Origin: Rhodococcus globerulus NBRC 14531
Lineage (GTDB): Bacteria; Actinomycetota; Actinomycetes; Mycobacteriales; Mycobacteriaceae
Assembly: GCF_001894805.1 (NCBI RefSeq)
Contig: NZ_BCWX01000002.1
Coordinates: 992,001-1,056,000, forward strand
Length of the DNA: 64,000 bases
Reading direction: 5' to 3'
The position numbers and the translations under genes are program-made. Below are positions 1 to 64,000 of the stretch, piece after piece; the stretch's first letter is position 1; every line of letters starts with the position of its first letter. The notes below the pieces were generated by a model. The model had not been told where the DNA came from. It made no database searches and saw nothing but the letters and a program-made list of their open reading frames with translations.

Positions 1-303
1 CACTCCTGTAAATGGCCGGAAGATAGGGAATCCGGAGATGGGGCGGTAGTCATATCTTGGTTCTGGGCTGCAGTGGATCATCCGAATTAACACCGGTGAC
101 CACCGCGAGTCAAAAGCATTGTCCACAAGCGCATTACGGCAGATGTATGCCATGTGCGGGCCCGGATCGGGCGTTATGTTCCTCAGCGCGCGAAACTCGG
201 ATGGTCTCGAAAGCTGCGAAGTCCCGAGAATGCAATGACCAGCCGAGGTGGCGACGATTCGCTCTTGGCTCGTCGCGATGCGAAGTCGCAGTTCCCTGCC
301 GGG
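1..303. other. No supported gene at left edge
   Basis: I see no reading frame here with convincing start, ribosome binding site or recognisable protein. It lies downstream of the minus-strand dioxygenase gene and no clear terminator hairpin was found. Confidence 0.4.
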
Positions 304-1251
304 TTACCGCGAGATGCCGGTGGGCTTGCTTCCTATGATCGAAATGCGTTCCATCACACGGCGCGCGGGGTAGTAGTCGCTCGACGCGTAGTGCTGGCAC
401 GTCCGGTTGTCCCAGAAAGCGATGGTATTCGGCTTCCACCGCAACCGAACCTGCAACTCAGGGCGCATCAGGTGACGGTACAGCAGGCGCAGGAGTTCGT
501 TTGATTCCTGCTCTGATACACCCAGAATTCGTTGTGTGAATGCAACATTGACAAAAAGTACGCGCCGACCGGTTTCCGGGATCACTCGCACAACGGGGTG
601 GTGCACCGGTGGGAAGCTCGGTCGGAGCTTGTCGATCGCTTCCTGTGGCATCCCGGACCCGAACGAGGTGATCCAGTCGTGTTCGGCTTCGAGGTGATCG
701 ATCCGGGCCTTGATGTCGCCGGGAAGCAAGTCGTATGCCGCGCCGGTGTCGGCCCAGAGTGTGTCGCCGCCGACAGTGGGGATCTCGATGGCACGTAAAA
801 CTGCTGCGAACGAGGGGAATTCGTGCCATGTGACGTCGTTGTGCCAGATGTTCTCGGCGCCGACGGCGGCTGCGTCCTTGGCGAGGGTGGCGACGTCGAC
901 GTCGCTTTGTCCTGGTTGGGTGTACTGGTAGAACGGGTGCTGTTCGAGGTCTCCCCATGCTTCGGCAAAGGCACGGTGGTCCGCGCGTTCGATGTCCTGG
1001 TCCCGGAAGAACAGGACTTTCCATTCGAGCAGTGCGCGGCGCAGTTCCGCCATGACCTCGTCCGACAGATTTCCGCCCAGTCGTATTCCGGAGATTTCGG
1101 CACCGATGGTCGGTGTCTGTGGTTCTAGTGAGAACACTTCGTAGGGAGGAGTTTCCACATTCTCTGCGGTTCGCGGGGCGATGATCGGTCCGAAGTATGC
1201 GAGGGGATCGGTCGGTGTGGGTGCTGCAGTAGCGGGAAGTGCATATGTCAT
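304..1251 (-). CDS. TauD/TfdA-family Fe(II)/2-oxoglutarate dioxygenase
   Basis: This 315-residue protein has the full TauD-family layout, with the iron-binding HxD pair in WHNDVTWH (H137, D139), the distal histidine in CQHYASSDYY (H287) and the 2-oxoglutarate-binding arginine in ARRVMER (R298). Family members hydroxylate sulfonates, sulfate esters or aryloxyalkanoates using iron, oxygen and 2-oxoglutarate; the substrate cannot be read from the sequence. Its ATG overlaps the stop of the upstream TetR gene (ATGA), so the two form one operon and the dioxygenase is probably the enzyme controlled by that regulator. Length and motifs suggest an intact cytoplasmic enzyme. Confidence 0.9.
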   Translation of the reverse strand: MTYALPATAAPTPTDPLAYFGPIIAPRTAENVETPPYEVFSLEPQTPTIGAEISGIRLGGNLSDEVMAELRRALLEWKVLFFRDQDIERADHRAFAEAWGDLEQHPFYQYTQPGQSDVDVATLAKDAAAVGAENIWHNDVTWHEFPSFAAVLRAIEIPTVGGDTLWADTGAAYDLLPGDIKARIDHLEAEHDWITSFGSGMPQEAIDKLRPSFPPVHHPVVRVIPETGRRVLFVNVAFTQRILGVSEQESNELLRLLYRHLMRPELQVRLRWKPNTIAFWDNRTCQHYASSDYYPARRVMERISIIGSKPTGISR

Positions 1252-1880
1252 GAGGATGCTCCTGAGGATTTGGTTGTCATCGAGGTCGGTGCCTCGAGCA
1301 TGGCCACGCAGGTATCGACGAGATCGCAGACGATCGCCGTACTCTCTGCGGGAGTGCGATCGCTTCCTTCGTGTGCCGCGAGCACTGTCATGTTGTGCAT
1401 GACGATGCCATCGGTGCGCCAGATCGCGATCGGGTTCGGTGCCGGACAGAGTTCGATCAGCAACTGCCGGACGTGCTTGTAGCTTTCTGCTCTCAGGTGC
1501 TTCTCAATCATGTCAGCGAGAGCGGGATTGAACAGGGCTTGGACAAGGAACCGCGCGTAGCGACTACCGGAGCGACCGAGAGTTTCGGCTGCCAACGGCC
1601 GGACAAGGGCCTCGACGGCTTGTCGGGTAGTAGGCGGCGTGCCCAGTCGCGTTATCTCGTCGAGCTTTTCTTGTCGACGCGTATCAACGGGGGACATCCG
1701 AGCTTCGACAAGGGCTTCGATGAGACCCTCCCGGGAACCGAAATGGTATTTCGCTGCAGATTTGTTCGATTGGTTCGCTGTGAGTTGGACGTCCTTGAGA
1801 GTCAGTGCGTGCAAGCCACGTTCGGCGACGATGTGTTCGGCCGCTTCGATCATCGCCAGTCGAGACGTGGTCTGCGTCAT
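1248..1880 (-). CDS. TetR-family transcriptional regulator
   Basis: A 210-residue TetR-type repressor with an N-terminal helix-turn-helix of the TLKDVQLTANQSNKSAAKYHF type (about residues 25-47) and a helical ligand-binding C-terminus. I chose the ATG at 1880 over the GTG six bases upstream (1886) because a TTGACA-17-TAATGT promoter on this strand ends six bases before the ATG, implying a leaderless transcript, and because the GTG lies inside the palindrome covering that promoter. The gene is cotranscribed with the TauD-type dioxygenase through an ATGA overlap. The likely role is autorepression and control of that enzyme, relieved by a substrate-related ligand. Confidence 0.88.
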   Translation of the reverse strand: MTQTTSRLAMIEAAEHIVAERGLHALTLKDVQLTANQSNKSAAKYHFGSREGLIEALVEARMSPVDTRRQEKLDEITRLGTPPTTRQAVEALVRPLAAETLGRSGSRYARFLVQALFNPALADMIEKHLRAESYKHVRQLLIELCPAPNPIAIWRTDGIVMHNMTVLAAHEGSDRTPAESTAIVCDLVDTCVAMLEAPTSMTTKSSGASS

Positions 1881-1884
1881 ACCC

Positions 1885-1915
1885 ACACATTAAGGTTGCA
1901 ACCTTAATGTGTCAA
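1885..1915 (-). promoter_or_regulatory. TetR operator: perfect 28-bp palindrome over a leaderless promoter
   Basis: Positions 1885-1912 form a perfect 28-bp inverted repeat centred between 1898 and 1899, with half-site ACACATTAAGGTTG. On the minus strand it covers a consensus-like promoter: TTGACA (complement of 1910-1915), a 17-bp spacer and TAATGT (complement of 1887-1892), six bases before the ATG at 1880. Binding of the adjacent TetR protein would block RNA polymerase directly. Confidence 0.85.
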
Positions 1916-2944
1916 GACTCTCTGGTGGCTGTGTCATCAGGGAAGGAACCTTCAATTTTTCACGCTCTGTGCTTCACACTGATTGTCCGAGAGGCGTTGA
2001 TACATAACGTTCAGTGCCGGAATGCCATTCGTGTTGGATCCCGGAGGGCTTCTCCGAAGTCGTCGATACCGAAGACCTGACTGAGCAGTATCGGAAAATC
2101 TTGCCGGATACAAGGTTCCGCAAACAATCGTTTTCATTCCGCACATCCGACGTTCCCCCGCAGGCGATCACAGTGCGATCCTCTCCCTCGGCATGCGCAC
2201 ATGACATTTTTCGACTGCTCGGCGCATTCGGGTGGTCTGCATTCGTGAACCGGCTACGCGAATCCCTGAAAGAAAGGGGGTTTTGCTTCGGGTTCAAATT
2301 TTCCAATGATGTTTGGGAATAGTTGATTTGAGAATGGTGATGATTTCCGGGTGCGTCAGCGCCCGCGTTTGTGCAGAGCACGGGCTGCCCGACTGTCTGT
2401 CGATGTAGGGATATCGGCCGAGGGCCGTTATTGCTCCGGGATGCTTCCGGGCCGCTGCGTTAGATTCGTCATGAGTTAATTGCGAATGCGAGAGAACGGC
2501 TGATGGGTTCGGGGATTGCTCGGTGTTCAATGCGCATCAAATGCCCTATGACCTCCCATGAGGGGCCGGAACGCGTATTTATCGCCGCGTGCAGGCTAAA
2601 CGACATCGCTATTTCGGCGACACCGGGCGAGCCTTAGGGACGAAGCCTTCACGCGTTGACGTCCGAAGGATCGGTACATGAGACGATCCGCCAATGACGA
2701 AACATCACAGGGCTGAGGTTAAGCGCGGTGAGGCGCGCAGAACCGACAGCCCGATTGCAAACGTGGCTAGTCATTGCACTGTACATTTTCACTGCGTTTG
2801 CGGTTATCTGCGTCACATGTACGGCAAGAGCCGCCCGACGTGAGTGTGAAGGGGCAGGTCACAATTGCGTTGCGGGAGACTTTCATTCGCGTCTCGCGGG
2901 ATCAAAGTCCAGTACGTCGGTGCGTTGCGTGTCAAGGTCCTAGC
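1916..2944. other. About 1 kb intergenic stretch, no supported gene
   Basis: Several short frames exist on both strands, but none has recognisable similarity, good codon usage or a decent ribosome binding site. The stretch looks less GC-rich than its neighbours. A frame at 2728-2943 contains a hydrophobic segment but is not convincing. This may be decayed accessory DNA between the TetR operon and the small membrane peptide gene. Confidence 0.4.
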
Positions 2945-3064
2945 ATGTGGTGGATTGCCGAAATTATCGTCGGGTGGACCGCAGTGGGTGCCTGCGTTGC
3001 GATCTGGCTAGGTCGCGCCATCAACAATGCGGAGATGCAGGAACCGTACCGCTTCTCGCGCTGA
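2945..3064 (+). CDS. Small single-span membrane peptide (39 aa)
   Basis: A 39-codon frame begins MWWIAEIIVGWTAV and continues as one hydrophobic helix (about residues 3-23), followed by a charged tail with AINNAEMQEP. The positive residues after the helix (GRAIN) suggest an N-out/C-in single-span protein. An AAGG lies nine bases before the ATG. I do not recognise a family. Short proteins of this shape (aromatic start, one helix, ARG/GLU tail) are common unannotated products in Rhodococcus and relatives, which is my only support beyond the hydrophobic pattern. It stands alone with no operon partner. Confidence 0.5.
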   Translation: MWWIAEIIVGWTAVGACVAIWLGRAINNAEMQEPYRFSR

Positions 3065-3660
3065 GCATTACCGGCGGCGCGAGGCGGAAGTTTCCGCGCC
3101 GCACCGGGAGCGCTCGGCAGTTAGCGCAACTGGTTCGCTGTGCGCGCAGCGGCGCGTCGGCCGCCACGAGTTGTGGCCGGTCTTCTCCGGCCACTATATG
3201 ACACGTCTCGATGATGGCCCGGGAGCGATGGCGGGGTGACGCCATCGTCGAAACCTCACCGCCGATGACGTCTCACACGATCGCAGCGGTACGACGTTGC
3301 TGCGAAAAACGCCATCGCCCGTGGGCGTACTAAAGCCTCGTCCACCGAAATCCGAAGCTTCGCTGCAAACATCCCGACGCGATATGAATGCTCCACGCCA
3401 GAGCTGACTGTTCGATGGGGAGAAGCGCATGCGTGCACTGTGCAGAGTGCGTGGTGGTTAGAATGGCACGCCGGTGTCAGTAAGCGATCAGAGGGGTCGC
3501 GACCTCAAACCCTCGTTGTGACTGAGAAGAGCAGGCGTTTTGTGGTGCGATCGAAATCGGCGGTGGCGCACTCGGACTGTCGGCAGGACGGTCGGCCGGC
3601 AATCGAGGCGTCGGGGGTGTCCCTATTGTTTCGTCAAGCATTGTTTTCGTCAAGCGGAAG
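3065..3660. other. Intergenic stretch beside IS110 remnant
   Basis: No supported gene. Near 3627-3655 a TTGTTTCGTCAAGC motif is repeated almost exactly with a one-base difference, just beyond the end of the transposase remnant. This could be the decayed end of the insertion sequence. Confidence 0.35.
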
Positions 3661-4330
3661 TCACGGCGGGTGATCGATAGGGTTCGTGAGCATGGCGTAG
3701 AGGACATCGCAGCGGCGACTGGCGAGGCAGATGAGGGCGGCGCCCAAGCTTTTTTCCTTCGGCTCGCTTTCGGCAGTAGTAGGTGCGACTGGCGGTGTCG
3801 TGCAGTGCGGCGAACGCTGAAAGGAACAGGGCGCGTTTGAGTTTGCGATTACCTGATCGGGCGGGGTGTTCCCTGTGGATCGAAGTCCCCGAGCAGTGGG
3901 TCGCGGGTGCGATCCCGGCGTAGGCGGCGAGGTGAGCGGTGGAGGCGAATGCTGAATCATCGCCGACTTGAGCAAGATTCGTGCGCCGGCCGAAGACCCC
4001 GATGCCCGGCGTGGAGATCAACCGGGAAAGAGTGTGGTCTTCTGGCATCCTCTCCACGTCCTCGCTGATTGATTTGCGTTGCTGAAGAATCGCTTTCAGC
4101 GAATCAGCACGTTTTGGGACCACGATCTCGGCAGCTGTCGTTCCTGGAACAGCAACGGGCTGCGCCTCGAGTGCGGCGTGGAGGTCGGCGACCTACCGGG
4201 TGCCCATGCGCGGTGCAATTTTGGTGGCATTGATTGTCCTGCAGGAGGGTTGAGCGTTGCTGCGAGGTGTGCAACGTCGGCGCCGATACCGCTTAAGTCA
4301 GTGTGGGAGAAATCGGACGTCAGTGCCGTC
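3661..4330 (-). pseudogene. Decayed IS110-family transposase
   Basis: The minus strand encodes the C-terminal transposase_20 half of an IS110-type enzyme: STPGIG, FASTAHLAAYAGIAPAT and GNRKLKRALFLSAFAAL are characteristic. The reading frame is broken twice. An in-frame TAG lies at 4195-4193, between RMGTR and VADLHAALEAQ. A frameshift near 3745-3760 moves the ending (ALICLASRRCDVLYAML) to another frame. Upstream of about 4330 similarity fades and the catalytic N-terminal RuvC-like domain is missing. This is a dead insertion sequence remnant in an accessory region; precise element ends were not found. Confidence 0.8.
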
Positions 4331-4621
4331 GCAAGAGGAGAGCCGCCGCCGACCACCGTGGAGTCGGTTGATGCGCCGGGTGTCTTTACTCAGAACGGTT
4401 CCGAACGCTCCAAGAACGCCGTTGTGGCTTTTGTCGATGGAGCATCTTTCTGGACTCCCACTTCCCCTGGCGAGCATTCCCTGATGGCGTACCAGACTTC
4501 GGCAGGAGGGCCGATCGAAACGGTGACGGTAAACCCGGGTGTGCTGCTCGGGCCCGGTTGTATCTCGCACCCTGACGGAAATCGCGGTGTGAGCCCACGG
4601 GTGCGTCTCGACGGTCGACAT

Positions 4622-4644
4622 ATACAACCATTTGGTTGTATGTT
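4622..4644 (+). promoter_or_regulatory. ArsR operator and leaderless -10 box
   Basis: ATACAACCATTTGGTTGTAT (4622-4641) is an inverted repeat with 9-bp arms and a TT centre, of the ACAACCA/TGGTTGT type used by ArsR-family regulators paired with SRPBCC proteins. A TATGTT (4639-4644) overlaps its right end and sits six bases before the GTG at 4651, so the operator covers the core promoter and the transcript is probably leaderless. Confidence 0.75.
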
Positions 4645-4650
4645 TGTGGT

Positions 4651-4992
4651 GTGAACGGAGACGACGAGGATCGCGCGGACGCACTGTTCCGTGCGCTTTC
4701 GGACCGGACGCGGCGCGACATTATGCGCCGTGTGCTGGCCGGGGAGCACTCGGTTTCTGCGCTCGCTGCGAAGTACGACATGAGCTTCGCTGCCGTGCAG
4801 AAGCATGTCGCTGTGCTGGAGAAAGCCGGCCTCATCACCAAGCGACGCACCGGTCGAGAGCATCTCGCCAGCGGCGACGTGACGGCGTTGCGGTCGGTGG
4901 CGGCCATGCTCACCGAACTGGAGCAAGCGTGGCGCGGCCGCATCGGACGTATTGACGAACTCATCGCATTCGACTCGCCCAAGGAGGGCTGA
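4651..4992 (+). CDS. ArsR-family transcriptional regulator
   Basis: A 113-residue winged-helix repressor, starting VNGDDEDRADALFRALSD. The family hallmarks are ALSDRTRRDIMRRVLAGEHSV and the recognition helix in YDMSFAAVQKHVAVLEKAGL, followed by a wing with KRRTGREH. It lacks obvious metal-binding cysteines (no CxC), which fits the subgroup paired with SRPBCC/AHSA1 proteins rather than metal sensors. I chose GTG 4651 because a -10 box ends six bases before it; a TTG at 4636 would lie inside the operator. The SRPBCC gene starts three bases after its stop, so the pair is one operon, probably autoregulated. Confidence 0.88.
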   Translation: MNGDDEDRADALFRALSDRTRRDIMRRVLAGEHSVSALAAKYDMSFAAVQKHVAVLEKAGLITKRRTGREHLASGDVTALRSVAAMLTELEQAWRGRIGRIDELIAFDSPKEG

Positions 4993-4995
4993 ACC

Positions 4996-5481
4996 ATGCC
5001 TGTTACCGATGTCCAGCAGGACGTAGACACCCGAACATTGACCATCGTCGCGGAATTCGCCGCGCCGGTGGAACGTATCTGGCAGGTCTACGCCGACCCA
5101 CGCCAGTTGGAGAAGGTTTGGGGCCCACCGACTTACCCGGCGACCGTGGTGGAGCACAACCTCACTCCCGGGGGTCGCACGACCTACTATATGACCGGCC
5201 CGGATGGTGAGAAATTTGCAGGCTACTGGGAGATTACGGCCACCGACGAACCGACGAGCTTCTCGTTCGATGACGGCTTCGCCGACGAGGATTTCACCCC
5301 GAATCCCGAGATGCCGGTTTCGAAGAACGTCTTCACTTTCACCGAGCACGACGGTGGCACGCGCGCGACCTACGTGAGCACTTACGAATCCGTCGAGGCG
5401 TTGCAGCAGGTGCTTGATATGGGTGTCGTCGAGGGTGCTTCGTCGGCGATCAACCAGATCGACGATCTGGTCGCTTCCTGA
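4996..5481 (+). CDS. SRPBCC/AHSA1-domain protein
   Basis: A 161-residue START-like (SRPBCC) fold protein of the activator-of-Hsp90 homology-1 type, with the typical opening of strand and helix (FAAPVERIWQVYADPRQLEKVWGP) and the closing amphipathic helix (GASSAINQIDDLVA). The fold makes a deep hydrophobic pocket for lipids or small aromatics. It follows the ArsR regulator by three bases with a GGAGG site inside that gap, a pairing widespread in actinobacteria. The ligand and any enzymatic activity are unknown. It is convergent with the DUF1254 gene. Confidence 0.85.
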   Translation: MPVTDVQQDVDTRTLTIVAEFAAPVERIWQVYADPRQLEKVWGPPTYPATVVEHNLTPGGRTTYYMTGPDGEKFAGYWEITATDEPTSFSFDDGFADEDFTPNPEMPVSKNVFTFTEHDGGTRATYVSTYESVEALQQVLDMGVVEGASSAINQIDDLVAS

Positions 5482-5493
5482 GCGGCGACAGTG

Positions 5494-6915
5494 TTACCGG
5501 ATTTCGTCGAAGTCTGGGAGTGACCAGGATTTGTCGAAGAAGGGCTCGGTGGCCGCGTACATGCGGAAGTAGACGAACCAGCCGTCCTCGGCAACCGTCT
5601 TCATCCAATTGTTGTCGGCTGTTTCGGGTGCCGACGGACCGATGTAGAGGTCGATGCTGCCATCTTCGTTGAAGTCCAACATCTCGTCCCGGCTGTCCAG
5701 GCTGACACTGCGAATGTCATTGCCGCCGTTCTCATACGGCCGACGTGTGTTCTCGCTGTAGAGAGTGAGAGACCAGAACTGTGCGACGGGTACGTCGGCG
5801 GGCACGTGCAGGCGATAGGTCCGGTCGGCGCGCACCAGGCGACCCTCGCTGTCCCGCTTCGAGGTCAGGTAGACCTGCCCGACACCGGGAGTTGGGTGAA
5901 CCATGCCCTTGGTGGTCGTGACTGCCTCGTAGAACAGAGTGGCGCGCTGATCGAGTTGCAGAATTGTGTCGGTCTCCTGTTCGATCTCGAAGTCGATGAG
6001 TTTGTACCAGCTCGTACCTGCCCAGTAGGGGGTCGTGTGCCGCGGGTTGACCTGCATGGTGCGGACCAGCAACTCGCCGAGCGCGGCGCCCTCGAGGAGA
6101 AGCCGCTGCTGGCGCTCATCAGGTGCAAACGATTCGCCTTTGACGATACCCAGGGGCTCGAGCATCGCCATCAGGGCTTTGTCGACTTCTCGGACAGGTT
6201 CTTCACCCAATACCGTCGCGAGGTCGTCCCAATAGCCGAGGCCGCGCGATGGTGTTGCGCTCCATTCGGTATCGACCCCTTCGATGAAGTTCACGGGTGT
6301 GGGCGCGGAACCGATCCGCGCGAGAGCGAGGCCTCGTTTTGACGAGGCCATCACGTCCGCGTCCTGGGTTAGCACCCGGAACGCAATAAAGATATTGACT
6401 GTCGCCGAACGTGCCACATATCTACCGGAGTCCTCGAACGGTGCGGCATCGTCGTTCGGGCCGAGGATGACGTAGCCGCCACCCTTGCCTTGGTCAGGCC
6501 CGGTCAGGCCGAGATCGACCACTGGTCGCTGCCAGAAGTCCAGGACGCCGCCCGCGGTTGGGCCGGCGGGGTAGTCGATGAGAACCGGTCCGTCAGCGAG
6601 AGTGCTGAAATTGATGATGTACGGCGTGGTGAGGTTTGCGGTGACGATGCCTCGCTTCTCCCGTAAAGTCTCGTACACGACGAAGTCGCCGAAGTTGTTG
6701 GCGCCAAACGTTTTTGCTGCGCGGTCGCGCCAGGTGACGAACCCGACGAGCGGAAGCGCCCACAGATAGGCCTGGGCGGCGCGCTGTACATCTAGTTGGT
6801 CGAAGAGTAATTCGGCGGACGCGTCGGTCGGGAATGTGTGCTCGAGTTCGATTGTGCCGAACGAGGTATTGATGACCTCGTCACCGGTCAACCGTGCATC
6901 GCGAAGGGTGGACAT
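5494..6915 (-). CDS. DUF1254/DUF1214-domain protein
   Basis: A 473-residue protein with an N-terminal DUF1254 region (RAAQAYLWALPLVGFVTWRD, then NLTTPYIINFSTLADGPVLI) and a C-terminal DUF1214 region (PVAQFWSLTLYSENTRRPYEN and NNWMKTVAEDGWFVYFRMYA). Both domains are of unknown function and adopt beta-rich folds; actinobacteria carry many copies. The frame stays open for another 477 bases upstream, but I start at ATG 6915 because GGAG and AAAGG precede it and the upstream residues look non-coding. No signal peptide is seen. It is transcribed in the same direction as the solute-binding protein upstream, but a hairpin lies between them. Confidence 0.82.
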   Translation of the reverse strand: MSTLRDARLTGDEVINTSFGTIELEHTFPTDASAELLFDQLDVQRAAQAYLWALPLVGFVTWRDRAAKTFGANNFGDFVVYETLREKRGIVTANLTTPYIINFSTLADGPVLIDYPAGPTAGGVLDFWQRPVVDLGLTGPDQGKGGGYVILGPNDDAAPFEDSGRYVARSATVNIFIAFRVLTQDADVMASSKRGLALARIGSAPTPVNFIEGVDTEWSATPSRGLGYWDDLATVLGEEPVREVDKALMAMLEPLGIVKGESFAPDERQQRLLLEGAALGELLVRTMQVNPRHTTPYWAGTSWYKLIDFEIEQETDTILQLDQRATLFYEAVTTTKGMVHPTPGVGQVYLTSKRDSEGRLVRADRTYRLHVPADVPVAQFWSLTLYSENTRRPYENGGNDIRSVSLDSRDEMLDFNEDGSIDLYIGPSAPETADNNWMKTVAEDGWFVYFRMYAATEPFFDKSWSLPDFDEIR

Positions 6916-7051
6916 ACTCCGTACCTTTCGTCCCAGGTCTCGATCCGGGCAAATACGACGGATCGTCGTGGGGACGCTACCTGTAGGAAGCCGCTGACAT
7001 GGTCGATCAGCCAGTGCTGCGCCGGATCGTTTGCCGATCGTCACATATGAC

Positions 7052-7082
7052 CGCCGGTGGCACTCGATGAGCGCCACCGGCG
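7052..7082 (-). terminator. Hairpin terminator after solute-binding protein gene
   Basis: Arms at 7052-7061 and 7073-7082 (CGCCGGTGGC / GCCACCGGCG) form a 10-bp stem with an 11-base loop, starting ten bases past the solute-binding protein stop codon on the minus strand. There is no T run, as is common in actinobacteria. Confidence 0.65.
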
Positions 7083-7091
7083 TCCTGCGAA

Positions 7092-8516
7092 TTAGGCCTG
7101 CGGCTTGATCACGTTCGCGTTGAGGTACTTCGTGGAGATGCGATCGGCATCCAGATCGGTGCCCCAGATGCTCTTGTCGTTGGCGATGAGGTACTTGGGG
7201 TCGCACTTGAACTCGCCGGCTTTCGCCGGGAAAACCTGTGAGTATTCGGCGCCCTTCAGCGCTGTCATGAGGCCGCAGGTGGCCGGCATGTTCTTGCCCG
7301 GATCGGTAACAGCGTGCAATCCGCCGCCGTCCCAGTCGTGGATCGACGACAGTTCGTTGACCATGCACTGGCGCGTCAGGTCGCTGCCGCACTCATCCGC
7401 CGCGGTGGCCCAGAGCAGGAACGACGATGCAGCCTGCATACCGAGGAGTGCCGTCTTGCCGCCACCTGCGGATACCAGGTCGGAGTACTGCTTCACAGCC
7501 GGAACCTTGTCGGCATTCTCGAGCATCTGGAAAATCATGTCCGCGTTCAGGTTGTCGAGCAGTCCGGTGTCCTTGTTCCAGGCCGAAACAGCCTCGCCGT
7601 ACCAGGTGGCCTCACCGAAGAAGATCGGGTCCATACCGACCTGATCGAGAGACTTGACGAAGTTCAGCTCGGCCGGGCTGGCCGAACGCGAGGTCCAGAT
7701 ACCCTTGACGCCACATTCCTTGAACTTCTCGGCAAACGGCACGTAGCTGGATTCGCCCTCGTAGTTCAGAGTCACGCCGCAGTCCTTGAGCTTGAAGCCC
7801 GCAGCCGCGGCCATCGCGCGTGTCTTGGTGGTGGAGTTGATGATTGCCGGCATCGTGCTGTTGACGACGTCGAAGTCGTTCAGCAGGTCCGGGTGCATCT
7901 CGGCCATCTGGAACCATGCTGCCGCATTGGAGTAGTCGACGGGCATCGGCACACCCTGGAATGACATCGGACCATTGGTTGCGTCCGGTGACACCGTGAA
8001 TCCGGGAACGGCAACCATGTTGCAGGCCACGCGGGTCTGCTCTGCGGTCTGGTCCATCGCGAATCCGTGACCGACCAACATGAACTGGCTGGCGCAGGCT
8101 TCCTGCATGACCGAGTTGGCCTGCGTCATCGCCGCGTCGTAGTCGGTGCCGACAACCTTGCGGCCGTTGATGCCGCCCTGATCGTTGCACCACGAGATGA
8201 GCGCGCTGACGGCGTCACTCATCTCCTTGTTGAGGCCTGGCGACTTCACGTAGCCGCGGTCGTCGCCGAAGCCGATCTTGATCTCGGTGTCGCTGACACC
8301 CTGATCCGTCGCGCCCTTCGCATCTCCGTCGCCGCACGGCGAATCCAGGGTTCCGAACTTGGCATCGGAACTCTTCGACGCCGCGTCCGCTGTCGCAACG
8401 GATGCACCGTTCGACGTCGCTGACGGGTCGTCACCACGAGCACCGGAACAGGCGGACACCAGAGCGGCGGTGGCGGCAATCGCCACAACCAGCTTCGTGG
8501 TCTTGTTGGGCTTCAC
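7092..8516 (-). CDS. ABC-type solute-binding lipoprotein (type 1 periplasmic fold)
   Basis: A 474-residue secreted lipoprotein with a signal peptide ending in the lipobox VSAC (C23), then a Ser/Thr/Asp-rich linker and a Peripla_BP_6-type domain like branched-chain amino acid or amide binding proteins. DTEIKIGFGDDRGYVKSPG and INGRKVVGTDYDAAMTQA are typical of the N-lobe. I chose GTG 8516 because AAGGAG precedes it at good spacing; upstream in-frame residues are non-coding. No permease or ATPase genes lie nearby, so it is an orphan binding protein that either uses a distant transporter or acts as a sensor. The ligand is unknown. Confidence 0.85.
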   Translation of the reverse strand: MKPNKTTKLVVAIAATAALVSACSGARGDDPSATSNGASVATADAASKSSDAKFGTLDSPCGDGDAKGATDQGVSDTEIKIGFGDDRGYVKSPGLNKEMSDAVSALISWCNDQGGINGRKVVGTDYDAAMTQANSVMQEACASQFMLVGHGFAMDQTAEQTRVACNMVAVPGFTVSPDATNGPMSFQGVPMPVDYSNAAAWFQMAEMHPDLLNDFDVVNSTMPAIINSTTKTRAMAAAAGFKLKDCGVTLNYEGESSYVPFAEKFKECGVKGIWTSRSASPAELNFVKSLDQVGMDPIFFGEATWYGEAVSAWNKDTGLLDNLNADMIFQMLENADKVPAVKQYSDLVSAGGGKTALLGMQAASSFLLWATAADECGSDLTRQCMVNELSSIHDWDGGGLHAVTDPGKNMPATCGLMTALKGAEYSQVFPAKAGEFKCDPKYLIANDKSIWGTDLDADRISTKYLNANVIKPQA

Positions 8517-8772
8517 TTCGAGGTTCTCCTTTTGCAGACGGCACAGCAGTTCACAGGCGGCACTGCCTGGGCAGTTGCACTGAGAGCCGTAGATAATCAG
8601 CGATCGGACAATGCCGAATGCGACTTCCCGATGGGTGAGATACGAAAGTGAAGTGCGACACAGAGCGATGGCTTTTGTGGCTCTGGTCATGCTTTTTCGG
8701 CCTGTTTCAGCCTCGAACCGTCGTGCGGGTCCCTGAACCCGGTCTTGGATGACGGGATCATTCAATACCGGT

Positions 8773-8805
8773 CACCGCGCCCTCGGATTTCCCAGGGGCG
8801 CGGTG
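8773..8805 (-). terminator. Hairpin terminator after 35-aa peptide gene
   Basis: CACCGCGCCC (8773-8782) pairs with GGGCGCGGTG (8796-8805), a perfect 10-bp GC-rich stem six bases past the stop of the small gene on the minus strand. Its placement supports that small gene being real. Confidence 0.65.
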
Positions 8806-8810
8806 GTGGA

Positions 8811-8918
8811 TTACATGCCCGAGCCGCCCGAGAGCATCGCGATCGTCAGGAGGATGCCGCCGACAATTCCCGAGAATGCGCCATCGCTGTTGAGTAGCCA
8901 TTCGTTCAGAGATCCCAT
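8811..8918 (-). CDS. 35-aa hydrophobic peptide
   Basis: A 35-codon frame encodes MGSLNEWLLNSDGAFSG followed by a hydrophobic glycine-containing helix (IVGGILLTIAMLSGG) and a GSGM end. A GAGAGG ribosome binding site lies before the ATG and a strong hairpin follows the stop, so it looks like an independent, well-framed short gene. I know no family for it. The amphipathic start, single membrane-length helix and lack of a signal peptide are like small envelope or channel peptides of mycolate-containing bacteria, but this is only a resemblance in shape. Neighbours are the solute-binding lipoprotein and an SRPBCC protein on the same strand. Confidence 0.6.
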   Translation of the reverse strand: MGSLNEWLLNSDGAFSGIVGGILLTIAMLSGGSGM

Positions 8919-9042
8919 GGAGTGCCTCTCGTAGTTTGTCCAGTTGTCGAGCCGAGCCTATCGGCGGATCGTGTCCGACATGTCGCTTTCTGTTGATATC
9001 GGGATGTGAGGTGCTTCGATGTGGGACAAGAGAACTCGAGGC

Positions 9043-9450
9043 TTATCGGATGGCCTCCATTGTCTGTTTGAAGATGCCCAGGCCGTGTTCCATTGCGGCG
9101 CCCATCGCAGTGGCGAGGTCATCCGGTTGTACGTCGTGGATCCACACGAATCGGCTGCGCCCGTCGCTGTGGGGGAAGACTTGCATCGACGCGTTGTCGT
9201 GTGTCGGCGCCATGGTGCCACCGATGACGGAGTAGGCGAGTCGGCGCGATGGGTCGTCGAGAGCGACGAGCCGTTCACGCGCGACGGTTCCGTCCGAGAA
9301 AGTGGCGATTCTGATTTCGGGCTCTTCGAGTTTGCTGTTGATCACGAATCCCGGCGCCATCCGAACGGGCCCGTCAGCGAAGTCGCTGATAACGCCCCAC
9401 ACGTCCGCAGGGTCCGCATCGATAACGATCTCTTTCTGCACAGAGGCCAT
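9043..9450 (-). CDS. SRPBCC-family protein
   Basis: A 135-residue START-like domain of the polyketide cyclase/dehydrase type: QKEIVIDADPADVWGVISDF opens the fold and TAMGAAMEHGLGIFKQTME forms the long C-terminal helix. Such proteins bind hydrophobic ligands in an internal cavity. I start at ATG 9450, preceded by AGAAAAGAG; an upstream ATG at 9498 adds 16 unlikely residues. No catalytic residues can be assigned. It is the first of a same-strand series with the 35-residue peptide and solute-binding protein downstream, but hairpins suggest separate transcripts. Confidence 0.82.
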   Translation of the reverse strand: MASVQKEIVIDADPADVWGVISDFADGPVRMAPGFVINSKLEEPEIRIATFSDGTVARERLVALDDPSRRLAYSVIGGTMAPTHDNASMQVFPHSDGRSRFVWIHDVQPDDLATAMGAAMEHGLGIFKQTMEAIR

Positions 9451-9527
9451 TTTCTGCTCTTTTCTGTAGAGGGCGCCCTGGTCGCTTCTGGAAACCACGT
9501 TACGAGGCAGCTAGGACAACTACTGAC

Positions 9528-9690
9528 CTAATTGTCGGCTGTGCTGAGTTGGTCGAGGAGCTTGTCCAAGAACTCGTGTTCTTCGACGACAAGGTCACCG
9601 TCGAGTTGGGCTCGTATCCAGCTGTTGGGGAAACTGCTTCGGTGCAGTAAGTGAGAGCCGCGTCCCCGCGGGGACGTTCCGGGACCGTGC
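9528..9690 (-). pseudogene. Possible C-terminal gene fragment
   Basis: On the minus strand a frame with good codon usage reads HLLHRSSFPNSWIRAQLDGD and ends with FLDKLLDQLSTADN and a TAG at 9530-9528. There is no ATG, GTG or TTG in frame in the coding-like part, and similarity is not recognised. It may be the tail of a decayed gene upstream of aroC, or chance. The rest of 9691-9905 shows no gene and holds the aroC promoter region. Confidence 0.3.
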
Positions 9691-9905
9691 CTTTACGTTT
9701 ACGTTCGAGGTGTCGTGGTGGATGGGGCTGGCACCCGATCTTCGTGGCGACCCGTCGGAGGGGCCGTCAACCCTTCAACTGCGTTCGAGGAGACTTGGAG
9801 GACGTCGCACACTCAATGCCCCTTCCGGTGTGACATCGAGCAATCGGGCAGAGGTCGAAGGACCACTGTCACAACCACAGTCCGCGACGTGGAAAGATAG
9901 TCGTC

Positions 9906-11093
9906 GTGCTGCGTTGGATAACTGCTGGAGAATCCCATGGTCCCGCCCTCGTCGCGATGCTCGAGGGCATGGTTGCGGGGGTCGAAGTGACCTCTGAGGC
10001 CATCTCGTCCGAACTTGCCCGTCGTCGACTCGGCTATGGCCGTGGCGCGCGGATGAAGTTCGAGGCTGACAAGGTCACCATCATCGGTGGTGTCCGCCAC
10101 GGCTTTACGCTCGGTGGCCCCGTTGCCATCGAAATCGGCAACACCGAGTGGCCGAAGTGGGAAACCATCATGTCCGCCGACCCGGTCGATCCGGATCTGC
10201 TCGCCGATCAGGCCCGTAATGCACCGTTGACGCGTCCGCGTCCCGGCCACGCCGATTACAGCGGCATGCTCAAGTACGGCTTCAATGACGCCCGTCCCAT
10301 TCTCGAGCGTGCGAGTGCTCGTGAGACCGCTGCCCGTGTTGCTGCCGGAACCGTGGCTCGCTCTTTCCTGCGTCAGGTGTTCGGCGTCGAGGTTGTCTCG
10401 CACGTCATCTCCATCGGTGCATCCGAGCCCTATGTCGGACCGGTTCCTGAGGGCAAGGATCTGGACGCGATCGACGCGAGCCCGGTCCGCGCTTTCGACA
10501 AGGCCGCCGAAGAGTCGATGATCGCCGAAATCGAAGCTGCTAAGAAGGACGGCGACACCCTCGGTGGCGTCGTCGAGGTTGTCATTCACGGCCTGCCTGT
10601 CGGTATCGGAACGTTTGTCAGCGGCGCCGAGCGTCTCGACGCGCGACTTGCTGCTGCCCTCATGGGAATTCAGGCCATCAAGGGTGTCGAGGTTGGCGAC
10701 GGTTTCGAGACCGCGCGTCGCCGCGGCAGCGAGGCTCACGACGAGATCCGCCCCGGCCCGGACGGCATTGTCCGTTCCACCAACCGTGCAGGCGGTATCG
10801 AAGGCGGCATGACCAACGGCGAGGCACTGCGGGTTCGCGCCGCGATGAAGCCGATCTCAACGGTGCCGCGCGCATTGGCGACGGTCGACATGGAAAGCGG
10901 TGAAGAGGCAGTTGCCATCCATCAGCGCAGTGACGTCTGCGCAGTTCCGGCTGCCGGTGTCGTTGCGGAATCCATGGTTGCGCTTGTTGTCGCTCAAGCC
11001 GCACTCGAAAAGTTCGGCGGTGATTCCATTGCCGAGACCACAGCGAACTACCGGCGCTACGCCGACGGTATCGCAGCCCGACCGCCTCGCTGA
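9906..11093 (+). CDS. aroC: Chorismate synthase
   Basis: This 395-residue enzyme converts 5-enolpyruvylshikimate-3-phosphate to chorismate, the last step of the shikimate pathway, using reduced FMN. It opens [21 protein letters not shown] and carries [28 protein letters not shown] and the [10 protein letters not shown] signature of the family; length is normal. It starts with GTG at 9906, and a GATAGT box (9896-9901) five bases upstream suggests a leaderless or very short leader. It heads the aroC-aroK-aroB-aroQ operon, gene order as in mycobacteria. Confidence 0.97.
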
Positions 11094-11121
11094 GAGCGTC
11101 CGAGCGGAAGGTCCTGCCACG

Positions 11122-13191
<2,070 letters not shown>

Positions 13192-13221
13192 AGTACGTAG
13201 ACACAAGAAACCCACACACGG

Positions 13222-13258
13222 CTGAGGGCTCCGAGGACGATTTCCTCGGAGCCCTCAG
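13222..13258. terminator. Bidirectional terminator between aroQ and membrane protein gene
   Basis: A perfect 16-bp stem (13222-13237 with 13243-13258, starting CTGAGGGCTCCGAGGA) with a 5-base loop sits between two convergent genes and can serve both. Confidence 0.85.
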
Positions 13259-13267
13259 TCGTGGACG

Positions 13268-13876
13268 CTACTGTTCGCGCTTGCCCAGGTCGATGGCGGG
13301 AAAGACGGTTGTGTCGGCGTCGGATTCCTCGACCGTCATGGCAGCGCCGCTGTACGCGTGCTGGGTTGTGGGGGAGTCGTAGCCCTCGCTGACGGGGACA
13401 GGTTCATGGTGGCGCTCATGCGACGGAGTTTGCGGGGCCGTGCCGTGCTTGCGCTGCTCACGGCTCGTGAAGAACCGGCCGACGGTAACGGCGACCATCG
13501 CGGGAACGAAGATGAGCAGAATCGTGAAGGCCGCACCGGCGGTGATTTCGAAGAACAGACCCTGTTGGGTCAGTTCGAGGGCCGGGACGAGGCTCAGGAG
13601 CCAGCTGGCTGCGCCGGCGACGAAGCCACCGACAACGGCGGCTTTGAGCCACAGCATCAGGAGGTCTGCACCGTCGTCCGGCTCGGGGAACTGGCGACGA
13701 TCACGGATCCCGTCGATTCCGCCCCAGATCGCAGCAAGTGCGATGACGATGAACAGGGAGAGCCATCGCAGGGTGGAGCCCTGGAGTGGCCACTGAGCGA
13801 TCGCCATACCAAGCAATGCGCGAAACACAACATGTATCAGGGCCATGCCGAGGCCACGTACTAACCACGCGTTCAT
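13268..13876 (-). CDS. Four-helix membrane protein (B-4DMT family, Rv2536-like)
   Basis: A 202-residue integral membrane protein with about four hydrophobic segments in its first 135 residues (ALIHVVFRALLGMAIA, LSLFIVIALAAIWGG, AAVVGGFVAGAASWLLSLV and AAFTILLIFVPAMVAVTVG), then a hydrophilic tail rich in His, Pro, Glu and Thr that is probably cytoplasmic. It matches in position and topology the conserved membrane protein between aroQ and pepQ in mycobacteria (Rv2536), often labelled B-4DMT transporter. The substrate is unknown. It is transcribed against the aro operon and shares its terminator. Confidence 0.8.
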   Translation of the reverse strand: MNAWLVRGLGMALIHVVFRALLGMAIAQWPLQGSTLRWLSLFIVIALAAIWGGIDGIRDRRQFPEPDDGADLLMLWLKAAVVGGFVAGAASWLLSLVPALELTQQGLFFEITAGAAFTILLIFVPAMVAVTVGRFFTSREQRKHGTAPQTPSHERHHEPVPVSEGYDSPTTQHAYSGAAMTVEESDADTTVFPAIDLGKREQ

Positions 13877-13987
13877 ACCTACAGCCTAACTAGAACAGAT
13901 TCCACTTGTGGCCTAACCCACAATTATTGCTGTAACCGCGCGTTTCGGATTGAGAGGGACACCGCGACGAGCGGGTAGGTTCGAGTC

Positions 13988-15082
13988 ATGTCAGTTGATC
14001 ATCGGTCCCGCCGTGATGCCCTCCGTACGCTTCTGGTTGAGCGCGAACTCGACGCGATTCTCGTCACAGACCTTCTGAACATCCGCTACCTCACCGGGTT
14101 CACCGGTTCGAACGCCGCGCTGGTGGTGAGCGCTCGAGATGCTGATGGCGACGAGGATGCGACAGTAATCTGCACGGACGGTCGTTACGTCACGCAAGTT
14201 GCCGAACAGGTGCCGGATCTGCGGGCCGAAATCGATCGTTCGAGCGCAGCGCATCTGATCGGAACCTTCTCGGGCGACGTCCTGGCTTTCGAGGCGCACG
14301 TCGCGACGTTTGCCGAGCACCGATCCTGGACGGAGTCGGCGCCGTCCGTCCGGTTCGAACCGGTGAGCGGGCTTGTCGAGAAACTACGGATGGTCAAGGA
14401 CGAGCACGAGATCGGATTGTTGCGTGCCGCGTGTGCGGCAGCCGATGATGCGTTGGCGCAGTTGATCACTCGCGGGGGACTGCGGCCGGGTCGCACCGAA
14501 CGCGAGGTGGGCCGCGAACTGGAAAACCTCATGTTCGAGAACGGCGCCGACGGAATCTCCTTCGAGACGATCGTGGCAGCCGGATCGAACTCCGCGATTC
14601 CGCATCACCGACCCACCGGTGCGGTATTGGCGTCTGGCGACTTCGTGAAATTGGACTTCGGCGCCCAGGTCGGCGGGTATCACTCCGATATGACTCGCAC
14701 CTACGTACTGGAGACTGTTTCCGATTGGCAACGGGACGTCTACGAACTGGTTGCCAAGTCCCAAGCGGCCGGCTGCGCGGCCCTGGTTCCCGGTGCAGAA
14801 TGTGCCGCCGTCGACGCTGCGGCACGCTCGGTGATCGACGACGCAGGGTACGGCGAGTTGTTCCTGCACGGCCTCGGACACGGTGTGGGGCTGGAAATCC
14901 ACGAAGCTCCCGGAATCGGGAAGCTCGGCACCGGTACACTTCTTTCCGGCGCGGCGGTGACCGTCGAGCCGGGCGTGTACTTCTCCGGGCGCGGAGGCGT
15001 ACGGATCGAGGACACGCTCGTTGTTCGTGAGCAGGGGCCAGAGCTGCTCACACTGACCGCAAAAGACCTTACCGTCATCTGA
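13988..15082 (+). CDS. pepQ: M24-family Xaa-Pro aminopeptidase/dipeptidase
   Basis: A 364-residue metallopeptidase with a creatinase-type N-terminal domain ([22 protein letters not shown]) and a pita-bread catalytic domain. The five metal ligands are visible in [35 protein letters not shown] and GVRIEDT. It removes residues next to proline from short peptides in the cytoplasm. The gene starts the pepQ-efp-nusB run; the neighbouring elongation factor P, which acts at proline stretches, gives a thematic but unproven link. It could equally be named pepP; M24 paralogues are hard to separate. Confidence 0.92.
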
Positions 15083-15117
15083 GACGGTTTCCCGACCCCC
15101 TAGGAGACGCGAAGCAA

Positions 15118-15681
15118 GTGGCTTCCACCAGTGATTTCAAGAACGGTCTGGTTCTGCAGATCGAAGGCCAGCTGTGGACGATTATCGAGTTCCAGCATGT
15201 CAAGCCCGGCAAGGGCCCTGCCTTCGTGCGTACCAAGCTCAAGAACGTGCTCTCGGGCAAGGTAGTGGACAAGACGTTCAACGCCGGTGTGAAGGTCGAG
15301 ACCGCCACGGTCGACCGCCGCGACATGACCTACCTGTACCACGACGGTAGCGACTACATCTTCATGGACGGCGACACCTACGACCAGATTCCGATCAGCG
15401 AAACTGTCGTCGGCGAGCAGTCGCGTTTCCTTCTCGAGAACATGGCCGTTCAGGTTGCGACTCACGAGGACGTCCCGCTTTTCGTCGAGCTCCCGGTCAC
15501 GGTCGAGCTTGTCGTTCAGCACACCGATCCGGGCCTGCAGGGCGACCGCTCCACCGGTGGCACCAAGCCTGCCACCCTCGAGACCGGTGCCGAGATCAAC
15601 GTGCCGCTGTTCATCAACACCGGTGACAAGCTCAAGGTCGATTCGCGTGACGGTAACTACCTCGGGCGTGTGAATTCCTAA
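15118..15681 (+). CDS. efp: Elongation factor P
   Basis: A 187-residue translation factor that relieves ribosome stalling at polyproline. The KOW-like N-terminal domain contains the conserved loop [10 protein letters not shown] with the functional lysine at residue 32, followed by two OB domains ending [14 protein letters not shown]. The GTG start follows TAGGAGACGCGAAGCAA. It lies 35 bases after pepQ and one base before nusB, as in most actinobacteria. No genes for known EF-P modification enzymes are in the window. Confidence 0.97.
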
Positions 15682-15682
15682 A

Positions 15683-16180
15683 GTGTCCGGCACTCATAAG
15701 AAACTCGGTGCGCGCCACAAGGCGCGCAAGCGTGCTGTCGACTTCCTTTTCGAAGCCGAGGCACGTGACCTCGACCCGGTAGAACTGGCGTCGGAGCGTT
15801 CCGATCTGTCCGTCAAGGACGACGCAGTAGCTCCCGTTGCCCCGTACACGGTCACCTTGGTGTCCGGAGTTGCGGAGAACCTCGACCGGATCGATCAGGT
15901 CATCTCGTCGCACCTGCAGGACTGGACGCTCGAGCGTCTGCCCGCAGTCGACCGCGCGATTCTGCGTATTGCCGTGTGGGAGCTCTTCCACGCGACGGAC
16001 GTCCCGCCGGTTGTTGCCGTGGACGAGGCCGTCGAATTGGCAAAGCAGTTGTCGACGGACGACTCGCCCGGATTCGTCAACGGAATCCTCGGCCAGGTTG
16101 TCCTCGTAGCTCCGCAGGTTCGTTCGGCCGCTGCGGCGACTTCGCAGCGCGCGCAGGACACCGAATCGGGTACCGAGTAG
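15683..16180 (+). CDS. nusB: Transcription antitermination factor NusB
   Basis: A 165-residue all-helical RNA-binding protein that, with NusE (S10), assembles antitermination complexes on rRNA operons. The N-terminal arginine-rich region ([19 protein letters not shown]) and the conserved [17 protein letters not shown] and [16 protein letters not shown] segments are clear. The GTG start lies one base after the efp stop. The C-terminal 20 residues are polar and extend beyond the core domain. It ends the pepQ-efp-nusB group, before the promoter region of the pyrimidine operon. Confidence 0.96.
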
Positions 16181-16228
16181 CTCTACCGTTCCGCGTATTT
16201 CAGTACTACCGCCCGCCGTGCGAGCTTA

Positions 16229-16250
16229 GGTTGTGTGTCTGCACACAACC
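16229..16250. promoter_or_regulatory. Inverted repeat upstream of pyr operon
   Basis: GGTTGTGTG (16229-16237) and CACACAACC (16242-16250) form 9-bp perfect arms around TCTG. It may end the nusB transcript or bind a regulator ahead of pyrR. There is no T run, so the two roles cannot be separated by eye. Confidence 0.5.
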
Positions 16251-16317
16251 CGTCATGACGACGGCTCGCGCGGCGGGTTTCAGGTCTGTCGGCTGATAGG
16301 GTGGGGAACCGTCAGAC

Positions 16318-17930
<1,613 letters not shown>

Positions 17931-17956
17931 CAAGCAATCAGAACGGAGAATCACCG

Positions 17957-19264
17957 GTGAGTGTCCTGCTCCGCGGCGTACTGATCTACGGAGAAGGGGA
18001 AGCCGTCGACGTCCGCGTCGGCGACGGAGTCATTCTCGAGATCGGCGTGAACCTGGATCCGGCCACCGCATCCGAGGTGATCGACGGCAGTGGTCAGATC
18101 CTGCTTCCCGGATTTGTCGACCTGCACACGCATCTGCGTGAACCCGGTCGTGAAGACACGGAAACCATCGAAACAGGTTCTGCGGCAGCCGCTCTGGGTG
18201 GATACACCGCAGTCTTCGCGATGGCGAACACCAGCCCTGTCGCCGATTCCGTGGTCATCACCGATCACGTGTGGCGACGTGGCCAGGAAGTCGGCCTCGT
18301 CGACGTCCATCCCGTCGGAGCTGTCACTGTCGGCCTCGAAGGCAAGCAGCTCGCCGAGATGGCAACCATGGCCGCAGGTGTCGGCAAGGTCAAGATGTTC
18401 TCCGACGACGGTCATTGCGTCGACAACCCGCTGATCATGCGCCGCGCGCTCGAATACTCCAGCTCGCTGGGCGTTCTCATCGCGCAGCACGCCGAGGAGC
18501 CGCGTTTGACGGTCGGCGCAGTTGCCCACGAGGGCCCGACGGCCGCTCGCCTCGGATTGGCCGGCTGGCCACGCGCCGCGGAAGAGTCCATCGTTGCCCG
18601 CGACGCACTCCTTGCCCGTGACGCCGGCGCCCGGGTCCACATCTGCCACGCGTCGACAGCGGGAACCGTCGAACTCGTCAAGTGGGCTCGCGGACAGGGT
18701 ATTTCGATCACTGCCGAGGTCACCCCACACCACCTGCTGCTCGACGATTCGCGTCTCGAGACGTACGACGCCATCAACAAGGTCAACCCGCCACTTCGTG
18801 AGGCCAGCGATGTTGCTGCCCTGCGCAAGGGCCTGGCCGAGGGCATCATCGACTGCGTGGCCACCGATCACGCTCCGCACGCCGAGCAGGACAAGTGCTG
18901 CGAGTTCGCCGCTGCGCGCCCCGGCATGCTCGGCCTCGAGACGGCGCTCTCGATCATCGTGCAAACGATGGTGGAGCCCGGACTGCTCGACTGGCGCGGC
19001 GTTGCTCGCGTCATGAGTGAGCGTCCCGCAGCGATTGTCGGCCTCGACGATCAGGGCCGCCCCATCGAGGTAGGGGAGCCGGCCAACCTGACGTTGATCG
19101 ATCCCTCCGCAGAATGGACCGTGCACGGCAAGGCACTGGCGAGTGTCGCGAGTAACACTCCGTATGAGTCGATGACATTGCCTGCTCGGGTCACGACCAC
19201 ACTGTTACGTGGCCGCGTTACTGCACACGACGGATCGCCGCGGCTGCTGAGCAGCAAGGAGTAG
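17957..19264 (+). CDS. pyrC: Dihydroorotase
   Basis: A 435-residue amidohydrolase that cyclises carbamoyl aspartate to dihydroorotate. Zinc ligands are visible in [11 protein letters not shown] (HxH), HICHAST and [12 protein letters not shown] (catalytic Asp). It is a class I, pyrB-linked type. I chose GTG 17957 because CGGAGAA precedes it at good spacing and it gives the family N-terminus; GTG 17927, overlapping the pyrB stop, would add ten polar residues and is the alternative. The next gene starts five bases after its stop. Confidence 0.95.
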
Positions 19265-19269
19265 GCGTC

Positions 19270-19827
19270 ATGGAGATGGAAAGAGTTCTGTGGATTGTCG
19301 GTCTGGTGGTCTTCTGGGCCGCGATGATCGGTTTGATGTTCATCGGCTGGCGTGGCCGCGCCCGACGACAGAAAGACAAGATCGGCGAGCTGCCCACGGT
19401 GCCGGCGACGTTGGGTGAATTGCTGGTCATGCCGACCACCGGCTTGTACGTCGGTAGCACCATCGCGCCCAGCTGGCAGGACCGCATTGCGGTCGGAGAT
19501 CTCGGATTCCGGGCGACCTGCGAGATCAGTCGCTACTCCAACGGCATCCTGGTCGAGCGTGACGGGGCGTCCGCTATCTGGATCCCCGAGAAGTCGATCC
19601 GCGCGATCCGCACCGAGAGCGGTCTCGCAGGCAAGGTCATGAGCAAGGACGGGGTCCTGGTCATCCGCTGGGAGTTGCCGAGCGGAACCGAGATCGACAC
19701 GGGCGTGCGCGGCGACGACAAAATGGTGTACCCGGACTGGGTCAAGCCGGTTACTGCTTCGAACAAGACGAACAACAATGAAGACGCAAGCTCTGGCGAC
19801 ATCGAGCAGAACGGAAAGAACGCATGA
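19270..19827 (+). CDS. Membrane-anchored PH-like domain protein (Rv1382-like)
   Basis: A 185-residue protein with one N-terminal transmembrane helix (about residues 5-26, WIVGLVVFWAAMIGLMFIGW), a basic RGRARRQKDK stretch, then a beta-rich domain resembling bacterial PH folds (LYVGSTIAPSWQDRI, AIWIPEKSIRAIRTES, VLVIRWELPSGTEIDTGVR) and a polar Asn-rich tail. The same gene sits between pyrC and carA in mycobacteria (Rv1382). Its conserved place inside the pyrimidine operon is well established in this order, but no function is known. Its stop overlaps the carA start (ATGA). Confidence 0.82.
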   Translation: MEMERVLWIVGLVVFWAAMIGLMFIGWRGRARRQKDKIGELPTVPATLGELLVMPTTGLYVGSTIAPSWQDRIAVGDLGFRATCEISRYSNGILVERDGASAIWIPEKSIRAIRTESGLAGKVMSKDGVLVIRWELPSGTEIDTGVRGDDKMVYPDWVKPVTASNKTNNNEDASSGDIEQNGKNA

Positions 19828-20999
19828 GCGGCTTTGACAGCAGCCCCGCAGTACTGGTCCTCGAAGACGGACGGGTGTTCCGCGGAACCACCTTCGGCGC
19901 GGTTGGACAGACGCTGGGCGAAGCGGTGTTCAGCACCGGCATGACCGGCTACCAGGAAACGCTCACCGATCCCAGCTACCACCGCCAGATCGTGGTCTCC
20001 ACTGCGCCACAGATCGGCAACACCGGCTGGAACGACGAGGACGACGAGTCCGTCGGACCGACCGGGGACAGCGCCGGCGCGAAGATCTGGGTTGCCGGAT
20101 ACGTCGTTCGTGACCCCTCCCGGGTGACCTCGAGCTGGCGCGCGACGGGTTCGCTGCAGGCCAAGCTCGAAGAGCAGTCGATTGTCGGCATCGCCGGTAT
20201 CGACACTCGCGCCCTGGTGCGTCACCTGCGTACTCGCGGTTCGATGAAGGCCGGAATCTTCTCCGGTGAGGCCATCGCCGCCGACGACGAGTTGGTCCGA
20301 CGGGTTCAGGATCAGCCCACCATGCTCGGCGCCGATCTTGCCGGTGAGGTCAGCACCACCAGCGGCTACATCGTCGAGCCGAAGGGCGGCGAGGCGCTGT
20401 ACACGGTTGCCGCCATCGACCTCGGTATCAAGACGAACACCCCGCGCATGTTCGCCGAGCGCGGCATTCGCGTCCACGTACTGCCGTCCAACGCGAGCCT
20501 CGAGCAGATCCTCGACCTCAAGGCCGACGGTGTGTTCCTCTCCAACGGCCCGGGCGACCCGGCCACCGCCGACGGCGCAGTGCACCTGACGAAAGAGGTC
20601 ATCGGACAGGGCTTGCCGCTGTTCGGTATCTGCTTCGGCAACCAGATCCTGGGCCGCGCCCTCGGCCTGAGCACGTACAAGATGAAGTTCGGCCACCGCG
20701 GCATCAACATCCCGGTGATCGAGCATCAGACGGGTCGCATCGCGATCACCGCTCAGAACCACGGCTTCGCACTCGAAGGTGAAGCCGGCCAGGAATTCGA
20801 CACCCCGTTCGGTCGCGCCGTGGTAAGCCACACCTGCGCCAACGACGGAGCCGTCGAAGGTGTTCGCCTGCTCGACGATTCGGCCTTCTCGGTGCAGTAC
20901 CACCCGGAAGCCGCAGCCGGCCCGCACGACGCCGCGTATCTCTTCGACCGCTTCACCAGCCTGCTCTCCGCACGGAAAGAAACCGGAGTCAAGAACTAA
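19824..20999 (+). CDS. carA: Carbamoyl-phosphate synthase small chain
   Basis: A 391-residue glutaminase subunit that releases ammonia from glutamine for CarB. The N-terminal domain has [15 protein letters not shown] and the C-terminal class I amidotransferase domain has the nucleophile cysteine in [13 protein letters not shown] and the catalytic His-Glu in [11 protein letters not shown]. Length is normal. It begins at an ATG overlapping the previous stop, and its own stop (TAA) overlaps the ATG of carB by one base (TAATG). Confidence 0.97.
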
Positions 21000-23900
21000 T
21001 GCCACGCCGTACAGATCTCAAGCACATCCTGGTAATCGGCTCCGGTCCGATCGTCATCGGTCAGGCCTGCGAGTTCGACTACTCGGGCACCCAGGCTTGC
21101 CGCGTCCTCCAGGAGGAGGGCCTGCGCGTCAGCCTGGTCAACTCCAACCCGGCCACCATCATGACGGACCCCGAGTTCGCCGACGCTACCTACGTCGAGC
21201 CGATCACGGCCGAGTTCCTCGAGAAGGTCATCGCCAAGGAAGCGTTGCAGGGCAACAAGATCGACGCCGTCCTCGCGACGCTCGGCGGTCAGACCGCTCT
21301 CAACGCCGCTGTGGCGCTGCACGAGCAGGGCATCCTCGAGAAGTACGACGTCGAGCTGATCGGTGCCGATTTCGACGCCATCCAGCGCGGCGAGGATCGC
21401 CAGAAGTTCAAGGACATCGTTGCCAAGGTCGGCGGCGAATCCGCGAAGTCGGCTGTGTGCTACACGATGGACGAAGTACACGCCACGGTTGCCGAACTCG
21501 GCTACCCGGTTGTCGTACGCCCTTCCTTCACCATGGGCGGCCTCGGTTCCGGTATGGCGTACAACGTCGACGATCTCAACCGGATCGCCGGCGGCGGTCT
21601 GGCTGCATCGCCGACCGCCAACGTCCTGATCGAGGAATCCATCCTCGGTTGGAAGGAATACGAACTCGAACTCATGCGTGACAGTCGCGACAACGTCGTG
21701 ATCGTCTGCTCCATCGAGAACGTCGACCCGGTTGGTGTCCACACCGGCGACAGCGTCACGGTCGCCCCGGCGATGACGCTGACCGACCGCGAGTACCAGG
21801 CAATGCGCGACCTCTCCATCGACATCCTGCGTGAGGTGGGCGTCGACACCGGCGGCTGCAACATCCAGTTCGCGATGGACCCGGCCGACGGCCGCCTGGT
21901 TGTCATCGAGATGAACCCGCGCGTCTCCCGTTCGTCGGCACTGGCATCGAAAGCGACCGGGTACCCGATCGCGAAGATGGCCGCCAAGCTGGCCATCGGA
22001 TACACGCTCGACGAGATCGTCAACGACATCACCAAGGAAACCCCGGCCTGCTTCGAGCCGACGCTCGACTACGTCGTCGTCAAGGCTCCTCGCTTTGCGT
22101 TCGAGAAGTTCCCCGGCGCCGACGGAACTCTGACCACCACGATGAAGTCGGTGGGTGAGGCAATGAGCATCGGCCGCAACTTCACCGAGGCATTCGGCAA
22201 GGTCATGCGCTCGCTCGAGACCAAGCGTGCGGGTTACTGGACGGGCCCCGAGGTTGAAACCGAGAGCCTCGAAGCTCTGCTTGCCGATATCAGCGTTCCG
22301 CAGGACGGCCGCATGTACGGCATCGAGAAGGCATTTGCCCTCGGCGCCACCATCGAGCAGCTCTTCGACGCCACGAAGATCGACCCGTGGTTCCTCGATC
22401 AGTTCCAGCAGATCCACGAACTCGGTGAAAAGCTGCGCGTTGCAGAAACTTTCGATGAAATTGCGTTGCGTCAGGCCAAGTATCACGGTCTTTCGGATCG
22501 TCAGATCGCGGCCCTGCGCCCCGAACTCGGCGGCGAGGACGGTGTTCGCGCTCTGCGTGACGAGCTCGGTGTCCGCCCGGTCTACAAGACCGTCGACACG
22601 TGCGCCGCAGAGTTCGAAGCCAAGACGCCGTACCACTACTCGACGTACGAACTCGACCCCAACGCCGAGTCCGAGGTCGCCCCGCAGACCGAGCGTCCCA
22701 AGGTCCTGATCCTCGGATCAGGCCCCAACCGCATCGGTCAGGGCATCGAGTTCGACTACTCGTGTGTCCACGCTGCGCAGACTCTGTCCGAGGCCGGCTA
22801 CGAGACCGTCATGGTCAACTGCAACCCCGAGACCGTCTCGACGGACTACGACACCGCTGATCGCCTGTACTTCGAGCCGCTCACGTTCGAGGACGTGTTC
22901 GAGGTCTACCGCGCCGAAGCACAGTCGGGCACCGTTGCCGGCGTCATCGTCCAGCTCGGTGGCCAGACTCCGCTCGGGTTGGCCAAGCGCCTCGAAGCTG
23001 CAGGCGTTCCGATCGTCGGAACCAGCCCCGCTGCCATCGACCTCGCCGAGGATCGCGGCGAGTTCGGTCGAGTGCTGACCGAAGCCGGTCTGCCCGCACC
23101 GAAGTTCGGTACAGCCACCACGTTCGACGGCGCCCGCGACATCGCGGCAGGCATCGGCTACCCGGTGCTGGTGCGTCCGTCGTACGTGCTCGGTGGACGC
23201 GGCATGGAGATCGTGTACGACGAGGCTTCACTCGCCAACTACATCTCCCGGGCCACGGAAATCTCCGACGACCGCCCCGTGCTGGTCGACCGCTTCCTCG
23301 AAGATGCGGTCGAGATCGACGTCGACGCTCTCTGCGACGGCACCGAGGTGTACCTCGCGGGCGTCATGGAGCACATCGAGGAAGCCGGCATCCACTCCGG
23401 TGACTCGGCATGTGCGCTGCCGCCCATCACGCTGGGCCGTGCAGACCTCGAGAACGTTCGCCGCTCCACCGAGGCTCTGGCCAAGGGAATCGGCGTCAAG
23501 GGCCTACTCAACGTGCAGTACGCACTCAAGGACGACATCCTCTACGTCCTCGAGGCGAACCCGCGCGCCAGCCGCACCGTCCCGTTCGTCTCCAAGGCGA
23601 CGGCTGTGCAGTTGGCCAAGGCCTGTGCTCGCGTCATGCTCGGCGAATCGATCGCCGAACTGCGGGTCAGCGGAATCCTGCCTGCAGAGGGCGACGGCGG
23701 AAACACCCCGGCCGGCGCACCGATCGCGGTCAAGGAAGCAGTACTGCCGTTCAACCGGTTCCGCCGCGCCGACGGAACCGGTGTCGACACCCTGCTGAGC
23801 CCGGAAATGAAGTCCACCGGCGAGGTCATGGGCATCGACTTCGACTTCGGCACTGCCTTCGCCAAGTCGCAGACCGCTGCCTACGGATCGCTGCCCACCG

Positions 23901-24340
23901 AAGGCGCCGTATTCGTCTCGGTTGCCAACAAGGACAAGCGTTCGCTGATCTTCCCGGTCAAGCGTCTTGCGGACCTGGGCTTCACGATCCTCGCGACAGA
24001 CGGCACCGCAGAGGTCTTGCGCCGCAACGGTATCGAGTGCACCAACGTGTACAAGCAGTCCGGTGAAGAGGTGCCTGAGGGTGCTGTGACCATCGTCGAC
24101 CAGATCCGCAGCGGTGAGGTCGCCATGATCATCAACACCCCGTACGGCAACTCCGGCCCACGCGTCGACGGCTACGAGATCCGCAGTGCCGCTGTGGCGT
24201 CGAACATTCCGTGCATCACGACAGTGCAGGGCGCTTCGGCTGCCGTTCAGGGCATCGAAGCTGTTCTGCGCGGCGACATCGGCGTTCACTCCTTGCAGGA
24301 ACTGCACGCCGGACTGCGTCAACCGTCCGCACAGTCGTGA
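20999..24340 (+). CDS. carB: Carbamoyl-phosphate synthase large chain
   Basis: A 1113-residue enzyme made of two homologous ATP-grasp halves and a C-terminal methylglyoxal-synthase-like allosteric domain. The first half opens [20 protein letters not shown] and the second repeats [18 protein letters not shown] near residue 570. The metal and ATP ligands appear in [21 protein letters not shown] and [20 protein letters not shown]. The allosteric domain starts near residue 950 and should bind UMP-type effectors. It makes carbamoyl phosphate for both pyrimidine and arginine synthesis. It overlaps pyrF by four bases. Confidence 0.98.
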
Positions 24341-25158
24341 CCCTCAGTTGGGGTCAGCGCCTTCGGTCCGCGACTGCGGACCGGGGGCGGCTGTGTGTGG
24401 GCATCGACCCGCATCCAGCTCTTCTCGACGCGTGGGGCTTGCCCCGTTCCGCTGACGGCTTGGCGAAGTTCGCGGACATCTGCGTCGAAGCGTTCACCGG
24501 TGAAGTTGCACTCGTGAAGCCGCAGGTTGCTTTTTTCGAGGCGTACGGCAGCGCAGGATTCGCCGTGCTCGAACGCACGATCGCGGCTCTTCGCGACGCC
24601 GGGACGCTCGTCGTGGCTGACGCCAAGCGCGGCGACATCGGTTCCACCATGGATGCGTATGCACAGGCGTGGCTCGGTGAATCGCCGCTGACCTCGGATT
24701 CGGTGACGGTGTCGCCGTACCTCGGGTTCGGCGCCTTGGCTCCGGCACTGGACCTTGCCCGCGAGCACGCGCGCGGAATCTTCGTGCTCGCGCGCACGTC
24801 CAACCCCGAGGGCGGCGGATTGCAGCAATCTTCTGCTGGCGGTGTGTCGGTGGCGCAGTCGATTGTCGACGACGCCGTTGCCGCCAACGCAGACGGCCGT
24901 GACACTGTCGGACTGGTTGTAGGCGCTACTCGCGATCACGGCTTGGACCTGACCGACTTCAACGGTCCGATCCTGGCTCCGGGACTCGGCGCTCAAGGTG
25001 CGACAGCCGCCGATCTGGCCGAGATCTTTGCCGGTTCGACGGAGTTGCTCCTGCCGAACTCGTCGCGCGGTGTTCTCAAGTACGGACCGTCTATCTCGGC
25101 GCTCCGCGAGGCAGCCATGCGTGATCGGGACGAGATCGAAGCAGCGTTGGCGAACTGA
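24337..25158 (+). CDS. pyrF: Orotidine-5'-phosphate decarboxylase (type 2)
   Basis: A 273-residue enzyme that decarboxylates OMP to UMP. The catalytic signature [15 protein letters not shown] and the N-terminal [10 protein letters not shown] place it in the longer type 2 subfamily found in mycobacteria. The phosphate-binding region ([11 protein letters not shown]) is near the C-terminus. GTG 24337 overlaps the carB stop (GTGA). pyrD and pyrE are not in the operon and must lie elsewhere. Confidence 0.96.
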
Positions 25159-25161
25159 TCC

Positions 25162-26424
25162 GTGAGCGATCACGACGTATCCAGTGGTGTCGGATCGCGG
25201 TGGTACCGTCCTGCGGTGAGTGGATTGGACGGATTGTGGACGCGTCGCTGGTGGCGCGTCGGGGTGCTTGTTGTGGTGTGTGGGTTGTTGGCCACCGCGT
25301 TTCAGGCTCTGACCGGTGTACACGGCGACGACCTCGCGGTGTACCGGACGGCCGGGCAGGCCGTCTTGGATGGCACAAACCTCTACGACGGCTCGTTCAA
25401 CGCCCGATTGCCGTTCACGTATCCACCGTTTGCCGCCGTCGTTGCCGTCCCGGTGGCGATCGGCACCTGGGGTTTCATGCAGTGGACGTGGAGTTTCATC
25501 AGTCTTCTGATGCTGGCCGCGATCATCGTACTGAGCTACCGGGGAGTGCCGCTCACACGTAAGCGACCGCTGTCGGTGTACGTGGGATTCCTGATTCTGT
25601 GGACGATTGCGTCGCCGATTTCGGATCACCTCGGGTACGGGCAGGTTGGACTGTTTCTGACGTTCCTGTGCCTGATCGACGTCCTCGCGCGGCCGAAGTG
25701 GCTGCCCGAGGGCGTCCTGGTCGGCATAGCCGGAGCTGTCAAACTCGTGCCCATCGTCTACCTCGGCTACTACGTCATCACCGGGAAGTGGAAGGCCTTT
25801 GCGGGCGGCGCTGCGGGTTTCGCGGGAGCAACCGCCGTAGGTTTCGCGATACTGCCACGAGCGAGCCTCGACTACTTCGGTGACATCGCATCGCTGTCGG
25901 GACGCGTCGCCGTGGGAGACCCGGCGGTCTTCGGAAATCAGTCGCTCCGTGGAATGGCGCTGCGGGTGCTTCCCGACGCCATGGTGGGGCCTGTGTGGCT
26001 GGCTGCGTGTGTTGTTCTTGCCGGGCTGGGGATTCTTGCGACTCGGCGTGTACAGCGCTTACGCGGGGATCTGGCGGCGTTTACCGTGGTCGCGCTGCTT
26101 GCCGCTGTAGTGACACCTATCGCGTGGACCCATCATTTCGTGTGGCTGGTGCCAGCCGTTGGCGTGCTCTTGACGCCGCCGCGGGGGAGGAGCACGATTC
26201 CCGCCTGGTCGTTGGCCGCCGCTGCACTGACTGCAGCAGTGGTGCTGTTCCGGTTGCCGCGCGTCGGCGCAGACCTCGACGTCCCGGTTGTCGGCTTTGT
26301 CTTGGAGAATTCTTTACTCTGGGTTGCGTTTGCTGTCCTCGTAGCGTTGGTCGTACCGGGTGCGGACCGAAATGCCGGTGCCGACGCGAGCGCCGGCGAT
26401 CCGAAATCTTCGCTTTCTGCGTGA
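25162..26424 (+). CDS. GT87-family polyprenol-phosphate-mannose mannosyltransferase
   Basis: A 420-residue membrane protein with about ten hydrophobic segments and the periplasmic aspartate motif DDLAVYRTAGQAVLDG after the first helix, followed by LPFTYPPFAAVVAVP, both typical of the GT87 (DUF2029) alpha-1,2-mannosyltransferases. Such enzymes add mannose from polyprenyl-phosphate-mannose to lipoglycans or arabinan outside the membrane. It starts three bases after pyrF and may be cotranscribed, an unusual link between nucleotide and envelope synthesis. The exact acceptor glycan cannot be told. Confidence 0.85.
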   Translation: MSDHDVSSGVGSRWYRPAVSGLDGLWTRRWWRVGVLVVVCGLLATAFQALTGVHGDDLAVYRTAGQAVLDGTNLYDGSFNARLPFTYPPFAAVVAVPVAIGTWGFMQWTWSFISLLMLAAIIVLSYRGVPLTRKRPLSVYVGFLILWTIASPISDHLGYGQVGLFLTFLCLIDVLARPKWLPEGVLVGIAGAVKLVPIVYLGYYVITGKWKAFAGGAAGFAGATAVGFAILPRASLDYFGDIASLSGRVAVGDPAVFGNQSLRGMALRVLPDAMVGPVWLAACVVLAGLGILATRRVQRLRGDLAAFTVVALLAAVVTPIAWTHHFVWLVPAVGVLLTPPRGRSTIPAWSLAAAALTAAVVLFRLPRVGADLDVPVVGFVLENSLLWVAFAVLVALVVPGADRNAGADASAGDPKSSLSA

Positions 26425-26794
26425 GTTTCGCTCGCGACACGCGCAAACGCGTCGAATTGCGTCGAAAAATTTGACTGTGGCACCGGGCACGTTTGGTGGC
26501 GGTGCGGCCGACGCCTGGGGCAACCTTGGGTGCTATTCGGTAGATTTACCGAAAAGCCCTGTGTTACAATAGTTTTCGCAATCATATTAACGTCCATGTT
26601 GTTTTGTTTCGGTCGAGATAGCGCTGTCGTGCACATCGATTTCGAGATACGTTTCAGAGCGCATAACCCACCGTGATCTGCACCGGACCGCGGGGGGTGG
26701 GTTAGCAATTCGCGCCAGGCGTGAGTACGGTCGCTATCGCTGCTGGTTATCCAGTGGAATAGACAAAATTTGCACACGACGAGACGGAGGAACC
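26425..26794 (+). promoter_or_regulatory. Long structured leader region of mihF
   Basis: A 370-base gap without a gene ahead of mihF. It holds an inverted repeat TTCGGTA/TACCGAA (26536-26542 and 26547-26553), a TACAAT box (26565-26570) usable as a -10, and a second inverted repeat TAACCCACC/GGTGGGTTA (26664-26672 and 26696-26704). If transcription starts near 26577 the mihF mRNA would carry a leader of over 200 bases. The first repeat might also end the GT87 transcript. Confidence 0.5.
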
Positions 26795-27115
26795 GTGGCC
26801 CTTCCCCAGTTGACTGATGAGCAGCGCGCTGCTGCTTTGGAGAAGGCAGCTGCTGCCCGCAAGGCCAGGGCTGAGCTCAAGGAGCGCCTGAAGCGTGGCG
26901 GCACCGACCTTAAAGAGGTCCTCAAGGACGCCGAAGACAACGAAATCTTGGGCAAGATGAAGGTTTCTGCACTGCTCGAGGCTTTGCCGAAGGTGGGCAA
27001 GGTCAAGGCTCAGGAGATCATGACCGAGCTGGAGATCGCTCCGACCCGTCGCATCCGCGGCCTCGGTGATCGTCAGCGTCGGGCTCTGCTCACCAAGTTC
27101 GACTTCGAGGTCTGA
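26795..27115 (+). CDS. mihF: Actinobacterial integration host factor
   Basis: A 106-residue basic nucleoid protein with a long Ala/Lys/Glu-rich N-terminal helix (EQRAAALEKAAAARKARAEL) and a helix-two-turn-helix DNA-binding part (LLEALPKVGKVKAQEIM, then RIRGLGDRQRRALL). It bends and compacts DNA and is the actinobacterial counterpart of IHF, not related to HU. The GTG start follows GACGGAGGAACC. The long upstream region suggests tight control. Position just before gmk-rpoZ is conserved in mycobacteria. Confidence 0.95.
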   Translation: MALPQLTDEQRAAALEKAAAARKARAELKERLKRGGTDLKEVLKDAEDNEILGKMKVSALLEALPKVGKVKAQEIMTELEIAPTRRIRGLGDRQRRALLTKFDFEV

Positions 27116-27175
27116 GTCGAACCGTGAGAAAAACTGGCGCAACAGTAGTGATGAGCGCTGCGAAAACAGTTTCTT

Positions 27176-29437
<2,262 letters not shown>

Positions 29438-29439
29438 AG

Positions 29440-29471
29440 GGGTGAGGGGCTTCTCACCCGTTTCGGGTGAG
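29440..29471 (+). terminator. Alternating hairpins after coaBC
   Basis: Three arms occur in series: GGGTGAG (29440-29446), CTCACCC (29453-29459) and GGGTGAG (29465-29471). The middle arm can pair with either neighbour; the second pairing gives an 8-bp stem with a TTT loop. It lies just past the coaBC stop and about 140 bases ahead of metK, so it may be a terminator or a switch in the metK leader. Confidence 0.5.
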
Positions 29472-29612
29472 CGTAAGGGTGTTGCGCCGAGCGTTCAACG
29501 GATATCGTCGGCGCAGCTACACCCTGAATAAGCGACAAAACGGCCACCACACGGTGGTCGTGTTATTTCAATAAGCTGTAGTCATGAACTCAAGGCGTCG
29601 AGAGGGAGATCT

Positions 29613-30827
<1,215 letters not shown>

Positions 30828-30852
30828 TAACTGACGTACAGACGGGGCGCGG

Positions 30853-32871
30853 GTGGGCGCGGAAAGAGTAGCGGCAGAGGTTGATCCGGTTGCCCGGGTG
30901 CTCCCGATGCTCCCGCTCGCCCACCTCGACCGAGAGTTCGACTACCTCGTTCCCCGTGAACTCGAAGCGGATGCGCAACCCGGTGTACGGGTGCGCATCC
31001 GCTTTGCTGGTCGTCTGGTCGACGGGTTCATCGTCTCCCGCGAGGCGACCAGCGATCATCAGGGCAAATTCGGGTGGCTCGAACGTGTCATTTCGGCCGA
31101 GCGAGTCCTCACTGCCGAGATAGCGCAACTGGTCGACCGCGTTGCCGAACGCTATGCAGGCACCCGGGCCGACGTGCTTCGACTAGCCGTTCCGCCGCGT
31201 CACGCCAAGGTGGAAGGCGAGCCGTGGGAACTCAGCGGTGACATCGCCGCGCCCACACTGGACGAACGAGGCTGGCACCTCTATCAGTACGGCGACGCGT
31301 TTGTCACCGCTGTCCGCGAACTGCGTGCTCCGCGAGCGGTGTGGCAGGCGTTGCCCGGTGAGGATTGGCCACTGCGGTTGGCGGAACTCGCCGGTTCGGT
31401 AGCGGCGGCAGGCAAGAGTGCGGTCATCGTCGTTCCGGATCAGCGTGATCTAGATCGAGTTCTTGCCGCCTGCGAGAAAGTATCCGGACCTGAAGCGGTA
31501 GTAGGACTTTCAGCGGGACTTGGCCCGGCTATGCGCTATCGGCGGTGGCTTGCGGCCCTTCGCGGAAGCGCCCGCATCGTCGTCGGCACGCGAAGCTCCG
31601 TTTTTGCCCCCACGCCGGACACCGGCCTTGTTGTCGTGTGGGACGACGGCGACGACAACCTGTCCGAGCCCCGCTCGCCCTACCCGCACGCCCGTGAGTC
31701 CGCGGTATTGCGGGCGCATGTGGCCGGGTGCGCCGTGGTGATCGGCGGTTTCTCCCGAACTGCGGAGTCTCAGGTGCTCGTCGATTCGGGGTGGGCCCAC
31801 GATTTGGTCGCCGCTCGGGATGTGGTCAGGCACTGCTCACCCAAGATCACCGCATTGGCGGATAGTGATCACGCGTTGGCCCGCGACCCCGGTGCGAGGG
31901 CAGCACGGTTGCCGGCGATCGCTTTTGCCGCGGCCAGGCGAGCATTGGCCGACGGCCGTGGCGTGTTGGTGCAGGTGCCGCGTCGTGGGTACGTTCCGAC
32001 ACTCGCGTGCGGGAAGTGCCGGGCGCCGGCGCGGTGCCGCCGTTGCAACGGACCGTTGGCGTTGCCATCTGCAGCAGGTCCCGACGGTGCCGGAATTCCC
32101 GAGTGCCGCTGGTGCGGCGTCGCCGACGCGGCCTACCGATGCCATGCGTGTGGAGCCAAGGCGTTGCGTGCCGTTGTGGTCGGGGCGGGCCGAACAGCTG
32201 AGGAACTCGGTCGCGCGTTCCCCGGGGTGAAGGTTGTGCTGTCCGGTGGCGGCGATGTGGTCAAGGAAGTTGCCCAGGGCCCGGCGCTGGTGGTCTCGAC
32301 CGTCGGCGCGGAACCGGTGATGACCGGGGGCTATGGTGCTGCTTTGTTGCTCGACGGGTGGGCATTGCTCGGGCGCGCAGATCTTCGCGCCGAGGAAGAG
32401 ACTCTGCGGCGCTGGATGTCTGCCGCCGCCTTGGTGATTCCACTGTCCGACGGTGGCGAGGTAGTAGTGGTCGCGGATTCGGGAATCCCGACAGTTCAGG
32501 CTTTGGTCCGGTGGGATCCGGTTGGGCACGCCCGCAGTCAGTTCGACGAACGCGACGAGGTCGGCTTTCCGCCTGCCGTCCATCTGGCGGCCATCGACGG
32601 TGGTAGCGCCGCGATTACTGAACTGGTCGCTTCTGCCGATCTGCCTGCGAGCGCGGTTCTCCTCGGGCCTGTGGAATTGCCTGCGGGGGAGAGGCTTCCG
32701 TATTCCGGTGAGGACGAGGCGGGCGTAGCTCCCGAGCGTCTGCTGATTCGAGTGCCGCGCAAGGACGGCCGGGCACTGGCTGACGCTCTAGCTCATGCTC
32801 GCGCAGCCCGGAGCGCCCGAAAATCCTCCGGACCTGTGCGTATTCAGATTGACCCGCGTCGAATCGGCTGA
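30853..32871 (+). CDS. priA: Probable replication restart protein PriA (helicase motifs degenerate)
   Basis: A 672-residue primosomal protein N' homologue of the actinobacterial type. The 3'-DNA-binding domain (VARVLPMLPLAHLDREFDYL, VRVRIRFAGRLVDGFI) and the zinc-binding cysteine array (CGKCRAPARCRRCNG, CRWCG, CHACG) are intact. The helicase core has lost its ATPase motifs: no GxGKT P-loop is seen, and the usual DEEH box reads WDDGDDN. It may load or stabilise the restart primosome without unwinding. It starts at GTG 30853, 25 bases after metK. Confidence 0.9.
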   Translation: MGAERVAAEVDPVARVLPMLPLAHLDREFDYLVPRELEADAQPGVRVRIRFAGRLVDGFIVSREATSDHQGKFGWLERVISAERVLTAEIAQLVDRVAERYAGTRADVLRLAVPPRHAKVEGEPWELSGDIAAPTLDERGWHLYQYGDAFVTAVRELRAPRAVWQALPGEDWPLRLAELAGSVAAAGKSAVIVVPDQRDLDRVLAACEKVSGPEAVVGLSAGLGPAMRYRRWLAALRGSARIVVGTRSSVFAPTPDTGLVVVWDDGDDNLSEPRSPYPHARESAVLRAHVAGCAVVIGGFSRTAESQVLVDSGWAHDLVAARDVVRHCSPKITALADSDHALARDPGARAARLPAIAFAAARRALADGRGVLVQVPRRGYVPTLACGKCRAPARCRRCNGPLALPSAAGPDGAGIPECRWCGVADAAYRCHACGAKALRAVVVGAGRTAEELGRAFPGVKVVLSGGGDVVKEVAQGPALVVSTVGAEPVMTGGYGAALLLDGWALLGRADLRAEEETLRRWMSAAALVIPLSDGGEVVVVADSGIPTVQALVRWDPVGHARSQFDERDEVGFPPAVHLAAIDGGSAAITELVASADLPASAVLLGPVELPAGERLPYSGEDEAGVAPERLLIRVPRKDGRALADALAHARAARSARKSSGPVRIQIDPRRIG

Positions 32872-32921
32872 GAAATTTCTTGGTGGCCTGGCGCTTTGCA
32901 TGATTGCGGATGTGTGCTGCC

Positions 32922-32927
32922 TATACT
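32922..32927 (+). promoter_or_regulatory. -10 box for riboswitch transcript
   Basis: TATACT precedes the start of the cobalamin riboswitch by about ten bases, with TTGCAT-like sequence 20 bases upstream as a poor -35 candidate. Confidence 0.5.
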
Positions 32928-32933
32928 GACCAC

Positions 32934-33030
32934 TGTCTGACGAGGGAATACCGGTGAGAATCCGGAACTGACGCGCAACGGCGATGGGATTTCCCACGAG
33001 TCCGAATACTCGTCCGGCACCACATCGAGG
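32934..33030 (+). promoter_or_regulatory. Cobalamin (B12) riboswitch
   Basis: The conserved core is present in order: GGGAATACCGGTGAGAATCC (32944-32963), then GGAACTGACGCGCAACGG (32963-32981, containing the CGCAAC segment), a stem GATGGGATTTCCCAC and the B12 box AGTCCGAATACTCGTCC (32999-33015). It lies directly ahead of a substrate-binding lipoprotein and should lower its expression when cobalamin is plentiful, probably by sequestering the ribosome site near 33076-33080. Confidence 0.88.
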
Positions 33031-33089
33031 ATGGCGATTGCCACATGTCGGGCTCCGCGACCGAGCCCCTGATCGAAGGACGACTTTCC

Positions 33090-34148
33090 GTGCCCACCGC
33101 ACCACTGACGCGCGCACTCACTGCCGCGACCGGATTGCTCTGCACCACCGCACTACTGACCGGGTGCTCCAGCGCTACTGCGCCGGACGCCGCGACCCCG
33201 ACTACCGTTGCTGCTGATGCAGCGGGCCCTACAACTTACCCGTTGACACTCGAAAATTGTGGTGTGTCAGTGACATTCGATTCGGCGCCGCAACGAGCTG
33301 TGTCGCTGTACCAGAGTGCGACGGAGATTTTGCTCTCGCTCGGTCTCGGCGACCGGATGGTAGGCACCTCCACCTGGTTCGATCCTGTTCTCGCTCCTCT
33401 CGCGGCCCAGAACGACCTGGTGCCGAGACTGGCCGACAATGACGCGTCGCTCGAAGTGGTACTCGACACCGAACCCGATCTGGTGACGTCGGCGAGCGCC
33501 CACACCTTCACCTCAGCCGTTGTTGCGGAACGCTCCCGATTCGCGGAACTGGGAGTTCCCACGTATCAGTCGCCGTCTGTCTGTACCGATGCCGTCGTGG
33601 AGGGGGAGAACGTCTCGCGTACCGCGACTCTGACCATCGACACGCTGTACCGGGAGATTCGTGAGCTGGCGGCGATCTTCGACGTGCAGGATCGTGGCGC
33701 AGAGTTGATTGCCGAACTGCAGTCGCGGCTATCGGAAGCGGCGGCCGGTGTTGCCGGTTCGGGAAGAACGCTCGCTTTCTGGTTCTCCGGACTCGAGGCT
33801 CCGTACATGGCCGGATGTTGTTCGGCCCCAGGTCTTCTTGCCGACGAGGCAGGCGCCGTCAACGTATTTGCGGATCTGTCCGACGACTGGCCGGAAGTGA
33901 GTTGGGAAGCGGTAGCCGACCGCGACCCGGATGTGTTGGTGCTCGGTGACCTTCACCGTCGGCGAGTAGACGGTGATTCGTTGGAAACAAAAATCGCCTT
34001 TCTCGAATCGAATCCGGTGACCGCGCAGATGACTGCCGTGCGGAACCGCAACTACGTCACATTGTCCGGGGCCGAGATGGATCCAGGGATCCGCGAGATC
34101 GACGCACTGGAAAAACTCGCAGACGGACTGCGCTCGACGGTGGGCTGA
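33090..34148 (+). CDS. Cobalamin/siderophore-type ABC substrate-binding lipoprotein
   Basis: A 352-residue lipoprotein with signal peptide and lipobox LLTGC (C26), then a helical-backbone periplasmic binding fold of the BtuF/FhuD class (RAVSLYQSATEILLSLGLGDRM; DTEPDLVTSASAHTFTSA; PDVLVLGDLHR). The upstream B12 riboswitch points to a cobalamin, cobinamide or cobalt-related ligand. I chose GTG 33090, which follows GAAGGA and leaves room for the riboswitch expression platform; ATG 33045 is the alternative. No permease or ATPase gene is adjacent. It has several cysteines (CC at about residues 245-246) unusual for the family. Confidence 0.85.
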   Translation: MPTAPLTRALTAATGLLCTTALLTGCSSATAPDAATPTTVAADAAGPTTYPLTLENCGVSVTFDSAPQRAVSLYQSATEILLSLGLGDRMVGTSTWFDPVLAPLAAQNDLVPRLADNDASLEVVLDTEPDLVTSASAHTFTSAVVAERSRFAELGVPTYQSPSVCTDAVVEGENVSRTATLTIDTLYREIRELAAIFDVQDRGAELIAELQSRLSEAAAGVAGSGRTLAFWFSGLEAPYMAGCCSAPGLLADEAGAVNVFADLSDDWPEVSWEAVADRDPDVLVLGDLHRRRVDGDSLETKIAFLESNPVTAQMTAVRNRNYVTLSGAEMDPGIREIDALEKLADGLRSTVG

Positions 34149-34180
34149 TACTGCTCGAGACATTGCACCTTCGATCTGTG

Positions 34181-34210
34181 CGATATATCGTCGAACTATC
34201 AGCGATATCG
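34181..34210 (+). promoter_or_regulatory. Probable PadR operator (paired palindromes)
   Basis: CGATATATCG (34181-34190) and CGATATCG (34203-34210) are perfect palindromes whose starts are 22 bp apart, about two helical turns, directly upstream of the PadR gene. This looks like a double site for autorepression. Confidence 0.6.
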
Positions 34211-34226
34211 GCGAAGGGTAGCAACA

Positions 34227-34820
34227 ATGGACAGGCATTTTCCCGACGGCGACCGTGGGCGCGGGCATCGTCGAGGGCGGTTCGGGCCCGACGGCGGACC
34301 TGGCCCAGGGTTCGGTCCCGGCGCGCACTTCGGACGTGGGCGCGGACGCGGCGGGCGCGGGCGTCGAGGTGACGTTCGCGCGGCTGTTCTGCTCCTCATT
34401 GCCGAAGAACCGATGCACGGCTACGAACTGATTCAACAGATCGTCGAACGCAGTGGCGGAGTGTGGAAGCCGAGTCCGGGATCGATCTACCCCGCACTGT
34501 CGCAACTCGAAGACGAAGGCCTCGTGATCATCGACAAGGTCGCCGGACGGAAGACTGCAAAACTCACCGAGGAAGGTGCCGCGTACGTCGAGCAGCACCG
34601 GGCGGATCTCGGTGCACCGTGGGACGAGGTTCGCGACAGCGTCGGCGCTCCCGAGCAGGATCTGCGTGAGCTGATCGGGCAACTGATGGGTGCTGCCGGT
34701 CAGGTCGCCGCAGTGGGTACACCAGCGCAGGTCAAGGCCGCTGCCGATGTTCTGATCGAAGCGCGTCGAGCGTTGTATCGCGTTCTTGCCGACGACGGGT
34801 CCACCGATACCGACAGTTGA
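34227..34820 (+). CDS. PadR-family transcriptional regulator with Gly/Arg-rich N-terminus
   Basis: A 197-residue regulator. Residues 1-48 are almost entirely Gly, Arg, Pro, His and Phe (for example GRGRGRGGRGRRGD), then a PadR winged helix follows: VRAAVLLLIAEEPMHGYELI, GVWKPSPGSIYPALSQLEDE and the wing GRKTAKLTEEGAAYV. The C-terminal helices for dimerisation end near residue 190. PadR repressors sense phenolics, drugs or stress. No obvious target gene is adjacent; glutathione peroxidase lies about 100 bases downstream with its own promoter. Confidence 0.88.
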   Translation: MDRHFPDGDRGRGHRRGRFGPDGGPGPGFGPGAHFGRGRGRGGRGRRGDVRAAVLLLIAEEPMHGYELIQQIVERSGGVWKPSPGSIYPALSQLEDEGLVIIDKVAGRKTAKLTEEGAAYVEQHRADLGAPWDEVRDSVGAPEQDLRELIGQLMGAAGQVAAVGTPAQVKAAADVLIEARRALYRVLADDGSTDTDS

Positions 34821-34864
34821 GTGCGGCACTCGTGTTGGTGTGTCCGGTCACTATCGCCGGCGAA

Positions 34865-34893
34865 GCATGAACTACCTTGGGTAGCAATATAAT
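34865..34893 (+). promoter_or_regulatory. Promoter of glutathione peroxidase gene
   Basis: A consensus -10 box TATAAT (34888-34893) lies 23 bases before the gpx ATG. Between it and the -35 position is a small palindrome CTACC-TTG-GGTAG (34872-34884), a possible repressor site. No good -35 hexamer is visible. Confidence 0.6.
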
Positions 34894-34916
34894 CACTTCG
34901 ATAATCAGGAGAGTTC

Positions 34917-35450
34917 ATGAGTGTCCACGACTTTGCCGTCAAGGCTGCCGACGGATCCACCGAGGATCTGAGCCAGTACAAGGGCAACCTTCTGTTGGTC
35001 GTCAACGTGGCAAGCAAGTGTGGATTCACACCGCAGTACGAGGGCCTCGATGCCCTGTACCGGGAGAACAAGGACCGCGGCCTTCGGGTCATCGGATTCC
35101 CGAGCAATCAGTTCGGAGATCAGGAGCCTGGCCAGGACGCTGAGATCCAGGAGTTCTGCAGCACGACCTACAACGTCACCTTCCCGGTGTACGCAAAGAT
35201 CGAGGTCAACGGCGACAACGCGGACCCGCTGTACGAGCACCTCCGCAGCGAGGCACCCGGTGAATTCGGGCCCGAAATCGGATTCCTGTTCGAGCATGTC
35301 AGCAAGACGCGCCCCGAGGCGATCGGTACCGACGAAGTGAAGTGGAACTTCACGAAGTTCCTCGTCGATCGTGACGGAGCGGTAGTTCGCCGGTTCGAGT
35401 CGACGGTCACCCCCGAGCAGATCGCCGAGGAAATCTCCGAGCTGCTGTAA
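34917..35450 (+). CDS. Glutathione peroxidase-family (thioredoxin-dependent) peroxidase
   Basis: A 177-residue thiol peroxidase with the GPx tetrad: peroxidatic cysteine C35 in NVASKCGFTPQYEGL, glutamine in FPSNQFGDQEPG, and Trp-Asn in VKWNFTKFLVD. Cysteine replaces selenocysteine, and a second cysteine in EIQEFCSTTY may resolve the sulfenic acid with thioredoxin or mycothiol systems, since actinobacteria lack glutathione. It detoxifies peroxides in the cytoplasm. The ATG follows CAGGAGAGTTC. The end of the gene is partly duplicated (GAGCTGCTGTAA at 35439-35450 and again at 35457-35468). Confidence 0.94.
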   Translation: MSVHDFAVKAADGSTEDLSQYKGNLLLVVNVASKCGFTPQYEGLDALYRENKDRGLRVIGFPSNQFGDQEPGQDAEIQEFCSTTYNVTFPVYAKIEVNGDNADPLYEHLRSEAPGEFGPEIGFLFEHVSKTRPEAIGTDEVKWNFTKFLVDRDGAVVRRFESTVTPEQIAEEISELL

Positions 35451-35500
35451 TTTTCGGAGCTGCTGTAAGCAGGTCTACCAACTGAATATTTAGTCGCAAT

Positions 35501-35528
35501 CCCGGGAGCCCCTGCGTGGTCTCCCGGG
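35501..35528. terminator. Terminator after peroxidase gene
   Basis: CCCGGGAG (35501-35508) pairs with CTCCCGGG (35521-35528), followed by GTTTGCTGTCTT. It lies between the peroxidase gene and a convergent short frame. Confidence 0.65.
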
Positions 35529-35537
35529 TTTGCTGTC

Positions 35538-35753
35538 TTAAGCGTCGGACCTGTTGATTTCGATCGCACAACGCAGCACAACGTGCCAAAGTTCGTCGAG
35601 ATCGACGTCGGCGATTGCGAAACCTTTTGCGGTGGAATGGTGGTCTTGCCCGATCAATCCGGCTAGTTCGGCGAAACCCGGGTGCTGACGTACAACCTCG
35701 TATTGGTTCCAGGTTCCGTAGGCCATGAGTTGGCAGGTTTTGTTGATCCACAA
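35538..35753 (-). CDS. Unrecognised short protein or gene remnant
   Basis: A 71-codon minus-strand frame with coding-like codon usage reads WINKTCQLMAYGTWNQYEVV, HPGFAELAGLIGQDHHST and LDELWHVVLRCAIEINRSDA. The nearest starts are TTG at 35753 and ATG at 35726. The coding-like pattern continues upstream to about 35800 (HPYGLRYAPIQL) without a start, so it may be the C-terminal part of a decayed gene. I do not recognise a family. It lies against the repeat-containing MarR promoter. Confidence 0.4.
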   Translation of the reverse strand: MWINKTCQLMAYGTWNQYEVVRQHPGFAELAGLIGQDHHSTAKGFAIADVDLDELWHVVLRCAIEINRSDA

Positions 35754-35807
35754 TTGGATGGGTGCGTACCGGAGTCCATAGGGGTGGCTCGCAACGTCAT
35801 GTCACCT

Positions 35808-35863
35808 CACAAAATTTGACAGATAGTCTGTTGAACACAAAATTTGACAGATAGTCTGTTGAA
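35808..35863 (+). repeat. Perfect tandem 28-bp duplication in MarR promoter region
   Basis: Two identical 28-bp units lie head to tail at 35808-35835 and 35836-35863. Each contains TTGACAGATAGTCTGTTGAA, that is, a TTGACA (-35-like) overlapping the inverted repeat ACAGA-TAG-TCTGT. They precede the MarR gene by about 80 bases and are the likely binding sites of that regulator. Confidence 0.8.
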
Positions 35864-35946
35864 AAAATTTCGATAGAGACAGCTCACATCCAAGACCTTA
35901 GAAGAAATAAGCAGCTACCCTGGCTAATGAGACTAGGGAGAATCGC

Positions 35947-36402
35947 ATGGACGAACGTGCCGACCGGCTGCGGGAAGACGTGGCGCTGTTCAGTCGAAGG
36001 ATTCGGACGAAGAGTTCCGGGCATTTGTTGACTCCAACCCAACTGCAGGCACTTGCGCATCTGGATCGGGTGGGCGCGATGAGTGCGCGTGCGCTTGCCG
36101 ATTTGGAGCGGGTAGTCCCGCAAACCATTGCGCGTACTGTGCTTCTCCTCGAGGAGAAGGGGATGGTGACGCGCACCGTCGATCCACATGATGCTCGCGC
36201 GAGTTTGATCTCGATCACGGACATCGGCCGTAGGACCCTGGACGTGGACCGCGCCGCCCGTAGTGAATGGCTTACGTCCGTGCTGACGGAGGAGTTCACC
36301 GACGTCGAACGTGAGTTGCTTTATCTCGCAGGACGTTTGCTGCGGCGTGCGGCTGAGTCGACCGATACAACACCGGCGCAGGAGTCAGTGATGCGCGCAT
36401 GA
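35947..36402 (+). CDS. MarR-family transcriptional regulator
   Basis: A 151-residue winged-helix regulator. The core is LTPTQLQALAHLDRVGAMSA, the recognition helix LADLERVVPQTIARTVLLLEEKGMV and the wing TRTVDPHDARASLISITDIG. The C-terminal helix (FTDVERELLYLAGRLLRRAA) completes the dimer domain. It overlaps the downstream MFS gene by four bases (ATGA), a typical regulator-pump operon responding to drugs or phenolic compounds. It probably binds the tandem 28-bp repeats upstream. Confidence 0.9.
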   Translation: MDERADRLREDVALFSRRIRTKSSGHLLTPTQLQALAHLDRVGAMSARALADLERVVPQTIARTVLLLEEKGMVTRTVDPHDARASLISITDIGRRTLDVDRAARSEWLTSVLTEEFTDVERELLYLAGRLLRRAAESTDTTPAQESVMRA

Positions 36403-37820
36403 CCGCCGTCGAGGACCAGGCAGATACCAAGGCCTTGCCTGTTCCGTTCCGGGTGAGTGGTGCGGCAGCGACCGGCAGCATTCTGCAACCGCTGAATTCG
36501 TCGATGATTGCCGTGGCAATTGTTGGTATCGCCGCTCAGTTCGGTTCGAACGGCGGCGTTTCCTGGATCATCTCCGCGATGTACATCACGACCGCTGTTG
36601 GTGCCCCCATGATGGGTCGGCTCGGTGCATTGCTGGGCGCTCGTCGGGTATTTCTCGGAGGCTTAGCCCTGGTCGCCATCGGATCGTGCGTCGGGATGCT
36701 TGCCCCGAATGTCGGTTGGTTGATCGGTGCGTACGTGATCCTCGGATTCGGCATTTCAGCCCACATGCCCAACGCGATGACCATGGTCCGCAGCTACTCC
36801 GAGCGCTACGGGCGCCAGCCGCGTACAGCGATTGCAACGTTGGTTGTCTGCAGTCAGTCCGTTGCAGCTCTTGGTCCCACTGTCGGTGGTCTCCTTGTGG
36901 GGGCTTTCGGGTGGCAATCGATCCTGTGGGTGAATCTTCCCGTCGTAGTGCTCAGTGCTGTTGTGGTTATGCGTGCTGACGTGGGCTTTGCCGGCGGTGG
37001 GCGAGTGTCGGTTCGGGAAGCGCTCCATGCTCTCGATGTGGTCGGAATCGGATTGTTCCTCGTGACGATCACGTCGACGATGGTGCTGCTGGTTTCGTTG
37101 CCGGGGAACCCGACGTGGTGGCTGCTTCCCGTTGCGGTGACGGGACTCGGTCTCTTTGTCTGGTGGGAGCACCGCGCTCCGGAGCCGTTTCTGGATGTCG
37201 AGGCCCTGGCACGTAACCGCGCGCTCAGTGCCACTCTGGGTCGGACATTGCTCACGTACACGTGCTTCTACTGCGTCTTTTTCGGAATTCCGCAATGGCT
37301 GCAGTACGCGCGGGGGATGAGCCCGATCGAGGCCGGCTTGACGATGCTGCCCGTCGCGGGGGTCAGCGTGGTGGCCACCATGATCGGGTCTCGCACATAC
37401 CGGCGGTACGGCGCCCGTCGCACTCTGTTTGTCGGTACGTGTGCGCTGCTGGTCGGCGGGGTGTTGATCGCTTCGGTCGAAAGCTCGACTGCACCGGTCT
37501 TGGTGCTTCTCCTTGTTGCCGCGGTACTTGGTATACCGAACGGTTTCAACAACATCGGCAATCAAAGCCTGATCAATGCGGTGACAACCGTGGACGAAGT
37601 TGGTGCTGCGATCGGCGTTTACCGCACAGTCGCGTTCATCGGCGCGAATCTTGCGGTTGTGGTGTTGCAGGTAACGGCCGGTCATCAGATCGACGACGCT
37701 GGTCTGCACCGGACTGGTTGGTTCATCGCAGTTTCAGGATTGGTCCTTCTTGTCGGGATCATGTTCTCGCGCAACATGGGACCGGCCCGCGCTGTCGATT
37801 CCCCGACTTCGTCTGCCTGA
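36399..37820 (+). CDS. MFS drug-type efflux transporter
   Basis: A 473-residue major facilitator protein with about 14 hydrophobic segments, including SGAAATGSILQPLNSSMIAV (motif D1-like), VSWIISAMYITTAVGAPMMGRLGALLGARRV (motif A) and SQSVAALGPTVGGLLVG (motif C). The motifs and topology fit the DHA2 drug-proton antiporter group (EmrB/QacA). It is cotranscribed with the MarR regulator, so it probably exports the compound that regulator senses. The substrate is unknown. Confidence 0.88.
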   Translation: MTAVEDQADTKALPVPFRVSGAAATGSILQPLNSSMIAVAIVGIAAQFGSNGGVSWIISAMYITTAVGAPMMGRLGALLGARRVFLGGLALVAIGSCVGMLAPNVGWLIGAYVILGFGISAHMPNAMTMVRSYSERYGRQPRTAIATLVVCSQSVAALGPTVGGLLVGAFGWQSILWVNLPVVVLSAVVVMRADVGFAGGGRVSVREALHALDVVGIGLFLVTITSTMVLLVSLPGNPTWWLLPVAVTGLGLFVWWEHRAPEPFLDVEALARNRALSATLGRTLLTYTCFYCVFFGIPQWLQYARGMSPIEAGLTMLPVAGVSVVATMIGSRTYRRYGARRTLFVGTCALLVGGVLIASVESSTAPVLVLLLVAAVLGIPNGFNNIGNQSLINAVTTVDEVGAAIGVYRTVAFIGANLAVVVLQVTAGHQIDDAGLHRTGWFIAVSGLVLLVGIMFSRNMGPARAVDSPTSSA

Positions 37821-37832
37821 TCTCGCTGTCGA

Positions 37833-38477
37833 TCAGCTCGCTGCGGCGCGTCGCAGATCTTCGCACGTGCTCCGGTAAATCTGTGCCAGATCAGCCTCGG
37901 CGCCGTTGTCCAGGCGTTCTGCCCAGGTATCGACCGCGATACGTGTTGTCATCGCGGCACTTTCGACGAGTAGTCGAGCGTAAGGGCGGGCATTCTCGCC
38001 GCCAAGTTTGATGGCAACTCGGTCCGTCAGTTGGATCAGTGCCATGGATTCTGTGGCAAATGACGATGCGCACAGATGGGGGTCGGATGCGAGGAGGCGT
38101 CGAACTCGCAGTATTCGATCTCGCCTGTCAGGAGAGGCCTCCAGTCTCTCGATGATGTTCCCGTAGATTTCCTGCATCCCTGTCAGAGTCACGTCGTCGG
38201 CAGGGATCGCATCGAGCCATTCGACGATTTCCGTCTCGAACTCGACCTCGACGCTGAGGGCCGAGTCTTCCTTGGTGGCGAAGCATCGAAAAAATGTGCT
38301 GGGCGAGACTCCGGCGCGGCGCGCGATTTCGTCAACCGTCGTCGCCGACGAGCCGTGGAGTTCGAAAAGTTCCAGAGCGGCCCGGGATATCTCGAGGCGA
38401 GTTTCCTGGCGGCGGCGTTCCCGCAGGTCGGGAGCGCGTTTTGCCGCGGGGACCTTGACGCTGTCGTGTGTGGTCAT
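37833..38477 (-). CDS. TetR-family transcriptional regulator
   Basis: A 214-residue repressor with helix-turn-helix SSATTVDEIARRAGVSPSTFFRCFATKED (about residues 43-71, a classic TetR signature) preceded by a basic segment (RERRRQETRLEI). The C-terminal helices form the ligand pocket. It is divergent from the second MFS gene and a near-perfect 19-bp palindrome lies in the shared gap, so it most likely represses that pump and itself. It is convergent with the first MFS gene, 12 bases away. Confidence 0.9.
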   Translation of the reverse strand: MTTHDSVKVPAAKRAPDLRERRRQETRLEISRAALELFELHGSSATTVDEIARRAGVSPSTFFRCFATKEDSALSVEVEFETEIVEWLDAIPADDVTLTGMQEIYGNIIERLEASPDRRDRILRVRRLLASDPHLCASSFATESMALIQLTDRVAIKLGGENARPYARLLVESAAMTTRIAVDTWAERLDNGAEADLAQIYRSTCEDLRRAAAS

Positions 38478-38518
38478 CCGCAGTCCTCCATGCGGCTCAA
38501 CTTACCAGCCGAAATCAA

Positions 38519-38549
38519 CTTGACAGTGACTCTCAAGATGATTGATATT
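38519..38549 (+). promoter_or_regulatory. TetR operator overlapping MFS promoter
   Basis: CTTGACAGTGACTCTCAAG (38519-38537) is a 19-bp palindrome with eight of nine pairs matched. It overlaps a TTGACA -35 box (38520-38525); GATATT (38544-38549) is at 18-bp spacing as the -10. Binding would block transcription of the MFS gene at 38603. Confidence 0.7.
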
Positions 38550-38602
38550 GTCAGTTAAATAAGTTGATTTGTCTTCTAAGACCAGAGAGTTCTCAGTAGC
38601 GC

Positions 38603-40042
38603 ATGCATATTCAAGAGACGGAAGCCCAACCGGAATCGGTTGACCTCGACCGCGGTAGCAAATTGTTGATCACCGTGCTGGTCGTCGCAGCGTTCGTGAT
38701 GATCCTCAACGAGACGATCATGAGCGTGGCACTGCCACGTTTGATGGTGGACCTGGATATCACCGCCAGCACAGCACAGTGGCTGACCACTGGATTCATG
38801 CTGACCATGGCCGTCGTGATTCCGACGACGGGCTACCTGTTCCAGCGATTCACTCTCCGGCAAGTATTCGCAGCAGCGATGACGCTCTTCAGCGTCGGCA
38901 CGCTCCTCGCGGCGTCCGCACCCGGATTCGAACTTCTTCTGGCGGGTCGAGTGATCCAAGCCGGTGGTACCGCCATCATGCTTCCACTCCTCATGACCAC
39001 GGTCCTGCGTGTTGTTCCCGCTCATAAGCGCGGCGCCATGATGGGCGTCATCTCCATCGTGATCGCCGTCGCTCCGGCGATCGGTCCGACACTCTCCGGT
39101 GTGATCCTGCGATCGCTGGACTGGCGCTGGATGTTCTGGCTTGTGTTGCCGATCGCCCTGGTTGCGTTTGCCATCGGCTCCGCGTTGGTCAAGAACCTCA
39201 CCACTACCGGCGCAGCACCGTTCGACGGGTTGTCGGTTGTATTGTCCGCGTTGGCATTCGGTGGCATCGTCTACGGACTCGGTAGTCTCGGACATTCCGC
39301 CGAGGGATCCGGCGTGCCGGTGTGGGTACCGCTGGTTGTCGGTGTCGTGGCGCTGGTCGTGTTTGTTCTGCGTCAGTTGTCGCGGCAAGAGGACGGGCGC
39401 GCCCTCCTGGACATGCGGCCATTCCTCACGCCGACGTTCAGCATCGGATTGGCCATGTTGGCGATCAGCATGATGGCCCTGTTCGGTGCGCTGATTCTGC
39501 TGCCGTTGTACCTGCAGAATGTGCTCGGCCTCGACACGTTGAAGACCGGTTTGTTGCTTCTCCCCGGTGGTTTGCTCATGGGCATTCTGGCACCGTTCGT
39601 CGGTCGGGTCTTCGACCGCGTCGGTCCGCGCCCGCTGGTCATCCCCGGTGTCGTCGTGGTCAGCGCCGCGTTGTGGCTGATGACGCTCCTCGACACGGAG
39701 ACCGGCTTGCCGATGGTTGTCGGCATCCATTCGATGCTGATGGTGGGTCTGGCATTGGTGATGACTCCGCTGATGACGTCGTCGCTCGGATCGGTCCCGT
39801 CGGAGTTGTATTCCCACGGCAGTGCGATTTTCAATACCGGTCAGCAGTTGGCCGGTGCGGCGGGAACCGCGTTGTTCGTCACGATCATGTCGAACACAGC
39901 CGCCTCCCAACTCGCCGATGGTGCGACTGACATCGCTGCTCAGCAATCGGGTATCCACACCGCATTCATGTGGGGTGGCGTCATATCCCTGATCGCGGTG
40001 GCAGGTTCGTTCTTCATCCGGAAGCCGGCAGTGACCAGCTAG
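38603..40042 (+). CDS. DHA2-type multidrug MFS transporter
   Basis: A 479-residue transporter with about 14 membrane segments. ILNETIMSVALPRLMVDL (motif D1), AQWLTTGFMLTMAVVIPTTGYLFQRFTLRQ (motif A) and IVIAVAPAIGPTLSGVIL (motif C) are textbook for EmrB/QacA-type proton antiporters. It is expressed divergently from its likely TetR repressor. The two MFS pumps in this block belong to the same broad class but differ strongly in sequence, so they are not recent duplicates. Confidence 0.9.
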   Translation: MHIQETEAQPESVDLDRGSKLLITVLVVAAFVMILNETIMSVALPRLMVDLDITASTAQWLTTGFMLTMAVVIPTTGYLFQRFTLRQVFAAAMTLFSVGTLLAASAPGFELLLAGRVIQAGGTAIMLPLLMTTVLRVVPAHKRGAMMGVISIVIAVAPAIGPTLSGVILRSLDWRWMFWLVLPIALVAFAIGSALVKNLTTTGAAPFDGLSVVLSALAFGGIVYGLGSLGHSAEGSGVPVWVPLVVGVVALVVFVLRQLSRQEDGRALLDMRPFLTPTFSIGLAMLAISMMALFGALILLPLYLQNVLGLDTLKTGLLLLPGGLLMGILAPFVGRVFDRVGPRPLVIPGVVVVSAALWLMTLLDTETGLPMVVGIHSMLMVGLALVMTPLMTSSLGSVPSELYSHGSAIFNTGQQLAGAAGTALFVTIMSNTAASQLADGATDIAAQQSGIHTAFMWGGVISLIAVAGSFFIRKPAVTS

Positions 40043-40111
40043 GGATGCGTGTTCGTCTGCACTTATGATTGGCCTTGGTGTGGATCGGGATCGGGGCGGG
40101 AGTGCTGAACT

Positions 40112-41077
40112 ATGTCGGGTAGAACAAGAATTGCAGGATTGGTGTTGGCTAGCGCCTGTCTGGTGGCGCTACCAAGTGTTGCCGGCGCGCAGTCCGGGGC
40201 GAGCGTTCCCACACACGTCGGACCGGCACAGATAAGCCGTCACGCGGCAACCGCATATGCAGAGACTCGCCCCGATTCGGCGCCGGCCGGGTCCAATAAT
40301 TTCGACTGCAGGCCCACGGCCGAGCATCCACGTCCGGTGTTGCTTGCACATGGCACGGACACTCAGGCGTACACCGACTGGGCGGCTGTGGCGCCTGCCC
40401 TCGCTGCCGATGGCTATTGCGTTTTTGTTCTCAACTACGGCGGGGATCCTGAGGAAGATACCTTCGGCGTCGGCGACATCGTCTCGAGTGCAAGCGAATT
40501 CAGTGCCTTTGTCGATCAGGTGAGATCGAGGACGGGCGCTGATCGCGTCGATGTCATCGGGTACTCGCAGGGCGCCACGGTAACTCGGTACTACACCAAC
40601 AAACTTGGTGGTTCGCAGTTTGTCGACCACTGGATCGGGCTGGCCTCGCCGACGTACGGCGGTGTGATGTTCGGGCTCGTGCCGCTCGTTCGGGCAATAC
40701 CCGGCGGCGAAGAATTTGTCGAGGACACTTTCTCGGTTGCCGTGCGCGAGCAGATGGAGGGATCGGATCTGCTACGCAGCCTCAACAACGGCGGCGACAC
40801 CGTGCCAGGGGTGCGATACACCACCATCGGCTCGCAGGTCGACGAAGTGATCCAACCGTCAGGCAACATCGCGTTGCGGGACTCAGGCGCCGAGAACATC
40901 GTCCTGCAGGACCTGTGCCCGCAGAACCTGACCGGGCACTTCCGGATGCCGTACGACCCTTACGTGATCGACATCATCCGCACCTCGCTCGATCCCGATG
41001 CCGAGCGGCACGCACCGTGTACGGCCGTCCCGCTCGGCACCGATATTCCGCAAGTGGTGATCGACGCAAATTCCTGA
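40112..41077 (+). CDS. Secreted lipase/esterase (alpha/beta hydrolase)
   Basis: A 321-residue exported hydrolase. The signal peptide runs to about residue 26 (LVALPSVAGA cleaved before QS). The mature enzyme has the oxyanion HGT (residues 80-82), the nucleophile elbow GYSQG with S152, and a likely catalytic His in LTGHFRMPYDP near the C-terminus; several cysteines (66, 103, C-terminal pair) could form disulfides. It resembles class 2 lipases common in Rhodococcus and Nocardia and should cleave acyl esters outside the cell. It stands alone after the MFS gene. Confidence 0.88.
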   Translation: MSGRTRIAGLVLASACLVALPSVAGAQSGASVPTHVGPAQISRHAATAYAETRPDSAPAGSNNFDCRPTAEHPRPVLLAHGTDTQAYTDWAAVAPALAADGYCVFVLNYGGDPEEDTFGVGDIVSSASEFSAFVDQVRSRTGADRVDVIGYSQGATVTRYYTNKLGGSQFVDHWIGLASPTYGGVMFGLVPLVRAIPGGEEFVEDTFSVAVREQMEGSDLLRSLNNGGDTVPGVRYTTIGSQVDEVIQPSGNIALRDSGAENIVLQDLCPQNLTGHFRMPYDPYVIDIIRTSLDPDAERHAPCTAVPLGTDIPQVVIDANS

Positions 41078-41281
41078 CTTCTGCACTCGATTACGACCCC
41101 AGAAGTTGCCGACAGTCACGACCGATATGCCGCGCGGTACAAGCTGGGCTCAGCACTCCCTAGACTGAGGGTTCCATTCGTACAAAATCCGGGAGCGCTT
41201 TCGTGACTTGCAGTCCACCACGTTCGAGCGGCCAGCGAGCTGATCACAGTCTCGGCAGCCCTGAGAATAGGGAGGGCTGAC

Positions 41282-42205
41282 ATGCGCGTTGTATTCGCCG
41301 GAACGCCGGAACCTGCCGTCCCGTCCTTGCGTCGACTCATCGAGTCGGCCAATCACGAGGTCGTTGCCGTGGTGACGCGTCCTGACGCCGTTGCCGGTCG
41401 CGGACGAAAAGTCACCCGGTCACCCATCGGCATGCTCGCGGACGAACACGGCATTCCGGTGTTGACTCCCGTCAAGGCGTCAGATCCCGAATTCGCGGCC
41501 GAGCTGAAAAGCTACGAGCCGGACTGTGCGCCCGTTGTCGCTTACGGAAATCTGTTGCCGCAGAACGTACTCGACATCCCGAAGTTCGGTTGGGTGAATC
41601 TGCACTTCTCGCTGCTTCCCGCGTGGCGTGGTGCTGCGCCGGTACAGGCAGCGATCAGCGCCGGTGACGAGGTCACCGGTGCCAGCGCCTTCCGCCTCGA
41701 AGCGGGCATGGACACCGGACCGGTGTACGGCGTGATGACCGAACGCATCCGCGATACCGACACTGCCGGCGATCTCCTAGGGCGACTGGCCGAAGGTGGC
41801 GCCGGCCTGCTCGAATCAGTGCTCGACGGAATCGAAGCCGGTGCAATCACGGCGGTTCCTCAATCCGACGACGGCGTCTCGTACGCGCCGAAGGTGACCG
41901 TCGACGCGGCCCGGGTGCGCTGGGATCGTCCTGCTGCGGCCGTTGACCGCCACATTCGGGCGGTCACGCCTGCGCCGGGCGCGTGGACGATGATCGGTGA
42001 CCTGCGGGTCAAGCTCGGACCGGTCACCTTGACTGACGACGTGCTGGCAGTCGGCGAGATCGCAGTACGCAAGGACGGTCTTTACATCGGTACCGCTACG
42101 ACGGCGGTGCGACTCGGGCAGATACAGCCCCCGGGCAAGAAATTGATGTCGGCAGGGGACTGGGCACGCGGTGCCCGACTCGACGCGGAGGTACGAGCAG
42201 CATGA
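41282..42205 (+). CDS. fmt: Methionyl-tRNA formyltransferase
   Basis: A 307-residue enzyme that formylates initiator Met-tRNA with 10-formyltetrahydrofolate. [18 protein letters not shown] opens it; the catalytic region is [20 protein letters not shown] and [21 protein letters not shown], with a C-terminal tRNA-binding OB-like domain from about residue 205. The ATG follows AGGGAGGGCTGAC. No peptide deformylase gene is adjacent. It overlaps rsmB by four bases. The 204-base upstream gap contains TAGACT (41161-41166), a possible -10. Confidence 0.96.
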
Positions 42206-43644
42206 CCGAATCACGACGACCAGCCCGCCAGGCCCAAGGCCCCGGCGACAAGCGGAACGGGTCGCGAAACAACAAGCCGAAGCAGGCCAAGCGGCCAGAT
42301 CCGACGGCTGGACTCGATCAGCCGCGTCTCGCAGCTCTCGACGTGCTGCGCGCGGTCCGTGAGCGCGACGCTTACGCAAACTTGGTTCTGCCCGGATTGC
42401 TCCGCGATCGCAAACTCGACTCCCGCGATGCTGCCTTGGCAACAGAACTGGCGTACGGCGCTGCCCGCGCGCAGGGGTTGCTCGATGCTGTGATCGTGCA
42501 CGCGTCGGGTCGTCCGATCGAGGAAATCGACGGCAACCTTCTCGACGTGCTGCGGTTGGGTTCTTACCAACTGCTGCGCACGCGCGTCGCGCCGCACGCT
42601 GCCGTCGCGACGTCCGTCGACCTCGCACGCGCTGAATCCGGCCAGGGGCGAGCAGGATTCGTCAACGCGGTACTGCGCCGGGTGTCCGAACGCACTCAGG
42701 ACGAGTGGGTGGAACTGCTGGCGCCGAAGGACCCGATCGGGCACCTCGCGTTCGAGCACGCGCACCCTGTGTGGATCGCACAGGTCTTCGCCGATTCGCT
42801 CGGCGCTGCGGCCGGTGAACTCGAAGACGTCCTGATTGCCGACGACGCCCGCCCCGCCGTGCACCTCGTTGCGCGGCCCGGCGAAATCTCGGCCGAAGAG
42901 CTGGCGCTGGTCACCGGCGGCGAGATCGGCCCGTATTCGCCGTACGCCGTGCATCTCGACGGCGGCGATCCTGGCCAGCTCGATGCGGTGCGTCAGGGCT
43001 TGGCCGGTGTGCAGGACGAAGGCAGCCAGCTGGTTGCTCGCGCCCTGACTCTCGCACCGCTCGACGGTGACGACGGTGGCCGCTGGCTCGATCTCTGCGC
43101 TGGTCCCGGCGGCAAAGCAGCGCTTCTCGGAGCGCTGGCAGGAATCGACGGTGGGCGCCTCGACGCCGTCGAACCCGTCGCCCACCGCGCGGAACTGATC
43201 CGCAAGACCACCCGTGAGCTACCCGTCGACGTACACGTGGCGGACGGCCGCGAGTCCGGCCTCGAACCCGGCTACGACCGCATCCTCGTCGACGCACCAT
43301 GCACCGGACTGGGCGCGTTGCGTCGGCGTCCGGAAGCGCGGTGGCGTCGCCAACCGTCGGATGTCGCACCGCTGGTGAAGTTGCAGCGTGAATTGCTCGC
43401 CGCGGCAATCGAATTGGTGCGTCCCGGTGGTGTGGTGCTGTACTCCACGTGCTCGCCGCACTTGTCGGAAACGCTGGCTGTTGTTGCCGATGCGGTCCGC
43501 CGTCATGGCGTCGTCGAACTCGACACCAAGGAGCTGGTGCCCGGTGTGCCGGACGTCGGCGACGGCAATTCGGTTCAATTGTGGCCGCACCGCCATGGCA
43601 CGGATGCAATGTTCATGGCGGCATTGCGTAAACCACTGGCGTAG
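42202..43644 (+). CDS. rsmB: 16S rRNA m5C967 methyltransferase RsmB
   Basis: A 480-residue protein with a basic N-terminal tail (about 30 residues), a NusB-like RNA-binding domain ([33 protein letters not shown]) and a C-terminal Rossmann methyltransferase. The SAM motif is [17 protein letters not shown] and the two catalytic cysteines are in [20 protein letters not shown] and LYSTCSPH. It methylates C967 of 16S rRNA (E. coli numbering). It is cotranscribed with fmt and ends before a strong hairpin. Confidence 0.95.
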
Positions 43645-43650
43645 GTAGCT

Positions 43651-43690
43651 GTGCGCCGTTTTGGTAGCGGGACCTACCAAAACGGCGCAC
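43651..43690 (+). terminator. Strong hairpin after rsmB
   Basis: A perfect 17-bp stem (43651-43667 with 43674-43690, starting GTGCGCCGTTTTGGTAG) with a 6-base loop begins four bases past the rsmB stop codon. There is no T run. Confidence 0.8.
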
Positions 43691-43726
43691 AGGGGTGGGG
43701 AGGTGACTTCCGGCCCCCGGAGTCGT

Positions 43727-44086
43727 ATGGTTCCCTCCATGGTTACGTGGGAACAGGTTGTCGTACTCGCTTCGGCGCTTCCGTCAGTGGAGGAATCGAC
43801 GTCGTACAACACCCCGGCACTCAAGGTGGCAGGCAAGACATTTGCGCGCTTGCGAACCGAAGCCGAGGGTGCATTGGTCGTGATGTGTGGTCTGGACGAG
43901 AAAGAGGCGCTGCTCGCCAGTGGGGAAGCGCCGTTCTTCACGACGGATCACTACCACGGGCACGGTTCGATCCTGGTGCACCTCGAACTGATCGAGGAGG
44001 ATCAGTTGGCGGAAATGCTCGAGGACGCATGGCGGATCAAGGCTCCGTCGAAGGTGCGCAAGCTTCGCGCCGCAGTCAAGCACTGA
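43727..44086 (+). CDS. MmcQ/YjbR-family protein
   Basis: A 119-residue protein of the MmcQ/YjbR double-wing fold: [41 protein letters not shown] and the ending [21 protein letters not shown] are typical. The family has a DNA-binding-like shape but no proven function. ATG 43727 is preceded by GGAG at five bases; ATG 43739 is an alternative start. It is a single gene between the rsmB terminator and rpe. Confidence 0.85.
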
Positions 44087-44150
44087 CAGATTTTCGACCG
44101 CACCGACGGGCGTGCACAGGGGCGCAGACGCCACGGCTAAACTCGGGCAC

Positions 44151-44834
44151 GTGGCTTCCCCGATGATTGCACCGTCCATTCTGTCCGCCGATTTTGCACG
44201 CCTCGCCGACGAAGCGGCCGCCGTTGCCGGTTCTGATTGGCTTCACGTCGACGTGATGGACGCGCATTTCGTTCCGAATCTGACACTGGGTCTTCCGGTG
44301 GTCGAAAGCCTGCTCAAGGCAACGGATATTCCGCTCGACTGCCATCTGATGATCGACAACCCCGAGCGCTGGGCGCCGCCGTATGCCGAGGCCGGTGCAT
44401 ACAACGTCACGTTCCACGCCGAAGCCACCGATGATCCGCGTTCGGTTGCCCGCGACATTCGCGCTGCCGGTTCCAAAGCAGGTCTGAGCATCAAGCCAGG
44501 AACCGACATCGAGCCTTACCTCGAAATCCTCAAAGATTTCGACACGTTGCTGATCATGAGCGTCGAGCCGGGCTTCGGTGGGCAGTCCTTCATGCCGCAG
44601 GTCCTCGAGAAGGCCCGCACGATTCGTAAGCTCGTCGACTCGGGCGAGCTGAAACTGCTTGTCGAGATCGACGGCGGCATCAACGCGGACACGATCGAAC
44701 AGGCCGCAGAAGCGGGCATCGATTGCTTTGTCGCCGGTAGCGCCGTGTACGGCGCGAGTGACCCCGGAGAAGCTGTGCGCAAGCTTCGTGCGCAGGCCGC
44801 ATCCGCGTCGCCGCACCTGACGCTGTCGGTCTGA
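44151..44834 (+). CDS. rpe: Ribulose-phosphate 3-epimerase
   Basis: A 227-residue TIM-barrel enzyme interconverting ribulose 5-phosphate and xylulose 5-phosphate. The metal and catalytic residues are in [33 protein letters not shown], the [11 protein letters not shown] segment and [18 protein letters not shown]; the phosphate loop is VAGSAVYG. It uses GTG 44151 as start. Ribulose 5-phosphate is also the substrate of the RibB domain encoded in the same gene cluster, so linkage to the rib genes makes metabolic sense. Confidence 0.96.
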
Positions 44835-44844
44835 GAACACCGAC

Positions 44845-45897
44845 ATGGCAAAGGCTGTTCCGGTGTCGAGTTCTGATCTCGACGCCGCAATGCAGATCGC
44901 GTTGACTGCTGCTGATTCCGCACGCGGGTTCACCAGCCCCAACCCGCCCGTGGGCGCCGTCATTCTGGGCGCCGACGGAACCATTGCGGGCGTGGGCATG
45001 ACTCAGCCCCCAGGTGGTCCGCATGCGGAGATCGTGGCTCTTACCGAAGCCGGCCGGGCAGCGCGCGGCGGCACGGCGGTGGTCACGCTCGAACCTTGCA
45101 ACCATCAGGGGCGGACCGGGCCGTGTTCACAGGCGTTGATCGACGCCGGTGTGGCGGCCGTGGTTTATGCCGTCGGCGACCCCAATCCTGAAGCGTCCGG
45201 TGGTGCAGCGACGCTGATGCGCGCCGGAATCTCGGTCACGTCCGGACTACGAGCGGCTGAGGTCGAAGCGGGTCCGCTGCGCGCCTGGCTGCACAAGCAG
45301 CGCACCGGCCGTCCGCACATCACGTGGAAGTACGCGGCGAGCCTCGACGGCCGCAGCGCTGCCGAAGACGGCACGAGTCAATGGATCACGGGTCCGGCTG
45401 CTCGAGCACGCGTACATGCCCAGCGGGCGCAGGTCGACGCAATCGTGGTGGGTACCGGCACGGTCTTTGCAGACGATCCCTGGTTGACCGCGCGTCAGCC
45501 GACGGGGGACCTCGCGGCCCATCAGCCGGTGCGCGTGGTAGTCGGGAAGCGTGAAATACCCTCGACTGCAAGGATTCTCGACGACGCGGCTCCGACGCTG
45601 ATCTTGAATACGGAGAGTATCGACGAGGTTGTCGAGGCGCTCACCGAATATACGGACGTGCTGCTCGAAGGCGGACCACGCCTGGCGGGTGCATTCCTGG
45701 CCGCAGGGTATGTCGACGTCATCGAGGCGTACATCGCTCCGATCCTGCTCGGCGGGGGAGCGTCGGCGCTGGTCGACGCGGGAGTACACACCATCGCCGA
45801 TGCTCGCCGGTTCCACTTGGAGTCCGCGGTAACGATTGGCCCCGATATTTTGTTGAGTCTGGTTCCGGAGAATTCCGCTCCGGGGAACGAGGAGTAG
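44845..45897 (+). CDS. ribD: Bifunctional riboflavin deaminase/reductase RibD
   Basis: A 350-residue enzyme for two steps of riboflavin synthesis. The N-terminal zinc deaminase has GPHAEIVALTEAG and the CxxC-type ligands in TLEPCNHQGRTGPCS; SPNPPVGAVI is conserved. The C-terminal reductase starts near residue 150 (PHITWKYAASLDGRSA, VGTGTVFADDPWLTAR, LLEGGPRLAGAFL). The ATG is 10 bases after rpe. Gene order matches mycobacterial ribG. Confidence 0.96.
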   Translation: MAKAVPVSSSDLDAAMQIALTAADSARGFTSPNPPVGAVILGADGTIAGVGMTQPPGGPHAEIVALTEAGRAARGGTAVVTLEPCNHQGRTGPCSQALIDAGVAAVVYAVGDPNPEASGGAATLMRAGISVTSGLRAAEVEAGPLRAWLHKQRTGRPHITWKYAASLDGRSAAEDGTSQWITGPAARARVHAQRAQVDAIVVGTGTVFADDPWLTARQPTGDLAAHQPVRVVVGKREIPSTARILDDAAPTLILNTESIDEVVEALTEYTDVLLEGGPRLAGAFLAAGYVDVIEAYIAPILLGGGASALVDAGVHTIADARRFHLESAVTIGPDILLSLVPENSAPGNEE

Positions 45898-45903
45898 GCA
45901 CGC

Positions 45904-46512
45904 GTGTTCACTGGAATTGTTGAAGAACTCGGCGAAGTTGTCGCCAAGGAAGAACTGGTCGACGCCGCGCGCTTCACGGTGCGCGGACCGTTGGTCACCT
46001 CCGACGCCGGTCACGGTGATTCCATCGCGGTGAACGGCGTCTGCCTCACGGTTGTCGACGTACTCGACGACGGTTCCTTCACTGCAGACGTCATGCAGGA
46101 GACGCTGAACCGTTCGAGCCTCGCGAGCTTGGCTGTCGGCAGCCGCGTCAATCTCGAGCGCGCAGCAGCACTCAACAGCCGTCTCGGTGGACATCTCGTG
46201 CAGGGCCACGTCGACGGTACCGGCCACGTCATCTCCCGTTCGCCGTCCGAGAACTGGGAGATCGTGCGGATTTCGCTGCCCGAGTCCATCTCGCGGTACG
46301 TCGTGGAGAAGGGTTCGATCACCGTGGACGGTGTGTCCCTGACGGTGTCGGCGCTGGGAGGTGAGCGTGGGTTCGAGTACTTCGAGATCTCGCTCATTCC
46401 GACGACGCTGGAGTTGACGACACTCGGAACCGCGACGATCGGCACACCGGTCAATCTCGAGGTCGACGTGATCGCGAAATACGTCGAACGGTTGCACGCT
46501 GCCGGTAGGTAG
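45904..46512 (+). CDS. ribE: Riboflavin synthase alpha chain
   Basis: A 202-residue enzyme that dismutates two 6,7-dimethyl-8-ribityllumazines into riboflavin. It shows the family's internal duplication: MFTGIVEELGEV with NGVCLTVV in the first lumazine-binding repeat, and GHVDGTGHV with VDGVSLTVS in the second. The C-terminal helix mediates trimerisation. The GTG start is seven bases past ribD. In many actinobacteria it is called ribC; the activity is the same. Confidence 0.96.
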   Translation: MFTGIVEELGEVVAKEELVDAARFTVRGPLVTSDAGHGDSIAVNGVCLTVVDVLDDGSFTADVMQETLNRSSLASLAVGSRVNLERAAALNSRLGGHLVQGHVDGTGHVISRSPSENWEIVRISLPESISRYVVEKGSITVDGVSLTVSALGGERGFEYFEISLIPTTLELTTLGTATIGTPVNLEVDVIAKYVERLHAAGR

Positions 46513-46530
46513 GACCGCCTCGATCGGGTC

Positions 46531-46663
46531 TTGACGGACGGTCGTAGGGTTGGTAACAGGGTTGGTCAGTAGGCTTGGCCAGTAGGGTTGTCGGTGCATC
46601 CACATCGGATGTACTCGTTGTTTTCGATGATGACTAGTAGTCAAGACTTTGGAGTGCGAGCAC
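46531..46663 (+). promoter_or_regulatory. ribBA promoter and repeat-containing leader
   Basis: TTGACG (46531-46536) and TAACAG (46554-46559) are separated by 17 bp and form a good promoter. The leader that follows contains imperfect 13-bp tandem units like CAGTAGGCTTGGC and CAGTAGGGTTGTC (46567-46592), with related GTAGGGTTGGT copies just upstream. I searched by eye for an FMN riboswitch and saw none. Confidence 0.55.
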
Positions 46664-48896
<2,233 letters not shown>

Positions 48897-48971
48897 CGTT
48901 CGCCAGGCCGATTCGTCGGACACCACCTGCGTGTTTCCGAATCGGTCGGTGGCGACGACTAACGTGGAACT

Positions 48972-51134
48972 GTGCCGGATCCTTCGACTTATCGCCCCGC
49001 CACCGGAACAATCCCGGTGGCGCCTGGCGTCTACAAATTTCGTGATCCGCATGGTCGGGTCATCTACGTCGGCAAGGCCAAGAGCCTTCGTTCGCGTCTG
49101 AACTCGTACTTCGCGGACGTCACGACGCTTCATCCCCGCACCAGGCAGATGGTGACCACGGCCGGCAGCGTCGAGTGGACGGTCGTCAGCACCGAAGTCG
49201 AAGCGCTACAACTCGAATACAACTGGATCAAGGAGTTCGATCCACGGTTCAATGTTCGCTATCGCGACGACAAGACGTATCCCGTTCTTGCGGTCACGCT
49301 GAACGAAGAGTTTCCGCGGCTGTTCGTCTACCGCGGTCCACGGCGCAAGGGTGTCAGGTACTTCGGTCCGTACTCGCACGCGTGGGCCATCCGAGAAACA
49401 CTCGACCTATTACTTCGGGTGTTCCCGGCCCGCACGTGTTCCGCCGGAGTGTTCAAGCGCCACAACCAGATCGGCAGACCGTGTCTGCTCGGGTACATCG
49501 ACAAGTGCTCTGCGCCGTGTGTGGGCCGTGTCAGCCCCGAGGAACACCGGCAGATCGTCGAGGACTTCTGCGACTTCCTCGCCGGGCGGACAGACAAGTT
49601 GGTGCGTGACCTCGAGAAGAAAATGCAGCAGGCGTCCGATGACCTCGATTTCGAGACCGCGGCGCGACTACGCGACGATATCGGAGCCCTCCGCAAGGCG
49701 CTCGAAAAACAAGCCGTAGTGCTCGGCGACGGCACCGATGCCGACCTCGTCGCGTTTGCGACCGATGACCTCGAGGCCGCGGTCCAGGTATTCCACGTGC
49801 GCGGCGGTCGGGTGCGGGGTCAACGCGGCTGGGTAGTGGAGAAGGCCGGTGACGCCATCGACTGGGCAGCTCTCGACGCAGACTCCGACCTCCCGATTCT
49901 GGTCGAGCAGTTCCTGACCCAGTTCTACGGCGAGCAGGCATCCCTCGAACCGGGGAGCGACCCGGAATCGGGTTCGAGCGCCGTTCCTCGCGAGGTGCTG
50001 GTTCCGGTACTCCCTCCCAACGCCGCCGAGATCCAGGTGTGGCTCAGCACCCTTCGCGGTTCTCAGGTTCAGCTGCGAGTTCCGCAGCGCGGCGACAAGA
50101 AGGATCTCGCCGAAACCGTGCAGCGCAACGCGAAAGAAGCTCTGGCGCAACACAAACTCAAGCGAGCGGGAGATTTCACGTCACGATCGGCCGCGCTTCA
50201 AGGTATCCAGGAAGCCCTCGATCTGGACTCGGCGCCGCTGCGAATCGAGTGTGTCGACATCAGTCACGTTCAGGGCACCGACGTCGTTGCCTCGCTCGTC
50301 GTGTTCGAGGACGGCTTGCCCCGCAAATCCGATTACCGCCATTACGCGATCAAGGAAGCCGCAGGCGACGGGCACTCGGACGACGTCGCGAGCATCGCCG
50401 AGATCACGCGTCGACGGTTCCTCCGACACAACCGTGACCTCGGAATCCTGGCCAATTCGGCCGCAGGTATGGACGCGGACGGCGGCGACCTGGCACCGGA
50501 AGCGGCGATCGATCCTCAGACCGGTCGGCCACGACGCTTTGCCTATCCGCCCAATCTGTTTGTGGTTGACGGTGGTGCGCCGCAGGTCAATGCCGCCGCC
50601 GCCGTGCTCGACGAGCTCGGCGTCACCGACGTAGCCGTCGTCGGACTCGCGAAACGACTCGAAGAAGTGTGGGTGCCCAACGAGGAAGATCCGGTGATCC
50701 TGCCTCGGACCAGTGAATCGCTGTACTTGCTGCAACGAATCCGCGACGAAGCGCACCGCTTTGCCATCACGTTCCACCGCAGCAAGCGCTCGCGGCGCAT
50801 GACGGCGTCGGTGCTCGATTCGGTCAAGGGACTGGGGGAGACCCGGCGAACCGCGCTCGTGTCCCATTTTGGTTCCGTGGCAAATCTCAAGACCGCGACC
50901 GTCGAGGAAATCATGGAGGTCCCCGGCATCGGTGCCGCTACGGCGCGGGCCGTTCTCGACGCTTTGGGCGGCGAACCTGCGCAGACCGTCAACCGAGCGG
51001 AAGCGCTGCCGGGCGGGGTAGGGGATGATAAACAGGACGTGGAGTTCGAAATGTCGGATCAGCTGGTTCGGCAGGTACCGGACTCCGTGTCGAGCGAACC
51101 ATCCATATCGACGACGGGGCAGAGTGCCGAGTGA
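48972..51134 (+). CDS. uvrC: Excinuclease ABC subunit C
   Basis: A 720-residue nuclease of nucleotide excision repair that cuts both sides of a DNA lesion with UvrAB. Domains in order: GIY-YIG nuclease ([27 protein letters not shown], residues 15-45), UvrB-binding UVR motif ([23 protein letters not shown], about 215-237), RNase H-like nuclease ([35 protein letters not shown]) and C-terminal helix-hairpin-helix ([35 protein letters not shown]). The 70-residue polar tail is longer than in E. coli. It overlaps rapZ. Confidence 0.97.
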
Positions 51135-52030
51135 CCACAGACAGCGCAAACGACAGCCGAACCATGGACTTTCTCTTGGTCACGGGATTGTCCGGCGCCG
51201 GACTCAGTACTGCAGCCAAGGTCCTCGAAGACCTCGGCTGGTATGTAGCGGACAACCTACCGCCCGAATTGATCTCGCGAATGGTCGGATTGAGCCTGAC
51301 GTCTGATCCACCGGTTGACCGACTTGCCGTGGTGATCGACGTGCGGTCTCGACTGTTCACCGGCGATCTCGGCTCGGTCCTCACGGAATTGGAGGCCGCG
51401 CCGATTCACACGCGTGTCCTCTATCTGGAGGCGTCCGACGACGTTCTGATCAGGCGGTTCGAGCAGGTTCGCCGTAGCCACCCGCTGCAGAACGAGGGCG
51501 TCGACGGCACACTCGCAGAAGGTATCGCCGCGGAGCGTCGGCAGTTGGCCGTGGTCAAGGCTGCCGCCGACTTGGTGATCGACACGTCTGCGCTCAAGGC
51601 ACATCAATTGCGGCAGAAGATCGAAACGGCTTTCGGGGTCGAGGCGAACCGAACCATGAAGGTCACCGTGCAGTCGTTCGGGTTCAAATACGGTTTGCCC
51701 ATCGACGCGGATCTCGTGTGCGACGTGCGTTTCCTGCCCAATCCGCATTGGATTCCCGAACTCCGCGATCACACCGGCCAGGAGGCCGGCGTTCGCGATT
51801 ACGTCCTGTCTCAGGACGGCGCCGAAGACTACCTCGACACCTATCTGCATCTGCTCGACCTGACGATCGCCGGATATCGTCGAGAAGGAAAGCGCTACAT
51901 GACAATTGCTGTGGGTTGCACCGGTGGGAAACATCGAAGTGTGGCCATGTCCGAGGCTCTTGCACGCAAGTTGGGCAGTGAGGCCGACATCGCGGTCAGC
52001 ATCGTGCACCGAGATCTGGGCCGCGAATGA
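51131..52030 (+). CDS. rapZ: RapZ-family nucleotide-binding adaptor (Rv1421-like)
   Basis: A 299-residue homologue of RapZ/YvcJ with a P-loop-type N-terminal domain ([32 protein letters not shown]; Walker B-like VVIDVRSR) and a conserved C-terminal domain ([23 protein letters not shown] and [20 protein letters not shown]). The Walker A lysine position holds leucine (GAGLST), so nucleotide binding may be weak. In Gram-negatives it directs glmS mRNA decay; here it sits in the conserved rapZ-yvcK-whiA trio linked to growth and division. Confidence 0.93.
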
Positions 52031-53082
52031 GCGGTTCGACGGGGCAGGATCTTCGGGGGCCCGCGGTCGTCGCTCTCGGTGGTGGTCACGGACTGTTTGC
52101 GACGCTGCAAGCTGTTCGCCGACTCACCTTCGACGTGACTGCCGTGGTCACTGTCGCAGACGACGGCGGCTCGTCCGGTCGCTTGCGCGCCGAACTCGGT
52201 GTGATCCCGCCTGGTGACCTTCGGATGGCGCTGGCGGCGTTGGCTGCCGACGAACCCGATGTCAGGGACTGGACGCGCACCATCCAGCACCGTTTCGGTG
52301 GTGTCGGCGCGTTGGCCGGGCATTCGGTGGGCAACCTGATTCTGGCCGGCCTCACCGAGGTGCTCGGCGACCCGGTTCAGGCGCTCGACGAGATGGCGCG
52401 ACTGTTGCGGGTGCGCGGGCGGGTGCTGCCCATGTCGCCGATCGCGCTCGACATCGAAGCCGACGTTCAGGGTTTGGAAGAAGACCCTCGCGTCAGCCGG
52501 TGTATCCGCGGTCAGGTTGCAGTGGCGACCACGCCGGGAAAGGTGCGACGCGTGCGTCTGTTGCCGGCAAATCCGCCCGCGAGTCCCGACGCGGTGGCTG
52601 CCATCGGACGAGCTGACCTCGTGGTGCTCGGACCTGGCTCGTGGTTTTCCAGTGTCATCCCACACGTGCTCGTCCCGGAATTGGTCGAGGCTCTCTCGTC
52701 CACCGAAGCCCGAAAGGTGCTCGTTCTCAATCTTGCTCCGGAACCTGGGGAGACGGCCGGATTCTCGGCAGAGCGTCACCTGCACGTACTCTCCCAGCAT
52801 GTGCCCGATTTCCGGGTTGACTACGTCGTCGTCGATTCTGCGTCGGTTCCGCCGGGACGGGAACGTGAACATCTGGCGCGGGCAGCGCAACAATTTCACG
52901 CCGAAGTCCGATATGCGGACGTCGCCGATACTGCGGCGGGTTCGGCGCATATCCACGATCCGGTGAAACTCGCCGAGGCTCTCGCCCAACTGACCGGGCG
53001 GACAGGCACTCTCGAACCGGCCAATGGGGCCGGCACCGATCATTCAACAGCAGAACAGAGGGAGAACACTTCGTGGCAATGA
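52027..53082 (+). CDS. yvcK: YvcK/CofD-like gluconeogenesis factor
   Basis: A 351-residue Rossmann-type protein: [39 protein letters not shown] and [22 protein letters not shown] define the YvcK group, relatives of CofD that bind UDP-sugars. In Bacillus and mycobacteria it is needed for cell-wall homeostasis and growth on gluconeogenic carbon, and is a target of Ser/Thr kinases. The ATG overlaps the rapZ stop; its own end overlaps the whiA start. Confidence 0.93.
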
Positions 53083-54056
53083 CAGCGGAGGTCAAGGACG
53101 AACTGAGCCGGTTAGTGGTGACTCAGGTCAGCTGCCGAAAGGCTGAGGTCTCCGCACTGCTCCGATTTGCCGGCGGACTCCACATCGTCGGTGGCCGGGT
53201 TGTCGTCGAGGCCGAGGTGGATCTGGGATCCACCGCGCGTCGGCTACGCCGCGAGATCTTCGATCTCTTCACCTACAGCGCCGACGTTCACGTGTTGAGC
53301 GCGGGTGGGCTGCGAAAATCAGCCCGCTACATCGTGCGCGTTGCCAAGGAAGGCGAAGCCCTCGCACGCCAGACCGGGCTTCTCGATCTACGTGGCCGGC
53401 CGGTCCGCGGCCTGCCGGCTCAGGTTGTCGGCGGAAGCGTCGGTGACGCCGAAGCAGCTTGGCGCGGAGCTTTTCTCGCGCACGGTTCCCTGACCGAACC
53501 AGGCCGGTCCTCGGCGCTCGAAGTGAGCTGCCCCGGGCCCGAAGCGGCACTCGCGCTGGTCGGTGCTGCTCGTCGTCTCGGGATCTCGGCGAAGGCCCGC
53601 GAAGTGCGTGGCACGGATCGCGTCGTGATCCGCGACGGTGAGGCGATCGGTGACCTTCTGACCCGGATGGGCGCTCAGGACACTCGGCTCGTCTGGGAAG
53701 AGCGTCGGATGCGCCGCGAAGTGCGGGCAACGGCCAACCGGCTCGCGAACTTCGACGACGCCAATCTGCGACGCTCGGCTCGGGCTGCGGTGGCGGCCGC
53801 CGCGCGCGTCGAGCGGGCCCTGGAAATCCTCGGTGAGGATGTTCCGGATCATTTGGCTGCCGCAGGTGCCCTGCGCGTCGAACACCGCCAGGCGTCGCTC
53901 GAGGAGTTGGGACAGCTCGCTGACCCGCCGATGACGAAGGACGCTGTCGCGGGGCGTATCCGGCGTCTGCTGTCGATGGCCGATCGCAAGGCGAAGGAAA
54001 CCGGCATTCCGGACACTGAATCCGCAGTCAACTCGGAGCTACTCGAAGAGGGATGA
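53073..54056 (+). CDS. whiA: DNA-binding regulator WhiA
   Basis: A 327-residue protein with a degenerate LAGLIDADG homing-endonuclease-like domain ([38 protein letters not shown]) and a C-terminal helix-turn-helix ([29 protein letters not shown]). In Streptomyces WhiA turns on cell division genes with WhiB; in coccoid or rod actinobacteria it is conserved with a wider role. GTG 53073 follows AGGGAGAAC; ATG 53079 is the alternative start. The gene ends the uvrC-rapZ-yvcK-whiA run. Confidence 0.95.
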
Positions 54057-54140
54057 TGGTCCCTCGCCGGCGGGGTCTTCAGGGTGGGCTGCGCACTCTG
54101 GAGCCAAGCACATTAGGGTAAGGGTCACATCGACCGATGA

Positions 54141-55244
<1,104 letters not shown>

Positions 55245-55261
55245 GCGGAGTTTCGATAACA

Positions 55262-56473
55262 GTGGCAGTTCAGACGCTGAAGGATCTGCTGGACGCTGGG
55301 GTCGAGGGGCGCACCGTACTGGTGCGTTCCGACCTCAACGTCCCGTTGGATGGCGGAGAAATCACGGACCCGGGCCGCATCGTCGCGTCCGCTCCCACCT
55401 TGCGGGCACTTGCCGAGGGTGGAGCGAAGGTCATCGTGACCGCGCACCTCGGGCGCCCCGACGGTCAGCCCGATCCCAAGTTCTCCCTCGCACCGGTTGC
55501 CGCGAAGTTGGCCGAAATCCTCGGTCGCAACGTGCAACTCGCCGGTGACGTCGTGGGACAGGACGCGCTGGCTCGTTCCGAAGGACTCACCGACGGTGAC
55601 GTCCTGATGCTCGAGAACATCCGTTTCGACCCTCGCGAGACCAGCAAGGACGAAGCCGAGCGGGTCAAGCTCGCCAAGGCTCTCGTCGAGCTGGTCGGTG
55701 ATGACGGCGCATTCGTCTCCGACGGATTCGGTGTTGTTCACCGCAAGCAGGCGTCGGTCTTCGACGTCGCGAAGCTGCTCCCGCACTACGCGGGTTACCT
55801 CGTCGGCGCCGAGGTCGAGGTGCTCGCCAAGCTCACGCAGGACGCGGCGCGTCCGTACGCAGTGGTGCTCGGTGGCTCCAAGGTCTCGGACAAGCTGGCC
55901 GTCATCGAGGCACTGGCACCCAAGGTCGACACACTGGTGATCGGCGGCGGAATGTTCTACACGTTCCTCGCGGCTCAGGGTGTGTCCGTTGGCAATTCGC
56001 TCTGCGAAGAGTCCATGATCGAGACCTGCAAGAGCCTCCTCGACCGGTACGCGGACGTCATCCACATCCCTCAGGATGTTGTTGTCGCGGACTCCTTCTC
56101 GGCTGATGCCGAGTCGAAGATCGTTCCGTTCGACAAGATTCCCGACGGCTGGATGGGTCTGGACATCGGACCGGAGTCGGTCAAGCGCTTTGCCGCGATC
56201 CTGACCGGAGCCAAGACGGTGTTCTGGAACGGCCCGATGGGCGTGTTCGAGTTCCCGAAGTTCGAAGCCGGCACCCGCGGTGTTGCGGAGGCAATCGTCG
56301 AAGCAACCGCCAAGGGCGCGTTCAGCGTCGTCGGCGGCGGCGACTCTGCTGCGGCTGTCCGCCAGCTCGGAATCCCGGACGAAGGCTTCTCGCACATTTC
56401 CACCGGCGGCGGCGCTTCCCTCGAATACCTCGAGGGTAAAGAGCTTCCCGGCATCGCAGTACTGGAAGGCTGA
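55262..56473 (+). CDS. pgk: Phosphoglycerate kinase
   Basis: A 403-residue two-domain kinase producing ATP from 1,3-bisphosphoglycerate. The substrate-binding [16 protein letters not shown] and TAHLGRPDG, the hinge [16 protein letters not shown] and the nucleotide loop [11 protein letters not shown] are intact. GTG 55262 is 17 bases after gap, preceded by GCGGAG. Length is normal. Confidence 0.97.
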
Positions 56474-56479
56474 TCCGAC

Positions 56480-57268
56480 ATGGCACGTAAGCCGTTGATC
56501 GCCGGCAACTGGAAGATGAATCTGAACCACCTCGAGGCCATCGCCTTGGTGCAGAAGATCGCGTTCTCCTTGCCTGCGAAGTACTTCGACAAAGTGGACG
56601 TCACGGTTATCCCGCCGTTCACCGACATCCGTAGCGTCCAGACGCTGATCGAGGGCGACAAGCTCCTGCTCACGTACGGCGCGCAGGACGTCTCCGCTCA
56701 GGACAGCGGTGCATTCACCGGCGAGATCAGCGGCTCCATGCTGGCCAAGCTCGGATGCACCTACGTCGTGGTCGGACACTCGGAGCGTCGCACCCTGCAC
56801 GGTGAGACCAACGAGCTTGTCCTCGCCAAGACCAAGGCTGCCTTGAAGAACGACCTCACACCGATTGTGTGCATCGGTGAGGGCCTCGAGATTCGCGAAG
56901 CAGGCAACCACGTCGCCTACAACGTGGAGCAGCTCAAGGGTTCTCTGGCCGGCTTGAGCGCGGAGGAGATCTCCAAGATCGTCATCGCGTACGAGCCTGT
57001 CTGGGCAATCGGCACCGGTCGAGTCGCTTCTGCTGAGGACGCTCAGGAAGTGTGCGCAGCGGTTCGCGGCACGGTCGCCGAACTCGCCGACGCTGACGTG
57101 GCTGCAGGCGTACGAGTCCTGTACGGCGGCAGCGTCAGCTCCAAGAATGTCGGAGAGATCGTCGGCCAGGCCGACGTCGACGGCGCTCTTGTCGGCGGCG
57201 CGTCACTCAAGGCGGACGAGTTTGCCACGTTGTCTGCGATTGCAGCGGGCGGGCCACTGCCTAGCTAG
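56480..57268 (+). CDS. tpiA: Triosephosphate isomerase
   Basis: A 262-residue TIM barrel interconverting dihydroxyacetone phosphate and glyceraldehyde 3-phosphate. The catalytic residues are N10 and K12 (AGNWKMN), H100 (VVVGHSERR) and E172 ([11 protein letters not shown]), with the phosphate-binding [10 protein letters not shown]. The ATG is six bases past pgk. It ends the operon before a strong terminator; ppc and secG follow further on, as in mycobacteria and corynebacteria. Confidence 0.97.
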
Positions 57269-57285
57269 CATGTGATCTGAAAAGA

Positions 57286-57328
57286 ACAGTGGGCGCGTAA
57301 CCGAAATGGTTACGCGCCCACTGTTTTT
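57286..57328. terminator. Strong bidirectional terminator after tpiA
   Basis: A perfect 17-bp stem (57286-57302 with 57308-57324, starting ACAGTGGGCGCGTAACC) with a 5-base loop is followed by TTTTTG on the plus strand and a T-rich stretch on the minus strand. It lies between the convergent tpiA and phosphatase genes. Confidence 0.92.
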
Positions 57329-57334
57329 GCATTC

Positions 57335-58117
57335 TCAGGCAACCAGTTTTGAGCCGAGTGCGTCGATGGTGTCGGCGGTGAGGCCGAGTCCGTCGTGCAG
57401 ATAGTTCTCAATTGACGAGTAGCTGGCGCCCACCTGCTCGAAGGCTGCACCGAGGTAACTCTCCTCGACGGTCAACATGACACGGACCACGTCGGCCCGA
57501 CCGATCGCAGCCGTTTGAGCAATACGCTCGGCAGCCGCGTCGACGTAAGCCGCGGAGTAGGTGTTGGTGAGCAGATAATCGTCGACGATGGTCTCCTGCG
57601 GAACCCCTGCGAGAGTCTGCAGCAACGCTGCTGCCCAACCCGTGCGATCCTTTCCGGCGGTGCAATGGAACAACTGGGGTCCCGGTGTTGTCGCGAGCGC
57701 GGTAAGCAATTGGGAGAACCCGGCGCGGGTCGCGTCGTCGGTCACAAAACTGCGATTGAGTTCGCGCATGAAATCCTGCGCAGAGTCGACGGTGCGGATT
57801 GCCAGAGCCGAGTTCTGAATTGTTCCCGGAAGGATCGGGATGTGTGTGTACTTGGCTGCCGAGAGAATGGTGTCCGGGGTTTCCGAAGCCTCGGCCTCGG
57901 AGCGAACGTCGTAGACGGCGGTCAGGCCCAACGATTCGACAACAGCCAGATCCGCCCCGGTGGGGATGAGGACGTTGGCACGGTAGAAGACACCGCGCCG
58001 CATGGTGGTCCCGCTTGATGTCGAGTATCCGTTTCCGGCGACATCTCGGAAGTTGTGGACGGAAGCGAGACGCGGAGTGCTCTCGTGTGTTGTGGGACCA
58101 GTGGTGTCGGTGTGCAT
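57335..58117 (-). CDS. Tyrosine/phosphoinositide-type protein phosphatase (MptpB-like)
   Basis: A 260-residue phosphatase of the PtpB family. The signature HCTAGKDRTG holds nucleophile C152 and R158. The N-terminal SVHNFRDVAGNGYS and GVFYRANVLIPTGADLAVVESLG are shared with mycobacterial MptpB, which removes phosphate from Tyr, Ser and phosphoinositides. No signal peptide is seen. It is a single gene convergent with the glycolytic operon. A physiological substrate cannot be inferred; soil relatives use it in unknown ways. Confidence 0.9.
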   Translation of the reverse strand: MHTDTTGPTTHESTPRLASVHNFRDVAGNGYSTSSGTTMRRGVFYRANVLIPTGADLAVVESLGLTAVYDVRSEAEASETPDTILSAAKYTHIPILPGTIQNSALAIRTVDSAQDFMRELNRSFVTDDATRAGFSQLLTALATTPGPQLFHCTAGKDRTGWAAALLQTLAGVPQETIVDDYLLTNTYSAAYVDAAAERIAQTAAIGRADVVRVMLTVEESYLGAAFEQVGASYSSIENYLHDGLGLTADTIDALGSKLVA

Positions 58118-58303
58118 CAGAACAAGCCTTCCGAAGGTAACGTCGCGTCACTTCGAAACTAGCGGGCCGGAAACTCGGCGTTGTGATCGGTACCACCGAA
58201 CGAGACAACCTGTCGCACGGGTATGTGGTCGGGTTAGCTGTGATCGCCTGTATGGTGTTATCGGTTGTAGTTGTCCCTATTGGATTGGTGGCCGTAGACA
58301 GAC

Positions 58304-58537
58304 ATGGAACTGTTCTTGGATATCCTGCTGGTCATCACCAGCTTGCTCTTGATTCTGCTGGTGCTGCTGCATCGGGCCAAGGGCGGCGGGCTGTCGAGCC
58401 TGTTCGGCGGCGGTGTCCAGTCCAGCCTGTCCGGATCGACAGTGGTCGAGAAGAACCTCGACAGATTGACTGTTTTCACCGCTCTGATCTGGGTCATTTC
58501 GATCGTCGGCATCGGCCTGGAGATCAAGTTCGCCTGA
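58304..58537 (+). CDS. secG: Protein translocase subunit SecG
   Basis: A 77-residue membrane protein with two transmembrane helices (LDILLVITSLLLILLVLLH and LTVFTALIWVISIVGIGLEI) joined by the typical glycine-rich KGGGLSSLFGGG loop. It assists SecYEG-mediated export. The ATG at 58304 has a weak ribosome binding site (GGTGGC). Position between tpiA and ppc matches other mycolata. Confidence 0.94.
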   Translation: MELFLDILLVITSLLLILLVLLHRAKGGGLSSLFGGGVQSSLSGSTVVEKNLDRLTVFTALIWVISIVGIGLEIKFA

Positions 58538-58561
58538 TCGCCTCCCATCACGTATTTCACA

Positions 58562-58589
58562 CAGAACCCCGCCATCGAGCGGGGTTCTG
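58562..58589 (+). terminator. Terminator after secG
   Basis: CAGAACCCCGC (58562-58572) pairs with GCGGGGTTCTG (58579-58589), 11 bp with a 6-base loop, followed by CGTTTCC. Confidence 0.75.
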
Positions 58590-58611
58590 CGTTTCCGTTG
58601 ATAATTGAACG

Positions 58612-61392
58612 ATGACCGAATTCGTCTCGAATCAGCATCGTGAAACACCACGCGAGGCCACCGAGCCACTGCGTGAGGACATGCGGCTTCTCGGCGGGAT
58701 CCTGGGGCAGATTGTTCGCGAACAGGCCGGCGACACCGTATTCGATCTTGTTGAACGCGCCCGGGTGGAATCGTTCCGAGTACGCCGTTCCGAAATTGAC
58801 CGCGCCGAACTGGTGTCGTTGTTCGCTGGAGTCAGCACCGCAGACGCTATCCCGGTGATCCGTGCGTTCAGCCACTTCGCCTTGCTCGCCAATCTGGCTG
58901 AGGACATCCACCGTGAGCGTCGGCGCGCCATTCACATCAATGCCGGCGAACCACCGCGTGACAGCACACTGGCCGCTACCTACCGCAAACTCGACGGTGC
59001 GGACATCAACTCCGCGACTGTCGAAGATGCACTGCGCGGCGCCCTTGTCTCACCGGTCATCACAGCTCATCCGACGGAAACGCGTCGACGGACAGTCTTC
59101 GAGACACAGTCTCGCATCACCGAATTGATGCGCTACCGCGAACGCACGGCGTTGAGCGTCGGGGAAACCGCGGACGTCGACCTGGACTTGCGTCGGCAGA
59201 TTCTTACTCTTTGGCAGACCGCGCTGATCCGGCTCTCGCGTCTACGAATCCAGGACGAGATCGAAGTCGGATTGCGTTACTACGACGCAGCCCTGTTCGA
59301 AGTCATTCCCAAAATCAACGCCGAAGTGCGCAAGGCGCTTCGCAGCCGGTGGCCCGACGCAGATCTCCTGCGTGAGCCGATCTTGCGTCCGGGTTCCTGG
59401 ATCGGCGGTGACCGCGACGGTAACCCCTATGTGACGGGGGAGATCGTGCATCGCGCGACGACCCGAGCGGCGGCCACGGCAATCGAGCATCACCTCGCCG
59501 AACTCGAACATCTAGAGCGCGAGCTGTCGATGTCGGCGCGGTTGGTCACGGTGACACCGGAATTGGATCTTCTGGCATCGACCTCGGGTGACGATTCGGT
59601 GTTCCGGGCGGACGAACCCTACCGTCGCGCAATCCGAGGAATCCGTGGACGCCTCACCGCCACAGGACTTTCCATCTTGGGGGAGATGCCCGCGCACGGC
59701 GGCGACTCCGGGCTGGAGGCATACCGCGAACCCGCGCAACTTCAGCACGATCTAGCTGTCATCGACACGTCACTGCGCCGCAACGGTGACGCGGTGATAG
59801 CCGATGATCGCCTCGAACGTTTGCGAGAAGCCGTGGAGGTGTTCGGGTTTCACCTCTCGGGTCTGGACATGCGGCAGAACTCCGAAGTTCATGAGAGCGT
59901 CGTTGCCGAGTTGTTGGCCTGGTCGGGTGTTCACCCGGACTATGCGTCGTTGTCGGAATCGGAAAAAGTGGACCTGCTCTCGGCGGAACTGACCACCCGT
60001 CGGCCGTTGACGTCGCCGGATGCGGAGTTCTCCGAACTGACGACCAAGGAACTGGCGATCATGCACGCCGGTGCCAAGGCAGTTCGAGTTCTGGGCGCCG
60101 GTGCTGTTCCCAACTACATCATCAGCATGTGCAGCTCCGTGAGCGACATGCTCGAGGCCGCGGTCCTGCTCAAGGAGGTGGGAGTTCTCGATCCGGGTGT
60201 TGGTGGTGAGCCGTCATGCCCCATCGGCATTGTTCCGCTGTTCGAGACGATCGAGGACTTGCAGGGCGGCGCGGCAACATTGCTTGCCACGCTCGACATT
60301 CCGATTTACCGAGCCATCGTGACGTCCCGGGGCAACAGCCAGGAAGTGATGCTCGGGTACTCCGATTCCAACAAGGACGGTGGCTACCTGGCTGCCAATT
60401 GGGCGCTGTACCGCGCAGAACTCGATCTGGTCGACGCCGCACGGAAGAGTGGAATCCGGTTGCGGCTCTTCCACGGTCGCGGCGGAACCGTCGGGCGTGG
60501 TGGTGGACCCAGCTACGAGGCAATTCTTGCGCAACCTCCCGGAGCTGTCGAAGGTTCGCTGAGGATCACCGAGCAGGGTGAGGTGATCGCAGCGAAATAC
60601 GCCGAGCCGCGGTTGGCTCATCGCAACCTCGAGACGCTCATCGCTGCGACGTTGGAGTCGACGTTGCTCGACGTCGAAGGGCTCGGAAGCGACGCCGAGG
60701 CGGCGTACACCGTTCTGGATGAGCTTGCTGCCCTGGCGCGTACCGCGTACAGCGAATTGGTCCATGACACACCGGGATTCGTCCAGTACTTCGAGGCGTC
60801 GACGCCGGTTGCAGAAATCGGGGCACTCAACATCGGTAGCCGACCCGCCTCGCGTAAGCAGACCAAGGCGATCTCCGATCTGCGTGCGATTCCGTGGGTG
60901 TTGTCCTGGAGTCAGTCACGCGTCATGCTGCCAGGCTGGTACGGCACAGGCGCGGCTTTCGAGCGATGGATCGACGGCAACCCGGAGCGTTTGGCGACGC
61001 TGACGCGTTTGTACGAGAAGTGGCCGTTCTTCCGGACTGTGCTCTCGAACATGGCGATGGTGATGTCGAAATCCGACATGGGCTTGGCGGCCCGCTACGC
61101 GGAGTTGGTTCCCGACGTAGAACTGCGTGATCGAGTCTTCGGCATGATCACCGACGAGCATGCGCGAACCGTTCGGATGTACAAGGAGATCACCGGCTAC
61201 GACGATTTGTTTGCTGACAATTCAGGCCTGGAACGTTCCGTCCACAACCGTTTCCCGTATCTCGAACCGCTCAATCACTTGCAGGTCGAGTTGATCAGGC
61301 GATATCGATCAGGTGACGAGAGTGACCAGGTCCGGCGCGGTATTCAGCTGACGATGAACGGCCTGGCCACGGCGCTGCGGAACAGCGGCTAA
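58612..61392 (+). CDS. ppc: Phosphoenolpyruvate carboxylase
   Basis: A 926-residue anaplerotic enzyme carboxylating PEP to oxaloacetate. The catalytic His is H153 in [14 protein letters not shown]; the lysine motif is [17 protein letters not shown], and the flexible loop [23 protein letters not shown] carries the substrate-binding residues. The C-terminus ends NSG rather than the plant-like NTG but is in the right place. ATG 58612 has only a weak upstream site; it lies 22 bases past the secG hairpin. Confidence 0.96.
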
Positions 61393-61431
61393 ATAGCGGT
61401 CATTTTGCCCACGCCGGGAGCCTCCGGTGTA

Positions 61432-61464
61432 GTCGGTCGGCGTGACCATGTCATGCCGACCGAC
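61432..61464 (+). terminator. Terminator after ppc
   Basis: GTCGGTCGGCGTGAC (61432-61446) pairs with GTCATGCCGACCGAC (61450-61464) over 15 positions with one G-T pair and a 3-base loop. Confidence 0.7.
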
Positions 61465-61474
61465 CAGAAATCCA

Positions 61475-61491
61475 AATTGTCTCATTTGACA
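61475..61491 (+). promoter_or_regulatory. Inverted repeat and -35-like box before PucR regulator
   Basis: AATTGTC (61475-61481) and GACAATT (61488-61494) form a 7-bp inverted repeat containing TTGACA (61486-61491). A TAGACA downstream could act as -10, though spacing (21 bp) is long. It may be the promoter and autoregulatory site of the regulator gene. Confidence 0.45.
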
Positions 61492-61666
61492 ATTGGACGA
61501 CCGTTCATGTGGTAGACATCACATCGCCTGACGTAATCGGGAACGGCAGACGCAAGCGGCTAAAGTCCTCAATTCGGGCACCGCGGCGGGTTTCTCATTC
61601 CCTGACGCGTCGAGCCGCCGGCCATCGCGCCGCGCGACACTCTTGTCTCGAGGAGGCTTGTCTACG

Positions 61667-62926
61667 ATGTCCACTGCGCTGTTGAATACCTCGGGGCCGC
61701 TGATGCTCGGAGGCGAACCCGCCTCCACTGCGGTCCGCGACTTCGTCCCGCTGGCGGCCGAACTTGTGAAGAACTTCTCCCGCGCCAACGCAACCTTCAA
61801 AACCCTCAACCTGGAATCCGTTCAGGAGGATCTGGTTGCGGTGACCGCGCAGGGGTTGCAACTGGCGATCCAACTCATGGACCACAGGAAGCTGCCGACC
61901 GACCGCGACCTGGACAGTATTCACACCCTGACCGTCCGGCAGGCCCGCCAGGGTGTCCCGCTCAGTGCCATCCTTGCCGTAACAGACGAGGCCATCAGCG
62001 TCATTCGGAACCTTATCCTCAGCAGAGCGGGCGTCGAGGACTCTGCCAACCTCAAGGAGCTCAACCACCTCCTGTTCACAGTCGCGCAGCGCCTTCATTC
62101 ATTCATCTCGGTCAGCTATCTGGCGGCGATCCCTGCCGGCGCCCAGCTCGAGGGGAGCTCCGCCGGCGCCCTCGTCAAAGCCATGTTGGATGGAGACGAT
62201 CCCACTGATCTTGCGTTGCAGTTGGGTATCGAGCTCGCACCCCGCTATCTCGTTCTGCGGCTCCTCGTGAACCTACCGAAACCTCGGCCGGGGGCCAGGG
62301 ACGGCGCGCATCAGCGCCTGCAGGCATACCGTGATCTCGCCGCGGCACAAGCCAAGGTTGCTGCCCACTTCGGAGCCAAGTTGCTCGAAGCCCCGGCGCC
62401 GCAACGCGGCCTGGTCCTCATCGAGGGCACACCACACTGGGGGTTGGTGTGCCAAGTCGTGCGTCAGGCGACGGCCAAGATCGGGGTGCAGATCACGGCG
62501 GTCGGCGAGAATGCCGCACTCGAGGATCTCCCAGCGGCCCAGGCGACCACCCGCGAGTTGGTCCACCTCGTCCGGAGGCTCGGGCTGCCGGCGCAGTCAT
62601 ACCGGATGGAGGACCTCGCGCTCGAGTATCAATTGACCCGGACCGGCCCGGCGCGCGACAGCCTGATCGGCCTACTCAGGCCGCTCGACAGCAACCCTGA
62701 ACTGTTGCAGACGCTGTCCGTGCACTTGTCGAACGACCAGCACCGGCAGCGCACCGCGTCAGCGTTGGGCCTGCACACGAACACTGTCGACAACCGGATC
62801 AAGCGCATTGCACACCTCACCGGATTAGACCCGACTTTGCCCTCTGAGCTGCTTAAACTGCGTGCGGCGATGATCGCACTGACCTTTGTCAGCACCGACG
62901 TGGACATCCGTCCAGTGAAATTGTGA
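61667..62926 (+). CDS. PucR/CdaR-type transcriptional regulator
   Basis: A 419-residue regulator with a C-terminal PucR-type helix-turn-helix (HLSNDQHRQRTASALGLHTN then TVDNRIKRIAHLTGLDP, about residues 355-392), a middle CdaR/GGDEF-like region (ELAPRYLVLRLLVNLP; PHWGLVCQVV) and an N-terminal helical sensor region. The ATG at 61667 follows GAGGAGG. Such proteins are usually activators of adjacent genes. Here the next genes, starting 126 bases downstream, are four very short peptide genes with a promoter bearing direct repeats, so they are the likely regulon. The inducer is unknown. Confidence 0.85.
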   Translation: MSTALLNTSGPLMLGGEPASTAVRDFVPLAAELVKNFSRANATFKTLNLESVQEDLVAVTAQGLQLAIQLMDHRKLPTDRDLDSIHTLTVRQARQGVPLSAILAVTDEAISVIRNLILSRAGVEDSANLKELNHLLFTVAQRLHSFISVSYLAAIPAGAQLEGSSAGALVKAMLDGDDPTDLALQLGIELAPRYLVLRLLVNLPKPRPGARDGAHQRLQAYRDLAAAQAKVAAHFGAKLLEAPAPQRGLVLIEGTPHWGLVCQVVRQATAKIGVQITAVGENAALEDLPAAQATTRELVHLVRRLGLPAQSYRMEDLALEYQLTRTGPARDSLIGLLRPLDSNPELLQTLSVHLSNDQHRQRTASALGLHTNTVDNRIKRIAHLTGLDPTLPSELLKLRAAMIALTFVSTDVDIRPVKL

Positions 62927-62952
62927 AACCTCACATAACTCACTGGTAACAA

Positions 62953-63003
62953 CCCACTTTTGATGGCTGGACCCCACTTTTCAGTAGACAACCGGGATAT
63001 AAA
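62953..63003 (+). promoter_or_regulatory. Promoter of peptide cluster with paired direct repeats
   Basis: CCCACTTT occurs at 62953-62960 and 62973-62980, exactly 20 bp apart (two helical turns). TATAAA at 62998-63003 serves as a -10 box; the second repeat occupies the -35 position. This arrangement is typical for an activator binding next to RNA polymerase, probably the PucR-type protein. Confidence 0.6.
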
Positions 63004-63052
63004 AATGTGGCGCGAATCACCGCGCAGACCAGTAACGAAAAAGGGGAAAGAC

Positions 63053-63166
63053 ATGATCAACGGCCAGGAAAACGCCCTCCTCGGTGCCTTCTTCGACACG
63101 ATCCTGCAGCTGTTCAACGCAGGCAGCACCGGAACTGGCTCGACGAACGGCGGCGGCGTCGCCTAG
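63053..63166 (+). CDS. Small peptide 1 of QLFNAGS cluster (37 aa)
   Basis: A 37-codon gene opening MINGQENALLGAFFDTILQL and continuing FNAGSTGTGSTNGGGVA. It starts with an ATG after a strong AAGGGGAAAGAC site. The first 22 residues can form a hydrophobic/amphipathic helix; the tail is almost all Gly, Ser, Thr and Asn. No signal peptide, cysteine or known family. It shares the ILQLFNAGS core with peptides 2 and 4. A strong hairpin 12 bases after its stop suggests that it is made in excess over the downstream peptides. Confidence 0.75.
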   Translation: MINGQENALLGAFFDTILQLFNAGSTGTGSTNGGGVA

Positions 63167-63177
63167 GGACGCATTTC

Positions 63178-63211
63178 GTGCCCCTGTGCGAGATCCTTCG
63201 CACAGGGGCAC
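63178..63211 (+). terminator. Intra-cluster hairpin after peptide 1
   Basis: A perfect 14-bp stem (GTGCCCCTGTGCGA, 63178-63191, with 63198-63211) and a 6-base loop, followed by GTTTCTC. It probably terminates most transcripts or protects the upstream mRNA end. A second shorter stem CCCCC/GGGGG (63220-63224 and 63234-63238) follows. Confidence 0.75.
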
Positions 63212-63276
63212 GTTTCTCGCCCCCACGATCTGAGGGGGTGACCACACCGCCACCCCGCTTAGGCCAGGAGTAATAC

Positions 63277-63420
63277 ATGATCGCCTCACCAACGACCGGC
63301 GCTTTGGCCGTCGTCATGAACACCGTCCTGCAGATGTTCAACGCGGGCAGCAGCTTTCTCTTCACCAATAACGCTCCGCTCCCGGGCGGCGGCGAAGATC
63401 CCACGACGCCCGTGCCCTGA
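63277..63420 (+). CDS. Small peptide 2 of QLFNAGS cluster (47 aa)
   Basis: A 47-codon gene: MIASPTTGALAVVMNTVLQM then FNAGSSFLFTNNAPLPGGGE and a Pro/Thr-rich end (DPTTPVP). The ATG has AGGAG seven bases upstream. The segment ALAVVMNTVLQMF is strongly hydrophobic. It aligns with peptide 1 over VLQMFNAGSS. It lies after the hairpin, so it depends on read-through or a weak promoter of its own. Confidence 0.72.
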   Translation: MIASPTTGALAVVMNTVLQMFNAGSSFLFTNNAPLPGGGEDPTTPVP

Positions 63421-63464
63421 TCGATCTACCCGCTCGCACCGTAACGTCGCAGACAGGAATCATC

Positions 63465-63608
63465 GTGATCAACTCGCCGTACACCCAGGGCAGCCTGGTC
63501 ATCGACTTCGGCTCTCTTGCCAGCGCACTCGGTTTCGGAAGTGCCGGCCCGATCGTCTCGTTCGGCAGTGCCGGAAGCATTGAATTCAGTAGTGTCGGCG
63601 GACTTTGA
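63465..63608 (+). CDS. Small peptide 3, FGSAG-repeat (47 aa)
   Basis: A 47-codon GTG-start gene. It begins INSPYTQGSLVIDFGSLASA and continues LGFGSAGPIVSFGSAGSIEF, then SSVGGL. FGSAG appears twice at 9-residue spacing, with FGSLAS earlier, giving an alternating hydrophobic/small pattern suited to beta-strand or hairpin rather than helix. ACAGGAATC precedes the GTG. It lacks the QLFNAGS core but shares the INSP-like start and location with the other three peptides. Confidence 0.65.
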   Translation: MINSPYTQGSLVIDFGSLASALGFGSAGPIVSFGSAGSIEFSSVGGL

Positions 63609-63670
63609 CAGACCTCACTGTCTCCCACGCACATTCGTATCCACCCGCGAAACAGAAAGCAGGTCTTCCT

Positions 63671-63838
63671 GTGCCTACAATTCCGCTCACCGGTGACCCC
63701 GTCGTGATCAACATAATTGTCCAGCTTTTCAGCGCAGGCAGCAGCAATGCGCTCGCACTGGGCGGTGTCGGGAGCAGCGGTCTCGGTAGCACCGGGCTCG
63801 GCAGCTTCGACTCAGCGAGCATGGGCAGCGCCGCATAG
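63671..63838 (+). CDS. Small peptide 4 of QLFNAGS cluster (55 aa)
   Basis: A 55-codon GTG-start gene: PTIPLTGDPVVINIIVQLFS with AGSSNALALGGVGSSGLGST and an end GLGSFDSASMGSAA. The core VINIIVQLFSAGSS matches peptides 1 and 2; the tail has GLGS repeats. AGCAGG lies seven bases before the GTG; a TTG at 63605 would add 22 unlikely residues. It is the last gene before a long bidirectional hairpin. Confidence 0.7.
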   Translation: MPTIPLTGDPVVINIIVQLFSAGSSNALALGGVGSSGLGSTGLGSFDSASMGSAA

Positions 63839-63854
63839 CAGCCATCGTTCTGCG

Positions 63855-63914
63855 TGAACTGCTCCCCGAATCTCGGACTGACGAGTTCAGTTCTGACATT
63901 CGGGGAGCAGTTCA
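63855..63914. terminator. Long bidirectional hairpin after peptide cluster
   Basis: TGAACTGCTCCCCGAAT (63855-63871) pairs perfectly with 63898-63914 over 17 bp, with a 26-base loop. It lies between the peptide cluster and a convergent gene and overlaps the stop codon of the latter. Confidence 0.8.
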
Positions 63915-64000
63915 GTTCGAGTAGTCTCGTAGCGTAAAAACGAACCCGACTGCAATCGCGGCACCTGCCAGGACATACACCGCAATCCGCAACCATGTCG
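63912..64000 (-). CDS. C-terminal end of a membrane protein (partial)
   Basis: The minus strand carries the last 28 codons of a gene cut by the window edge: WLRIAVYVLAGAAIAVGFVF then TLRDYSN and TGA. One transmembrane helix followed by a short polar end is visible. The family cannot be named from this piece. Confidence 0.6.
   Translation of the reverse strand, partial: TWLRIAVYVLAGAAIAVGFVFTLRDYSN

Follow-up and report, generated by a model that had tools for sequence, protein, structure and literature searches.

The window, a stretch of 64,000 nucleotides from Rhodococcus globerulus NBRC 14531, carries a regulator gene followed by four short frames that are real genes under purifying selection, three of them encoding members of one peptide family. 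The preliminary description had pointed to four short genes with their own ribosome sites behind a regulator, and frames, lengths and sites are all confirmed. The frames have 37, 47, 47 and 55 codons, lie 3′ of the regulator, and are each preceded by a purine-rich ribosome site; the reported start at 62953 is 100 bases before the first of them. Within the databases and open literature searched the peptides are undescribed so far, and the first description did not include the operator, the hairpin inside the operon, the horizontal movement or the lack of Lys and Arg in peptides 1, 2 and 4. The features of the locus are as follows.

61508–61523, no strand: TGTGG-N6-TCACA, lying ahead of the regulator and differing from a Crp/GlxR-type site by one mismatch; found at the equivalent position in 11 of 11 Rhodococcus and T. 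biformata loci
61667–62926, forward: regulator of 419 amino acids with a C-terminal PucR-type helix-turn-helix (PF13556, E 1.2e-16)
62922–62935, no strand: putative operator TGTGA-AACC-TCACA; it overlaps the stop codon of the regulator
62998–63003, forward: probable −10 element TATAAA; conserved as TATAAAA in the 11 Rhodococcus and T. biformata loci
63053–63166, forward: peptide 1, 37 amino acids, ATG start; amphipathic helix and Gly/Ser/Thr tail
63177–63212, forward: strong RNA hairpin separating gene 1 from gene 2, not followed by a T-tract; perfect 15-nt arms, z −7.66
63277–63420, forward: peptide 2, 47 amino acids, ATG start; family of peptide 1
63465–63608, forward: peptide 3, 47 amino acids, GTG start; repeated Phe-Gly/Ser-Ser-like units, outside the QLFNAGS family
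63671–63838, forward: peptide 4, 55 amino acids, GTG start; family of peptides 1 and 2, with a GLGS-repeat tail
63855–63914, forward: large hairpin, probable end of the operon; 23-nt arms, z −6.95

Four short genes under purifying selection

A lack of conservation had been named beforehand as refuting the frames. Instead we find all four intact and in order at 11 loci, ten from Rhodococcus and one from Tomitella biformata, with changes mainly at third codon positions. Pooled over these loci, pN/pS is 0.30, 0.31, 0.43 and 0.12 for peptides 1, 2, 3 and 4, and 0.26 for the regulator; among the peptides the strongest purifying selection is thus on peptide 4. Eight pairwise ratios were examined per gene. 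A few are near 0.5, and a single exception, peptide 4 between L042 and L040 (0.82), runs clearly against the trend. Counted on equal-length copies only, differences at codon positions 1, 2 and 3 number 202, 70 and 792 for peptide 4 (11 of 11 loci) and 171, 108 and 354 for peptide 1 (10 of 11); peptides 2 and 3 could be counted in this way on seven and three of the 11 loci. Most of the ribosome sites in the relatives fit the search pattern, while those of some peptide 1 copies are visible via the alignment. Of 28 genomes searched in the genus, 10 contain peptide 2 at E < 1e-15.

The gap between genes 1 and 2 contains a hairpin that folds 7.66 standard deviations better than shuffled sequences. 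The 11 loci supply eight distinct versions of its arms, which were aligned manually. All cells (96 of 96) are paired and changes on both sides (compensatory) occur at 5 of the 12 pairs, these being counts without phylogenetic control. Long hairpins lie within 110 nt behind peptide 4 at ten of the 11 loci, and not clearly at L039, in a comparison made without a shuffle test; they differ in sequence between groups of loci. The one at 63855–63914 probably ends the operon. No intrinsic terminator with a T-tract was found on the coding strand of the region, and three Rfam hits there are each below the gathering score. We infer that the hairpin between genes 1 and 2 leads to differing amounts of peptide 1 and of peptides 2 to 4, with peptide 1 probably the more abundant. 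A further 15-nt inverted repeat with a 3-nt loop, at window positions 61432–61464 shortly after ppc (phosphoenolpyruvate carboxylase), is possibly the ppc terminator.

Strong hairpins between and behind the frames are what might be expected if the region were a conserved untranslated RNA containing chance frames. Yet the codon pattern of conservation contradicts this, length changes stay in frame, and the family resemblance between the peptides spans two gene orders, so that such a reading is hardly conceivable.

Distribution of the cassette and its movement

How widespread is the cassette? A search with the regulator through 121 genomes of the family revealed one genome of another genus with an 84% identical regulator and the same four peptides, that of Tomitella biformata AHU 1821. 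Three more loci, L052 (Tomitella cavernea), L053 and L055, the latter two assigned to the Tomitella group from their genus label, have regulators 36–39% identical to that of the window. Peptides 1, 2 and 4 are present there in the same order, transcribed divergently from the regulator, and no counterpart of peptide 3 was found at these three loci. With a profile of 26 sequences, 14 of 401 genomes of the family give three matches each, the weakest at E 1.4e-12. These carriers are ten genomes of the genus and four of the Tomitella group, and each of the 14 has all three of peptides 1, 2 and 4. Seven weak matches in the same set, six in other genera and one in genome G019 of the genus (E 4.7e-4 to 0.0065), lie in frames of 175–645 residues, two of them with stops, and were judged to be chance. 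Among 397 genomes of the order, a sample that missed some known carriers, only the window's own was clear; weak matches in 86 of them (E up to 1), the best at 0.0017 in a 646-residue frame, were likewise attributed to chance.

Wider searches lead to the same organisms. A scan of 84,980 species for close relatives of peptide 4 confirmed three loci, all from Rhodococcus or Tomitella. A protein database search returned 47 clusters, some extended or frameshifted, whose names, where present, are 'hypothetical' or 'uncharacterized' protein. The named carriers are Rhodococcus and Tomitella, both mycolic-acid genera. No plasmid or phage copy was found: peptide 4 matches none of 72,556 plasmid records, the regulator matches none of 50,697 phage records, and of 38 pattern-matching stretches in viral contigs none was confirmed as a peptide 4 relative. 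The best plasmid regulators, on the Rhodococcus plasmids NZ_CP103309.1, NZ_CP075341.1, NZ_CP079226.1 and NZ_CP126460.1, are 39.9% identical.

The cassette occupies at least three kinds of locus. It lies behind ppc in five Rhodococcus genomes, while in the other five ppc is elsewhere. By our reading of the neighbouring genes, which covered two of these latter five, a glutamate-dehydrogenase-like fragment precedes it at L034, a desaturase-like gene follows it on the other strand at L037, and a glycyl-tRNA-synthetase-like gene adjoins it in T. biformata and at other Tomitella-group loci. MFS-type transporter frames occur some 2 kb or more downstream at some of the ppc-side loci; neither these nor the L037 desaturase-like gene are constant neighbours.

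The regulator of the window shares 84% identity with its T. biformata counterpart, against only 73–74% with those of the five erythropolis-like genomes with the second location. For phosphoglycerate kinase and WhiA the identities are 77% and 83% to the T. biformata genome, and 100% and 99% to G001, one of the five erythropolis-like genomes. The order is thus reversed between the regulator and the housekeeping proteins, and simple vertical descent is therefore inadequate. The cassette looks self-contained and, judged from these pairwise identities, has moved between genera. Carriage is patchy, and the function is therefore dispensable.

The regulator and the putative operator

The C-terminal helix-turn-helix of the regulator matches HTH_30 (PF13556) with 60.7 bits, against a cut-off of 27. 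No other Pfam match lies outside this region at E up to 10, and the PucR domain PF07905 is missing; the protein is therefore named PucR-type from its helix-turn-helix alone. It is 73–90% identical to its counterparts at nine other Rhodococcus loci.

A palindrome TGTGA-N4-TCACA begins 130–134 bases before peptide 1 at all 14 loci, including the three divergent Tomitella-group loci, despite otherwise different flanks. The exact motif occurs at four sites in the 6.7-Mb genome, against three for a backwards control pattern, and is therefore by itself too common to prove anything. The other three genomic copies lie inside an NRPS-like frame, at the end of an etfA-like frame and in a citE-like frame (names assigned by our reading); they were considered as part of a larger regulon and rejected as targets.

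The palindrome is nevertheless associated with the regulator subfamily. Over 26 loci with homologous regulators (107 kb) there are 11 exact palindromes. Reordering the arm letters gives none: 191 draws, taken at random from the 29 alternative orders, each score zero, as do arms spaced by 2, 3 or 5–8 bases. Three of the 11 are at peptide loci. The remainder fall at 8 of 23 peptide-free loci, that is, loci without such peptides within flanks of 1.5 kb, where the palindrome lies 16–159 bases before the aligned start of the regulator; these eight come from three genus labels (g6, g23 and g27) and are not eight independent events. The other 15 of the 23 have no exact copy. We infer that part of the regulator subfamily binds this palindrome, and that the switch already existed when the peptides were recruited to it. 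Short Lys/Arg-poor frames with a ribosome site beside homologous regulators were found outside the Tomitella group only at L061, where the frame is at the locus edge, and at L071, and neither was judged credible as a peptide gene. At L049 and L050, relatives without the peptides, we read ABC-transporter-like ATPase and permease frames behind the homologous regulator, and other regulators of the subfamily may control envelope exporters. The genome G051, from another genus of the family, has seven regulator homologues of 36–46% identity.

A scan of the region found no sigma-70-type promoter, and the TATAAAA element conserved elsewhere is not evident at the three Tomitella-group loci. The TGTGG-N6-TCACA sequence at 61508–61523 is presumably a Crp-type site, by comparison with the GlxR site quoted in PMC7652997. 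If so, the switch could be linked to cAMP.

The closest precedent for the pair of regulator and operon is GabR of Corynebacterium glutamicum, which likewise has a C-terminal PucR helix-turn-helix, an adjacent target operon and an inverted-repeat site upstream (GabR sites, PMC7652997). The PucR-type proteins GabR, AdeR and PutR bind inverted repeats of 17–24 bp, and the site of Bacillus subtilis PucR is non-palindromic (PMC7652997). Unlike the GabR pair, the present locus has the 14-bp palindrome TGTGA-N4-TCACA, the N-terminal part of its regulator has no Pfam match, and the target is an operon of microproteins, not a catabolic one.

The peptides and their possible function

The common core of peptides 1, 2 and 4 that was proposed in the preliminary description is borne out when the profiles of the peptide 1 and peptide 4 families are compared (probability 94, E 9e-8), and is not due to chance. 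Nor does the core match any named family in the databases searched. Peptides 1 to 4 have no match in Pfam (E up to 10), NCBIfam, PADLOC or PHROGs; a profile built on peptides 1, 2 and 4 finds no PDB chain; and six core strings are absent from the openly available papers searched. The locus was not found described in that open literature, and a term search of a paper on stress in R. erythropolis finds neither PucR nor porin, small protein or hypothetical protein. As had also been stated, no signal peptide is evident: by inspection no peptide has a basic N-terminal region.

The composition of the peptides is unusual. At the 11 loci, peptides 1, 2 and 4 take 22 distinct forms, and in these there is not one Lys, Arg, His, Cys or Trp; 17 more database sequences, which we selected with extended or frameshifted ones omitted, contain no Lys or Arg. 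Trypsin would therefore not cleave peptides 1, 2 and 4. Peptide 3 has one Arg in five of nine distinct forms. The calculated pI is 4.05 for peptides 1, 2 and 4 and 4.05–6.5 for peptide 3. All four are hydrophobic (GRAVY +0.15 to +0.81), with masses of 3.6–5.3 kDa.

Amphipathicity was evaluated over the 15 residues before AGS (or MGS) at 100 degrees, against shuffled sequences. The fraction of shuffles reaching the observed value is 0.007 for peptide 1 and 0.042 for peptide 2, and 0.028 and 0.019 for their Tomitella-group counterparts. For peptide 4 the alpha-helical amphipathicity falls short of significance (0.218, and 0.460 in the Tomitella group). AlphaFold2 places a helix at residues 3–27 of peptide 1 (pLDDT 71, pTM 0.35); its model of peptide 4 is poor (pLDDT 54), with no helix in the core, and no beta structure is predicted in either. 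A helix is thus predicted for type 1 and likely for type 2. Taken as helices, peptides 1, 2 and 4 would carry a stripe of Asn, Thr, Gln and Asn that ends in AGS, and the conserved spacing N-x3-Q-x2-[NS] suggests specific helix packing. Peptide 2 also contains GSSFL (window 63346–63360), a candidate acylation site that is likely coincidence; the same string is given for the ghrelin O-octanoylation site (PMC11066868).

The analogy originally drawn was with PorA and PorH of corynebacteria. Sec signals are absent from PorA, PorH and ProtX, and PorH needs PorA to reach the surface, along with mycoloylation of one or both proteins (PMC12632848). PorACj of C. jeikeium has 40 residues, is leaderless and is largely helical by circular dichroism (PMC3792995). 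O-mycoloylated sites are serines and less often threonines, in flexible Ser/Gly/Ala-rich stretches with no strict consensus (PMC11066868). The likeness lies in a length of around 40–60 residues, the lack of an evident signal sequence, helicity as predicted for peptide 1 though not supported for peptide 4, a Ser/Gly-rich tail in some, neighbouring genes with separate ribosome sites, acidity, co-inheritance of subunits and a mycolic-acid host. A PorH-like protein of a related genome (L135) has a Ser/Gly-rich C-terminal tail.

There are also differences. PorA/PorH systems have one or two subunits, whereas here there are three paralogues and one unrelated peptide; the present genes have their own regulator and putative operator, are sporadic and are horizontally exchanged; and peptides 1, 2 and 4 lack Lys and Arg. 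Profile comparison gives a probability of 0.6 (E 0.1) for PorH and 0.07 for PorA, but PorH against PorA itself reaches only 1.0, so that this method could hardly have revealed a relationship. Comparison with a single PorH sequence gives P 0.034 over 14 columns, which is a lead only and becomes weaker when real relatives are added. Thus the analogy holds for size, the lack of an evident signal, acidity, tail and ribosome sites, and does not extend to detectable homology. Esterases of the PF00756 type, which have the fold of mycoloyltransferases, are present in 14 of 14 carriers, and also in 12 of 14 control genomes, so they are not specific.

Other known systems are more distant. The MspA-type porins PorARc, PorARr and PorBRr resemble the present peptides in being from the Rhodococcus cell wall, where they form channels; those of R. 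ruber have 213 and 267 residues and Sec signal peptides (PMC9233653). The peptides here are by contrast leaderless, have 37–55 residues and give no match to the MspA domain (PF09203). A small channel-forming protein of R. erythropolis, from the same group, was reportedly described by Lichtinger et al. in 2000; its reported mass of 8.4 kDa exceeds that of every peptide here, and identity with any of them is unproven.

Our preferred, though tentative, reading is that these are exported leaderless microproteins that act in the mycolate envelope as a pore or coat, by analogy with PorA and PorH, and that they are encoded by a mobile operon under the control of a switch. The PucR-type regulator would bind TGTGA-N4-TCACA upstream of peptide 1 and switch on the four microproteins, probably from the −10 element and as a single transcript, with the stoichiometry set by the hairpin behind gene 1. 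Peptides 1, 2 and 4 would be paralogous hydrophobic helices with a flexible Gly/Ser/Thr tail, and peptide 3 a Gly/Ser/Phe repeat peptide. Most likely they would leave the cell without a Sec signal, as PorA and PorH do, and be anchored in the mycolate outer membrane, possibly with O-mycoloylation of serines or threonines in the tail, assembling together into a hetero-oligomeric pore or surface layer. Against this, a helix of the peptide 1 type is short for spanning the mycomembrane, and inspection of the neighbouring genes revealed no recognisable peptide exporter or mycoloyltransferase beside the cassette. Further points against it are the absence of detectable homology to PorA and PorH, the non-significant amphipathicity and poor model of peptide 4, the patchy carriage, and the 15 peptide-free regulator loci that lack an exact palindrome.

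Several other functions can be weighed against the same properties. The peptides might be secreted and self-assemble on the surface as a fibre, film or surfactant coat instead of a pore, with the helix stacking outside the cell together with the Gly/Ser repeats in peptides 3 and 4. The repeats in peptide 3 and in the tail of peptide 4 fit this well, as do the absence of basic residues from peptides 1, 2 and 4, the hydrophobicity of all four, and a hairpin that could set major and minor subunits. We nevertheless regard such a coat as unlikely, given the lack of an evident secretion signal or a recognised peptide exporter beside the genes, the conserved N-x3-Q-x2-[NS] spacing with the specific packing it suggests, and AlphaFold2 models of peptides 1 and 4 without beta structure. 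It is slightly less likely still that the peptides are small regulators of the inner membrane, where they would insert and modulate a membrane protein or the adjacent regulator, or of the cytoplasm. A short hydrophobic helix would suit that role, as would the close linkage to the regulator, kept in two gene orders, but three co-inherited paralogues with long Gly/Ser tails would be unusual, and there are no positive residues to orient a membrane helix.

Four tandem leaderless peptides beside a regulator, horizontally exchanged and dispensable, also bring to mind a leaderless bacteriocin of several peptides, or peptides that damage membranes as part of a mobile cassette for competition or defence. 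Aureocin A70, a four-peptide leaderless bacteriocin, has a similar arrangement of tandem short leaderless peptides and a regulator. Leaderless bacteriocins are generally cationic; aureocin A70 is so and has transport and immunity genes, whereas peptides 1, 2 and 4 have no Lys or Arg in 39 sequences (the 22 plus the 17 selected), and no immunity or dedicated transport gene is recognised beside them. Nor does PADLOC give a match, and selection is purifying, not diversifying, making this function improbable. The signalling role offered earlier as an alternative fares worse in the form of pheromone precursors that a double-glycine (C39) peptidase-exporter would cleave behind the core AG. The hydrophobic positions −4, −7 and −12 before AG do resemble the consensus of double-glycine leaders, but Peptidase_C39 (PF03412) is found in none of the 14 carrier genomes, while the control was positive in 8 of 14 well-known genomes. 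The double-glycine form of signalling is contradicted by this, and is very improbable.

An envelope assembly of exported microproteins, if that is what the cassette encodes, bears on how solutes permeate the outer membrane of mycolic-acid bacteria outside Corynebacterium and Mycobacterium, and on how leaderless peptides reach it. The locus offers a compact and transferable test case with a candidate operator. Peptides of this kind get missed, with database copies that are unnamed or hypothetical and, in peptides 1, 2 and 4, no site for trypsin. It is possible, though doubtful, that they represent a new class of assembly in the mycolate envelope. This would be a hetero-oligomeric pore or coat made of three paralogous leaderless microproteins and an unrelated one, nearly free of basic residues, and spread between genera by a mobile cassette with its own ligand-responsive switch. 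If this is true, a trait of surface permeability would be gained or lost in one step.
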